From Acetobacteraceae bacterium (GTDB lineage Bacteria; Pseudomonadota; Alphaproteobacteria; Acetobacterales; Acetobacteraceae): 45,330 nt of DNA. Made by a program: the position numbers and the translations under genes. The stretch spans positions 1 to 45,330 of the forward strand of contig JANXMB010000164.1 in assembly GCA_025354865.1 (NCBI GenBank), in the 5' to 3' direction. Below, in pieces: positions 1-45,330 of this stretch. The stretch's first letter is position 1; every line of letters begins with the position of its first letter. The notes under the pieces are model-generated. The model was not told the DNA's origin, ran no database searches, and worked only from the letters and a program-made list of their open reading frames with translations.

Positions 1-337
1 GCCATAAACCAACCAATCCGATACACTAGGCTCGTCGCAAAGAGCCTAAATCCAGATCGGCCAGCTTCGCCCAATCAACATAAATGCCAATCGTTAGGCG
101 CCGCCAACGTATCCCTTCCTAGCCTATTCAATTCTCAAAGAACAACGTCCAACTAGTATCGACCCGCGTTACCGCGAGCCACAAGACCTAATTGCCTTGC
201 TTGTGCCACCGACCCGGTGCAGACCGAGGAAGCTAGCCGAACCGCAGGAGAAGTGCAAGAGCGCGTTCCGCTGCGGTGAACGGGCTTCTAAGGGTGCCTC
301 CCCGGACCGTCAACCCGGTTTTTTCAGAATTCGTCAT
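1..337 (-). promoter_or_regulatory. rRNA operon promoter and leader (16S gene presumed beyond the left edge)
   Basis: No protein gene is seen here. On the minus strand there is a promoter-like pair, TTGACG (313-308) and TTAGAA (291-286), 16 bp apart, preceded by an A-tract. Further along lies TTGTTCTTTGAGAATT (145-130), a good match to the boxA antitermination element of alphaproteobacterial rRNA leaders, followed by GGAAGGGATACGTTGG-type sequence and a 7-bp hairpin (TAGGCTC/GAGCCTA, about 28-50). Promoter, boxA and order fit an rrn leader that would enter 16S rRNA left of base 1. It starts only about 25 nt after the stop of the epimerase gene. An rrn internal spacer before 23S is the alternative. 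The rRNA itself is not in the window, so this is an inference from signals. Confidence 0.6.
130..145 (-). promoter_or_regulatory. boxA-like antitermination site
   Basis: The minus strand reads TTGTTCTTTGAGAATT. The core TTCTTTGA matches boxA (TGCTCTTTGA-type), bound by NusB/NusE on nascent rRNA. It lies about 140 nt downstream of the promoter-like pair at 286-313, as expected in a pre-rRNA leader. Confidence 0.6.
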
Positions 338-1303
338 TTAATTGCCATGCCATTGCCGGAACCACGTCACGAATCGCGGAATTCCGCGGCTCAGCGGGGT
401 CTTCGGGGAAAATCCAGTTAGCGCCGAAATCGCATCGACCGACGCAAACGTCTCCTCCACGTCCACCGCCGGCCGAGGCGCCGTACGCACGATCGCTTTC
501 TGACCCAGCGCATCTTCCAGCAGGCGCACGAGCTCGCGCACTTCCTCCCCGCGATGGTTGCCGATGTTCAGAATCCGGGTGCCCTCGGTCGGCGGGCGGT
601 CCAGCGCGCCGACCACGCCGGCCACGATATCGTCCACATAGGTGAAATCGCGCTTCAGCAGCCCGCCGTCGTACAGCACGATCGGTTCCCCCGCGACGAT
701 CGCCTTGGCGAAGCTGTAATACGCCATGTCCGGGCGCCCCCACGGTCCGTACACCGTAAAGAACCGCAAGCCGGTCTGCGGCAATTGGAACAAATGGGCG
801 TAGGCGTAGCTCATGAGTTCGTCCGCCCGCTTGGTCGCGGCATACAGCGACATCGGCGTGTCCACCCGATCCGTTTCCCGGAACGGCATCGCGGTATTGG
901 CGCCGTAGACCGACGATGTGCTGGCATACACCATGTGCCGCAGCCCTTTCAGGCGCCGCGCCGTTTCCAGCACCACCAAATGCCCCATCACGTTCGACGT
1001 CACATAGGAATAGGGGTCCACCAGCGAATGCCGGACCCCCGCCTGCGCCGCGAGGTGCGCGATCCCCACAATCCCCGGATGCGTCGCCACCAGCGCCTCC
1101 ATCGTCGTTCGGTCCGACACATCCCCTGGCACGAAGATAAAGCCCGGATGGGCGCGCAGCCGCTCTAACCGCGCCGCCTTCAGGCGCACGTCGTAATAGG
1201 TGTTGAGGTTATCGATCCCCACCACCCGATCACCGCGCGCCAGCAGCGCCTCGGCCACATGGGATCCGATGAACCCGGCAGCCCCGGTGACCAGGACGGT
1301 CAT
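338..1303 (-). CDS. NAD-dependent epimerase, UDP-glucuronate 4-epimerase type
   Basis: A 321-residue extended short-chain dehydrogenase. It shows the N-terminal NAD-binding motif GAAGFIG (residues 7-13), then the DNLNTYYD stretch (31-38) typical of UDP-GlcA/UDP-GlcNAc 4-epimerases of the CapI/LpsL/WbpP type, a serine/threonine run at 128-131 and the catalytic Tyr154-x3-Lys158. The expected reaction is C4 inversion of a UDP-sugar in the cytoplasm for surface polysaccharide or LPS. Its ATG overlaps the stop of the upstream phosphoheptose isomerase by 4 bp (ATGA), so the two are translationally coupled; a joint role in envelope sugar supply is likely. It is slightly shorter than the usual 330-340 residues. 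Exact substrate is not readable from the sequence. Confidence 0.88.
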   Translation of the reverse strand: MTVLVTGAAGFIGSHVAEALLARGDRVVGIDNLNTYYDVRLKAARLERLRAHPGFIFVPGDVSDRTTMEALVATHPGIVGIAHLAAQAGVRHSLVDPYSYVTSNVMGHLVVLETARRLKGLRHMVYASTSSVYGANTAMPFRETDRVDTPMSLYAATKRADELMSYAYAHLFQLPQTGLRFFTVYGPWGRPDMAYYSFAKAIVAGEPIVLYDGGLLKRDFTYVDDIVAGVVGALDRPPTEGTRILNIGNHRGEEVRELVRLLEDALGQKAIVRTAPRPAVDVEETFASVDAISALTGFSPKTPLSRGIPRFVTWFRQWHGN

Positions 1304-1917
1304 GCGAGGGGCCGAGCGACCAGACGATCTTCGAGCAGCTCCATGATCGCGTGACCGAGGGCGATGTGGCACTCCTGGATGCGGGCGGTCTCGGGGTCCG
1401 GCACCATCAGGACGTGGTCGCAGTGTTCCAGCGCCGGCAAGCCCGCCCCGCCCAGCAAACCGACCGTTGCGATGCCCATTTCCCGCGCCGCCTTCAACGC
1501 CAACACCACATTGGGCGAACGGCCGGAGGTGGTGATGCCGAACAGCACGTCGCCCCGCCGGCCGAGGCCGCGCAACGGGCGCTCGAACACACGTTCGTAG
1601 CCGTAATCGTTGCCCGCACCGGTCAGCATGGTCGGGTCTTGCGTCAACGCGAGCGCGGGATACGACGGTCGCTCCACCGATCCGCGCAGGCGGATCAGCA
1701 TTTCCGTCGCCAGATGCATCGCGTCCCCGGCCGAACCGCCGTTGCCGCACAGCATCATCTTTCCGCCGCCGCGCAGACTGGCTTCGCAGGTGTCGACCAC
1801 CGCGACCACGGTATCCGCCAACTCGGTTGCAATCCGCCGTTTCAGGTCGGCGGACTTGTTCATCATCGCGGCGAAGCGCGTCTTTTCAATCGCGGCGAAG
1901 CGCGTTTTTTCGGTCAT
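1300..1917 (-). CDS. gmhA: phosphoheptose isomerase (SIS domain)
   Basis: A 205-residue SIS-domain protein. Family motifs are CGNGGSAGDAMHLATEM (the sugar-phosphate loop with the catalytic Glu), TSGRSPNV, and ECHIALGH with the second catalytic/metal residue. GmhA converts sedoheptulose 7-phosphate to D-glycero-D-manno-heptose 7-phosphate, the first step to LPS core or nucleotide-activated heptose. The N-terminus carries a 24-bp in-frame tandem duplication (EKTRFAAI then EKTRFAAM). The ATG at 1917 is the first in frame; ATG at 1866 after the duplication would give a more usual 188-residue protein. Its stop overlaps the epimerase ATG. Only sedoheptulose-phosphate isomerase activity is well supported; other SIS sugar isomerases remain possible. 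Confidence 0.85.
   Translation of the reverse strand: MTEKTRFAAIEKTRFAAMMNKSADLKRRIATELADTVVAVVDTCEASLRGGGKMMLCGNGGSAGDAMHLATEMLIRLRGSVERPSYPALALTQDPTMLTGAGNDYGYERVFERPLRGLGRRGDVLFGITTSGRSPNVVLALKAAREMGIATVGLLGGAGLPALEHCDHVLMVPDPETARIQECHIALGHAIMELLEDRLVARPLA
1864..1911 (-). repeat. 24-bp tandem duplication inside the gmhA 5' end
   Basis: Two adjacent 24-bp copies differ at two positions and encode EKTRFAAI and EKTRFAAM directly after the initiator Met-Thr. It keeps the frame and inserts eight residues ahead of the conserved SIS domain. Confidence 0.85.
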
Positions 1918-1955
1918 GATCGATCGGACTCCTGGGCGAAAACCCAGGACGATCC

Positions 1956-2741
1956 TTACTGTGCCGTCCAGCCGCCGTCTATCGAAACGGGCGTTCCGGT
2001 GATGGTTCGCGCCGCGTCGGAGCACAAAAACACGGCCAAGCCGCCGATCGCTTCCGGGGTCGAGAACTGCAACATCGGCTGCTTTTCCGCCAGGAACGCC
2101 TGCGCCGCCATTTCGACCGAGATGCCCTCCTGGTGGGCCCGAGCCTCCAACTGGCGATCGACGAGGGGGGTTTTGACCCATCCCGGGCAGATCGCGTTCG
2201 CGGTGACGCCGGCATTGGCCAGTTCGATCGCCGCGACTTTGGTCAGGCCCAGAACCCCGTGCTTGGCCGCGACATAGGCCGCTTTCCGGCCGCTCGCGAC
2301 CAGTCCGTGGGCGGAGGCGACGTTGATAATCCGGCCCCAGCCCTTTTTCTTCATGCCGGGAATGACCGCCTGCATGCAGAAAAACACCGCCGAGAGGTTG
2401 ATCGCGATAATCGCGTGCCACTTGTCCTCGGGGAAGTCTTCGATCGCAGCGACATGCTGGATGCCGGCATTGTTCACCAGGATGTCGACACCGCCCATGC
2501 TGGCCTCGATCTCCGCGCCCATGGCGGCGATTTCGGCCGGCTTGCTCATGTCGGCGGCGCTGTAGCCGACCCGGACCCCGAAGGTTTTTGCCAGCTCCGC
2601 GCGCAAGGCCTCGATCCCTGCGGGGTCGCCGAAACCGTTTAGCATGAGGTCGGCGCCCTCCGCTGCGAAGGCCCTGGCGATGCCCAGACCGATGCCGCTT
2701 GTGGACCCCGTGACCAGCGCGACTTTGCCCTTCAACGCCAT
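1956..2741 (-). CDS. bdhA: 3-hydroxybutyrate dehydrogenase (SDR)
   Basis: A 261-residue classical short-chain dehydrogenase: cofactor loop TGSTSGIG (11-18), NNAG (90-93), catalytic Ser143, Tyr156 and Lys160. The stretch NAGIQHVAAIEDFPEDKW and the SAHGLVAS segment after the catalytic Ser are characteristic of D-3-hydroxybutyrate dehydrogenases, which interconvert 3-hydroxybutyrate and acetoacetate using NAD, usually when polyhydroxybutyrate is broken down. The ATG at 2741 has AGAAGGG 8-10 nt upstream on its strand. A promoter-like pair lies at 2774-2801. It faces away from the MarR gene, whose palindrome at 2841-2874 is in the shared intergenic region, so the regulator may also act here. It is not coupled to gmhA (38-nt gap). 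Confidence 0.9.
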   Translation of the reverse strand: MALKGKVALVTGSTSGIGLGIARAFAAEGADLMLNGFGDPAGIEALRAELAKTFGVRVGYSAADMSKPAEIAAMGAEIEASMGGVDILVNNAGIQHVAAIEDFPEDKWHAIIAINLSAVFFCMQAVIPGMKKKGWGRIINVASAHGLVASGRKAAYVAAKHGVLGLTKVAAIELANAGVTANAICPGWVKTPLVDRQLEARAHQEGISVEMAAQAFLAEKQPMLQFSTPEAIGGLAVFLCSDAARTITGTPVSIDGGWTAQ

Positions 2742-2773
2742 TGATCTAACCCTTCTGCATGGTGCATTGCAGC

Positions 2774-2801
2774 ATGATACAGGCCGCATCGCGGCGCACA
2801 A
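2774..2801 (-). promoter_or_regulatory. candidate sigma-70 promoter of bdhA
   Basis: The minus strand reads TTGTGC (2801-2796), 16 bp, then TATCAT (2779-2774). This would start transcription near 2767, about 26 nt before the bdhA ATG. Prediction only. Confidence 0.35.
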
Positions 2802-2840
2802 GTGAAAGCGCGCATGGCCACTTGAATACCGGCCCCGACT

Positions 2841-2874
2841 CTGGCAGATCGTTCGCATACGGACGATCTGCCAG
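2841..2874. promoter_or_regulatory. perfect 12-bp inverted repeat, probable MarR operator
   Basis: CTGGCAGATCGT (2841-2852) and ACGATCTGCCAG (2863-2874) form a perfect dyad with a 10-bp spacer. The right arm ends inside the AGGAG ribosome binding site (2873-2877) of the MarR gene starting at 2885. As DNA it is a plausible autorepression operator; as RNA it could form a hairpin next to the ribosome binding site. It lies in the divergent bdhA/MarR region. Confidence 0.65.
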
Positions 2875-2884
2875 GAGTAACGGT

Positions 2885-3310
2885 TTGCCCTGTCCCGACG
2901 GCTTCCGCCTGGAAGACCATGTTGGCTTCCTGCTGCGCAAGGCATACCAACGCCACGCCGCCTTGTTCGTCGACGTCGCGGGGGAGCACGCTTTGACCCC
3001 GACGCAATTCGCCGCACTTAGCAAGGTGGTCGAACTCGGGCGCGTCACGCAGAACCGTCTGGGGCGGCAGGTGGCGATGGATCCCGCGACAATTCAAGGC
3101 GTTATCAAGCGCCTGACCGTGCGCGGCCTGATCGAACGCACGCAGGATCCGATGGATCGCCGCACCGCTGTGCTCGCGCCGACCGACGCGGCGCTGGAAC
3201 TGATCGCCACCGCCGTGGCATGCGCCCAGCGCGCCCATGCCACCGTCCTTTCGCCCTTGTCGGACGACGAGCAAGCGGTGTTCCTGGCGCTCTTGCGAAG
3301 GATGGGTTGA
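2885..3310 (+). CDS. MarR family transcriptional regulator
   Basis: A winged-helix MarR-type repressor. The conserved body runs FRLEDHVGFLLRKAYQRH, LTPTQFAAL, the recognition-helix region LGRQVAMDPATIQGVI, and the wing GLIERTQDPMDRR. The start chosen is TTG at 2885 because AGGAG (2873-2877) sits 7 nt upstream and it gives 141 residues, near the family norm; an ATG at 2759 would add 42 residues of non-conserved sequence across the palindrome. The 1145-residue oxidoreductase gene follows after only 4 nt, so the two are one operon and the regulator probably senses a substrate or redox-active compound connected with that enzyme. MarR proteins bind small aromatic or oxidant ligands; the ligand here is unknown. 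Confidence 0.88.
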   Translation: MPCPDGFRLEDHVGFLLRKAYQRHAALFVDVAGEHALTPTQFAALSKVVELGRVTQNRLGRQVAMDPATIQGVIKRLTVRGLIERTQDPMDRRTAVLAPTDAALELIATAVACAQRAHATVLSPLSDDEQAVFLALLRRMG

Positions 3311-3314
3311 TATC

Positions 3315-6300
3315 GTGACTGACTCGGAACTGGGCTTCGGACTGTCGTTTGCCGCCTTGGCGGGGCGGGAGGGTCTGGTTCGCCTCGATAAATCCTTTCT
3401 CGACACCTTGGCCGCTGCCGATGCCGCGTTGCACGCAAGGCTGCTGGGTGCCCGAGCGGCCCCCGACACGCTGCCCAGCAAAGACGAAAGCGATTTGATC
3501 GTTGCGCTCGGTTCCCACCTCGATGCTTTCGTCGCCGAATTATTCGGGATCGCGGCCGAAACCCAGGCGCTGTCCGACGAAACCGCAAAGCTGGATCCGA
3601 TCCATGCCTGCAAGCGGCTGTTCGTGCAGCGGCAGGCGGTGCGGAAATACAACGATCCCGCCGCATTCGACGGTGCCGCGTTGCGCGCCGCGCTGGAAGC
3701 CCGCTGCGGCGAGCCGGCGACCGAGGAAGCCTTCGCCCGCCACGTCGCCGCCTGGGAAAAAGCAGCAGACGCCGAGGCGCTCGACCTCGCATTGCGCTAC
3801 GCCGCCTGGGCGACGCTGACCGAGGCGGGGAAAGCGGCGCACAAAGGCGGCACCCTGTTCCGCACCCCGCACAAGGTCGATCCGCAGCACCTCGTTGCCG
3901 TCGAAACCATCGAACGCGATGGCGTGACGATGCTGCGCCTGCCGGAACACGAATGGCGCCAGCGGGAAGGCTTCGCGCTGACCGATCCCGGCATGAACAC
4001 CCAGCAGGCGCTGGACCAGATCAACTATTGTATCTTGTGCCACACGCAGGGGAAGGACTCCTGCTCCAAGGGTCTGAAAGACCGCAAAACCGGTGCGTTC
4101 CAGAAATCGCCGTTCGGGGTGACCTTGGCCGGCTGCCCGCTGGACGAAAAAATCTCCGAGATGCACACATTGCGCGCCCAAGGCAGCGTCCTCGGCGCCT
4201 TTGCCACCATTGCCATCGACAACCCGATGATGGCGGCCACCGGCCACCGCATCTGCAACGACTGCATGAAAGCCTGCATCTATCAAAAGCAGGAAGCGGT
4301 CGATATTCCCCAGGCCGAGACCCACATCCTGCGCGACGTCCTCGCGCTGCCCTATGGGTTCGAGATCTATGCGCTGCTGACGCGATGGAACCCGCTGGAC
4401 ATTCGCCGCCCGCTGCCCCGGCCCGATAGCGGGCGGAAAGTGCTGATCGTCGGCCTCGGCCCGGCCGGTTTCACCCTGGCGCACCATCTGATGAACGACG
4501 GGCACACCGTCGTGGCGATCGACGGCCTGAAGATCGAGCCGTTGACCTTCGACCCCGCCGCGCCGATCCGCGACACCGCCACCTTGTTCGAAAACCTGGA
4601 CGATCGCGTGCTGGCCGGCTTCGGCGGCGTCGCCGAGTACGGCATCACCGTGCGCTGGAACAAGAACTACCTGAAGCTGGTCCGCCTGCTGCTGGAACGC
4701 CGGTCCGACCGCTTCGCCCATTTCGGCGGTGTCCGCTTCGGCGGCGGCGCCACGATCGGCATGGACGACGCCTGGGCCATGGGCTTCGACCACGTCGCGC
4801 TGTGCATGGGCGCCGGCAAACCGACCGTGCTGGATATTCCCAACGGCCTCGCGCGCGGGGTGCGACAGGCATCCGACTTCCTGATGGCCTTGCAACTGAC
4901 CGGCGCTGCCAAAGCCTCGTCGATCGCCAACCTGCAAATCCGCCTGCCGGTCGTCGTGATCGGCGGCGGACTGACCGCGATCGACACCGCGACCGAATCC
5001 CTCGCGTATTACGTCCGTCAGGTGGAGAAATTTGCCACCCGATATACAACCCTGGTCGCCGAACGCGGGGAGGCAGCGGTCCGCGCGCGTTGGTCGGCGG
5101 AGGAAGCGGAAACCGCGACGGAATTCCTGACCCACGCCGCCGCCATCGCCGCCGAACGCCGCGCGGCGCAAACCGAGGCACGGCAGCCGCGACTGGCCCA
5201 ATTGGTCGAAAGCTGGGGCGGCGCCACCGTCGCCTATCGCCGCAAGCTGACGGAAAGCCCGTCCTATACGCTGAACCACGAAGAAGTGGCCAAAGCGATG
5301 GAGGAAGCGGTCCGCTTCGCCGAGGGCCTGACCCCCATCGGGGTCGAGACCGACCGCTTCGGTCACGCCGCCGCTCTGCGCGTCGCCCGCGCCGACGGTA
5401 CCGAAGCCACACTGCCGGCCCGCGCAATCCTCGTCGCCGCCGGCACCCAGCCGAACACCGTGTTCGCGCGTGAAGATGGGCGCATCCAGCTCGATGGGCG
5501 ATACTTCCAGGCGGTGGACGAAACCGGCGCGAAAGTGACGCCGGAACGCGCGATGGCCAAGCCCGATGTCGCGCAAGTGCTGATGCACCGCGCGGAAAAC
5601 GGCCGTTTCCTCAGCTTCTTCGGCGACCTGCACCCCAGCTTCTTCGGCAACGTGGTGAAGGCGATGGGCGGGGCAAAGCGCGGCTACCCCGTGGTATCGC
5701 GGGCGCTGGCGGCGATCGAACCGACCCCGATCTCCGGCGCCGATCTGATCGCCCATTGCCGCGACACCCTGGCCGCGACGGTGCACGCCGTGAACCGCCT
5801 GACCCCCACCATTGTCGAGGTCGTGATCCGCGCCCCCGCTGCAGCGCGTGCTTTCGAACCCGGCCAGTTCTATCGGCTGCAAAACCACGAAGTGCTGGCA
5901 CCGCGCACCGCCGACACCGTTTTGGGCATGGAAGGTCTGGCCATGACCGGCGCCTGGACCGATCCCGCACAGGGCCTGGTCAGCGTCATCGCGTTGGAGA
6001 TGGGCGGGTCGTCCGACCTGTGCACCATTCTGCGGCCGGGCGAAAAAGTGGTGCTGATGGGGCCGACCGGCGCCCCCACCCATATCCCCGCCGCATCCAC
6101 CGTCGCTTTGGTCGGCGGCGGGCTGGGCAATGCCGTGCTGTTCTCGATCGGCGCGGCCATGCGCGCGGCCGGTTCGAAAGTCGTCTACTTCGCCGGCTAC
6201 AAAGCCATCCGCGATCGCTACAAAATCCAGGAGATCGAGCACGCCGCCGATATCATCGTCTGGTGCTGCGATGAGGCTCCGGGCTTCCAACCCAACCCCG

Positions 6301-6752
6301 CCCGCCCGCAGGACCGCAGCTTCGTCGGCAACATCGTCGAGGCCATGCTCGCCTACGGATCGGGTGCGCTCGGCCCCCAGGCCGTGCCCTTGGCGGATGC
6401 CGAGCACCTGATCGCCATCGGCTCCGACCGTATGATGAACGCGGTGGGGCTTGCTCGGCATGGCGTCTTGGCCGCCTACCTGCGGCCAGATCATACCGCA
6501 ATCGGATCGATCAACTCACCGATGCAATGTATGATGAAGGAAGTCTGCGCCCAGTGCCTGCAACCGCATGTCGATCCGACGACCGGCGAGCGGACGGTTG
6601 TATTCTCCTGCTTCAATCAAGATCAAAAACTGGATTGGGTCGATTTCGGCGCTTTGAATGAGCGGCTGCGCCAGAACGGCACGCAGGAAAAGCTGACGGC
6701 GCAATGGGTGGACCGGACCTTGCGGCAATTGAGCCTGCGCGGCGCGGCCTGA
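3315..6752 (+). CDS. large iron-sulfur FAD/NAD(P) oxidoreductase (GltD-like plus PyrK-like domains)
   Basis: 1145 residues. An N-terminal part of about 230 residues is not recognised. It is followed by a cysteine set C239-x2-C242-x7-C250 and another, C314-x2-C317-x3-C321, that could ligate Fe-S clusters as in glutamate-synthase small-subunit-type proteins. Next are two Rossmann folds, GLGPAG near 379 (FAD) and VVVIGGGLTAID near 547 (NAD(P)H). The C-terminal third (about 823-1100) resembles the ferredoxin-reductase/PyrK electron-transfer subunit, with GGGLGNAVLF near 934 and C1072-x5-C1078-x2-C1081 plus C1099. The GTG at 3315, 4 nt after the MarR stop, has AAGGATGG upstream. The layout suggests electron transfer between NAD(P)H and an unknown acceptor in the cytoplasm. 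No partner subunit is encoded nearby. Substrate unknown. Confidence 0.8.
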   Translation: MTDSELGFGLSFAALAGREGLVRLDKSFLDTLAAADAALHARLLGARAAPDTLPSKDESDLIVALGSHLDAFVAELFGIAAETQALSDETAKLDPIHACKRLFVQRQAVRKYNDPAAFDGAALRAALEARCGEPATEEAFARHVAAWEKAADAEALDLALRYAAWATLTEAGKAAHKGGTLFRTPHKVDPQHLVAVETIERDGVTMLRLPEHEWRQREGFALTDPGMNTQQALDQINYCILCHTQGKDSCSKGLKDRKTGAFQKSPFGVTLAGCPLDEKISEMHTLRAQGSVLGAFATIAIDNPMMAATGHRICNDCMKACIYQKQEAVDIPQAETHILRDVLALPYGFEIYALLTRWNPLDIRRPLPRPDSGRKVLIVGLGPAGFTLAHHLMNDGHTVVAIDGLKIEPLTFDPAAPIRDTATLFENLDDRVLAGFGGVAEYGITVRWNKNYLKLVRLLLERRSDRFAHFGGVRFGGGATIGMDDAWAMGFDHVALCMGAGKPTVLDIPNGLARGVRQASDFLMALQLTGAAKASSIANLQIRLPVVVIGGGLTAIDTATESLAYYVRQVEKFATRYTTLVAERGEAAVRARWSAEEAETATEFLTHAAAIAAERRAAQTEARQPRLAQLVESWGGATVAYRRKLTESPSYTLNHEEVAKAMEEAVRFAEGLTPIGVETDRFGHAAALRVARADGTEATLPARAILVAAGTQPNTVFAREDGRIQLDGRYFQAVDETGAKVTPERAMAKPDVAQVLMHRAENGRFLSFFGDLHPSFFGNVVKAMGGAKRGYPVVSRALAAIEPTPISGADLIAHCRDTLAATVHAVNRLTPTIVEVVIRAPAAARAFEPGQFYRLQNHEVLAPRTADTVLGMEGLAMTGAWTDPAQGLVSVIALEMGGSSDLCTILRPGEKVVLMGPTGAPTHIPAASTVALVGGGLGNAVLFSIGAAMRAAGSKVVYFAGYKAIRDRYKIQEIEHAADIIVWCCDEAPGFQPNPARPQDRSFVGNIVEAMLAYGSGALGPQAVPLADAEHLIAIGSDRMMNAVGLARHGVLAAYLRPDHTAIGSINSPMQCMMKEVCAQCLQPHVDPTTGERTVVFSCFNQDQKLDWVDFGALNERLRQNGTQEKLTAQWVDRTLRQLSLRGAA

Positions 6753-6795
6753 CCCGACCCAGGCGTTCTATATATAAGGTAAGCGTCGCAATCCC

Positions 6796-6829
6796 GACCC
6801 GCTCCATGCACCCAAGCATGGAGCGGGTC
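6796..6829 (+). terminator. terminator-like hairpin after the oxidoreductase
   Basis: A perfect 14-bp inverted repeat (6796-6809 with 6816-6829) around a 6-nt loop, 43 nt after the stop codon. No T-run follows, so it may act with Rho or as an mRNA-stabilising hairpin. Confidence 0.6.
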
Positions 6830-6841
6830 CGGTCGTTGGGC

Positions 6842-6960
6842 TTAGAGCGTGATCGCCTGAGGTTGACTTCAACCTCGGGCGTGAATCACCCTCTCAAACA
6901 AAGGCTTAGACCATGATCCAACGCCGAGATCGCGTGCAACCTCAAACGATCATGGTCTAA
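6842..6960. repeat. inverted-repeat element, diverged copy of the TAGAGCG family
   Basis: It begins TTAGAGCGTGATC (6842-6854) and ends GATCATGGTCTAA (6948-6960), the latter also inversely repeated at 6906-6918 (TTAGACCATGATC). An internal hairpin lies at about 6855-6880 (GCCTGAGGTTGA / TCAACCTCGGGC). The start resembles the elements at 28000, 41310 and 42148. Its right end contains the TAG stop codon of the leftward CHRD gene (6957-6959). Confidence 0.7.
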
Positions 6961-7451
6961 TGCTTCATCGGCATCGCATCGTGCTTCATCGGCATCGCGT
7001 CGTGCATCATCGGCATTGCGCTGCCTTCCATCTTCCGGACCACCTGGCCGCGAATTTCGCCGCCCTTGTTGGCCTCGGTATGGACGTTCACATACCACAT
7101 GCCGGATTCCAGATCCTTGATCTGCGCATCGGTCAGGGTCGCGGTCGCGCTCACAACGCCAGCCGGGTCCTTACCGATCGCCACCGCGACACCCGCATTG
7201 GCACCCGCTTTCGCCGGGCCGTGGAAATGCGCGGCCGTCGCCGGACCGGTCAGACCATGGTAGGTCAGGGTATAGCTGAGCACCTTGGTCGCGGTATCCA
7301 AGGTCGCGAGCAGATCACCGGCCCCAGCCGAGGTCGTCGCCGGAACCTCGCTCTTGCCGCCGAGTGCGGCCTCGAAATGCAGCGTGGCGGCGGAGGCGGA
7401 ACCGATCAGACCGAAGGTGGCGACGGTTGCGAACAAAGCGCGACGTATCAT
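6957..7451 (-). CDS. secreted CHRD-domain protein with Met/His-rich tail
   Basis: 164 residues. A Sec signal peptide (MIRRALFATVATFGLIGSASA) gives export to the periplasm or outside. A CHRD domain follows (about 24-138), recognisable by LSYTLTYHGLTGPATAAHFHGPA and GMWYVNVHTEANKGGEIRGQV; CHRD domains occur in chordin and in bacterial surface proteins of unclear function. The last 19 residues are three near-repeats of DAMPMKH, made by 21-bp DNA repeats at 6960-7022; Met/His runs of this kind bind copper or other soft metals in other proteins, so metal binding is a reasonable guess. GGGAGAA precedes the ATG. The TAG stop lies in the repeat element 6842-6960. It stands alone. Confidence 0.85.
   Translation of the reverse strand: MIRRALFATVATFGLIGSASAATLHFEAALGGKSEVPATTSAGAGDLLATLDTATKVLSYTLTYHGLTGPATAAHFHGPAKAGANAGVAVAIGKDPAGVVSATATLTDAQIKDLESGMWYVNVHTEANKGGEIRGQVVRKMEGSAMPMMHDAMPMKHDAMPMKH
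6960..7022 (-). repeat. three 21-bp coding repeats (Met/His tail)
   Basis: Three imperfect 21-bp direct repeats at the 3' end of the CHRD gene encode AMPMMHD, AMPMKHD and AMPMKH. Copies differ at a few bases, so the array is recent or under selection for the same heptapeptide. Confidence 0.8.
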
Positions 7452-7581
7452 GGAATTCTCCCGTTATGGTGAAGGCCGGCGGCGGACTGCCCCACGGACT
7501 GCCTATTGGACGTTCCAACCGGCGACCTATTCCACCATAGACATGCCGCGCAGAGTGCCGCCAGAGAAATTAGGATTCCCG

Positions 7582-8271
7582 ATGTCGCCCCCGATCGGTC
7601 CAGCCGTCGATACCGTGCCGCGCCCGCTTCCCGCCCGCGTGCCGATCCGAGGCCAATACGCCGTGCTGGAGCCGCTGCATGTGCGCCATGCCCCCGAACT
7701 CTGGCGAGCGGCGCAGGGCGCGGATGAAACCTGGGCTTATCTGGGCCAGGGTCCGTTCGCCTCCCAGGCGGCGCTGACCCAGTATATTGGCGACTTCGCC
7801 GCCGCCCAGGACACGATGGTATGGGCCATACGGCCGGTATCGACCGGTGCCGTGTCGGGCTGGCTGGCATTGCTGGACATCCAACCCAAACACGCCTCGA
7901 TCGAACTGGGCAGCATCTGGTTCGGCCCGGCCATGCAGCGGACCCGCGCCGCGACCGAGGCGATGTTCCTGCTCCTCCGCCACGCCGCCGACGATCTGGG
8001 CTATCGGCGCCTGGTGTGGAAGTGCAACGCGCTGAACGCCCCGTCCCGCCGCGCCGCCGACCGGTTGGGCTTCACCTACGAGGGCACTTTGCGCGCGCAT
8101 TGGGTGGTGAAGGGCCATTTGCGCGATACCGCGTGGTTCAGCATCGTCGGCGACGAATGGCCGGCCTGCCGCGACGCGCTGCGCGGTTGGCTCGATGCAG
8201 CCAACTTCGCCCCGGATGGCACCGCCCATCGCGGCCTGGGCGAAATACGCGCGGCGGTCGCCAGTCGGTAG
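7582..8271 (+). CDS. GNAT family N-acetyltransferase (RimJ/RimL-like)
   Basis: 229 residues of the Acetyltransf_3 group. The recognisable pieces are an N-terminal strand-helix region beginning VPIRGQYAVLEPLHVRHAPELW, the strand IELGSIWFGPAMQRT with the acetyl-CoA contact region, and the C-terminal NALNAPSRRAADRLGFTYEGTLR segment that is highly typical of RimL-like enzymes. They move acetyl groups from acetyl-CoA to the N-terminal or side-chain amine of a protein or small molecule. ATG at 7582 has AGGA 6 nt upstream and removes a non-conserved extension that would run back to 7285. Followed after 77 nt by cbtB with its own ribosome binding site; no functional link is evident. Confidence 0.85.
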   Translation: MSPPIGPAVDTVPRPLPARVPIRGQYAVLEPLHVRHAPELWRAAQGADETWAYLGQGPFASQAALTQYIGDFAAAQDTMVWAIRPVSTGAVSGWLALLDIQPKHASIELGSIWFGPAMQRTRAATEAMFLLLRHAADDLGYRRLVWKCNALNAPSRRAADRLGFTYEGTLRAHWVVKGHLRDTAWFSIVGDEWPACRDALRGWLDAANFAPDGTAHRGLGEIRAAVASR

Positions 8272-8348
8272 ACCAACCCATCCCCGGGCAAACCGTTTGA
8301 CGCCCCCCGGTTCGGACCGTATCCTGGCCGCAATAAAGGAGCCGCCCG

Positions 8349-8555
8349 ATGTCCGCTTCGACCCTCGCCCCCGATCGCGTGCTACCATCGATTCCTCTGG
8401 CCGAGATCCTGCCCTGGGCGATGTTCGGCGCGGTGCTCGCATTGGCACTCTATTTCGTCGGGATCGAGCAAGGCGCAACCGCCCTGTTTTCCGGCACCTA
8501 CATCCACGAATTCGTCCACGACGGCCGCCATTTGCTAAGTTTCCCCTGCCACTGA
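8349..8555 (+). CDS. cbtB: cobalt transporter subunit CbtB
   Basis: A 68-residue membrane peptide with one transmembrane helix (about 18-38) and a C-terminal metal-binding tail HEFVHDGRHLLSFPCH (His53, 57, 61, 68 and Cys67), the hallmark of the CbtB family. CbtB and CbtA form a predicted cobalt uptake system, usually next to or regulated with cobalamin synthesis. AAGGAG (8336-8341) is 7 nt before the ATG. The cbtA gene follows after 26 nt. The 77-nt upstream gap is too short for a full cobalamin riboswitch and none of its boxes are seen, so B12 control by riboswitch is not supported here. Confidence 0.9.
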   Translation: MSASTLAPDRVLPSIPLAEILPWAMFGAVLALALYFVGIEQGATALFSGTYIHEFVHDGRHLLSFPCH

Positions 8556-8581
8556 CCCCGGCCACCGCCCCCGGCCGAACG

Positions 8582-9334
8582 ATGATTCGGGCGCTGTTGG
8601 TGCGGGGCATGCTGGCCGGCGCGATTGCCGGCCTGTTGACGTTCGGGTTTGCCCGCACCTTTGGGGAGCCGCCGCTCGAACGCGCGATCGCCTTCGAAAC
8701 CCAGTCCGAAGCCACCCACGCGCACGACCACCACCAAACCGACGCACCCACCGCCCCGCTCGTCAGCCGCTCGGTGCAATCCGGCATCGGCCTGTTTACC
8801 GGCGTCGTCGTCCACGCCACCGCGCTCGGCGGCCTGTTCGCCCTGGTATTCGCCGTCGCGAACGGGCGCCTCCTGCGTGCCCGCCCCCGGGAAATCGCCG
8901 CTTTGCTGGGGGTCGCCGGCTTCGTGACCGTGTTCTTGGTGCCCGCACTGAAATACCCCGGCAGCCCCCCGACCGTTGGGGAGGCGGACTCAATCGGCTT
9001 CCGCTCCGCCTTGTTCTTCGCCCTGCTCGGCATCTCCATCCTGGCCGCCATCGGCGCGATCGCGCTGCGCCGCCATCTGACCGAACGCACCGACACCTGG
9101 AACGCGACCTTGTTAGCGGGCGCCGCCTGGATCGCGACGATCGGGCTGGCCTATTGCCTGCTGCCCGACATCGACGAAGTCCCGGCGCACTTTCCGGCCG
9201 AGGTCCTCTGGCAGTTCCGCCGCGCGGCGTTCGGCATGCAGGCGGTCTTATGGGCGTCGCTGGCCCTGACCTTCGGCGCCCTGGTCGAGCGGACGATGCA
9301 ATCGGCATCCCGCCCCGGACTCCAGCCATCGTAA
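8582..9334 (+). CDS. cbtA: cobalt transporter subunit CbtA
   Basis: 250 residues with five or six hydrophobic segments, starting MIRALLVRGMLAGAIAGLL as is usual for CbtA. A His-rich loop HAHDHHQ (about 41-47) after the first helix may gather metal. CbtA is the membrane permease of the predicted CbtAB cobalt transporter in the inner membrane. Start at ATG 8582 follows the cbtB stop by 26 nt; no strong ribosome binding site precedes it, so coupling to cbtB translation is likely. The last 87 bp overlap, tail to tail, the 3' end of the flavoprotein gene on the other strand. Confidence 0.9.
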   Translation: MIRALLVRGMLAGAIAGLLTFGFARTFGEPPLERAIAFETQSEATHAHDHHQTDAPTAPLVSRSVQSGIGLFTGVVVHATALGGLFALVFAVANGRLLRARPREIAALLGVAGFVTVFLVPALKYPGSPPTVGEADSIGFRSALFFALLGISILAAIGAIALRRHLTERTDTWNATLLAGAAWIATIGLAYCLLPDIDEVPAHFPAEVLWQFRRAAFGMQAVLWASLALTFGALVERTMQSASRPGLQPS

Positions 9335-10492
9335 CGCCCCCCGCGCGGCCGCAACGGCAGTGCTGAAATCGGCTTGCAGCAGGTAGCCGCCGGTCGGTGC
9401 CTCCCAGTCCAGCATCTCGCCCGCAACGAACACGCCCTTGCGTGCCCGCAGCATGAAGCCATCGTCCACCGCCGCGCGCCGGATTCCGCCCGCCGAGGAA
9501 ATCGCCCGCCCGATCGGCCGAGGCGCCAGCAATCGCACCGGCAACGCGCCGATCGCTGCGGCAAGATCGTCGCCGCCGGCATGCAGCGCCGCCTGTACTA
9601 GACCGATCGCGACCGGCGACAAACTCACGTATTTGCGGAGGAACGTCGAGAGGGACTGGCCCCGTCTCGGTGTTGCCAGCCGGGCACGCAACTGCCGCTC
9701 ATCCAGATCGGGGCGCAAGTCGATCGCGATTGTCGCCGAACCCTCGGCCTCGATCGTGTCGCGCAACGGGCCGGACAAAGCGTAGATGGCGCCGCCTTCG
9801 ATGCCATCGGCGGTCAGCATCGCCTCCCCCCGCACGACAATATCGGCGAACCGCACGGCGATGCGTTTCAACGGATGCCCGGCAAAGCGTTCGGCCACAT
9901 GCGGCGACCACGCCACGGTAAACCCGCAATTGGCCGGCCGCAGCGGCGCGGCGTCGTCGGGGAACAGGCGCATCCAATCGCCGTCGGAACCGAGCGCGGG
10001 CCAGGATCCGCCGCCCAGTGCCAGAATGGTCGCGTCGGGCGCGGGGATCGATCCCTCGGCAAACCGCAAGGCCCCATCGGCATCCCATCCGGTCCAGCGT
10101 TGCCGCACCCCGACCGTTACCCCCAACCCCGCCAGCCGCCGCAACCAGGCGCGGAGCAACGGCGAGGCCTTCATCGCCACCGGAAAAATGCGCCCGCTGC
10201 TGCCTTTGAACAGCGGCTGGCCCAACCCCTCGGCCCAGGCGATCAGCGCTTCCGGCGGAAAGGCGCGGATCGCCGGTTCCAACCATCCACGTGCGGCCCC
10301 GTACCGGTCGAGGAACCGGTCCAATGGTTCCGAATGCGTCAGGTTCAGCCCGCCGCGCCCCGCCATCAGGAATTTGCGGCCGACCGATGGCATACGATCG
10401 TAGACCGTCACCTGCACGCCGGCGGTCGCCAGGACCTCGGCCGCCATAAGTCCGGCCGGCCCGCCCCCGATCACCGCTGCCGTGGATGGCAT
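9248..10492 (-). CDS. TIGR03862-type NAD(P)/FAD-dependent oxidoreductase (BaiN-like)
   Basis: 414 residues. The N-terminal FAD motif is VIGGGPAGLMAAE, followed by VYDRMPSVGRKFLMAGRGG with the conserved GRGGLNLTHSEP stretch; the C-terminus has GGIRRAAVDDGFMLRARKGVFVAGEMLDWEAPTGGYLLQ-type FAD closure (seen as GVFVAGEMLDW and PTGGYLLQ). This is the HI0933/BaiN flavoprotein superfamily, TIGR03862 branch. Some relatives reduce steroid double bonds, but the role of this branch is not established. ATG at 10492 has GGGAG about 9 nt upstream. Divergent from the alpha/beta hydrolase gene and overlapping cbtA at its 3' end by 87 bp. Confidence 0.88.
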   Translation of the reverse strand: MPSTAAVIGGGPAGLMAAEVLATAGVQVTVYDRMPSVGRKFLMAGRGGLNLTHSEPLDRFLDRYGAARGWLEPAIRAFPPEALIAWAEGLGQPLFKGSSGRIFPVAMKASPLLRAWLRRLAGLGVTVGVRQRWTGWDADGALRFAEGSIPAPDATILALGGGSWPALGSDGDWMRLFPDDAAPLRPANCGFTVAWSPHVAERFAGHPLKRIAVRFADIVVRGEAMLTADGIEGGAIYALSGPLRDTIEAEGSATIAIDLRPDLDERQLRARLATPRRGQSLSTFLRKYVSLSPVAIGLVQAALHAGGDDLAAAIGALPVRLLAPRPIGRAISSAGGIRRAAVDDGFMLRARKGVFVAGEMLDWEAPTGGYLLQADFSTAVAAARGALRWLESGAGCRLHRPLDQGAEGQGQRRP

Positions 10493-10546
10493 ACCCAAAA
10501 CTCTCCCGCTATAAATCATGCATAAACCGAACGAGGACGCCCGGAA

Positions 10547-11332
10547 ATGGACAACTGGAACCCGCAACCTTTGGACCCCGCCGCCATCCGGCTGCATCGT
10601 CGCGGCAAAGGGGCGCCGCTGGTGCTGATCCATTGCCTCGGTCAATCGCGGCAGTTCTGGGACGTGCTGGAACCGCTGACCGATCGGTTCGAACTCTGCA
10701 CCTACAGCCTACCGGGGCATGGCGACACGCCTTTGCCCGGCCACCAGTACGGGGTTCCCGAACTGACCGAACAACTGCGCGCGGTGTTGCAGCGGGAGGG
10801 GCTGCATAAAGCCCATCTGATGGGCATTTCCCTCGGCGGCAGCATCGCCCAGCATTTCGCCGGCACCTACCCCGATATGGTAGACAAGCTGGTCCTGGCC
10901 GACTGCACCCCGCGCTACATCGACGAATCCCGAGCAAACTGGCCGGTGCGGGCGAAGGCCGCGCGGGAAAATGGGGTCGCGAGCCTGATCCCGATGCTGC
11001 TGAAAGTGTTCTTCACCCAACCCTCGATCGACGAAAACGGCCCCAACGTCCAACACGTCCGCCGCACCTTCGAGGCCTGCTCGGGGGAAGGCTATGCCCT
11101 GGCGTGCGAGGCGCTGGCGACGGTCGATGCGCGGGAACAGGCGGCGAAAATCGTCGCGCCCACGCTGATCATGTACGGCTCCAACGAAGGCCAGCCGTTC
11201 AAGGATGCGGCAAAATGGATGCAAGACACCATCCGTGGTAGCAAGGTCGTTGTGGTGCCGGACGCCGGACACGCATCGGTGCGGGAACGACCGGCCTTCG
11301 CAGTCGATCTCTTGCGTCGCTTTCTGGGGTAA
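10547..11332 (+). CDS. alpha/beta hydrolase (3-oxoadipate enol-lactonase-like)
   Basis: 261 residues. Nucleophile elbow GISLGG with Ser95, oxyanion motif HCLG (29-32), and catalytic His242 in DAGHASV. The overall pattern (LVLIHCLGQSRQFWD, SLPGHGDT, APTLIMYGSNEG) is that of PcaD-like enol-lactonases and related esterases. The usual catalytic Asp after the sixth strand reads SNEG here, so Glu214 or Asn213 occupies the site, which is unusual. No other protocatechuate-pathway gene is nearby, so the PcaD role should be treated as resemblance only. GAGGA lies about 11 nt before the ATG. Cytoplasmic, no signal peptide. Confidence 0.82.
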   Translation: MDNWNPQPLDPAAIRLHRRGKGAPLVLIHCLGQSRQFWDVLEPLTDRFELCTYSLPGHGDTPLPGHQYGVPELTEQLRAVLQREGLHKAHLMGISLGGSIAQHFAGTYPDMVDKLVLADCTPRYIDESRANWPVRAKAARENGVASLIPMLLKVFFTQPSIDENGPNVQHVRRTFEACSGEGYALACEALATVDAREQAAKIVAPTLIMYGSNEGQPFKDAAKWMQDTIRGSKVVVVPDAGHASVRERPAFAVDLLRRFLG

Positions 11333-11431
11333 GGCTGCCTCACGGTATCTTTATCGATATTCCCTACGTTTTTTCCGACCGAAGTGGCATCGTAGGGGTG
11401 GCTTCAAACACTGTCCTGAGGAAACCTCGCC

Positions 11432-11950
11432 ATGGCATACGCCTATATCGTTCCGGGTCCCCGCCGCGTGTACGCGCAAGCGACCGGCAACACCTGTTGG
11501 TCCGCTGCTTTCGCAATGGTGAAATCGTGGAACACCGGCGCCGCCTTCTTCAGCCCGCGCGATGCCGTGGTGCCGATGGGCGCCCCTTGGTTGGGCTACT
11601 ACGACACCGACACCCCGATACCGCCGGCCCAAGGCGACGCCTTCGTTGCCGCCACGGGTCTGGTGCGCGAACCCCGCCTCAATCCCAACGTTGCAGGATG
11701 GCATCGGTTGCTGGTGTCGTACGGCTTGCTCTGGGTTTCCAGCGTCGTGCCGGCCGGATTGCACGATCGCGTCCTGGCGGGGATCAACGGCGACGGCACG
11801 CCGGGCGGCACATCGGTCTACATCATGGACCCCGACGGCGGCCGGCAATACGAGCAGAATTACGGCGAATTCTCCGCCCAGTTCGAACGCCAAGCCGGTG
11901 TCGCACCGTTTTACAGCGACTACCAAATCCTGCATTATACCCCAAGCTGA
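11432..11950 (+). CDS. papain-like cysteine peptidase family protein
   Basis: 172 residues. The N-terminal GNTCWSAAFAM segment places a probable nucleophile Cys22 at the start of a helix (with Trp23 as in papain folds), and the GLHDRVLAGINGDGTPGG stretch carries His111, followed by DPDGG with Asp133. This Cys/His/Asp spacing matches the papain-like/C39-like peptidase family found as small stand-alone bacterial proteins, often toxins, effectors or self-processing domains. There is no signal peptide and no neighbouring target. Flanked by an alpha/beta hydrolase and an ECF sigma operon in the same direction with independent gaps. Assignment to the fold is good; activity and substrate are unknown. 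Confidence 0.7.
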   Translation: MAYAYIVPGPRRVYAQATGNTCWSAAFAMVKSWNTGAAFFSPRDAVVPMGAPWLGYYDTDTPIPPAQGDAFVAATGLVREPRLNPNVAGWHRLLVSYGLLWVSSVVPAGLHDRVLAGINGDGTPGGTSVYIMDPDGGRQYEQNYGEFSAQFERQAGVAPFYSDYQILHYTPS

Positions 11951-12015
11951 GCCGCGCGAATCGAACACTCGGATCGCGCTGCACGAACGAAAGCGCACGC
12001 ATCGCGGTTTAAGCG

Positions 12016-12040
12016 GGAATAACCACGCCGCCCGTCCGTC
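12016..12040 (+). promoter_or_regulatory. candidate ECF-type promoter (GGAAT-N16-CGTC)
   Basis: GGAAT (12016-12020), 16 bp, CGTC (12037-12040) resembles the GGAAC-N16/17-CGTT class used by many ECF sigma factors, which often transcribe their own genes. It would place the transcript start just before AAAGGG (12053-12058). Prediction only. Confidence 0.35.
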
Positions 12041-12066
12041 TACACCTTGCAGAAAGGGACATCGAT

Positions 12067-12636
12067 CTGGTCGGCTCCGGCTCGCAGGACAACGCACCGA
12101 ACCTCGGTCTGGAAACGGGAGACGCAATACGGCCGGCTGTCCGGATCGAAGATTGCATCCCGGCCTTGCGCCGCTACGCCCTGGCGTTGCTGCGCGACCG
12201 CGACCAAGCCGACGATCTGGTGCACGATTGCTTGGTGCTGGCGCTCGGGAAAATGCACACACGACGCGACGATGCGGACATGCGGGCCTGGTTGTTCACC
12301 ATCCTGCACAACGTGTTCGTCAGCCAACGCCGCCGGCAAAACATTCGACCGGATGCGGTTATGCTGGATGAAACCCACAGCCAAAGCGCGAGCCAGCGCG
12401 CGAACCAGGAAGACCGCCTGTTGTGGCGGGACCTGTTACTGGGATTGGAACGCTTGCCAGAGGAGCAACGCAGCGTCGTGCTATTGGTTTCCGTCGAAGA
12501 CCTGTCTTACGCCGAAACGGCAGCCGTATTGAGCATACCGGTCGGTACCGTGATGTCTCGGCTGGCCCGTGGGCGGGAGAAGTTGCGACAACTGACCGGC
12601 GCCGACGCCCGCCCCGCTTTGCGGAGGGTGAAATGA
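12067..12636 (+). CDS. ECF-type RNA polymerase sigma factor
   Basis: Sigma-70 region 2 (CIPALRRYALALLRDRDQ, ADDLVHDCLVLAL, MRAWLFTILHNVF) and region 4 (LPEEQRSVVLLVSVEDLSY, IPVGTVMSRLARGREKL) are both clear. Family similarity begins upstream of the only TTG (12166), at RIEDCIPAL, yet the frame back to the stop at 12010 holds no ATG, GTG or TTG. The best candidate is CTG at 12067, with AAAGGG (12053-12058) 8 nt upstream, giving 189 residues. TTG at 12166 (156 residues) would cut into region 2.1 and has no ribosome binding site. The stop overlaps the anti-sigma ATG by 4 bp (ATGA), the standard coupling for a sigma/anti-sigma pair. Confidence 0.8.
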   Translation: MVGSGSQDNAPNLGLETGDAIRPAVRIEDCIPALRRYALALLRDRDQADDLVHDCLVLALGKMHTRRDDADMRAWLFTILHNVFVSQRRRQNIRPDAVMLDETHSQSASQRANQEDRLLWRDLLLGLERLPEEQRSVVLLVSVEDLSYAETAAVLSIPVGTVMSRLARGREKLRQLTGADARPALRRVK

Positions 12637-13412
12637 TCGATCGCGAACGGCCGGTGTCGGACGACGACCTGCACGCTTTTATCGACCGACTGCTGCCGGA
12701 AGATCGCATTCCCGCCGTCGAGCGCCATCTGCGCGACAACCCCGAAACCGCAGCAACCATCGCCGCCTATGCCGCGCAACGCGACGCCCTGCGCGCTGCC
12801 TTCGCCGCCATCGCCGACGAACCGGTCCCCGCCCGCCTCAACCCCTATGCCATTCGCGCAGCCATCGCCGCTCGGCGTACCCTCTGGCGGGCTGCTGCGG
12901 TTGCGCTGCTGGCGTTCGGGTTGGGCGGCGGCAGCGGCTGGCTGTTGCACGACCGCGCCACCACGGCATCGACCACCATCACGCTGCTGACCGAAGAAGC
13001 CTTCGCCAATCACGTCGTCTTCACCGCCGACCGCCGCCGCCCGACCGAACTGGGCGCGGAGCAGCGGGAGGATCTGGCGCGTTGGGTGTCGAACCGGATC
13101 AATCGGCCGGTGACGCCGCCCGATTTAACGGTCGCGGGCTACAAATATTTGGGCGGGCGATTGGCGGCGACGCCGCACGGCCCGGCCGGCATGTTCATGT
13201 ATCAAAACGATCAGGGCGTCCGACTGACCGTCTTCGTCCGCCCGGTCGAAACCAACACCAGCCTGCCGCAGGAAATGGTTGCGGCCGGCGCGTTGGAAGG
13301 CTGCGCCTGGGCCGACAAAGGCATGGGCTACACCGTTGTCGCCCCGTTGCCGGCGGCCGATGTTTTGCGGGTGGCCGAAGGCGTCCGCAAGGGGCTTGCC
13401 GGGGCAACGTAA
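12633..13412 (+). CDS. membrane anti-sigma factor
   Basis: 259 residues. The N-terminal cytoplasmic part (1-80) has the layout of an anti-sigma domain (SDDDLHAFIDRLLPEDR, then VERHLRDNPETAATIAAYAAQ), without the HxxxCxxC zinc motif. One transmembrane helix follows (about 84-105, AAAVALLAFGLGGGSGWLL). The C-terminal 150 residues would be periplasmic, with a VAGYKYLGGRL and VRLTVFVRPVE pattern seen in other proteobacterial anti-sigma proteins of this kind. It would hold the coupled ECF sigma factor at the membrane until a periplasmic signal arrives. Directly overlaps the sigma gene; the next gene starts 38 nt later and may belong to the operon. Confidence 0.82.
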   Translation: MIDRERPVSDDDLHAFIDRLLPEDRIPAVERHLRDNPETAATIAAYAAQRDALRAAFAAIADEPVPARLNPYAIRAAIAARRTLWRAAAVALLAFGLGGGSGWLLHDRATTASTTITLLTEEAFANHVVFTADRRRPTELGAEQREDLARWVSNRINRPVTPPDLTVAGYKYLGGRLAATPHGPAGMFMYQNDQGVRLTVFVRPVETNTSLPQEMVAAGALEGCAWADKGMGYTVVAPLPAADVLRVAEGVRKGLAGAT

Positions 13413-13450
13413 CGCCGCGCACACTCTCCCAGTTTACGGGAGAGACGCCA

Positions 13451-15466
13451 ATGATCGCGCTTCGGATCGACGACCGCCGCCCCTTTGCCGGTGGCCACAC
13501 CTTCGGCGATAGCGGCGCCTATGAGCGTCTGAGCGGCCGAGCCCTGTTCGCAATCGATCCGTTGGATCCGGCGCAGGTCGATGTGGTCGATCTGACACTG
13601 GCACCGCGCGACGCCGCCGGGCTGGTCCATTTCGCCGCCGATTTCACCATCCTGTGTCCCGTCGATCCCGCGCGCGGCAATCGCCGGGTATTCTACGATT
13701 ACGGCAATCGCGGGCACAAACGGGCGTTACAGTTCTTTAACGATGCCCCCGCCAGCAACGCCCCGCTGACTTTGGCACAGGCCGGGAACGGTTTCCTCAT
13801 GCGGCGCGGCTATTCCGTTGCGTGGTTGGCGTGGGAGGGCGATATGCTGCCCGGCGACGATCGCATGGTGCTGGATGTGCCGGTGGCGACCGACAACGGC
13901 GCCGCGATTACCGGCCGCATCCGGGTCGAGTTCATTCCGGACTCACCGGGTGCCGTCTGCCAGCCGCTGAGTGGGCGGGTGGCAGCGCATTCCTATCGCA
14001 CGGCGTCGATGGACACCCGCGATGCGGTGTTTACCCGGCGGCGCTACCCTTACGATACACCCGAAACGATCCCGTCGGATCGCTGGTCGTTCGCCCTGGC
14101 AACATTGGGCGCCGGGGCCGAAACGAAACAGGCCGAATTCGCGGTCGCCCCGTCCGATTGGCATATTTATTACCCGGACGGCTTCGATCCCGGCTGGATT
14201 TACGAGCTGCTCTACACCGCCAAAGATCCGAAAATCATGGGATTGGGGCACGTTGCGGTGCGGGATTTCATCGATTTCCTGAAATACGACCGCAGCGCCG
14301 GCAATCCGCTACTCGGCATCGAAAAAGCCTATGCCTGGGGTCGTTCGCAGACCGGTCGTTGCCTGCGCGATTTTATCTATCGCGGCTACAATGCCGGCCC
14401 CGGCGGGCGGCGGGTGTTCGACGGGGCGATGCCGCACGTGGCCGGCGCCGGGCGGAAATGGATGAACCATCGTTTCAGCAACCCGATCGTTTCCGGCGGG
14501 CAGCAATACGAGGATCATTTCAACATCGCCGACTCCTTCCCATTCGCCTATGCCATGTCCACCGACCATTCGACTGGCAAACGCGACGGCATCCTGAAAC
14601 GCCCGGACACCGATCCGCTGGTATTCCATACGCAAACCGCAACAGAATACTGGGTCCGGCGCGGGTCCCTGGCGCACACCGACACCCAGGGCAACGATCT
14701 GCCGCAACCGGACAATGTCCGCCTTTACTGCTGGTCCAGCTCCCAGCATTCCGCCGATCCGCTGCTGCGGGCACCCGCATTCGGTATCGGACAAAACTAC
14801 TCCAACAACGTTGCGACATCGATGTTTTTCCGGGCCATGCTGGATGCAATGGATGGCTGGGCAACGGATGGCACCGAACCCCCGGCCAGCCGGATTCCAT
14901 CCCGAGCGGCGGGGACGCTGGTGGAATATGCCGGTTGGAAGGGGCAATTTCCCGCCATTCCGGGAATTGCGACGCCAACCGAACCGAACCCGCTGCCGCT
15001 GTTGGATTTCGGTCCGGATGTAGAACGGGGCATCCTGCGGGAACCTCCGGTTATCGTGCATGGCAAGAATGAACCCGGCAGCCCGGCGATGACCTATACG
15101 GTGCTGGTGCCCAGCGTCGATGCCGACGGCAACGACATCCCCGGCGTACGCGCCCCCATGGTCGCCGCCCCACTCGGCACCTACACCGGCTGGAACCTCC
15201 GCTCCCGAGGGCACGGCCACGGCGTGCAATGGCGGTTCGAGGGTAGTTACATCCCGTTCCCCGAAACCATATCGGAACGAACGATCGTCGGCGATCCCCG
15301 CCTTTCGATTTTGGAGCGCTACCAAAACAAAACTGCCTACCGAACCGCCATCGTCGCCGCTGCTCGGAAACTCGTTACGGAACGATTGATGTTGGAAGAA
15401 GACGTCGATCGTTGCGCAGATGCAGCAGCCGATTGGGGCCGCCCACGCCACGCTGTGGCTTTGTGA
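13451..15466 (+). CDS. alpha/beta hydrolase-domain protein (Abhydrolase_10 type)
   Basis: 671 residues of a large, poorly characterised alpha/beta hydrolase family. The probable nucleophile is Ser299 in GRSQTGR, within AYAWGRSQTGRCLRDFIY, preceded by a long N-terminal beta-rich region (GNRRVFYDYGNRGHKR, YSVAWLAWEGD). A histidine-rich RGHGHGVQWRF segment near residue 590 may provide the catalytic His. No signal peptide is seen, so it is probably cytoplasmic. ATG at 13451 has GGGAGAG 6 nt upstream. It follows the anti-sigma gene by 38 nt and may be part of the ECF operon or regulon. Ester or amide hydrolysis is likely; substrate unknown. Confidence 0.78.
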   Translation: MIALRIDDRRPFAGGHTFGDSGAYERLSGRALFAIDPLDPAQVDVVDLTLAPRDAAGLVHFAADFTILCPVDPARGNRRVFYDYGNRGHKRALQFFNDAPASNAPLTLAQAGNGFLMRRGYSVAWLAWEGDMLPGDDRMVLDVPVATDNGAAITGRIRVEFIPDSPGAVCQPLSGRVAAHSYRTASMDTRDAVFTRRRYPYDTPETIPSDRWSFALATLGAGAETKQAEFAVAPSDWHIYYPDGFDPGWIYELLYTAKDPKIMGLGHVAVRDFIDFLKYDRSAGNPLLGIEKAYAWGRSQTGRCLRDFIYRGYNAGPGGRRVFDGAMPHVAGAGRKWMNHRFSNPIVSGGQQYEDHFNIADSFPFAYAMSTDHSTGKRDGILKRPDTDPLVFHTQTATEYWVRRGSLAHTDTQGNDLPQPDNVRLYCWSSSQHSADPLLRAPAFGIGQNYSNNVATSMFFRAMLDAMDGWATDGTEPPASRIPSRAAGTLVEYAGWKGQFPAIPGIATPTEPNPLPLLDFGPDVERGILREPPVIVHGKNEPGSPAMTYTVLVPSVDADGNDIPGVRAPMVAAPLGTYTGWNLRSRGHGHGVQWRFEGSYIPFPETISERTIVGDPRLSILERYQNKTAYRTAIVAAARKLVTERLMLEEDVDRCADAAADWGRPRHAVAL

Positions 15467-15557
15467 CCGGCCCGCCCGACGAAACCCCGCGACCGCCATT
15501 CCCGCCGGGACCGATCCGGCGTAACGTCCTTTTGTCCACGTCCAAGGGAGATCGAAC

Positions 15558-16175
15558 GTGATTATCGAAATGCGTACCTACACGCTGAAACCCGGCACAC
15601 TCGCGGAAGCCGAAAAGCGCTTCGGAGAGGCCCTGCCGGTGCGCGAGAAATACTCCAAACTCGCCGCCTTTTTTCATTCCGAAATCGGGCCGTTGAACCA
15701 GATCATCCATATCTGGACTTACGACAGCTACGAACATCGCGCCGAAGTGCGCGCTGCCGCCGCGAAGGAAGAAAGCTGGCCGCCGAATATCCGCGAATTC
15801 GTCGTCGATCAGCAGTCGGAGGTATTTAACCCCGCCCCCTTCTGCCCGCCGTTGACGCCCCGCAACATCGGGCCGTTGTTCGAAATCCGCCAATACACTC
15901 TGGTCGCGGGCGCCATCCCCGGCCTGATCGAGCGTTGGTCGGAAAAGATCGAAGGGCGGCAGATATTCTCGCCGCTCGTTGCCGGGATGTACACGGAATT
16001 CGGCGCCCTGAACAAATGGGTCCACATCTGGGCTTATAAGGACGCTGCCGAACGTTTCAGCGTGCGCGCGGCGGCCTCGGCCGGCGGGCAATGGCCGGCT
16101 CGCAATCCACCCGGCGTGGTTGTGAAGCAGGAAACGCAGATCGTCGTCGCAGCACCGTTCTCGCCAATCCGCTAA
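15558..16175 (+). CDS. NIPSNAP family protein, two domains
   Basis: 205 residues made of two tandem ferredoxin-like NIPSNAP domains: the first starts IIEMRTYTLKPGTLAEAEKRF, the second FEIRQYTLVAGAIPGLIERW, each ending with the IHIWTYDSYEHRAEVR / VHIWAYKDAAERFSVR signature. NIPSNAP proteins form dimeric alpha-beta barrels; bacterial members occur near hydrolases and oxygenases, but their chemistry is mostly undefined. The GTG start at 15558 has AAGGGAG 7 nt upstream. It follows the large hydrolase by 91 nt in the same direction and may be co-transcribed. Converges on a solute-binding protein gene with a shared hairpin at 16184-16211. Confidence 0.88.
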   Translation: MIIEMRTYTLKPGTLAEAEKRFGEALPVREKYSKLAAFFHSEIGPLNQIIHIWTYDSYEHRAEVRAAAAKEESWPPNIREFVVDQQSEVFNPAPFCPPLTPRNIGPLFEIRQYTLVAGAIPGLIERWSEKIEGRQIFSPLVAGMYTEFGALNKWVHIWAYKDAAERFSVRAAASAGGQWPARNPPGVVVKQETQIVVAAPFSPIR

Positions 16176-16183
16176 TTGCGAAA

Positions 16184-16211
16184 CCGCCTCCCCCGATCAT
16201 GGGGGGGGCGG
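16184..16211. terminator. bidirectional terminator-like hairpin
   Basis: An 11-bp GC stem (16184-16194 with 16201-16211, one T/G pair) around a 6-nt loop, between the convergent NIPSNAP gene and the solute-binding protein gene. The stop of the leftward gene (16197-16199) is inside the loop, so its last codons (Pro-Pro-Pro-Pro) are part of the hairpin. Confidence 0.55.
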
Positions 16212-17186
16212 CACCGCATCGACGAACCTATTCGTATACGTGCGCGCGAGGTCGATCTGCGCCGGCACGATTTTCGGTTCGAATGCCGCGATAACCCGCA
16301 ACGGTGTTTCCAACGCCTTTGGATCGAATCGCCCGTCGCGGGAAAACATCGCACGGGATTTATCCACGACAGCCGCTGCCAAAGCCCGATCGCCGAACCG
16401 GTATTTCGGCGCGATGGCATCGAGCAAATCGTTGCTGGAATGGCTGTGCAAATAGCGCAATCCCGCGACCCCCGCGTTGGCCAAACGTTGGATTGCCGCC
16501 GGATGCGCATCGATAAAGCTTTGCAACGCATAGAGGCACAACATCGGGTACCGCCCGCCATACGCCGCGATGCAGCCGGCTTCCGTGCGGGTATCGATCG
16601 TCACCCGGATTTTGCCAATTCGTTCCAATAACGTCATAACCGGATCGGTATCGACCACCAGATCGACGATCTTGCGCTCCACGGCCGCCAGCACGCCATC
16701 GCCGGACCCAAGCCCAACGATCGCAACATCGTTCACGGTCAGCCCTGCCGTCTGCAATATCGTTCCGATCATGACGTCGGCGGCACCGCCTGGCAGCGCG
16801 ACGCCGATGCGGCGGCCTTTGAAATCGGCGATGGTCTTGATGCGATCGGCCAGATCGGCGCGCACGCCCAGGATGAGACCGGGCAACGTATTCAGCAGCA
16901 CAACGCCGCGAAGCGCCTGCCCTTGGGCTTGCGTCTGAATGGTATGATCGTAGCGCCCCATCCCGACATCGACCGCGCCGGTTAGCACCGCGCGCAGCAC
17001 CGCCGCCGCGCCCGAGGGGGCCGGCAGCACGGCCACATTCAAGCCCTGCTGCCGGAACAGGCCCAGCGAATCAGTCACCAGCAGCGGCAGGGAAGCAACC
17101 GCCAGCGGCCCCATAGCCAGCGCGATGTCCGACTTTTCGGGCGGGCTGCGGCCCCAATCCGCCACCGGGATCGCGCCCGCCAGCAC
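16197..17186 (-). CDS. ABC transporter substrate-binding protein (NMT1/TauA type)
   Basis: 329 residues. The pattern IALAMGPLAVASLPLLVTDSLGLFRQQGLNVAVLP at the N-terminus and GRRIGVALPGGAADVMIGTIL in the middle is that of periplasmic binding proteins for nitrate, taurine or thiamine precursors. The GTG at 17186 is the first start after the in-frame TAG; upstream in-frame codons encode a Tat-like TRRAVLAGA but include no start codon, so the annotated protein begins inside what looks like a twin-arginine leader. Export is therefore uncertain: either an unusual start is used or the leader has decayed. No permease or ATPase is adjacent; ligand unknown. Confidence 0.7.
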   Translation of the reverse strand: MLAGAIPVADWGRSPPEKSDIALAMGPLAVASLPLLVTDSLGLFRQQGLNVAVLPAPSGAAAVLRAVLTGAVDVGMGRYDHTIQTQAQGQALRGVVLLNTLPGLILGVRADLADRIKTIADFKGRRIGVALPGGAADVMIGTILQTAGLTVNDVAIVGLGSGDGVLAAVERKIVDLVVDTDPVMTLLERIGKIRVTIDTRTEAGCIAAYGGRYPMLCLYALQSFIDAHPAAIQRLANAGVAGLRYLHSHSSNDLLDAIAPKYRFGDRALAAAVVDKSRAMFSRDGRFDPKALETPLRVIAAFEPKIVPAQIDLARTYTNRFVDAVPPPP

Positions 17187-17251
17187 CGCCCGTCGCGTTG
17201 GCCCCGGCCTCAGGTTAGCCCAGCCCGATTGGGGAACACGCTATCGCAACG

Positions 17252-17275
17252 GCACCGACGATCGCGCGTCGGTGC
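17252..17275 (-). terminator. hairpin downstream of the binding-protein gene
   Basis: A perfect 9-bp stem (GCACCGACG/CGTCGGTGC) with a 6-nt loop, 27 nt past the stop of the leftward gene ending at 17302. There is no T-run. Confidence 0.45.
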
Positions 17276-17301
17276 GGTATCGGACATAAACGCATGCGGC
17301 G

Positions 17302-18033
17302 TCAGGCGGCCGGCGCAACCGTCAACCGGCCCGCGACCCCGTGCTTCTGGATGAAGCCGGCGACCAGACCGGATGCCTTCGCCTCCTCCACGAATGCCGC
17401 GAGGAAAGCGGCCGCCTCGGTCGCCGCTTTGTTGCAACCGACGGCTTGCTGCACCGACGCGAACTGACCGTCCAGGATGCGCGACCCCGGCAGCTTCTGC
17501 ACATCGTTCAGCAGCGCGGGGCGCAGGCTCGCAAGGGCGTCCATCTTCTCGTTCACGAAGGCATCGAACGCCTGCGGGCCGCCAGCGGCGCGGATCAATT
17601 CGGCATTGTGAATATTGCGTTCCAACCACAGCTCGTAGGCGCTGCCCTTGGATACCGAGATGCGGTTGCCCTTCTTGTCCACGTCGGCAATCGACTGGAT
17701 CGAGGAACCGGCCGGCACCAGATAGGTCGCTTCGATCTCGGCATAGGCGGCGGAAAAGGCGATTTTCTGGGCGCGCTGCGGTTCGGCACCGATGTTGCCG
17801 ATATCCCAGGTATCCGAACCGGCGGCATCCGCCAGATCGGCCGGCTTCGCATAGGGCACGAAGGCGACCGGCACGCCCAAGCGTGCAGCGATCGCGCGGG
17901 CCATGTCGGGGGACACGCCGTCCGGGTCACCGTTGGCTGCTTTGCCGGTCACCAGCAGGAAGTTGCCCATGTTGATGGCGGCGCGCAGCACGCCGTGCGG
18001 CGCAAGCTGGGATTTAATCGTATCGGAAGGCAT
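17302..18033 (-). CDS. amino-acid-type solute-binding protein without signal peptide
   Basis: 243 residues of the bacterial extracellular solute-binding protein family 3 fold: VLRAAINMGNFLLVTG, DGVSPDMARAIAARLGVPVAFVPY, WDIGNIGAEPQRAQKIAFSAAYAEIEATYLV. This family usually binds polar amino acids for ABC import. ATG at 18033 is preferred because AGGA lies 9 nt upstream; the ATG at 18042 has that same sequence directly against it. Either start lacks a hydrophobic leader, so the protein looks cytoplasmic, which is odd for a transport component. It may be a ligand sensor, or the leader may have been lost. Alone, with no permease nearby; divergent from hpnA. Confidence 0.78.
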   Translation of the reverse strand: MPSDTIKSQLAPHGVLRAAINMGNFLLVTGKAANGDPDGVSPDMARAIAARLGVPVAFVPYAKPADLADAAGSDTWDIGNIGAEPQRAQKIAFSAAYAEIEATYLVPAGSSIQSIADVDKKGNRISVSKGSAYELWLERNIHNAELIRAAGGPQAFDAFVNEKMDALASLRPALLNDVQKLPGSRILDGQFASVQQAVGCNKAATEAAAFLAAFVEEAKASGLVAGFIQKHGVAGRLTVAPAA

Positions 18034-18142
18034 CTCGGACATTCCTGTTTCATGGTTAGGCATCGAGTGTACCGGAACCATCGGCCCCCCGGCAAGCCGC
18101 ACCCAATCCGCCCCCTCATTCCAACCTTGCGGCGCTTCGTCT

Positions 18143-18177
18143 ATGCAGGCGCGATGAACGCAGGCACCCCTCCATGA
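18143..18177 (+). other. two chained micro-ORFs leading into hpnA
   Basis: ATG at 18143 opens a 4-codon frame (MQAR) that ends in TGA at 18155-18157, overlapping the ATG at 18154. That opens a 7-codon frame (MNAGTPP) whose TGA (18175-18177) overlaps the hpnA ATG at 18174. The three starts are linked by ATGA junctions, as in translational coupling. No strong ribosome binding site is in front of hpnA itself. Confidence 0.35.
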
Positions 18178-19166
18178 CCACGCTTGTCACCGGCGCTACC
18201 GGCTTCGTCGGTTCGGCGGTTGCTCGCATTTTGCTGGCGCGCGGGCATGAATTGCGCCTGCTGAGCCGAGCGAATAGCGACCGCAGCAATATCGCGGGAT
18301 TGGAGGCGGAGGTCGTGTTGGGCGACCTGACCGATGCGGCCTCGTTGAAGCGCGCCGCTGCCGGATGCCGCTTCGTTGTCCACGTCGCCGCCGACTACCG
18401 CATCTGGGTCCCCGACCCCAATGAAATGCTCCGCGCCAACGTTGCCGGCGCCCTGGCCATGGTGCGCGCTGCCGCCGATGCCGGCGCCGAACGCATCGTC
18501 CATTGCAGTTCCGTCGCGGCCCTCGGCTTGATCGGCGACGGTTCGTTGTCCGACGAAAACACCCCGGCGCGGGAATCCGACTTCGTGGGCATCTATAAGC
18601 GGTCGAAATATCTAGCCGAGCAGGCGCTGCGGGAAGCGATGGCGCGGGAGAAGCTGCCGGTGGTCATCGTCAATCCCGCCGCCCCCGTCGGCCCGCGCGA
18701 CATCAAGCCGACGCCGACCGGCAAGATGATCCGCGACGCCGCTGCCGGCAAAATCCCTGCCTTCATCGACACCGGCCTCAATATCGTGCACGTCGACGAC
18801 GTGGCGGAGGGGCATGCCCTCGCGCTCGAACACGGGCGCATCGGGGAGCGCTACATCCTTGGCGGCGAGAATATGCTGCTGAAGGACGTGCTCGCGCTGG
18901 TGGCCGATGTCGCGGGTCGGCGCCCGCCGTCGATCCAATTGCCGGAAGCCGTCGTCTGGCCCGCCGCCGCCCTCATGGAATGGTTTGCGCGCCTCACCGG
19001 CATTCCGCCGACGATGACCCGGGACCATCTCAAGATGGCGCGCAAGAAGATGTTCTATTCGTCGGCCAAGGCGATGGATGAACTCGGCTACCGCCCCCGC
19101 CCCGTTCGGCAGGCGGTGGAAGATGCGGTCGCCTGGTTCGTGGCCCACGGCAGGTTGAAAGTCTGA
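18174..19166 (+). CDS. hpnA: hopanoid-associated sugar epimerase HpnA
   Basis: 330 residues, an extended SDR with cofactor loop TGATGFVG (6-13), catalytic region YKRSKYLAE (Tyr and Lys) and the C-terminal FYSSAKAMDELGYRPRP of HpnA proteins. HpnA sits in hopanoid operons and is thought to act on sugar head groups of bacteriohopanepolyols; it is a cytoplasmic NAD(P)-dependent enzyme. The ATG at 18174 overlaps the stop of a micro-ORF, and hpnB starts 1 nt after its stop. The first gene of a tightly packed four-gene operon, divergent from a solute-binding protein. The precise reaction of HpnA is not experimentally settled. Confidence 0.93.
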   Translation: MTTLVTGATGFVGSAVARILLARGHELRLLSRANSDRSNIAGLEAEVVLGDLTDAASLKRAAAGCRFVVHVAADYRIWVPDPNEMLRANVAGALAMVRAAADAGAERIVHCSSVAALGLIGDGSLSDENTPARESDFVGIYKRSKYLAEQALREAMAREKLPVVIVNPAAPVGPRDIKPTPTGKMIRDAAAGKIPAFIDTGLNIVHVDDVAEGHALALEHGRIGERYILGGENMLLKDVLALVADVAGRRPPSIQLPEAVVWPAAALMEWFARLTGIPPTMTRDHLKMARKKMFYSSAKAMDELGYRPRPVRQAVEDAVAWFVAHGRLKV

Positions 19167-19167
19167 G

Positions 19168-20283
19168 ATGATCGGGGCGATCGCGATCTCGGCCACGATC
19201 TGGCTTTATTTGTTGCTGTTCCACGGCCGGTTCTGGCAGGCCGGGCCGGTGCTGACGCCGCGCACCCCGCAGTCCCGCCCGGATGTGGCGATCGTGGTGC
19301 CCGCGCGCGACGAAGCCGAAACCATCGACATTGTGCTGCGATCGCTGTTGGCGCAGGAATATTCCGGCACCTACCGCGTCGTTCTTATCGACGACAACAG
19401 CACCGATGGTACCGGCGCCATCGCTCGTGCCATCGCCGATCCCCGCCTGACCGTGCTCACCGGCGCGCCTCGGCCAGCGGGATGGAGCGGCAAGCTCTGG
19501 GCGGTGTCGCAAGGGCTGCGGGCGGCAGGCGACGCACACATGTATTTACTGACCGATGCCGACATCGTCCATCGCCCGCAACATCTGGCGACACTGATCG
19601 CCCGAGCGGAACGGGACGATATCGATATGGTTTCGGAGATGGTCGAACTGGCCTGCTCGTCCTGGGCCGAACGGGCCTTGGTGCCGGCGTTCGTGTTTTT
19701 CTTTCAGTTGTTGTATCCTTTCAGTTGGGTAAACGACCCGTTGCGCGCGACCGCAGCAGCCGCAGGCGGCACTGTTCTGATCCGCGCGCGCGCATTGCAA
19801 AGAATAGGGGGCATCGACGCTGTGAGGGGGGCTTTGATCGACGACGTCGCACTGGCGACCGCAGTCAAACGCGGCGGTCGCATCTGGTTGGGCCATACCT
19901 CCCTCGCTCGTTCTATCCGACCGTACCCCGGCGCGATCGATATCTGGCGCATGGTGGCGCGCACCGCTTACGTGCAACTGCGCTACTCCCCGCTGTTGCT
20001 GATTGCCACCACGATCGGCATGGCGCTGACATGGTTGCTCCCCCCGTACGAGGCCTTGTTCGGCACCGGCATGGCGCGTTGGGTGGGGTTCGCAACCTGG
20101 GCGATGCTGGCCGGATCCTACCTGCCGACATTGCGCCGGTTCGGACGATCCCCCGCCTGGGCGCCGTTCCTGCCAGCGGTTGCCGCATTCTACATGGCCG
20201 CAACCATCGGATCGGCCGCCAATCATCACCGCGGCCGGGGCGTTGCCTGGAAAGGGCGCGCTTACCGGGGGGCCGAAGCATGA
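19168..20283 (+). CDS. hpnB: hopene-associated glycosyltransferase HpnB
   Basis: 371 residues of a family 2 glycosyltransferase: VAIVVPARDEAETI at the N-terminus, DDNSTDGT and the metal-binding LLTDADI, then a GGTVLIRA acceptor region and two or three C-terminal membrane helices (around 265-340). An N-terminal helix (1-20) also anchors it. HpnB is found with hopanoid genes and is predicted to add a sugar to a hopanoid or related lipid at the inner membrane. ATG follows the hpnA stop by 1 nt; its own stop overlaps hpnC by 4 bp. Confidence 0.93.
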   Translation: MIGAIAISATIWLYLLLFHGRFWQAGPVLTPRTPQSRPDVAIVVPARDEAETIDIVLRSLLAQEYSGTYRVVLIDDNSTDGTGAIARAIADPRLTVLTGAPRPAGWSGKLWAVSQGLRAAGDAHMYLLTDADIVHRPQHLATLIARAERDDIDMVSEMVELACSSWAERALVPAFVFFFQLLYPFSWVNDPLRATAAAAGGTVLIRARALQRIGGIDAVRGALIDDVALATAVKRGGRIWLGHTSLARSIRPYPGAIDIWRMVARTAYVQLRYSPLLLIATTIGMALTWLLPPYEALFGTGMARWVGFATWAMLAGSYLPTLRRFGRSPAWAPFLPAVAAFYMAATIGSAANHHRGRGVAWKGRAYRGAEA

Positions 20284-21116
20284 GCGGTCGGGTCAATGTC
20301 GAGCAATGGTCGGGCAAGGATCGCGGCGACGAGAATTTCCCGGTCGGATCGCGCCTGATCTCGGCCAAATACCGCCCGCATATCCATGCCTATTACGCCT
20401 TCGCGCGCAACGCCGACGATATTGCGGACTCCAAGTCCCTGGCGCCGCAGGAGAAAATCGACCGGCTGGACATCATGGAAGCCGTGCTGCTGGGCAAACG
20501 GCACGAGGGTGCGCCCAGCGCAATGCGGTTGCGCGACAGTCTGGCCACGACCCGGGTGTCGTCGGTGCACGCAACGGATCTGCTGATCGCATTCCGTCGC
20601 GATGCGACCAAGAACCGTTACGATACCATCGACGAGTTGTACAACTACTGCCGTTACTCCGCCGTGCCGGTCGGGCGTTACGTGATCGACCTGCACAAAG
20701 AGAACCACGAGTGCTACTCGCCCTCGGACGCATTGTGCATCGCCCTGCAAGTGTTGAACCACATGCAGGATTGCGGCAAGGATCTGGCCGAATTAGATCG
20801 TTGCTATATACCGCAGGGGTTGCTGGATCATTTCGGGTCGTCGGTGGACGATATCCGCGGCAACAAGGAAACCCCGGGCCTGCGGCGGGTTTTCGTCACC
20901 TTGCTCGACCGTATCGATCGGTTGTTGCAGGCGGCCTCGGAACTGCCGGAAATCGCCAAGGATCGGCGCCTGCGCATGGAAACAGCAACCATCTGCGGTC
21001 TGGCCAAACGCTTGCAACGCCGGTTGGCCTATGGCGACCCCTTGGCGAAGCGGGTCAAACTATCGAAACGCGACGGCATGTTCAGTGTCCTCGGCGCGGT
21101 CAGGCACTTGTGGTGA
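20280..21116 (+). CDS. hpnC: hydroxysqualene synthase HpnC
   Basis: 278 residues of the squalene/phytoene synthase fold. The first prenyl-diphosphate site is YAFARNADDIAD and the second lies in NHMQDCGKDLAELDRCYIP. In the HpnCDE route HpnC converts presqualene diphosphate to hydroxysqualene. ATG at 20280 overlaps the hpnB stop (ATGA), and its TGA overlaps the GTG of hpnD (GTGA), so the operon is translationally coupled throughout. Tyr-rich helix YNYCRYSAVPVGRYVIDL is as expected. Confidence 0.93.
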   Translation: MSGRVNVEQWSGKDRGDENFPVGSRLISAKYRPHIHAYYAFARNADDIADSKSLAPQEKIDRLDIMEAVLLGKRHEGAPSAMRLRDSLATTRVSSVHATDLLIAFRRDATKNRYDTIDELYNYCRYSAVPVGRYVIDLHKENHECYSPSDALCIALQVLNHMQDCGKDLAELDRCYIPQGLLDHFGSSVDDIRGNKETPGLRRVFVTLLDRIDRLLQAASELPEIAKDRRLRMETATICGLAKRLQRRLAYGDPLAKRVKLSKRDGMFSVLGAVRHLW

Positions 21117-21964
21117 CCGCCTTGGACGCCGCCCCCGCCGATCTCGCCGCGGTCGAGGCGATCGTCCGCGCCGCCGGCACGTCGTTCTATCGCGGCATGG
21201 CGGTGCTGACGCCAGACCGGCGCCATGCGATGTATGCCATCTACGCCTTCTGCCGCATCGTCGACGATATCGCCGACGAGGAAGGCACGCTCGACGAGAA
21301 ACGTGCCGGCCTCGCGGCGTGGCGAGTGTCCATTGCCGGGCTACGCACCGGTGTGTCGCACGATCCCGTCACCCGCGTCCTGGTCAAGGCCGTCGCTGCC
21401 TTCGATCTGCGGGAGCAAGACTTCCTCGACGTCGTGGACGGCATGCAAATGGACGCCGAAACGGCGATCGTCGCGCCCGATCTGGCCACCTTGGATTTGT
21501 ATTGCGATCGCGTCGCCGCCGCCGTCGGCCGCTTGTCGGTGCGGGCGTTCGGGGATGCCTCGCCCGCCGCCGATCGGGTCGCACATGCGCTGGGGCGGGC
21601 GCTGCAACTCACCAATATCCTGCGCGATATCAAGGAGGACGCCGATCGCGGCCGGGTCTACCTGCCGGCCGAATATCTGCGCGAAGCCGGTGTGCCACTC
21701 ACCCCCGAAGGCGTCCTCACCTCCCCCGCCCTACCGCTAGCCTGTGCTCGCGTTGCCCTCCTGGCGCACCGCTATTTCCGGGAGGCTGCGGCCGCAATGG
21801 ACGAATGCGATCGCAAGGCGATGAAACCGGCCCGGCTGATGGGCGCCACCTACGCCGCGATTCTGGTCGCGCTCGAACACGCCGGCTGGCAGGACCTGTC
21901 GGCGCGTGTCGGTTTGAGCAAATGGCGCAAAATCTGGATTCTGCTGCGGTACGGGCTGACCTGA
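21113..21964 (+). CDS. hpnD: presqualene diphosphate synthase HpnD
   Basis: 283 residues with both aspartate-rich motifs, YAFCRIVDDIADE and LTNILRDIKEDADRGRVYLP, the signature of HpnD, which condenses two farnesyl diphosphates to presqualene diphosphate. GTG start at 21113 overlaps the hpnC stop. hpnD is the last gene of the operon: nine nt after its stop comes a convergent SDR gene, so hpnE, squalene-hopene cyclase and the later hpn genes that often follow are elsewhere in the genome or absent. Confidence 0.93.
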   Translation: MTALDAAPADLAAVEAIVRAAGTSFYRGMAVLTPDRRHAMYAIYAFCRIVDDIADEEGTLDEKRAGLAAWRVSIAGLRTGVSHDPVTRVLVKAVAAFDLREQDFLDVVDGMQMDAETAIVAPDLATLDLYCDRVAAAVGRLSVRAFGDASPAADRVAHALGRALQLTNILRDIKEDADRGRVYLPAEYLREAGVPLTPEGVLTSPALPLACARVALLAHRYFREAAAAMDECDRKAMKPARLMGATYAAILVALEHAGWQDLSARVGLSKWRKIWILLRYGLT

Positions 21965-21973
21965 TACCGACCG

Positions 21974-22750
21974 TCAGTCGTGTACCAGGCCGCCATCGAC
22001 GTTGTAGGTCTGACCGGTGATATTCCGAGCACCGGGGGATGCCAGAAATACCGCCATGGCGGCGATGTCCTCGGGGCCGTTGGCGCGTTTCAACGGGATA
22101 TCCTTGACGAATTTCGCTTCCTCCACGGCGACATCGACGCCATTCGATTTGGCGCGATCCTTCAACATGGCAGCAACCAGCGGGGTCATTGTCACCCCCG
22201 GGCAGATTGCGTTCACATTGATGTCGTGCTTCGCGAGCTGCTGCGACGCCGTGTAGGTCAGGCTGATCACCGCCCCCTTGCTGGCCGCATAAGCCGCATT
22301 CGATGTCGCTCGGAAACCTTTGCCGGCAATCGATGCGATATTGATAATGCGCCCGCCGCGCTGGGCAATCATCTCCCGCGCGACGCGTTGCAGGCAGAAG
22401 AACACGCCTTTGGCGTTGACGCGGTGGATGCGGTCCCAGTCGGCTTCCGTCAGGTCCATGATATCGGCGCTGCGGGTGACACCGGCATTGTTCACGACGA
22501 TATCGATCCGCCCGTAAGCCGCGATGGCTTTTTCGACCATGGCATCGATTTGCCCGAGGTCGCCGACATCCACCCGCACCGCGAGCGCCTGCTTCTGCCC
22601 GGCCGCAATATCGTCCGCCGTCGCCTGCGCCGCCGCCAGATCGATATCCGCAGCAACGATCGTCGCCCCGGCATCGGCCAAAGCGCGCGCGCAGGCCCTG
22701 CCGATCCCGCTTCCCGCGCCGGTGATCAGCGCAACTTGTCCATTCAGCAT
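21974..22750 (-). CDS. SDR family oxidoreductase
   Basis: 258 residues, classical SDR: cofactor loop TGAGSGIG (10-17), Asp35 after the second strand suggesting NAD(H) rather than NADP(H), NNAG (87-90), catalytic Ser140, Tyr154 and Lys158, and the C-terminal ITGQTYNVDGG. Comparable proteins are annotated as 3-oxoacyl reductases or polyol/hydroxyacyl dehydrogenases. It lies 15 nt downstream of the CaiB-type gene on the same strand, so a role in the same acyl-CoA pathway, such as hydroxyacyl oxidation, is plausible. Substrate not assignable. Confidence 0.88.
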   Translation of the reverse strand: MLNGQVALITGAGSGIGRACARALADAGATIVAADIDLAAAQATADDIAAGQKQALAVRVDVGDLGQIDAMVEKAIAAYGRIDIVVNNAGVTRSADIMDLTEADWDRIHRVNAKGVFFCLQRVAREMIAQRGGRIINIASIAGKGFRATSNAAYAASKGAVISLTYTASQQLAKHDINVNAICPGVTMTPLVAAMLKDRAKSNGVDVAVEEAKFVKDIPLKRANGPEDIAAMAVFLASPGARNITGQTYNVDGGLVHD

Positions 22751-22764
22751 CGTATCCGATTCCT

Positions 22765-23889
22765 TTACCCGATAAGCTGTCCTATCTCGCTTTCATCGAG
22801 GCCCCAAGCCTGCAACGCCACGCGCGGGTCGGTGGCCCCGGGCGGGGTCGGGTGTGCCAGCGGGGTGCCGCCGAACCGCGGCGCGGGGGCGGGCTGGCGC
22901 ATGCCGCCGACTTCGATGAAGGCCTGCCGAGCAACGTTGTGCGGATGGGCGTGGGCCTCGTCCATCGAGAGGACGGGGGCAAAGCAAACATCCGTCCCTT
23001 CCAGCAAGGCGCACCATTCGTCCCGCGTGCGGGTGCGGAACAAGGCTGTCATCCGCTCCTTGGTGGCAGGCCAACCGGCGGGATCGCGCTGCGGCGGCAT
23101 CGAGGCCGGATCGATCTCCAACCGTTCCAACAATTCGGCATGGAACTTCGCTTCGATCGAGGCGATCGAGATATACGTGCCGGGTACGGAACATTCGTAA
23201 ACTTCGTAGTAGTACGAGCCGGAGTCCAATTGATTGTGCCCGCGCGGCCCCTGCAGGCGACCGCCGGCTTTCATGGCGTAGATCGGCGTCATCAGCGACA
23301 ACGCGCCATCGACCATGGCGGCATCGACCACTTGCCCCGCACCGGTCGCCCGAGCAGAAACGATCGCCGCGAGCAGCCCGACAACGAGGTAAAGGGTGCC
23401 GCCGCCGTAATCGCCGACCAGGTTCAGCGGCGGAGTCGGTTTCGAATCTTTCCGCCCGATGGCATGCAGCGCGCCGGTCAGCGCGATGTAGTTCAGGTCG
23501 TGCCCCGCCGCCATCGCCAGCGGCCCGGTCTGCCCCCACCCCGTCACCCGCCCATACGCCAGACGCGGATTGCGCCCGAGGCAGACATCCGGCCCCAGCC
23601 CCAAACGCTCCATCACGCCGGGGCGAAATCCCTCGATCAGCCCGTCGGATTCGCCGATCATCTTCAGCACCAACGCCACATTGGCCGGGTCCTTGAGGTC
23701 CACCGCAATCGCCGACCGGCTGCGCTTCGTGAACTCGAACTGCTCGGCCATCGTCACCGCTGGATCGCCGGGGGTTTTGCGGTCGATCCGCACGACGGTC
23801 GCCCCCATGTCGGCCAGCATCGTGGCCGCCAGAGGGGCCGGGCCAATGCCTGCGAATTCGACGATTTTGACGCCCGCTAACGGTCCCAT
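22765..23889 (-). CDS. CaiB/BaiF family protein, alpha-methylacyl-CoA racemase type
   Basis: 374 residues. The GHDLNYIALTGALHAIGR block carries His130 and Asp131, NLVGDYGGG carries Asp160, and ASIEAKF the acidic partner; these correspond to the His126/Asp156/Glu241 set of mycobacterial alpha-methylacyl-CoA racemase, so racemase rather than CoA transfer is favoured. Such enzymes switch the 2-methyl configuration of branched acyl-CoAs before beta-oxidation. ATG at 23889 has GGGAG 7 nt upstream; an ATG at 23907 is less likely. Co-directional with the SDR gene after 14 nt. Confidence 0.87.
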   Translation of the reverse strand: MGPLAGVKIVEFAGIGPAPLAATMLADMGATVVRIDRKTPGDPAVTMAEQFEFTKRSRSAIAVDLKDPANVALVLKMIGESDGLIEGFRPGVMERLGLGPDVCLGRNPRLAYGRVTGWGQTGPLAMAAGHDLNYIALTGALHAIGRKDSKPTPPLNLVGDYGGGTLYLVVGLLAAIVSARATGAGQVVDAAMVDGALSLMTPIYAMKAGGRLQGPRGHNQLDSGSYYYEVYECSVPGTYISIASIEAKFHAELLERLEIDPASMPPQRDPAGWPATKERMTALFRTRTRDEWCALLEGTDVCFAPVLSMDEAHAHPHNVARQAFIEVGGMRQPAPAPRFGGTPLAHPTPPGATDPRVALQAWGLDESEIGQLIG

Positions 23890-24112
23890 GATCTCGCTCC
23901 CTGCCAATCCGCCAATTTATACCAGCCCGCCGTCGGCACATGAAGCAGGGGCGCGCGCGGACCGCCGCTTGCCTTCTGGAGCGTTTGTTTCAACATCCGC
24001 GCCTTCGTCCTCGGCCGGATAGTTGCAAAAAATTCTTCCTCGCCACCGAACAGCACGATCGTTTCATTCGGTCGGAAATCTGCGAACGCGGCAATTTATA
24101 TTATGCTGTCGC

Positions 24113-24151
24113 CCCAACGATCGACCCGTTTACCATGGGTCGATCGTTGGG
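24113..24151 (-). terminator. perfect 15-bp hairpin after the AT-hook gene
   Basis: CCCAACGATCGACCC (24113-24127) and its exact complement (24137-24151) around a 9-nt loop, 18 nt past the stop of the leftward AT-hook gene. No T-run follows on that strand. The rest of 23890-24168 shows no gene. Confidence 0.6.
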
Positions 24152-24168
24152 TGAGCCGGTCGTCGCAA

Positions 24169-24786
24169 TTACGCGGCTGTATTGTCGTCGGACGGCGTAG
24201 ACGTGACCGGAGCCGGAACCTTCCGAGGGCGACCCGGTCCCCGCTTGCCCGGCGTTGCCACGACGATCTTCTTCGGTCGGCCCGGTCCGCGCTTCGCCGG
24301 CGCTTTGGCGGCCGACTTCTTCGCAGCTGTTTTTGTGCTGGCGGCTTTCTTCGTTGTTGCAGCCTTGGCGGCAGACTTCCTCGGCCGGCCCGGACCCCGT
24401 TTCGGCGTCGCACTCTTGCTGCCCGAGGCTTTCTTCGGTGCAGCTTTGCGCGTGGCAGCCTTCTTCGGTGCGGCAGCCTTGGCAGCCGATTTCTTCGGCC
24501 GACCCGGCCCGCGCTTGGCGCCAGCGGCTTTCGCCATAGATTTCGTTGCAGATTTTTTCGCAACCGGCTTTTTCGCCGCCGATTTTTTAGCAGTCGGCTT
24601 TTTCGCCGCTGCTTTCTTGGCCGGCGTTTTCTTCGCAGCGGCGGCTTTCGCGGGAGCTTTCTTGCTCGCAGCTTTTTTCCCAGCGGGTTTTTTCCCAGCG
24701 GGCTTTTTCGCCGTTTTACGCGCCCCGGCCTTCATCGCCAGCGCTTGGGCAGACGGCCAATCGATTGTCGTTTCTTCTGTACTCAC
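24169..24786 (-). CDS. AT-hook, histone H1-like DNA-binding protein
   Basis: 205 residues, almost wholly Lys/Ala/Pro after an acidic 18-residue start. Residues 20-90 are histone H1-like KKPAGKK/AKK repeats. Four AT-hooks follow, each KRGPGRP[KR]K, with GRP cores near 95, 133, 169 and 185; AT-hooks insert Arg into the minor groove of AT-rich DNA. The tail is neutral to acidic (TSTPSDDNTAA). The GTG start at 24786 has GAGGAG 9 nt upstream. It is probably a nucleoid-associated or architectural protein, useful for marking AT-rich DNA in a GC-rich genome. The gene is single, with a hairpin after it and a nested palindrome 180-215 bp upstream. Reverse-strand frames here are shadows of its biased codons. 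Confidence 0.85.
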   Translation of the reverse strand: MSTEETTIDWPSAQALAMKAGARKTAKKPAGKKPAGKKAASKKAPAKAAAAKKTPAKKAAAKKPTAKKSAAKKPVAKKSATKSMAKAAGAKRGPGRPKKSAAKAAAPKKAATRKAAPKKASGSKSATPKRGPGRPRKSAAKAATTKKAASTKTAAKKSAAKAPAKRGPGRPKKIVVATPGKRGPGRPRKVPAPVTSTPSDDNTAA

Positions 24787-24966
24787 CAGAGTTTACTCCT
24801 CGTCGGGATGGGACCGGTTTCAAACCGGAAGCACTGGGCAACCCGGGGCGACGGGATCGTTGTCTCGAAATACATTGCGCTGCTGCCGCACATTGTACGG
24901 AATGCATCATGTCCAATGCGCACGAGGCCACGGTCCATTCGACCGTCCTTCTGTTATCGTTAGGGC

Positions 24967-25000
24967 GTATGCACCGCGATTCGAGAATCGTTTTGCATAC
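24967..25000. promoter_or_regulatory. 34-bp nested palindrome upstream of the AT-hook gene
   Basis: GTATGC (24967-24972), 4 bp, CGATTC-GA-GAATCG (24977-24990), 4 bp, GCATAC (24995-25000): inner and outer half-sites share one exact centre of symmetry at 24983/24984. This looks like a two-layer operator for a dimeric or tetrameric repressor. A TTGACA (25040-25035, minus strand) lies just upstream but has no good -10. The rest of 24787-25072 shows nothing further. Confidence 0.5.
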
Positions 25001-25072
25001 TCCGAGTTGCGCTATTCCGCATCCAGTCGCGTCGTGTCAATAAAAAGTCGCGCGCATACAGCATAATGCGAC

Positions 25073-25106
25073 AAAAAAAATCGCCGCGACATTGCTGTCG
25101 CGACGA
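25073..25106 (-). terminator. rho-independent terminator of the citrate synthase gene
   Basis: On the minus strand an 11-bp stem (one G-T pair, loop GCAA) at 25106-25081 is followed directly by eight T residues (25080-25073). It starts 24 nt after the stop at 25130 and is the clearest intrinsic terminator in the window. Confidence 0.9.
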
Positions 25107-25129
25107 TCCGGTAACAAATGCAAACGCCT

Positions 25130-26290
25130 TCAGCCGCGCTTTTCGATCGGCATGTAAGCACGCGGTTCCGGCCCGATGTAGTTGGCCGTCGGGCGAATCA
25201 GCTTGTTGTCGACACGCTGTTCCATCACATGCGCACCCCAGCCGGAGGTACGAGCAATAACGAAAATCGGCGTGAACATCGCGGTGGGAATGCCCATCAT
25301 GTGGTAACTGATGGCACTGAACCAATCCAGATTGGCGAACATATTCTTGGCATCCGCCATCGTCGCTTCGATCCGATCGGCGATGTCGAACATCCGCATA
25401 TCGCCGGCAGCCGCCGACAAATCGCGCGATACTTCTTTGATCACCGCGTTCCGAGGATCGGCGATCGTGTAAACCGCATGACCAAACCCGATCACGACTT
25501 CCTTGTTGGCGACACGCTTACGGATATCGGCTTCCGCGGCATCGGGGCTGTCGTAACGTTTCATGATTTCGAATGCGACCTCGTTGGCCCCGCCGTGCTT
25601 CGGCCCACGCAGCGCACCGATGCCCGCCACGATGCAGGAATGCATATCCGACGCCGTGCCCGCCACCACCCGGCAAGTGAACGTCGATGCATTGAACTCG
25701 TGTTCCGCATACAGGATCAACGAGGTGTGCATCGCCCGCACAAAAACCTCGGACGGTTTCGTGCCGTGCAGCAGATGCAGGAAATGGCCGCCAATGGAAT
25801 CGTCGTCGGTTTCGACATCGATGCGCTTGCCGTTATGGGACCAATGATACCAATACAGCAGCATCGAACCCAGACACGCCATCAGCCGATCCGCAATATC
25901 GCGGGCGCCGGCAACGTTCTGATCTTCCTTTTCCGGCAACACGCAGCCCAGCGCGGACACGCCGGTGCGCATGACATCCATCGGATGCGCCGCCGCCGGC
26001 AAAGCTTCCAACGCCGCTTTAACGGCGATCGGCAGCCCGCGCATCGACTTCAATTTCGCCTTGTAACCCGCCAGCTCGGCTTTCGTCGGCAAGGTGCCGT
26101 GCACCAGCAGGAAGGCGATTTCCTCGAATTCGCAGATATTCGCGATATCGAGGATGTCGTAGCCGCGATAGTTCAGGTCGTTGCCCGACCGTCCAACCGT
26201 GCACAGCGCGGTATTGCCCGCGGTGATGCCGGACAGGCCCACGCCGCGCTTGGCGCGGATGGGGGTATTGGGGGTTGCGGTTTCGCTCAC
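25130..26290 (-). CDS. prpC: 2-methylcitrate/citrate synthase
   Basis: 386 residues of the citrate synthase fold: [16 protein letters not shown] and LNYRGYDI near the N-terminus, the GPKHGGANE helix and [14 protein letters not shown] with the catalytic histidines, and [14 protein letters not shown] near the C-terminus. The length and the linkage to prpD favour PrpC, which joins propionyl-CoA and oxaloacetate to 2-methylcitrate. The GTG start at 26290 has GGGAG 9 nt upstream. prpD is 16 nt upstream on the same strand, and a strong terminator follows, so the two form a compact operon. Residual citrate synthase activity is common in this family. Confidence 0.88.
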
Positions 26291-26306
26291 GATCGTTGTC
26301 TCCCGT

Positions 26307-27806
26307 TTAGAGAATGCCCGGCTTCGCAACGGCCAGGGTGCCGGCCGGCAAGGCGACGTTCAGTCGATGCAGTTCGCCCGCCGGCAATTTCACGACATCC
26401 TGCGCCGCTTCCAGAAAGCGGTTCGACTCGCGGGCGGAAATAATCCCATCGGTCATCTGCTGGAATTTGCGGATGTAATCGTCGCGCCCGAACGGCTTGG
26501 CGCCGAGCGGATGGGCGTTGGCAACGGCCATTTCGTCGACGATCCGGGAACCATCGCGCATGAGGATTTCCACCCGGCCGCCGAACGCCAATTCGTTGTG
26601 ATCGGTCGCGCGGTAGCGGCGGGTCCATTCCGCATCTTCCGTCGTTTCGACCTTTTGCCACAGCCGGATCGTGTCGGCGCGGCCGGCGCGCTTGGGCGCA
26701 TAGCTCTCGACATGGTTCCAGGTGCCGTCCTGCAAGGCGACGGCGAAGATGTACATGATGGAATGGTCCAACGTTTCGCGGCTGGCGTTCGGGTCCATTT
26801 TCTGCGGATCGTTGGCGCCCGTGCCGATCACGTAATGGGTGTGATGGCTGGTATGAATAACGATCTTTTCGATCGCGTCGAAGTCGGAGATCTTCTCGCG
26901 CATGCGGAACGCCAGATCGATCAGCGCCTGCGACTGATATTCGGCGCTATGTTCCTTGGTGTAGCTGTCCATGATCGCGCGTTTGGCTTCCCCGGCGGCC
27001 GGCAGCGGCACCTTATAATGCGCCTGCGGCCCATCCAGGATCCACGCAATCACGCTGTCCTCGCCTTCGTAAATCGGGCTCGGCGCCCCTTCCCCGCGCA
27101 TCACGCGATCCACCGCTTCCACCGCCAACTTGCCGGCATGGGCCGGGGCATAGGCTTTCCAGGAACTGATCTCGCCCTTGCGCGACTGGCGGGTGGTGAC
27201 GCTGACATGCAGCGCCTGCTGCACCGCCTGGTAGATGACGTCCTGCTTCAAACCCAGCAACGTGCCGATGCCGGCCGCCTGCGCAGGGCAGAGATGGGCG
27301 ATGTGGTCGATCTTGTGTTCGTGCAGGCAGATGCCCTTCACCAGATTGACGTGGATCTCGTACCCCGTGGCGATGCCCCGGATCAGATCGCGGCCGGATT
27401 TGCCCACCGTCTGCGCCACCGCCAGGATCGGCGGAATGTTGTCGCCGGGGTGGGAGTAATCGGCGGCCAGGAACGTGTCGTGCATATCCAGTTCGCGCAC
27501 CGCCGTCCCGTTCGCCCAGGCGGCCCATTCCGGGCTCACCCGTTTGCCGGCGGGCATGCCGAACACCGTCGCACCGTTCTTGTTCGGCCGCGCCAGCGCC
27601 ATCCCACGGGCAGAGGTCGCCGAACTGCGATTGACCGAGGCAACCGCCACGGCCGCGTTGTCGATGATCCGGTTCACGATCATCGCCGCGACATCCTTTG
27701 CAATCGCGACCTTATCGGCGGCGACGCCCGCGATCTTCCAGGCAAACTGGTCTTCGCGCTTCAGATGCGACTTCGAGGGGTAAACTTTGATGTCGTGCGT
27801 GATCAT
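26307..27806 (-). CDS. prpD: 2-methylcitrate dehydratase (MmgE/PrpD)
   Basis: 499 residues of the MmgE/PrpD family, with typical PrpD stretches [75 protein letters not shown] and the C-terminal [16 protein letters not shown]. PrpD dehydrates 2-methylcitrate to 2-methylaconitate in propionate breakdown. GGAG lies 6-7 nt before the ATG at 27806. The third enzyme, 2-methylisocitrate lyase PrpB, is not in the window. Upstream are a broken leader ORF and a repeat element. Confidence 0.9.
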
Positions 27807-27932
27807 CGGTGACTCCGAACAGGGGATGCGGCCCAATCGACAGGCGTTGGCCTGCTTCGTAAAGTCGCGAAGCCCGGCGGGCAAGTCGCGACGTCCCGAA
27901 ATTCCCCCGCCGCACCGCGAAGGACAATAATA

Positions 27933-28064
27933 ATGATCCATCGTCGCCGCGTTCTGACCGGATTGCTCGCCGCGCCGGCAAAAACCTTGGACGAAATGCT
28001 AGAGCGCGATGACCGAAGGTGGAATCACCGGAGGTCTGAATCGCGCGAACAAACAATAGGTTAG
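27933..28064 (+). pseudogene. truncated Tat-leader ORF cut by a repeat element
   Basis: ATG at 27933 begins [19 protein letters not shown], a convincing twin-arginine leader (RRR followed by hydrophobic residues), but from codon 23 (28000) onward the frame enters the inverted-repeat element and stops at TAG 28062-28064. The GAAGGA in front resembles a ribosome binding site. Probably the 5' remnant of an exported protein gene whose body was lost on element insertion or deletion. The remainder of 27807-28175 shows a small hairpin (27854-27873) and no other gene. Confidence 0.5.
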
Positions 28065-28103
28065 ATCGCGAGACATGAGCGAGAGCGAACGCATCGCGCT
28101 CTA
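28000..28103 (+). repeat. inverted-repeat element with 12-bp perfect ends
   Basis: 104 bp bounded by TAGAGCGCGATG (28000-28011) and CATCGCGCTCTA (28092-28103), exact inverse complements. Its first 50 bp match the element at 41310 and, in reverse, the array at 41949-42148. No coding capacity; size and ends resemble a MITE or REP-type unit. A target-site duplication is not obvious. Confidence 0.8.
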
Positions 28104-28175
28104 ACGATGGCCCGCGCGCAGCAGCCACACCAACCCCGCGCGCATACCAGTCAACCTGTCGGCCGACCTCCGCGT

Positions 28176-28970
28176 TCATGCGTGGCGCAAACCGGGGGCG
28201 GGCGGTTCCTCCGGCGGGCCGGCAAAGCATTGCGCCAGACGCATCCACACCCGCGCCGGATCGCCAAGCACAGCAAGAGCCGTATCCGCCACGTTGCGAG
28301 TCTGCGTCACAACCTGGCAAAACTCCAAAGCACTGCCCTCGACAACATTCTCGGCCGACGGTTCGTTCCACGCCCACACGCCGCCCGACGGCGCGGCCAA
28401 TCGCACATAAGGCGCCGGGCCGGGCACATCCTGCTGGCGGTTGGCGAAGGTCCAGCCATACGTGCGCACACCGATCTCGGCGATGTTGCGCAAACGGTCG
28501 GTGGGCGCGCGCGCAACGCCCATCAGATCGTAAATCGCCTGCCCGTGCGCCCAGGTCTCCATTTGCCGAGCGGTGGCGAACATGCGCACGCCCATGTCGG
28601 GGCCAGCCCATTTCAGGCGGGTATCGGGGGGCAGCACCGATAGCTTGGCACAGAGATCGACCATCGCCGCGCACCACATATCCAGCAACCGCTTGCCGGT
28701 GGGATTGCCCAGGCGCTGACGAGTTTCCTCCACCCGCGTCAGACCGTTGTCGCGCGCCTGCTGAATTTCCGCCCGCATCTGCCGAAACGGGTTCTCCCCG
28801 GCCACCGACGCCGCCGCCATCAGGTCCCCGGCATGCAGATGCTGCACGATGTCGTTGACCGTCCATTGTTTGAACAAAGTGGGACGCGCCCAATCGGCCT
28901 CGGTCAACGTCGCCAACAGCGCGTACAACGCATCGGCCTCGGCTCGGAAATCGGCTGCCTGTGGGAGCAT
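28176..28970 (-). CDS. TIGR03084-like metal-binding protein
   Basis: 264 residues of the DinB/mycothiol-dependent maleylpyruvate-isomerase superfamily, TIGR03084 branch. Recognisable parts: FRAEADALYALLATLTEADWARPTLFKQWTVNDIVQHLHAGDL at the N-terminus (the first metal His in IVQHLH) and MFATARQMETWAHGQAIYDLMG in the middle (further metal ligands). The branch has no settled activity. ATG at 28970 begins the conserved part and has GGAA 9 nt upstream; ATG at 28985 adds five residues. The gene stands alone between repeats, leftward towards the prp operon. Confidence 0.8.
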   Translation of the reverse strand: MLPQAADFRAEADALYALLATLTEADWARPTLFKQWTVNDIVQHLHAGDLMAAASVAGENPFRQMRAEIQQARDNGLTRVEETRQRLGNPTGKRLLDMWCAAMVDLCAKLSVLPPDTRLKWAGPDMGVRMFATARQMETWAHGQAIYDLMGVARAPTDRLRNIAEIGVRTYGWTFANRQQDVPGPAPYVRLAAPSGGVWAWNEPSAENVVEGSALEFCQVVTQTRNVADTALAVLGDPARVWMRLAQCFAGPPEEPPAPGLRHA

Positions 28971-29012
28971 GGTCGGTTTTTCCATCGCGGTTTTGCCCAG
29001 CATAGCAGAACC

Positions 29013-29064
29013 CAGTGGTCCGATCCTAACGCTTGGGTCCCAAGCGTTAGGTGAATCGGCCCAC
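29013..29064. repeat. hairpin repeat, family B, copy 1
   Basis: A 13-bp palindrome arm pair (29025-29037 with 29039-29051) around one central base, flanked by ends that are shared, in reverse, with the element at 44009-44061 (GTGGGCCGATTCACC at one end and AGGATCGGACCACT at the other). The central stem differs between copies. Confidence 0.65.
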
Positions 29065-29074
29065 CGAATCAAAG

Positions 29075-29124
29075 CCTAGCGTTCGGAATCCGACGGTTCT
29101 TTTCGTCGGATTCTGACCGCTAGG
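29075..29124. repeat. long interrupted hairpin
   Basis: CCTAGCG (29075-29081) pairs with CGCTAGG (29118-29124), and GAATCCGACG (29086-29095) with CGTCGGATTC (29104-29113); internal loops of 4 nt on each side and an 8-nt apical loop. It lies 11 bp from the family B repeat, upstream of imuA and of the TIGR03084 gene. It may end leftward or rightward transcripts or be another repeat unit. Confidence 0.6.
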
Positions 29125-29200
29125 GAAACCTGAATTCCGGCCGTTCGTTCTGTCGCGGGCGGCCAATTTCCGACTCGACTCATGTTCCCGGCGGGCTTAT

Positions 29201-29215
29201 GTTCCTATTATGTTC
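29201..29215 (+). promoter_or_regulatory. LexA/SOS box (GTTC-N7-GTTC) at imuA start
   Basis: GTTC (29201-29204), seven bases, GTTC (29212-29215) is an exact match to the alphaproteobacterial SOS box. It overlaps the imuA ATG (29210-29212), so LexA would block RNA polymerase at the start codon itself. imuA-imuB cassettes are known LexA targets. Confidence 0.88.
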
Positions 29216-29971
29216 CAGACTTCGCACGCCCGCCTAAACGAACTGCGCGCCCAAATCGCCCGTATCGAGCGTGGGACTCTCGCGGCGCCCGGGCAAACCG
29301 TGTCCATCGGCGCCCCCGAAATCGATCGAACCCTGCCGCATGGCGGGCTGGCCCTGGGCGCGCTGCACGAAATCGCCGGCGCCGGGCCGGACACCGAACA
29401 CGGCGCCGCCGCCGCATTGCTGACCGCCGGGATCCTGGCGCGCACGACGGGGCCGGTCCTATGGGCCATGGAACAGGCCGATCTGTTCGCCCCCGGCCTT
29501 GCCAGCGTCGGGCTGCACCCCGATCGGGTGGTGTTCGCCGAAGCCGGCAAGGCCGTGCTGGCCACCATGGAAGAAGGATTGCGCCATCCCGGCCTGGCCG
29601 CCGTGGTGGGGGAAATCACCGGGCACTTCAGTCCGATCGCCGCCCGCCGCCTGCAACTGGCCGCCGAGCAGACCGGCGTCCTGGCCATCGCGCTGCGCCG
29701 GAGCAGGCGGTTCGACGATCCAGCACTTATGCAACCGACGCCGGCGATGACGCGCTGGTCGATCGCCGTCCTCCCGTCCCCGCCCGCCTTACCGCACGCA
29801 CCCGCCGTCCTCGGGCTCGGGCCGGCGCGATGGCGACTGATGCTGACCCGCTGCCGAGGGGGCGCGCCCGGCACCTGGATAACGGAGGCTTGCGATGCGA
29901 CGGGTCGTATCCATTTGGTTCCCGACTTTGCCGACGGATCGGCTGCGGCAACGGAACGATTGCGCGCCTAA
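29210..29971 (+). CDS. imuA: SOS mutagenesis protein ImuA
   Basis: 253 residues of the RecA-like ImuA family: LNELRAQIARIERG helix, then IGAPEIDRTLPHGGLALGALHEIAG, where a P-loop-like region lies, and a MEQADLFAPGL segment. ImuA works with ImuB and the polymerase DnaE2 in damage-induced mutagenesis. ATG at 29210 fits the family N-terminus but sits inside the SOS box, with no room for a ribosome binding site, so the mRNA may be leaderless or start further upstream. The 3' end overlaps imuB by 77 bp. dnaE2 is not adjacent. Confidence 0.88.
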   Translation: MFQTSHARLNELRAQIARIERGTLAAPGQTVSIGAPEIDRTLPHGGLALGALHEIAGAGPDTEHGAAAALLTAGILARTTGPVLWAMEQADLFAPGLASVGLHPDRVVFAEAGKAVLATMEEGLRHPGLAAVVGEITGHFSPIAARRLQLAAEQTGVLAIALRRSRRFDDPALMQPTPAMTRWSIAVLPSPPALPHAPAVLGLGPARWRLMLTRCRGGAPGTWITEACDATGRIHLVPDFADGSAAATERLRA

Positions 29972-31388
29972 AGGGGTGCCACTTGTTGTCGTCGGCAACG
30001 ATGGGCGGCGGCAGACAATTGTCGCGGCCGATGCGGCGGCAACCGCACTGGGCTTGCGCCCCGGCATGGCATTGGCACAAGCGCAGGCCCTGGTACCGGG
30101 CTTGGCCATCCATCCAATGGAACCCGATGCGGACGCCGAGGCCTTGCGCCGCGTGGCCGCCTGGTGCCTGCGCTACGCCCCCCTGGTTGCCCCCGATCCG
30201 CCGGACGGGATCTGGATCGACGCCACCGGCAGCACACACCTGCATGGCGGTGAGGCCGCGATGCTGCACGACCTGACCGCGCGCTTCGCCGCCTTCGGCA
30301 TGGCCACGCAATCGGCCATCGCCGATACGCCGGGCGCGGCGCATGCCCTGGCCCGCTTCGGACAGGCCGCGCCGCATGCGAATCCGGCCACGACGGCGCT
30401 GTTTCCCCTCGAAGCCCTCCGCCTGCCCAGCCCCCTCTGCGAGAGCCTCCGTCTGCTCGGCTTCGATCGCATCGGGCAACTGGCGGACACCCCGCGCGCG
30501 CCTTTGGTCCGCCGATTCGGCAGCATTGTCGCACTTCGGTTGGACCAATTATCCGGCGCCGTCTTCGAACCGATCGTGCCGACAATCCCCGCCGCGCTGA
30601 TTCAGGCCCGCTTGTCGTTTGTCGAACCGCTGCTGACCGCCCCCGCCTTCGCCGCCGTCATCGATCGCCTGACCGCCCTGGTTTGCACCGATCTGGCAAA
30701 CGCCGGCCAGGGCGCGCGGCGGCTGGATCTGCTGTTCGAACGGGTGGACGGCGCCACCCCCGCCATCCGCATCGGCACCGCCCGCCCATCCCGCGATCCC
30801 CGCCATCTCGCCAGGATGTTGACCGAGCGGCTGGAGCGGATCGACCCCGGCCTGGGGATCGAGGCGATGCGCCTGATCGCAACGCGCACCGACATGGCAC
30901 TGCCAACCCAAACCGCCGCCCTGTCGCAACCGACCGACGCGCCGATCGCCGCGTTGGTGGATCGTTTGTCGAACCGATTGGGGGCCGCGCGGATTTTCCG
31001 CCACGAGCCGGTGGAAAGCGACGTGCCGGAACGGTCGGTGCGCCGGGTCCCGGCCTTGCACCGCAACGGCGGCACGAACTGGCCGGCCGATTTGCCGCGA
31101 CCGGTGCGATTGCTCGATCCGCCGCAGCCGGTGGAAACGATGGCGCTGCTGCCCGACCATCCGCCGCTGGCCTTCACTTGGCGCCGGGTGCGCCACCGCG
31201 TGCGCCACGCCGACGGCCCCGAACGCATCGCCGGCGAGTGGTGGAAACGCGACGGCGAAATGCGGTCCGTCCGCGATTATTTCCGGATCGAGGACGAAGA
31301 CGGCCACCGCTTCTGGCTGTTCCGCCGCGGCGATGGCGACGACCCGACCACCGGCGACCGCCGCTGGTTTTTGCACGGGTTTTTCTGA
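29895..31388 (+). CDS. imuB: inactive Y-family polymerase-like protein ImuB
   Basis: 497 residues. N-terminal Y-family polymerase fold (MRRVVSIWFPTLPTDRL, VAADAAATALGLRPGMALAQAQALVP, WIDATGSTHLHGG), a little-finger-like middle, and an ImuB C-terminal domain (RVRHADGPERIAGEWWKRDGE). The acidic catalytic residues of active Y polymerases are replaced at the N-terminus (SIWFP) and in IDATGS, as in other ImuB proteins, which act as beta-clamp-bound scaffolds for DnaE2. ATG at 29895 has ACGGAGG 7 nt upstream and lies inside imuA. The next gene converges, so dnaE2 must be elsewhere. Confidence 0.9.
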   Translation: MRRVVSIWFPTLPTDRLRQRNDCAPKGVPLVVVGNDGRRQTIVAADAAATALGLRPGMALAQAQALVPGLAIHPMEPDADAEALRRVAAWCLRYAPLVAPDPPDGIWIDATGSTHLHGGEAAMLHDLTARFAAFGMATQSAIADTPGAAHALARFGQAAPHANPATTALFPLEALRLPSPLCESLRLLGFDRIGQLADTPRAPLVRRFGSIVALRLDQLSGAVFEPIVPTIPAALIQARLSFVEPLLTAPAFAAVIDRLTALVCTDLANAGQGARRLDLLFERVDGATPAIRIGTARPSRDPRHLARMLTERLERIDPGLGIEAMRLIATRTDMALPTQTAALSQPTDAPIAALVDRLSNRLGAARIFRHEPVESDVPERSVRRVPALHRNGGTNWPADLPRPVRLLDPPQPVETMALLPDHPPLAFTWRRVRHRVRHADGPERIAGEWWKRDGEMRSVRDYFRIEDEDGHRFWLFRRGDGDDPTTGDRRWFLHGFF

Positions 31389-31412
31389 AGCGGCCGCCGT
31401 TTCGTTTCGGTT

Positions 31413-32447
31413 TTAACTACCGAACGTATCCCGCCATTGTTCGATCACCTCCGGCACGTCCTTGCGGATTTCATCGACCGTCAGTTGCAGGATTTTCTGC
31501 CCCGACAGCGGTGGCACGTCCGGTCGGCTTGCAATACCGCCACGCAACGGTTCGCTGCCGTCGGCTGCGACCATCTGGGAATAATGCTCGCTCAGCATCC
31601 ATTCCATGAACAGCTTGGCAGCATTGGGATGCGGGGCGTTGGCCGGAATGGCGGACGGCGCGATGCACACCACCAAGCCATCGGCCGGATGCACGATCGC
31701 CAGCGGATTGCCCTTGTCGATGCTGGTATAGGCTGTCGCGGCCGATGCCGGACCGACCAGACTTTCGCCGGCCGTGGTCAGCGTGACCGGATCGACGGCG
31801 GAACGGCCGATGCGCGGCTTGTTCTGTGCCAGTTTCTCGAAAAACTCCCAACCGTAGGTTTTTCGCAACGTCGCCACCAGGGTGCCGGTGCAGCCGCTGA
31901 ACGCGGGATGGCCGAACGATACCCTGCCCTTCCATTTCGGATGGAGCAGATCGGTCCAGGATTTCGGGGCATCCGCTGCCGAGACCAATTTGGTATTGTA
32001 AATCATGAAATAACGCGACGCGGTCGTAATGTAATAATATCCGGGGTCGGACAATTTGGCGAATGGCGGCAGCAAGGCTGCGGCATTTTCCGGGGTATAC
32101 GGCGTCAGCTCCCGTTTTTCCTTCAACACCGGCAGGTGGGAGATATCGGTGGCGCTGAACACGTCGCATTGCGGCGTCTTGTTCTTCATGTCCATCGTCA
32201 GACGCTGAAACGCGACCTGCCCGGTGGTGCGAATGACCGAAACCGAAATGCCCGGATAATCCTTGCTGAACGCCCGCCCGAAAGCCTCCGCCCGCTCGGC
32301 GTCGAGTTGCGCGACATACCAGGTCAGGGTGGTTTCTTTCCGAGCAGCGCCTTCCAGCGCGGCGAGATCGGCTTTGGCGTTGCGCGGTGCCATCGCGACA
32401 ACCCCCAACGCCCCGAGGCCGAACACAGTCTGGCGGCGATCGATCAT
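31413..32447 (-). CDS. iron(III)-type ABC transporter substrate-binding protein
   Basis: 344 residues. A twin-arginine leader (DRRQTVFGLGALGVVAMAP) precedes a binding protein of the Fe(III)/putrescine type: TLTWYVAQLDAERAEAFGRAFSKDYPGI, CDVFSATDISHLPVLKEK, SWTDLLHPKWKGRVSFG, HPNAAKLFMEWMLSE. Periplasmic. Its ATG overlaps the dioxygenase stop by 4 bp (ATGA); it is the last gene of a four-gene leftward operon. No permease or ATPase genes are present, so either it uses components encoded elsewhere or it serves as a sensor. The two Tyr usually binding iron are not securely placed. Confidence 0.85.
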   Translation of the reverse strand: MIDRRQTVFGLGALGVVAMAPRNAKADLAALEGAARKETTLTWYVAQLDAERAEAFGRAFSKDYPGISVSVIRTTGQVAFQRLTMDMKNKTPQCDVFSATDISHLPVLKEKRELTPYTPENAAALLPPFAKLSDPGYYYITTASRYFMIYNTKLVSAADAPKSWTDLLHPKWKGRVSFGHPAFSGCTGTLVATLRKTYGWEFFEKLAQNKPRIGRSAVDPVTLTTAGESLVGPASAATAYTSIDKGNPLAIVHPADGLVVCIAPSAIPANAPHPNAAKLFMEWMLSEHYSQMVAADGSEPLRGGIASRPDVPPLSGQKILQLTVDEIRKDVPEVIEQWRDTFGS

Positions 32448-33436
32448 GCCTGGGCTTCCTTATCCTGATGGACATAATTTCGGGAGGCGTACCACACCGC
32501 ATAGTCGTGATAGGTTATCGGTTCGTATCTGGGCGGATTTTCTGCCGTCTGGCAGGTCGGCAGGCAGGTCAGCAACGTGTCCGGGTGCGTATCGAAGAAA
32601 AACGGAATGGCATAGCGCGCCCGACCCGAAACGTTCAGCGCCCGATGCGGCGTGGACAGGAACCGATCGTTGGTCCAACGTTTCAGAATATCGCCGCCGT
32701 TGACGGTGAAACACCCCGGAATCGACGGCGCATCGAACCATGTCCCATCGGGCAGCCGGATCGCCAGTCCCGGCACATCGGATGGGGCCAGCAACGTCAT
32801 GAATCCGGAATCGGTATGCGGCGCGATGGAAAATTCGTTCTCATCGTAGGACGCGCGCGGCGGGTAGTGCGACAGGCGCTGTATGGTGTTCGGTTGCGCG
32901 AACATGGTATCGAAATAATCCGCCGGCAGATCCAACGCCACCGCATAGATCGGCACCAGACGTTTGCACAGGCTTTCCATCGCGGTCACATAGGCCAGGA
33001 CGGTATCGCGGAACCCGGGCAGGCCGGTGGGCCATCGATTGAGCCCCCGCAGTTTCGTTCCGGCAACGACATCGGGATCGTCGGGGGTGCGTTCGCGACG
33101 GAAGAACAGCGCCTCGTTCACGCTGGGCTTCGTGTTGTTGTTCACTTTCGACGTGCGCGCGAGACTGCCGCCCATCGGCATATAGCCATTATTGTGTTCG
33201 TTGATTCGAATTTCGAGTTTCGTTTCCAACGGCTGCGCATGGAACCGCCGGGCTGCGGCGAACATGGCGGCAATCAGGCTTTCCGGCACGTCGTGGCCGC
33301 GCAGATAATAGAAACCGACATTTTCGAAAGCATAGCGCAAGGCACGCCCAAGGCGCGGCAGCTCCCCAACATCGCCGGCCAGATAGGCGGCGACATCGAG
33401 GAAGGGGATCGTCGGCCCCCCGCCTTGCGTCTGCAC
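32444..33436 (-). CDS. isopenicillin-N-synthase-like Fe(II)/2-oxoglutarate dioxygenase
   Basis: 330 residues. DIOX_N region (TIPFLDVAAYL, RYAFENVGFYYLRGHDVPE) and catalytic core with Fe ligands His207 and Asp209 in HTDSG and His264 in STPHRALN, plus Arg274 in RARYAIPFFF for the 2-oxoglutarate carboxylate. Oxidation of a small molecule with O2 and 2-oxoglutarate is expected; ethylene-forming, flavonoid-like or catabolic hydroxylation cannot be told apart. GTG at 33436, five nt after the luciferase-like gene's stop, has GGAG 8 nt upstream; the operon is continuous on both sides. Confidence 0.88.
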   Translation of the reverse strand: MQTQGGGPTIPFLDVAAYLAGDVGELPRLGRALRYAFENVGFYYLRGHDVPESLIAAMFAAARRFHAQPLETKLEIRINEHNNGYMPMGGSLARTSKVNNNTKPSVNEALFFRRERTPDDPDVVAGTKLRGLNRWPTGLPGFRDTVLAYVTAMESLCKRLVPIYAVALDLPADYFDTMFAQPNTIQRLSHYPPRASYDENEFSIAPHTDSGFMTLLAPSDVPGLAIRLPDGTWFDAPSIPGCFTVNGGDILKRWTNDRFLSTPHRALNVSGRARYAIPFFFDTHPDTLLTCLPTCQTAENPPRYEPITYHDYAVWYASRNYVHQDKEAQA

Positions 33437-33441
33437 CCCTG

Positions 33442-34536
33442 CTACTCCGCCGCCACGCGCTCGGCTTCGGCTTTCCAGGTTTTCAATACCGGAAGGACTT
33501 CCTTGCAATAGAGTTTCAATCCTTCCTCGGCCAGCTCGTACGGCGTGCCACCGAAGCGAAACGATGTCGCCAGTTCGAAATCGCCGACGACCTTCCGCCG
33601 TTCTTCGAACATGCGCAGGATATGGTCGGGCGTGCCCCAGGCGGCCGCTTGGGTGAAGGCTTTGACGATGCCTTCCATGCCGATTTCCTTCGCCAGCGCG
33701 ATCTTCTGCGCATAGGCGTCGTAGCCTTTCACCTGCGCGAAATGATCGCCCAGCAATTCGTAATGATAGAAATTGCTTTCGACGAATTTGCCCATGTACT
33801 GGATGGCTTTTTCCTCGGCTCCGTCCATCGTGGGGGTGCAGACGCAGAAATCGGCCAGCAGCGGGGGCAGCGCATCGTGCCCGTGCATTTCCCGCACCAA
33901 AGCGCGATGCTTCTCGATCGCCGGCATCCGCATCGGCCAGGGCCGATCGGCGAACATCACCATCCGCGCATCGAGTTTCGCCGCCGAGACGACAGAATCG
34001 TCCGACGACGCAACGGCATAGGTGCGCCCAGCGAACGTCCGCCGCGGCCGCGGTCGGATTTCGATGCGCGGTTGCTTATAGAACGTCCCGTTGCCCTCGA
34101 TGAAACCGGTTTCCAGGGCATCGACGATCATCCGAGCGGATTCGTCGAAACGTTCGCGGGATTCGTCCATGGTGCCACGGAAGGCTTTGAATTCCCGCTG
34201 CGCCAGACCGCGCCCGACGCCCAGACGGAATCGCCCGCCGCTGAGGTGATCCAGCACCGAAACTTGTTCGGCAACCCGCAACGGATCGTGCCATGGCAGA
34301 ATGATCGCGGCGGTGCCCAGGCCGACATTGGGACACGCGGCGGCCAGCCAGGACATCAACTGAAGATTATCGGGGCAGAACGAATAATCGTTGAAATGGT
34401 GCTCGACCGACCAGATGACGTCGAAGCCGCTATCGGCCGCGAGGCGGGCCAGCTTCAATTCCTCATCCCAAACCCGGTCGTCGGGCATGTCCGTCCAGCC
34501 GTAGCTGGCGAAGACCAATTGCATACCTATTTCCAT
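33442..34536 (-). CDS. LLM-class flavin-dependent monooxygenase
   Basis: 364 residues of the bacterial luciferase-like family: MQLVFASYGWTDMPDDRVW, SGFDVIWSVEHHFNDYSFCPDN, VGLGTAAIILPWHDPLRVAEQVSVLDHLSGGRF and LGVGRGLAQREF. It uses FMNH2 and O2 to oxidise an unknown substrate. ATG at 34536 has GGGAG 7 nt upstream. Second gene of the operon behind a branched-chain-type binding protein and before a 2-oxoglutarate dioxygenase; a two-step oxidative attack on an imported compound fits. No flavin reductase gene is present. Confidence 0.9.
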   Translation of the reverse strand: MEIGMQLVFASYGWTDMPDDRVWDEELKLARLAADSGFDVIWSVEHHFNDYSFCPDNLQLMSWLAAACPNVGLGTAAIILPWHDPLRVAEQVSVLDHLSGGRFRLGVGRGLAQREFKAFRGTMDESRERFDESARMIVDALETGFIEGNGTFYKQPRIEIRPRPRRTFAGRTYAVASSDDSVVSAAKLDARMVMFADRPWPMRMPAIEKHRALVREMHGHDALPPLLADFCVCTPTMDGAEEKAIQYMGKFVESNFYHYELLGDHFAQVKGYDAYAQKIALAKEIGMEGIVKAFTQAAAWGTPDHILRMFEERRKVVGDFELATSFRFGGTPYELAEEGLKLYCKEVLPVLKTWKAEAERVAAE

Positions 34537-34554
34537 TTGGGTTCTCCCTTCGCG

Positions 34555-35766
34555 TCAACCGGAAATCGCATCGCCGAACGGGATCCATGCCGTTCCATCG
34601 AATTTGACCAGGCGCATCTGCTTGAGCGGATAGTAATCCTGCGCCCCGGTTTTCACCCGAATGCCGGGTTGCAACATCGGCAACGCGATATCCAGGTTGG
34701 TGGCCTGGCGCAAAATATTCTCCCGCGATAGGTCGTTGCCGCATTGCTTCAGGGCTGCGACCAATGTCTGTGCGCAACTATAGCCATAGACATTGTTGAT
34801 GTCGGTGGTGTCGCCGTTCGGATAATATTTCGCCATGAACGCTTTCCAATCGGCGAAACCGGGATCGTTCGCCCATTGCCTGTCGGTCGGGTCTTTCAGA
34901 TAGGTCGCCGTAACGACGCCCACCGCCTTTTCTACCCCGGCCGGCACGATCGCCGTTGCGACCGACGAACCGGTGGACGAGATGAAAAACAGTCGCAATT
35001 TCCAGCCAATATCGAACGTCTTACGGATCGCCATCGCATTGAAACGCGGAATGCCGGTCATGAACAGGACGTCGGCGCCTTTGTCTTTCAGTTCGAGTAT
35101 CTGCGAATCCACCGTCGGATCGGTGACTTCATAAGTCGAACTGGCAACGATCATTTTGGCGTTAGCCTCGCCCAACCCATCCTTCAGACCCTTGAAATAG
35201 TCGCGCCCGGAATCGTCCCCCTGATACAGCACCGCGATTTTGGCATTCGGCGCGGTTTGCAGAATATATTTGGCATAAATCCGCCCCTCGATCTGATAGG
35301 TCGGCTGCCAACCCAGGCTCCAGGGAAAATGCTCGCGGTCGCCGAATTGCGTGGCGCCGGACGCAATGAACAATTGCGGCACCTTCTTGCTGTTGACGTA
35401 TTTCCGCGTCGCATTGGTCGTCGGCGTGCCCAGCGTGTTGAACAGAAAGGCAACCTTGTCTTCTTCGATCATGCGCCGGGTCAATTCGACCGTCTTCGGC
35501 GGCACGTATCCATCGTCGAGCGACAGCATCCGCAGTTTGCGCCCGCCGATCCCGCCCTGCGCATTGATCGCGTCGAAATACGCATTGGCCGATTTGCCGA
35601 TGGTGCCGTAGGACGAGGCCGGGCCGCTATAGGGCATGGTTTGCCCGAAAAGGATTTCTGTATCGGTCACCCCCGGCGCATTTTCGGCGCGCGCCGATCG
35701 AGCGAGGGTCATCGCAGCGCCAGCGATAGCAGTTCCGGTCAGCGCGGCACGGCGGGTCAATGGCAT
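34555..35766 (-). CDS. branched-chain-amino-acid-type ABC substrate-binding protein
   Basis: 403 residues with a twin-arginine leader (LTRRAALTGTAIAGAAM) and a periplasmic binding fold: VTDTEILFGQTMPYSGPASSYG, YFDAINAQGGIGGRKLRMLSLDDGY, AFLFNTLGTPTTNATRKYVNSKKVPQLF. This LivJ-like family binds amino acids, amides, urea or aromatic acids for ABC import. First gene of the leftward operon with the LLM monooxygenase 19 nt downstream. The absence of LivHMGF partners within the window is notable. Divergent from the Lin0512 pair. Confidence 0.9.
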   Translation of the reverse strand: MPLTRRAALTGTAIAGAAMTLARSARAENAPGVTDTEILFGQTMPYSGPASSYGTIGKSANAYFDAINAQGGIGGRKLRMLSLDDGYVPPKTVELTRRMIEEDKVAFLFNTLGTPTTNATRKYVNSKKVPQLFIASGATQFGDREHFPWSLGWQPTYQIEGRIYAKYILQTAPNAKIAVLYQGDDSGRDYFKGLKDGLGEANAKMIVASSTYEVTDPTVDSQILELKDKGADVLFMTGIPRFNAMAIRKTFDIGWKLRLFFISSTGSSVATAIVPAGVEKAVGVVTATYLKDPTDRQWANDPGFADWKAFMAKYYPNGDTTDINNVYGYSCAQTLVAALKQCGNDLSRENILRQATNLDIALPMLQPGIRVKTGAQDYYPLKQMRLVKFDGTAWIPFGDAISG

Positions 35767-35895
35767 GTTCGGTGTTCCCTCGGGTGATTGGCGCGACGCT
35801 AACCGACGCGGGACGGGCCAACAAGCGCGTCGCGTTTCCAGGCGGCGGAGATTGCACTAAGCTCACGATCTGTCGTTCGGGAGAAGGTAACGGAC

Positions 35896-36237
35896 ATGGC
35901 AATGAAACGCGTGGTGCTCGAAATCGGAATGGGCACCGATATCAGGGGTTCCGACCCGACCAAGGCTGCGGTGCGCGCGTTACGCGACGCATTGTGGCAC
36001 AATTCCCTCAGCATCGCCGACGCTGCCGGGTTGCATGTCGATTCGATGTTCGTCGAAGTGCTGATCGGCGTTCCCCGCCCGCATCTGGTCGATAAAGCCC
36101 AAGTTCTGGCCGTTTTGCCGCACGGCACCGGCTCGGTCGAATGTGTCGAGGGCGGATTGGAAATTTCCAACGATGCCGGCACCGGCAGCACCCTGATCGC
36201 CAATGCGGCGGCGATCGTTTACCTCGACATTGCCTGA
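35896..36237 (+). CDS. Lin0512 family protein, first paralogue
   Basis: 113 residues. The opening RVVLEIGMGTDIRGSDPTKAAVRALRDALWHNS and the VLIGVPRPHLVDKAQVLAVLPHG stretch define the Lin0512 family, a small conserved family of unknown function. It is followed 11 nt later by a second member, about 45 percent similar by eye, in the same operon. ATG at 35896 with AGAAGG upstream. Cytoplasmic. Tandem paralogues suggest a hetero-oligomer. Confidence 0.88.
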   Translation: MAMKRVVLEIGMGTDIRGSDPTKAAVRALRDALWHNSLSIADAAGLHVDSMFVEVLIGVPRPHLVDKAQVLAVLPHGTGSVECVEGGLEISNDAGTGSTLIANAAAIVYLDIA

Positions 36238-36248
36238 CGGAGGACGCC

Positions 36249-36599
36249 ATGACACCCAAGCGCATTATCCTGGAACTCGGCGCCGGCAACGATCTGCATG
36301 GCGGCGATTATACCAAGGCGGCCATCCGAGCGGTGCAGGACGCCTTGCATCATAGTTCGATGACGTGGATCCGGGCATTCGGGCTGGATGCGAAAAACAT
36401 GCAGGTCGACGTAACGATCGGCGTGCAGCAGCCGGACAAGGTGGATACCGCCAAGGTGAAGGCGACCCTGCCGTATGGCATCGTCACGGTAAAGGCGGTC
36501 AAAGGCGGGTTGGATGTGCCCGATCCCGAACGGGGCGATGTCGCAACCATCGCCAGCGCGGCGATCTCGGTGCGGATGGAACTACCGCAGCAGAAGTAA
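36249..36599 (+). CDS. Lin0512 family protein, second paralogue
   Basis: 116 residues, same fold as the preceding gene: RIILELGAGNDLHGGDYTKAAIRAVQDALHHSS, then VDVTIGVQQPDKVDTAKVKATLPYG and VKAVKGGLDVPD. GGAGGA directly precedes the ATG at 36249. The two proteins share the GxGxDxxGxDxTKAAxRA motif and a PYG/PHG turn. Ends in front of a convergent small gene with a hairpin at 36620-36652. Function unknown. Confidence 0.88.
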   Translation: MTPKRIILELGAGNDLHGGDYTKAAIRAVQDALHHSSMTWIRAFGLDAKNMQVDVTIGVQQPDKVDTAKVKATLPYGIVTVKAVKGGLDVPDPERGDVATIASAAISVRMELPQQK

Positions 36600-36619
36600 A
36601 AGGTTAAATCGGCAAAAGC

Positions 36620-36652
36620 GGCGGCCCGTTCACATCGCGAACGGCAGCCGCC
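36620..36652. terminator. hairpin between convergent genes
   Basis: CCGTTC/GAACGG inner stem (36626-36631 with 36639-36644) and GGCGG/CCGCC outer stem (36620-36624 with 36648-36652), separated by 1- and 3-nt bulges. It overlaps the 3' end of the leftward gene (stop 36630-36632) and lies 20 nt past the Lin0512 stop. Confidence 0.45.
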
Positions 36653-37025
36653 CTTCCTTGTATCCGTTTTCGTCGAAGTGCTGCTGGCCCGACTCCAGCT
36701 TGCCCTGCCGCACATAATCCGCGACCCCGGTATTCTGGGTCAGATACCAGCGCTCGTTGACCTGGATGCCGAAGGGTTGGCGGCCTTCGAAATACCCATC
36801 GTTCACGAAATGGGTTTGCGCCGAGTGGACGATGCCTTGTGCGATCGCCTCGGCGATATCCGGGTAGCGTGCGAGGTACCATTTCTCATCGACCTCGATA
36901 CCCGCGATCATCCGTCGCACCATGTTAACGAATTCTTCGTACGAACCGGACACTCGCAATTCGCCGTTCACCGATTCGATGGCGAGGCGGGCCTTCACGA
37001 TATCGAACGGCGGGAGATATTTCAT
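36630..37025 (-). CDS. small protein of two WYL-YPD repeats
   Basis: 131 residues. After a 40-residue head come two copies of a 43-residue unit: VDEKWYLARYPDIAEAI...HFVNDGYFEGRQPF and VNERWYLTQNTGVADYV...HFDENGYKEGRLPF. The unit resembles short repeats that appear singly in glycosyltransferases and other proteins of this bacterial group; it has no assigned chemistry. No signal peptide. ATG at 37025 has GGAG 8 nt upstream. Convergent with the Lin0512 genes; not obviously part of an operon. Confidence 0.75.
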   Translation of the reverse strand: MKYLPPFDIVKARLAIESVNGELRVSGSYEEFVNMVRRMIAGIEVDEKWYLARYPDIAEAIAQGIVHSAQTHFVNDGYFEGRQPFGIQVNERWYLTQNTGVADYVRQGKLESGQQHFDENGYKEGRLPFAM

Positions 37026-37222
37026 CAGCAGGCTCCAGGCGGCAGTGTCGTATTTGGCGGCACTTCGGGACGGTGTGCAACGATATCGGCGCGTCCGACG
37101 TCCGGTGTTGCCATCCATTTACGATCGCTTCGTAACGGTCGATACCCATAACGGCGGCACAAGCCGTGTCAACCGCAATCCCACAATTTTATGCCCTGCA
37201 CGCGCCGGCCTATCCTCGCGCT

Positions 37223-37247
37223 GTCGGGTGCGCACAACACACCCGAC
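37223..37247 (-). terminator. hairpin after the enoyl-CoA hydratase gene
   Basis: An 8-bp stem GTCGGGTG/CACCCGAC with a 9-nt loop, 63 nt past the stop at 37310. Nearby at 37272-37283 is TTAGAGCGTGAC, a possible remnant of the element family at 6842. The rest of 37026-37309 shows no gene. Confidence 0.4.
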
Positions 37248-37309
37248 CGGCACCTGCGATCGCCCGTATCGTTAGAGCGTGACATAAACCATTCGTTCGG
37301 CACGCGGTA

Positions 37310-38098
37310 TCAAACCCCGCGCCACACCGGCTTGCGCTTCTCGACATACGCGCGCACGCCCTCCACCCGGTCTTCGCTGGTATAAGGGCTGATACCCTCG
37401 TTCAACCGCAGCGCCACCGACATCGGCAACCCATTCGCTCGGACAGCCGTTTCCTTCATCCGGCGGATGGTGACCGGCGCATTCTCGCAGATCGCCTCGG
37501 CCATTTTCAGGGCTTCGTTCAAAGCCTCCCCCTTCGGCACGACGCGGTTCACCAAACCCCACCGTTTCGCTTCTTCCATATTTATGTATTCGCCGAGGTA
37601 CAGCATCTCGTACGCTATGCCCGAGGGGATCAGCCGAGGCAGAATCACATTGGCAAAATGCGCCCCTTTGCCGCGCTTCGCCTCCGGCAGTCCCAGCAGC
37701 GCGTGCTCTGCCCCCACCCGCATGTCGCAGGCCAGCGCCAGTTCGCAGCCGCCAGCCACTGCCGGGCCGTTCAACGCGGCAATCGTCGGCTTGAACGTCT
37801 CGAACACAACCTCGAACACATACCGTTGCACTCGCGACAACAACGGCTGAAACGCTTTTCCCGCCTTGTCCTCATCCGCTCGGGCTTTCAAATCGGCGCC
37901 GGCACAGAACGCGCGATCGCCGACGGCGGTCAGCACGATGGCACGCACGGCCGGATCGGCGTTGGCATCGACAAATTCCTCGATCAGCCGATCCCCCAAC
38001 TCGGGCGACATGGAATTCATCCGGTGGGGGCGGTCGATGGTCAGAATGCGGATGAAGCCGCGGTCCTCGCGCAGCAGCATATCGGCGGTCTCGGTCAT
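37310..38098 (-). CDS. enoyl-CoA hydratase/isomerase family protein
   Basis: 262 residues of the crotonase fold: AFCAGADLKA forms the first oxyanion-hole loop, ALNGPAVAGGCELALACD the second, and LGLPEAKRGKGAHFANVILPRLI carries a Glu at the position of one catalytic glutamate. Hydration or isomerisation of an enoyl-CoA in the cytoplasm is expected. ATG at 38098 has GGGAGAG upstream. It is divergent from the acyl-CoA synthetase/RuBisCO-like operon, sharing a 104-bp control region, which suggests joint regulation in an acyl-CoA pathway. Confidence 0.9.
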   Translation of the reverse strand: MTETADMLLREDRGFIRILTIDRPHRMNSMSPELGDRLIEEFVDANADPAVRAIVLTAVGDRAFCAGADLKARADEDKAGKAFQPLLSRVQRYVFEVVFETFKPTIAALNGPAVAGGCELALACDMRVGAEHALLGLPEAKRGKGAHFANVILPRLIPSGIAYEMLYLGEYINMEEAKRWGLVNRVVPKGEALNEALKMAEAICENAPVTIRRMKETAVRANGLPMSVALRLNEGISPYTSEDRVEGVRAYVEKRKPVWRGV

Positions 38099-38202
38099 GG
38101 CGTCTCTCCCGTGTCAACAAACCAAGACGTTACAAGCACACGCTTCGCATGGACATAGCAGCGCGCGACCGGCACCATGCGCCGCACAATGGAGACCCCG
38201 GC

Positions 38203-40239
38203 ATGACGACCAAGCAGGAAGCGCTGCACGCTTTGTTCCACCCGAGAGCGGTGGCGGTGATCGGCGCGTCCGACGACGATACGAAGCATGGCTATATTGT
38301 GCTGACCAATATTCGGAACGCCGGCTTCCGGGGCGGCATCTACGGCATATCGCGCCGCTTGCAGGACGTCGCCGGCATTCCCTGCGTGCCCACCATCGGC
38401 GCGGTGCCCGAACCGGTGGATACCGCGTTCCTTGCGATCCCGGCCGAGGCTGCGGTCCAGGCCGTGCGCGATTGCGCCGCCAAGGGGCTGACATCGGCGA
38501 TCGTGGGATCGGCGGGCTATGCCGAAAGCCTGGATGCCGACGGCGCCGAGCGGCAGCGGGAGCTGCAACGCGTGGCGGCCGAGTGCAACATTCGCATCGT
38601 CGGCCCCAACTGCAACGGTATCTACAACGCCCACCACCCATTGTCGATCGGGTTCAACACCGCGCATGCCAAGCGGCAGCGGGCCGGCGGGATCTCCATC
38701 TTCTCCCACTCCGGCGCGCTGTTCGACGCGATGGCCGGGCGGCTGGCCTCGTTGGGGGCCGGCCTGTCGCTGTTCGCCTCCGCCGGGAACGAGGCCGATT
38801 TGTCCGTCCTCGACTACATGGAATACGGCATTTCCCATGCGCCGACGCGGGTGATCGCACTGCTGATCGACAGCTTGGAAGACGGGCCGCGCTTCCGGCG
38901 GCTGGCGTTGGCGGCGCATGCGGCGGGCAAACACGTCGTGGCGCTGAAGATCGGCGGTTCGGCGGCGGGTGCGGCAGCGGCGGTGGCGCATTCGTCGCGC
39001 ATGGCCGGCGATGGCGCATCCTACCAGGCATTGATGGACGCCAGCGGGGTATCCACGGTCAAAACGCTGGAGGGTCTGATGACCGCCGCCGCCTTGCTGG
39101 AGAAGTACGGCCGGCATCCCGGCAAGCTGGGCGCGCTTTCGACCTCCGGCGCCGGGGCGTCGTTGATCGCCGACCGCTGCGACGCGCTGGGCGTGCCGCT
39201 CGCCACGCTGTCGGCCGACACGCATGCGGCGATCGACGCGCAAAAAATGTTCTCCCGCATCGGCAACCCGCTGGATATGGGCATTTTCGGCGGCATGCGC
39301 CGTGCCGGGGAGGTACCGACGATGCTGATGTCGGACTCCGATGTGGCGGTGGCAATCGGTCTGATGCACTCGATGAACCCGTGGCAGGGCGACCCGATTC
39401 GCGACGCCTTGGCCAAAGGGCGGGAGACCACGGGCAAGCCGCTGCTGATCGTGTCCCCCGGCGGCATGCCGGACGAGGAACGGGAATCCTACACATCGCG
39501 CGGGATGGATGTCTTCACCGAGACCGATATTCTGTTGGAAGGCATCGGCGCGATGCTGACGCCCTTCCCCGCCGCCATTCCCGACGACGCCCCGGCGCCG
39601 GCCCCCGCCATGCCGGATCGGCAACTGACCGAACCGGAAAGCCTGAACCTGCTGCTGGGCTTCGGCGTCCGCGCCGTGCCGACCGTGGAATGCCCGTCGC
39701 TGGCGCACGCTTTGTCGGCGGCGCGCGCGGTCGGCTATCCCGTCGTGCTCAAAGGCGTGGTCGAAGGCGTGGCGCACAAAAGCGACCAGGGGCTGGTGCA
39801 TGTGAATCTGACCGATTCCGAAGCGTTGGAAGCGGCGTATGCGTCCCTCGGCTGTGCCAATGTCATCGTGCAGAAGATGATCAAGGGGGAACTGGAAGCC
39901 ATTGCCGGCGTCACCCGGGCGGAGGGCGTCGGTCTGGTGCTGCTGGTCGGGCTAGGCGGCATCTACGCCGAAGCCCTCGGCGACGCCACCATCTGGCCGA
40001 TCCCCGTTGCTCGGCAAGCCGTGGAGGCGAAGCTGGCCGACAGCCGCCTGGGCCGCGTGCTGGCAAGCCACCGCTGGCGCCACGACGGCGCCGCCGCCGC
40101 GCTGGTCGATCTGCTGATGTCCCTGCAACGCGCCGCCCTGGCCATGGGCGACCGCTTGCATGCGATCGACATCAACCCGGTGATCCTGGGTGCCGCCGGC
40201 GCCGTGGCCGTGGATGCGTTGGTGATTCCGCGCGCATGA
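38203..40239 (+). CDS. NDP-forming acyl-CoA synthetase (acetate-CoA ligase family)
   Basis: 678 residues, fused alpha and beta parts: CoA-binding domain (HPRAVAVIGASDDDTKHG), succinyl-CoA-synthetase-like ligase domain (IVGPNCNGIYN, ISIFSHSGALFDAMA), and the C-terminal ATP-grasp domain (GYPVVLKGVVEGVAHKSDQGLV, VIVQKMIKGELEAIAGV, HAIDINPVIL). It converts an acid, CoA and ATP or GTP into acyl-CoA and NDP, reversibly. ATG at 38203 has GGAG 8 nt upstream. Its TGA overlaps the ATG of the RuBisCO-like gene (ATGA). The acyl group is unknown. Confidence 0.9.
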   Translation: MTTKQEALHALFHPRAVAVIGASDDDTKHGYIVLTNIRNAGFRGGIYGISRRLQDVAGIPCVPTIGAVPEPVDTAFLAIPAEAAVQAVRDCAAKGLTSAIVGSAGYAESLDADGAERQRELQRVAAECNIRIVGPNCNGIYNAHHPLSIGFNTAHAKRQRAGGISIFSHSGALFDAMAGRLASLGAGLSLFASAGNEADLSVLDYMEYGISHAPTRVIALLIDSLEDGPRFRRLALAAHAAGKHVVALKIGGSAAGAAAAVAHSSRMAGDGASYQALMDASGVSTVKTLEGLMTAAALLEKYGRHPGKLGALSTSGAGASLIADRCDALGVPLATLSADTHAAIDAQKMFSRIGNPLDMGIFGGMRRAGEVPTMLMSDSDVAVAIGLMHSMNPWQGDPIRDALAKGRETTGKPLLIVSPGGMPDEERESYTSRGMDVFTETDILLEGIGAMLTPFPAAIPDDAPAPAPAMPDRQLTEPESLNLLLGFGVRAVPTVECPSLAHALSAARAVGYPVVLKGVVEGVAHKSDQGLVHVNLTDSEALEAAYASLGCANVIVQKMIKGELEAIAGVTRAEGVGLVLLVGLGGIYAEALGDATIWPIPVARQAVEAKLADSRLGRVLASHRWRHDGAAAALVDLLMSLQRAALAMGDRLHAIDINPVILGAAGAVAVDALVIPRA

Positions 40240-41312
40240 ACGGACGGTTCCACGCCGTCTACCGCGTGCGCAGCGATGCGGCGGATATCCAGGCACGCGC
40301 CCAAGGCATCGCGGTGGAGCAGAGCGTCGAAATGCCGCTGGCGGCGATCGACGATCCCGCCGTACTGTCCGACATCGTCGGCACCGTCGTGTCGATCCAA
40401 CAGGTGGACGACCGCCTGTTCGACGTGCGCATCGCCCTGGCCTCCGACACCGTCGGCGACGACGCCGGGCAGTGCATGAATATGCTGTTCGGCAACACGT
40501 CGTTGCAGGACGATACAATTCTGCTCGATGCCGACGTACCGGCCACCTTCGGCGGGGTGCGCCAGGGTCTGGCCGCCCTGCGATCCCGCCTCGGCGTCGC
40601 CGCCCGCGCCTTTGCCGGTTCGGCTTTGAAACCGCAGGGCATGCCGGTGGCGCGACTGGCAGCGCTGGCCGAGCGCTTTGCGATGGGCGGGTTGGATTTT
40701 ATCAAGGACGATCACGGTCTGGCCGATCAGCGCTACAGCCCCTTCGCCGAACGAGTCCCCGCCATCGCCGAGGCCGTTGCGCGTGCCACCCGCAGCACCG
40801 GCCATCCGACCCGATATATCCCCAGCCTGTCGGGCGATCTGGACGCGATGCGGGCGCAACTGCGCCTCGCGCAGGCATGCGGGCTGGACTGTGCCATGCT
40901 CGCACCGGCCATCGCCGGCTTCGCCACCCTGCGGACGCTGGCGGATGCATTCCCCGACTTCGTGCTGTTCGCCCATCCCGCTTTGGGCGGAGCCGCTCGG
41001 ATCGCGCCGGACCTGCTGATCGGGAAATTGTTCCCCGCCTTCGGCGCCGGCGGCGCGATCTTCCCCACCTACGGCGGGCGGTTCGGCTATTCGCAGGATA
41101 CCTGCCAGCGGCTGGCCGGGAACGCCCGCGCGAACGACAGCCTTCCCATTCCGGCGGGTGGGATGACGTTGGCGCGCACGGCGGAAATCCTCGATTTCTA
41201 CGGCGCGGATACGATGCTGCTGATCGGCGGCAATCTGCTCATGGCCCGCGAACGCATCCCCGAGGAGTCCGCCCGCTTCGCCCGCGCGGTGGCGGACCAT
41301 CCCTACCGATAG
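40236..41312 (+). CDS. RuBisCO-like protein (form IV)
   Basis: 358 residues, shorter than true RuBisCO (about 420-480). Alignment by eye: ALKPQG gives Lys132 for Lys175 but Gln134 for Lys177; FIKDDH gives Lys157 for the carbamylated Lys201 and Asp159 for Asp203, yet His160 for Glu204; LFAHPA gives His247 near His294; IGKLF gives Lys264 for loop-6 Lys334; IPAGG has Ala for Ser379. Carboxylation of ribulose bisphosphate is therefore unlikely; RuBisCO-like relatives act as enolases, isomerases or transcarboxylases on phosphorylated 2-oxo or 3-oxo acids. It is coupled to the acyl-CoA synthetase by a 4-bp overlap. The TAG stop is the first codon-sized piece of a repeat element. Confidence 0.88.
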   Translation: MNGRFHAVYRVRSDAADIQARAQGIAVEQSVEMPLAAIDDPAVLSDIVGTVVSIQQVDDRLFDVRIALASDTVGDDAGQCMNMLFGNTSLQDDTILLDADVPATFGGVRQGLAALRSRLGVAARAFAGSALKPQGMPVARLAALAERFAMGGLDFIKDDHGLADQRYSPFAERVPAIAEAVARATRSTGHPTRYIPSLSGDLDAMRAQLRLAQACGLDCAMLAPAIAGFATLRTLADAFPDFVLFAHPALGGAARIAPDLLIGKLFPAFGAGGAIFPTYGGRFGYSQDTCQRLAGNARANDSLPIPAGGMTLARTAEILDFYGADTMLLIGGNLLMARERIPEESARFARAVADHPYR

Positions 41313-41362
41313 AGCGCGATGACCGCAGGTGGAATCACCGGAGGTCTGAATCGCGCGATCTA
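41310..41362 (+). repeat. TAGAGCG element at the end of the RuBisCO-like gene
   Basis: 53 bp beginning TAGAGCGCGATG, identical over about 48 of 50 bases with 28000-28050, and ending GCGCGATCTA. The first three bases are the gene's stop codon. Confidence 0.8.
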
Positions 41363-41461
41363 ACGGGAGCAGACGCGCAGGAATGGCGGTTTTTAACCGG
41401 GGCGAAATCGGGTAGACGGCGACTTGCGTGCGCGTTTTCCCATCGCGATAGGGCAGAATCT

Positions 41462-41923
41462 ATGGACACCGAACAACCCCCCTCCCTGTTTCGGCCGACC
41501 GACGGCGGGTACCGGTGGCAGGGCGTCGCGTACCAACCCTACAAGCAGGACGGCAGCGCGCCGTTCAAGGACATCTCCCGCCAGACGCTATTCCACGATC
41601 CGTCGCTGGGCTGCGAGTTGCGGTATTTCGAGATGGATGCCGCCGGCTACTCGACCCTCGAACGGCACGAGCACACCCATGCCGTCATGATCTTCCGCGG
41701 CGAGGGCCAATGTCTGCTCGGCACCGAAGTCCGCCCGGTGCGCACCCACGACCTGATCACGATTCCGGCTTGGACGTGGCACCAATTCCGAGCATCGGGG
41801 GGGGCGCCGATGGGGTTCCTGTGCATGGTGAATACCGCCCGCGACCGGCCGGTGCTGCCGACCGAGGCCGAGGCCGCCGCGATGCGCGCGGTGCCCGCCG
41901 TGGCGCGCTTCTTCGGGGAATAG
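41462..41923 (+). CDS. cupin-domain protein
   Basis: 153 residues. A single cupin barrel: motif 1 is RHEHTHAVMIFRGEG, with His-x-His-x-His but no Glu at the usual fourth position, and motif 2 is LITIPAWTWHQFRA. Three or four histidines can still bind a divalent metal. These small cupins isomerise, oxidise or sense sugars and aromatic compounds. ATG at 41462, 99 nt after the repeat element; no strong ribosome binding site. Followed by the repeat array. Function not assignable. Confidence 0.82.
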   Translation: MDTEQPPSLFRPTDGGYRWQGVAYQPYKQDGSAPFKDISRQTLFHDPSLGCELRYFEMDAAGYSTLERHEHTHAVMIFRGEGQCLLGTEVRPVRTHDLITIPAWTWHQFRASGGAPMGFLCMVNTARDRPVLPTEAEAAAMRAVPAVARFFGE

Positions 41924-41948
41924 CCCGAGCCGCGCGCCGTGGCGGCCC

Positions 41949-42148
41949 CGGCCTACCGCCTCCGCTCATCGCGGCTCGTTGTTTGTTCGCGCGATTCAGA
42001 CCTCCGGCCTACCGCCTCCGGTCATCGCGGCTCGTTGTTTGTTCGCGCGATTCAGACCTCCGGCGATTCCGCCTGCGGTCATCGCGGCTCGTTGTTTGTT
42101 CGCGCGATTCAGACCTCCGGCGATTCCGCCTGCGGTCATCGCGCTCTA
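41949..42148 (-). repeat. tandem array of TAGAGCG elements
   Basis: Three full units of 56-57 bp and a partial one, each with TTTGTTCGCGCGATTCAGAC-type sequence, in the opposite orientation to the copies at 28000 and 41310. The last unit ends CATCGCGCTCTA (42137-42148), the element's terminal inverted repeat, which holds the TGA stop and last codons (Arg-Ala-Arg) of the MATE gene. No spacers of CRISPR type: units are directly adjacent and nearly identical. Confidence 0.85.
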
Positions 42149-43494
42149 AACCAAACCCCGGCGCGGATCGCCGTGACTAGCAGGCTGCCGTAGACAACCA
42201 GCGCAGCCGCCAGCGCGTAGAACGCGGCCTGCAACGAACCGACGAAGTGGAACGCCAGCCAGCCGCCGCCCACCGCCACGAGCATCCGCAGCAGGCCCGC
42301 ACCCAGCGGCCACAGCAACCGCCCCGCCCCCTGGGAGGCGAAATACAGCGACAACCCCAGCCCGAAGAACCCGAAAACCGGCCCCACCGCGCGCAAATAC
42401 GCCACGCCGGTCGCCATCATCGCCGGGTCGTGGCCGAACAGGCCGATCCAGGCCTCGGGGAAAATCGCAGCAGTCAGGCCCACCGTTTCCGTCAAGGCGA
42501 ACGCCAGCGCGCCGCCGGTCAAAGCGATGCGCAGCGCGCGATCCCGCTGGCCGGCCCCGATATTGGTCCCAACCAGCGCCACCAGCGGCGCCCCGAGGCC
42601 GAACACCAACGGCACCAGCAGATATTCGAGGCGGGAGCCGGTGCCGAACCCAGCCACCGCATCCGGCCCGGCGACCGAACCGACCAACGCCGTGGTCAGC
42701 CCGATGGTCGCGGAGGTCTGCAAAGTGCTGACGGATGCCACCGCCCCCACCTTCAAGATATCAGCGAACAAGGGCCAGCGCAGCCGCTCGGCACGAGGCC
42801 GCACCAAGGCCCGTCCCGCCAGCAAATAGGCCGCCAATACCAGCATAACCAACAGGTTGGTGCCCACCACCGCAATACCGCCGCCGGCGATACCGAAGCC
42901 GGGGATCGGCCCGTAGCCGAAAATCAGCAACGGCGACAACGGGATCAGCAACACCACGCCTAGGCAGACCGCCATGGCCGGGACCAGCATGTTCCCCGTG
43001 CCGCGGATCGCGCTGGCCAGGGCGTTCATCAGCCACACCGCGATATTCCCGCCGAACACGATGTTGGAATAGGCCAGCGCAGCCTCCAACGAGCCGCCGC
43101 GCCCGCCCATGGCGCCGTAGATCGCTCGCCCGAACACCAGGAACAGCACCGCAAACCCAATCCCCAGCAGCGCATTGACGATCAGCGCATGCACCACCAG
43201 CGCATCCGCATCGTCCTTCCGCCGCCCGCCCAACGCTCGGGCAACGGCCGAGGAAATCCCGCCGCCCACGGCCCCGGCGGAGAGCATTTGCATCATCATG
43301 AAGCCCGGAAACACCAGCGCCATACCCGCCAACGCATCGACCCCGAGGCGGGAGACGAACCACGTCTCGATCAGTCCGGTGGAGGCCTGCGCCAGCATCA
43401 CCAGGATGTTGGGCCATGCCATGCTGAGCAGCGTCGGCACGATCGCCCCCTGCAACAGCCGCACGGTGCGCGGATTCATCGTTGTCGTGCTCAT
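42136..43494 (-). CDS. MATE family efflux transporter
   Basis: 452 residues with about twelve transmembrane segments in two halves (MAWPNILVMLAQASTGLIETWFVS, GGGISSAVARALGG, then SVSTLQTSATIGLTTALVG and GTNIGAGQRDRALR), the layout of MATE exporters that use Na+ or H+ gradients to expel cationic drugs or metabolites. Inner membrane. ATG at 43494 overlaps the HxlR stop (ATGA), so it is co-expressed with that regulator. Its final codons and TGA lie in the repeat array, giving the C-terminus WFRAR. Confidence 0.9.
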   Translation of the reverse strand: MSTTTMNPRTVRLLQGAIVPTLLSMAWPNILVMLAQASTGLIETWFVSRLGVDALAGMALVFPGFMMMQMLSAGAVGGGISSAVARALGGRRKDDADALVVHALIVNALLGIGFAVLFLVFGRAIYGAMGGRGGSLEAALAYSNIVFGGNIAVWLMNALASAIRGTGNMLVPAMAVCLGVVLLIPLSPLLIFGYGPIPGFGIAGGGIAVVGTNLLVMLVLAAYLLAGRALVRPRAERLRWPLFADILKVGAVASVSTLQTSATIGLTTALVGSVAGPDAVAGFGTGSRLEYLLVPLVFGLGAPLVALVGTNIGAGQRDRALRIALTGGALAFALTETVGLTAAIFPEAWIGLFGHDPAMMATGVAYLRAVGPVFGFFGLGLSLYFASQGAGRLLWPLGAGLLRMLVAVGGGWLAFHFVGSLQAAFYALAAALVVYGSLLVTAIRAGVWFRAR

Positions 43495-43937
43495 GCCTGC
43501 ATCCCCCGCATCACCACATAGTCCGGCTCGACCAGCACCCGCCCGGTGCGGCGATCCACCAACACCGGATCGGCGGGCACGCCGGTTGCCGCCTCGACCA
43601 TCTGCACGCGGATGCCATCGGCGGCGAAATGGCGGTTGCCCCATGCCATCATCGCCAACAATACCGGCCTGAAATCCCGGCCTCGTTCGGTCAGCACATA
43701 CGCGTCGCGCGGGGGTTTTTCGGAATAGCGCTGCTTTTCCAACAACCCACTATCCACCAGGGCGTTCAACCGCCGGGTCAGCATGCCCGGCGCGATCCCG
43801 AGGTTTTTCTGAAACGCGTCGAACCGGGTCGCCCCGGCGAAGGCATCGCGCAGGATCAGAATGCTCCACCATTCGCCCACGCGGTCGAGGCCGCGGGCGA
43901 TCGGGCAGGGCATGGCGGCGAAGCGTTTGTGTTGCAT
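43491..43937 (-). CDS. HxlR family transcriptional regulator
   Basis: 148 residues, winged helix of the HxlR type: CPIARGLDRVGEWWSILILRDAFAG, RFDAFQKNLGIAPGMLTRRLNALVDSGLL, RYSEKPPRDAYVLTERGRDF. The conserved Cys (CPIA) is redox-sensitive in relatives. ATG at 43937 starts the conserved region; a GTG at 43994 would add 19 residues. It probably controls the coupled MATE exporter and its own gene. A family B repeat (44009-44061) lies just upstream. Confidence 0.9.
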   Translation of the reverse strand: MQHKRFAAMPCPIARGLDRVGEWWSILILRDAFAGATRFDAFQKNLGIAPGMLTRRLNALVDSGLLEKQRYSEKPPRDAYVLTERGRDFRPVLLAMMAWGNRHFAADGIRVQMVEAATGVPADPVLVDRRTGRVLVEPDYVVMRGMQA

Positions 43938-44008
43938 GGGTTTGCCGTTCAAGTGGGCAAAATCAGCCGGGCGATGCCGTCTGACTTCGACCACTAGCCC
44001 TTGTTTTT

Positions 44009-44061
44009 GTGGGCCGATTCACCCGACTGCATAGGATGCTTCCGTCAGGATCGGACCACTA
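44009..44061. repeat. hairpin repeat, family B, copy 2
   Basis: 53 bp with ends GTGGGCCGATTCACC and AGGATCGGACCACT, matching copy 1 (29064-29013) in reverse. The centre differs and keeps only a weak stem (GCAT/ATGC). It lies between the HxlR gene and the PEP-CTERM gene. The rest of 43995-44285 has no gene. Confidence 0.65.
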
Positions 44062-44285
44062 GTGACTACTACGATGATAGTTAGTACCGATCGGCTGGCA
44101 ATGCAAGCCCCCTGCGCCCGAACCCCTGCCCCTCGTGCCAGCAGTCGGCCGATGGGTATTACGATGCGCTCCCCATACAATAGTATGTGACTGATCGGAA
44201 CGATCTGTCGGCGGAATTTACACTCGAGCGGCGGAGCAATCGGAACCAGAACAAAATATGCACATTTAACAATAGACTGACCGCA

Positions 44286-44300
44286 TGGCACAGAAATTGC
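44286..44300 (+). promoter_or_regulatory. sigma-54 (-24/-12) promoter
   Basis: TGGCAC (44286-44291), 5 bp, TTGC (44297-44300), then T: the GG and GC are 10 bp apart, matching the TGGCAC-N5-TTGC consensus. Transcription would start near 44312, about 24 nt before the PEP-CTERM ATG. Sigma-54 promoters are known in front of many PEP-CTERM protein genes, with the PrsK/PrsR pair as regulators. Confidence 0.85.
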
Positions 44301-44335
44301 TCTGTTCTTGGCTACTCTTTCTCGAAAGATGCGTC

Positions 44336-44992
44336 ATGAATAGAATTTTGTATACATTGGTATTCGCCATCGGTTTCGCAGTCGCCCTTCCCGCGCAGGC
44401 TCAGACATACGCGTTCGCCGGACCGTCCACCCCAGCCTCCCTGGTTCTGACCTTCGACGACGGAACCGCGACCGCCATAACCGCCGAAACCCAGGGCTGG
44501 TGGAGTCCCACCGAAACCAATTTCAACGGCAATACCAATATCGTCGCCGGCACCCTGTTCGGCGTACAATGGAACGATTTCTTCCTCTTCGACCTCGCCG
44601 GCCATACCGGCACCCTCCTCACCGCTCGGCTGACCCTGAACACCGGGATCGTCGCCGGCACGCCGCGTTTCGGGCTATGGGATGTTTCGACCGCGTTGGC
44701 GGACCTGCAAAACCTCGATGCCGCCCCCAGCGCCGCGATCTATGCCGATCTTGGGTCGGGGATCGCTTACAGCGCGCCGACGCCAATCCTCGGTGGGCAT
44801 ACCGATATCGATCTGGCGCTGGACGGCGCGGCGATCGCAGCGATCCAGGGCGCCTTGGGCGGTCGTTTCGCGATCGGCGGCAGCGTTGCGACCGATGTTC
44901 CGGAACCCGCGACGATCCTGGTGTTGCTGCCGGCGGTCGCGGCGGCCGGCTATTTGCGGCGCCAGACCTCGAACCGATCGGCATTGTCGTAG
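44336..44992 (+). CDS. PEP-CTERM sorting-domain protein
   Basis: 218 residues: signal peptide (LYTLVFAIGFAVALPAQAQ), a beta-rich middle with no known domain (QTYAFAGPSTPASLVLTFDD to GHTDIDLAL), and a C-terminal PEP-CTERM signal, VPEPATILVLLPAVAAAGYLRRQ: VPEP motif, hydrophobic helix and Arg-Arg. Exosortase would cut and anchor or export it at the surface. ATG at 44336 is preferred over 44285 because the latter lies in the sigma-54 promoter; GAAAGA is 8 nt upstream. The exosortase genes are not in the window. The 3' end overlaps the DUF4157 gene by 43 bp. Confidence 0.87.
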   Translation: MNRILYTLVFAIGFAVALPAQAQTYAFAGPSTPASLVLTFDDGTATAITAETQGWWSPTETNFNGNTNIVAGTLFGVQWNDFFLFDLAGHTGTLLTARLTLNTGIVAGTPRFGLWDVSTALADLQNLDAAPSAAIYADLGSGIAYSAPTPILGGHTDIDLALDGAAIAAIQGALGGRFAIGGSVATDVPEPATILVLLPAVAAAGYLRRQTSNRSALS

Positions 44993-45330
44993 GCTTCTTT
45001 TTCCACCGCCCTGCTATCGCGCACATAGCGATCGGCGAAACCGTCGATGCCCCAGCGCTGGTATTGCAGCACATGGGTCAACTCGTGCGCCCATAGTTTC
45101 AAATCGGCCTGCGCCGTGCGAGGGTCCTTGAACAGCACCACATCGCCCAGCGTCATGGCGGCGGTGTCGCCATAGCCGAACGCCAGCGACGGCAGGGCGT
45201 TGCCATCGGATCGGCCGGCGGCATAGCGCACCTTGCCCAGCAGCCCGTCAGGGAAATACCCCAGCAGGCCGCGCCGGATCGGCGCCGGCACCGGCTGCAC
45301 CCCGTCGGCGATGGCCTGCGACCGCGCGGC
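44950..45330 (-). CDS. DUF4157-domain protein (5' end outside the window)
   Basis: At least 126 codons; the frame is open to the right edge, so the start is not seen. The key motif is LWAHELTHVLQYQRWG, a zinc-metallopeptidase-like HExxH (HELTH), typical of DUF4157 proteins, often linked to extracellular contractile injection systems or anchoring. The region GDVVLFKDPRTAQADLKLW precedes it and GFADRYVRDSRAVEKEAYDNA follows, with a second acidic site. A GTG near 45300 is inside the frame and not a convincing start. Tail-to-tail overlap with the PEP-CTERM gene. Confidence 0.8.
   Translation of the reverse strand, partial: AARSQAIADGVQPVPAPIRRGLLGYFPDGLLGKVRYAAGRSDGNALPSLAFGYGDTAAMTLGDVVLFKDPRTAQADLKLWAHELTHVLQYQRWGIDGFADRYVRDSRAVEKEAYDNADRFEVWRRK

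Follow-up and report, generated by a model that had tools for sequence, protein, structure and literature searches.

The window, by which we mean the whole 45,330-nucleotide stretch of contig JANXMB010000164.1 from an Acetobacteraceae bacterium that was analysed here, carries several copies of a short repeat, some of which coincide with the 3' ends of genes. By direct reading, the 12-bp repeat end TAGAGCGCGATG lies at 28000 (+), 28103 (-), 41310 (+) and 42148 (-). The copy at 41310..41362 (+) is a single-arm hairpin of 53 bp, and its first three bases, TAG, are the stop codon (41310-41312) of a RuBisCO-like protein gene (40236..41312, +; PF00016). This gene stands in a row with a 697-codon gene and a cupin gene (PF07883) at 38149-41923, and homologues of it are present in many Acetobacteraceae records. 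On the opposite strand, a tandem array of arm A with its left end at 42148 (41956..42148, -) ends a MATE family transporter gene (42136..43479, -; PF01554); tandem-repeat analysis gives about 3.3 copies of a 57-bp unit at 41956-42143. The MATE stop, TGA at 42138-42136, corresponds to element positions 11-13, that is, to another frame and another stop than in the RuBisCO-like case, and the protein ends in ...WFRAR* in the host versus ...WFRRR* (TAG) in two congeners. A copy of a second family, TAGAGCGTGATC...GATCATGGTCTA, also built on a two-arm plan, occupies 6843..6959 (+), and its right end forms the stop TAG (6959-6957) of a CHRD domain gene (6957..7451, -; PF07452). All three stop codons thus lie at element ends, where the original prediction had placed them. 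Two further tandem repeats were seen: a 21-bp repeat at the 3' end of the CHRD gene (6961-7016), which codes for a repeated M/H/K-rich tail that differs in relatives, and a cluster of 15- and 30-bp repeats at 24551-24708.

A full two-armed copy, 104 bp at 28000..28103 (+), lies within the remnant of a solute-binding-protein-like gene, whose Tat-leader part is at 27933..27999 (+); this accounts for the cut Tat-leader reading frame of the original prediction. In this remnant the leader is joined to an internal piece (KTLDEM), and about 160 residues are missing compared to the 438-aa reading in G008. Directly behind the copy, at 28113-28168, lies a dispersed repeat found at 17 places in congener G028 and at 3 each in G008 and G015. 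The profile census described below added a partial copy with a right end only at 11947..12011 (+).

According to that census, the consensus element measures 104 bp and consists of arm A, a linker and arm B. The full copy at 28000-28103 has TA at both ends and perfect terminal inverted repeats of 12 bp, TAGAGCGCGATG and CATCGCGCTCTA. Terminal inverted repeats and many dispersed copies that differ between species are traits of miniature inverted-repeat transposable elements (MITEs); no coding capacity is known, as judged from the 104-bp length alone. Arm A also occurs in tandem arrays, with 154 units across 121 loci. Read from the consensus, the left end gives TAG in one frame and TGA after 10 bases in the second; the third frame runs without a stop for some 60 bases. 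Hairpins are strong (z of -4.5 for the 104-mer and -3.6 for the 53-mer). The whole 104-mer folds with end-to-end pairing, and separate folds were seen for arm A and for the 53-mer. Among 51 distinct units of arm A, 650 of 663 cells were paired, compared to a mean of 639 and a maximum of 644 in 300 column shuffles, and inner-stem replacements of T-A by C-G amount to some compensating change. The kept pairing would fit a hairpin under selection, whether for its part in transposition or for one in RNA. The terminal loop of arm A contains GANTC in 83/114 units, and a second GANTC is present in 108/114. GANTC density is 18.6 per kb in the elements and 2.0 in the sample; the elements make up 1.8% of the sampled DNA and hold 16.7% of its GANTC.

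Within the window alone the recurrence of the end is not unusual: the 12-mer with up to 2 mismatches gave 9 matches, shuffled sequences gave a mean of 5.4, and 11 of 100 shuffles reached 9. Throughout the 4.76-Mb, 190-contig genome, by comparison, the exact 14-mer TAGAGCGCGATGAC occurs in 68 copies (41 forward, 27 reverse) and its reversed control in none, and we conclude from this that the repeat recurs beyond chance. Arm A, with up to 3 mismatches allowed, was found 138 times. The 15-mer TAGAGCGCGATGACC is present in 67 copies in the host, in one copy in 3 of 32 congeners and in none of the other 29; the repeat thus forms a family with a species-specific burst, and exact copies are species-specific. 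Rfam gave no match at the gathering score within the window, and a DNA search of the plasmid collection with both repeat families was likewise without a match.

The placement of repeats at stop codons holds genome-wide. Genes were called with a purpose-written codon-usage script (505 genes in 520 kb, 89% coding). For the 68 exact left ends, TAG is the in-frame stop of a called gene in 23, and the nearest stop lies in the preceding 60 bp in 9. When 78 loci totalling 692 kb, selected as carriers of copies, were searched with a profile, 121 element loci emerged, some second-family copies included; places on contigs 2 (33906), 43, 45 (18005), 64 and 188 and copies beyond those listed lie outside this census. 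A stop was found at the left end in 35/115 cases, at the right end in 13/70 and at either end in 47/121 loci; the original prediction was right in that this is one repeat family located at 3' ends. The profile figures also dispose of a strong orientation bias of stop fusion: an initial 23 left versus 3 right ends reflected poor detection of right ends. At one locus (L063 1494) both ends are at stops, each end being the stop of one of two convergent genes. In addition, four left ends, that of the MATE gene included, fall into an out-of-frame class in which the stop is provided by TGA at element position 11. Elements at L027, L015, L013 and L049 have beside them, or joined to them, another dispersed repeat family, one marked by TAGTGGTC ends.

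The second family, TAGAGCGTGATCGCC, behaves similarly and is present in 291 copies in congener G028. Once duplicates had been removed, along with any end lying within 120 bases from where a locus starts, 7/28 A ends and 1/24 B ends in 30 G028 loci, as well as 9/25 ends in host loci, were at stop codons. In other fetched relatives, 7/23 ends of the general form were at stops. The stop of the same gene may be taken by different families in different species, as seen for the L059 and L105 genes (L171 and L247 in G028) and for rpoH (L121 in G022). A class-wide scan for the second-family end TAGAGCRTGATC gave a match in 137 of 289 genomes; none of this sample had a comparable burst, the highest count elsewhere being 13 compared to 51 in the host.

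A stop codon at an element end may have been created by the element, which would then have truncated or replaced the end of the gene, or it may be older than the insertion. Of 33 in-frame stop-fused sites listed, 4 had no usable relative (at least 60% identity, ending within 15 residues), leaving 29. At 23 of these 29, at least one relative has its stop at the same codon. Six sites are exceptions, namely L052, L053, L063, L101, rpoH (L060) and the RuBisCO-like gene. Across the stop-fused sites, relatives' stops comprise 30 TAA, 27 TAG and 29 TGA. The share of TAA and TAG is accordingly 57/86, compared to 240/568 for gene stops away from elements; the p value of 4e-5 is only a guide, as the relatives are not independent.

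To look for empty sites, the two flanks of each of 43 elements with TA at both ends were connected through one TA, and the result was aligned to congener loci. Five align across the junction (L016 (grxD), L024+, L026, L043 and L105), and all five are at stops, the congener loci having been fetched for stop sites. At four of them (L016, L024+, L026 and L043), a single TA stands in the stop codon of at least one congener, and TA is duplicated around the element in the host. For grxD, G028 and G015 read gct TAACGTTTCGTTAACC, while the host reads gca TA-element-TA ACCTTTTCTTAACC. At L024+, one of three relatives has TA and the others TGA; at L105, all three relatives have TGA, with TG where TA is expected, and a TA at this site would have to be assumed. 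In the window, the RuBisCO-like gene reads CGA-TAA without the element and one TA; its three relatives have TGA as their stop, displaced by -1 to +3 codons. The CHRD gene treated in the same manner reads CAT-TAA; five relatives were listed, of which four have TAA and the fifth, alone in aligning to this very codon, has TGA. None of these relatives passes the limits given above, and the CHRD site is not among the 29. The 28000 copy, when emptied, gives KTLDEMLTMARA compared to KTLDEMMTMAKA in G008, where TG stands instead of the expected TA.

Since congener stops lie at the same codon in 23/29 cases and a single TA is found at four aligned sites, the in-frame stops were not created by the element. 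It apparently rebuilds an existing stop by replacing its third base only, and the stop would be older than the insertion, except in the out-of-frame class. Hence, the idea that the element supplies stop codons holds for that class, the MATE gene included, and fails for the in-frame class, where at 23 of 29 sites the same stops exist in relatives lacking the element. Creation of new stops is true for the four out-of-frame left ends and may extend to rpoH and the L053 gene, which are 1-3 and 2-3 residues shorter, respectively, than in the nearest relatives; as a general rule it is refuted by the 23 shared stop positions, and we rate it as very improbable.

Where else the elements are found indicates what they recognize and what is tolerated. 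Copies away from stops are at Y-TA-R, with C/T on the left flank in 71/80 and A/G on the right flank in 49/53. Only four of the 121 element loci are inside genes, although the coding sequence of the sample offers 331 free Y-TA-R sites, next to 77 free sites at stops and 204 in intergenic regions. If single-flank matches of the intergenic classes are taken as Y-TA-R too, the occupied share of these sites follows a selection gradient, from 6/69 in divergent gaps and 28/139 in co-directional gaps to 11/41 in convergent gaps and 32/109 at stop codons. These counts, together with the scarcity of loci inside genes, agree with the proposal that insertions persist where they do least harm.

The same numbers bear on the possibility that stop codons are an active target of the transposition machinery, chosen via translation termination, for instance, or via a longer target motif. 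Occupancy of Y-TA-R at stops (32/109) exceeds that of pooled intergenic sites with both flanks known (29/233; p=0.0002); we take this excess to reflect selection acting against gaps that hold promoters or lie within operons. Occupancy at R-TA-R stops is likewise above that at half-matching intergenic sites (15/176 versus 7/651; p=2e-6), and the sole IS630 end seen in the host (see below) is also at a stop. When stops are compared to convergent gaps, which are intergenic and lack promoters, the Y-TA-R excess disappears (p=0.84), and the R-TA-R excess becomes weak (p=0.10); the latter could be explained by a change of the wobble base after insertion. Moreover, the preference for a pyrimidine before TA is seen at stops as elsewhere, though weaker, with 20/35 left-fused stops compared to 77/238 free stops and to 71/80 at non-stop copies. 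Stops are used like other harmless places, as a result of least harm and target chemistry, and no active targeting is needed. As stop occupancy is about that of convergent gaps, we reject active targeting and hold it to be quite unlikely.

The original prediction had alternatively proposed a role as terminator or mRNA end. Elements selected exactly at stop codons as functional 3'-end signals, be it terminators or RNA-protecting hairpins, would be consistent with the strong hairpins and the kept arm A pairing, although pairing may equally serve transposition. The right end is kept in 14/35 left-stop copies versus 53/80 others (p=0.013), a pattern that would result if the near end alone were retained, and the window array contains one terminator-like site at 42073-42087 (+). 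A T tract is a different matter: TTTT is found near the end in only 1 of 35 left-stop-fused copies. There is no terminator-like site at the RuBisCO copy, and the hairpin-T terminator of grxD, common to its relatives, is kept downstream of the element. Furthermore, congeners do without the element, and both ends and both families occupy stops. For the T tract, grxD and RuBisCO results, a terminator role is rejected as the general explanation, and selection as a 3'-end signal appears unlikely. At the individual site 42073-42087 (+), a role for the upstream cupin gene may nevertheless be considered.

The numerous copies at gene ends, palindromic, mosaic and tandem in form, would also suit REP/BIME elements whose transposase is a RAYT (Y1). 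A search for the corresponding domain, PF01797, gave no match in the host genome, while 5/14 control genomes were positive. For REPs, one would not expect a duplicated TA or ends of IS630 type, both of which were observed here. A RAYT/REP origin was thus rejected and is extremely improbable.

What, then, moves the repeats? PF13358 is found at two loci of the host genome. One of them (C95, L262) is a fragment of an IS630-type transposase cut by the contig end; it scores 77 bits against NCBIfam NF033545, below the 100-bit cut-off for the whole protein. Behind its stop, the sequence ...AATCATGCTCTA leads to the element end TAGAGCATGATT, and the TAG of this end (L262 1383) is the stop of a neighbouring gene on the other strand. 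The second locus (L261) has a different candidate end, TAATACC. The fragment protein matches 868 plasmid records. Among the 25 matches listed of these 868, we examined eight relatives with 62-65% identity, from Chelativorans, Methylobacterium, Sinorhizobium, Methylocystis, Polymorphobacter, Rhizobium, Sphingobium and Novosphingobium, using a script that required TA at the ends. All eight have a 3' end of the form TAGAG[CT], and seven have a matching inverted 5' end at a distance of about 1.05 kb. Among the repeats, the ends TAGAGCGCGAT, TAGAGCGTGAT, TAGACCATGAT and TAGATCGCGAT share this form, which makes the repeats look like IS630-derived MITEs. The end of the host IS630 copy, which is partial, agrees with the repeat ends over TAGAGC-GAT only. 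Judging by these end motifs, the repeats are most likely moved by a transposase of IS630 type from the alphaproteobacterial group with TAGAG ends; the host copy is a candidate for this mover.

Together, these findings make it highly probable that the repeats are IS630-type MITEs that insert at Y-TA-R, are silent in TAA and TAG stops and are retained there by purifying selection. The elements would be non-autonomous DNA transposons of about 104 bp, with two hairpin arms and a linker, that duplicate TA upon insertion. As the element ends begin with G after TA, insertion into TAA or TAG would give TA+G and thereby TAG at the same codon, leaving the protein unchanged, while on the far side the TA of the element would join the old third base of the stop. 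In a GC-rich, gene-dense genome, TAA and TAG stops would make up a large part of the harmless target sites, and purifying selection would then leave about a third of the copies at stops, where they are presumably neutral. Counting against this explanation are the six of 29 sites without a same-codon stop, the TGA in 29 of 86 relatives' stops, the TG found at the L105 and 28000 sites, the overuse of R-TA-R stops relative to half-matching intergenic sites and the limited agreement of the repeat ends with that of the partial host IS630.

Several known repeats resemble these elements in part. BOX repeats of Streptococcus pneumoniae encode the stop in 36 of 58 overlapping genes, without strong evidence of truncation (PMC3049150); the host elements share the location at stop codons and add empty sites and target duplication, which the section on BOX does not show and which, in the host, reveal how a stop outlasts the insertion. 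CcrM-associated intergenic repeats (CIRs) of Caulobacter are about 110 bp long, with two hairpin arms, a linker and GANTC in the terminal loop of one arm, and the passages on them give an intergenic location, conservation across species and a mobility that is not known (PMC2229807). The host elements are alphaproteobacterial as well, with 104 bp, two arms, a linker and GANTC in 83/114 loops. They differ in that 47/121 loci are at stops and four inside genes, exact copies are species-specific, TA is duplicated and the ends are IS630-like; the end-to-end pairing of the 104-mer is also unlike the CIR fold described there (PMC2229807). We therefore speak of a resemblance by description and claim no membership, as the intergenic location and the conservation across species are not shared. 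RUP, an IS630-type MITE, is similar in its TA target and in that its ends resemble an IS630 found in its own host; in the account of RUP the whole inverted repeats are highly similar to the IS partner, whereas the host repeats agree with a partial partner in the outer TAGAGC-GAT only (PMC2229807). ERIC (RU-1) shares TA ends, TA duplication and copies at gene 3' ends. In its example ECA3499, the insertion removed the normal stop and lengthened the protein, whereas the host elements rebuild the stop (PMC2759123). QMITE2 of Coxiella is mostly located in 3' untranslated regions, and one copy alters a gene end; the descriptions consulted give no systematic rebuilding of stops (PMC5896051, PMC10969869). 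Beyond BOX, a mechanism of stop rebuilding was not found described in the parts covered of the literature on MITEs in stop codons, and a search of the literature on alphaproteobacterial palindromes returned none.

The host repeats add a new example to an already known kind of element. By way of the empty sites, they explain the apparent encoding of stops by small repeats in bacterial annotation: the stop is old, and the repeat rebuilt it. This can be put as a rule, namely that an element which targets TA and begins with G or A will be silent when inserted into a TAA or TAG stop. The distribution of such repeats is a natural measure of the places where insertions are tolerated, and the IS630-like ends provide a lead on the movement of CIR-like alphaproteobacterial repeats. 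More speculatively, and with considerable doubt, TAGAG-ended IS630s of Alphaproteobacteria and the two-armed repeats they move, CIRs perhaps included, might all be silent in stops owing to how their ends are built, and stops would then be a class-wide safe harbour, and bursts might seed GANTC methylation sites at gene ends. If true, this seeding would link a selfish repeat to cell-cycle methylation.
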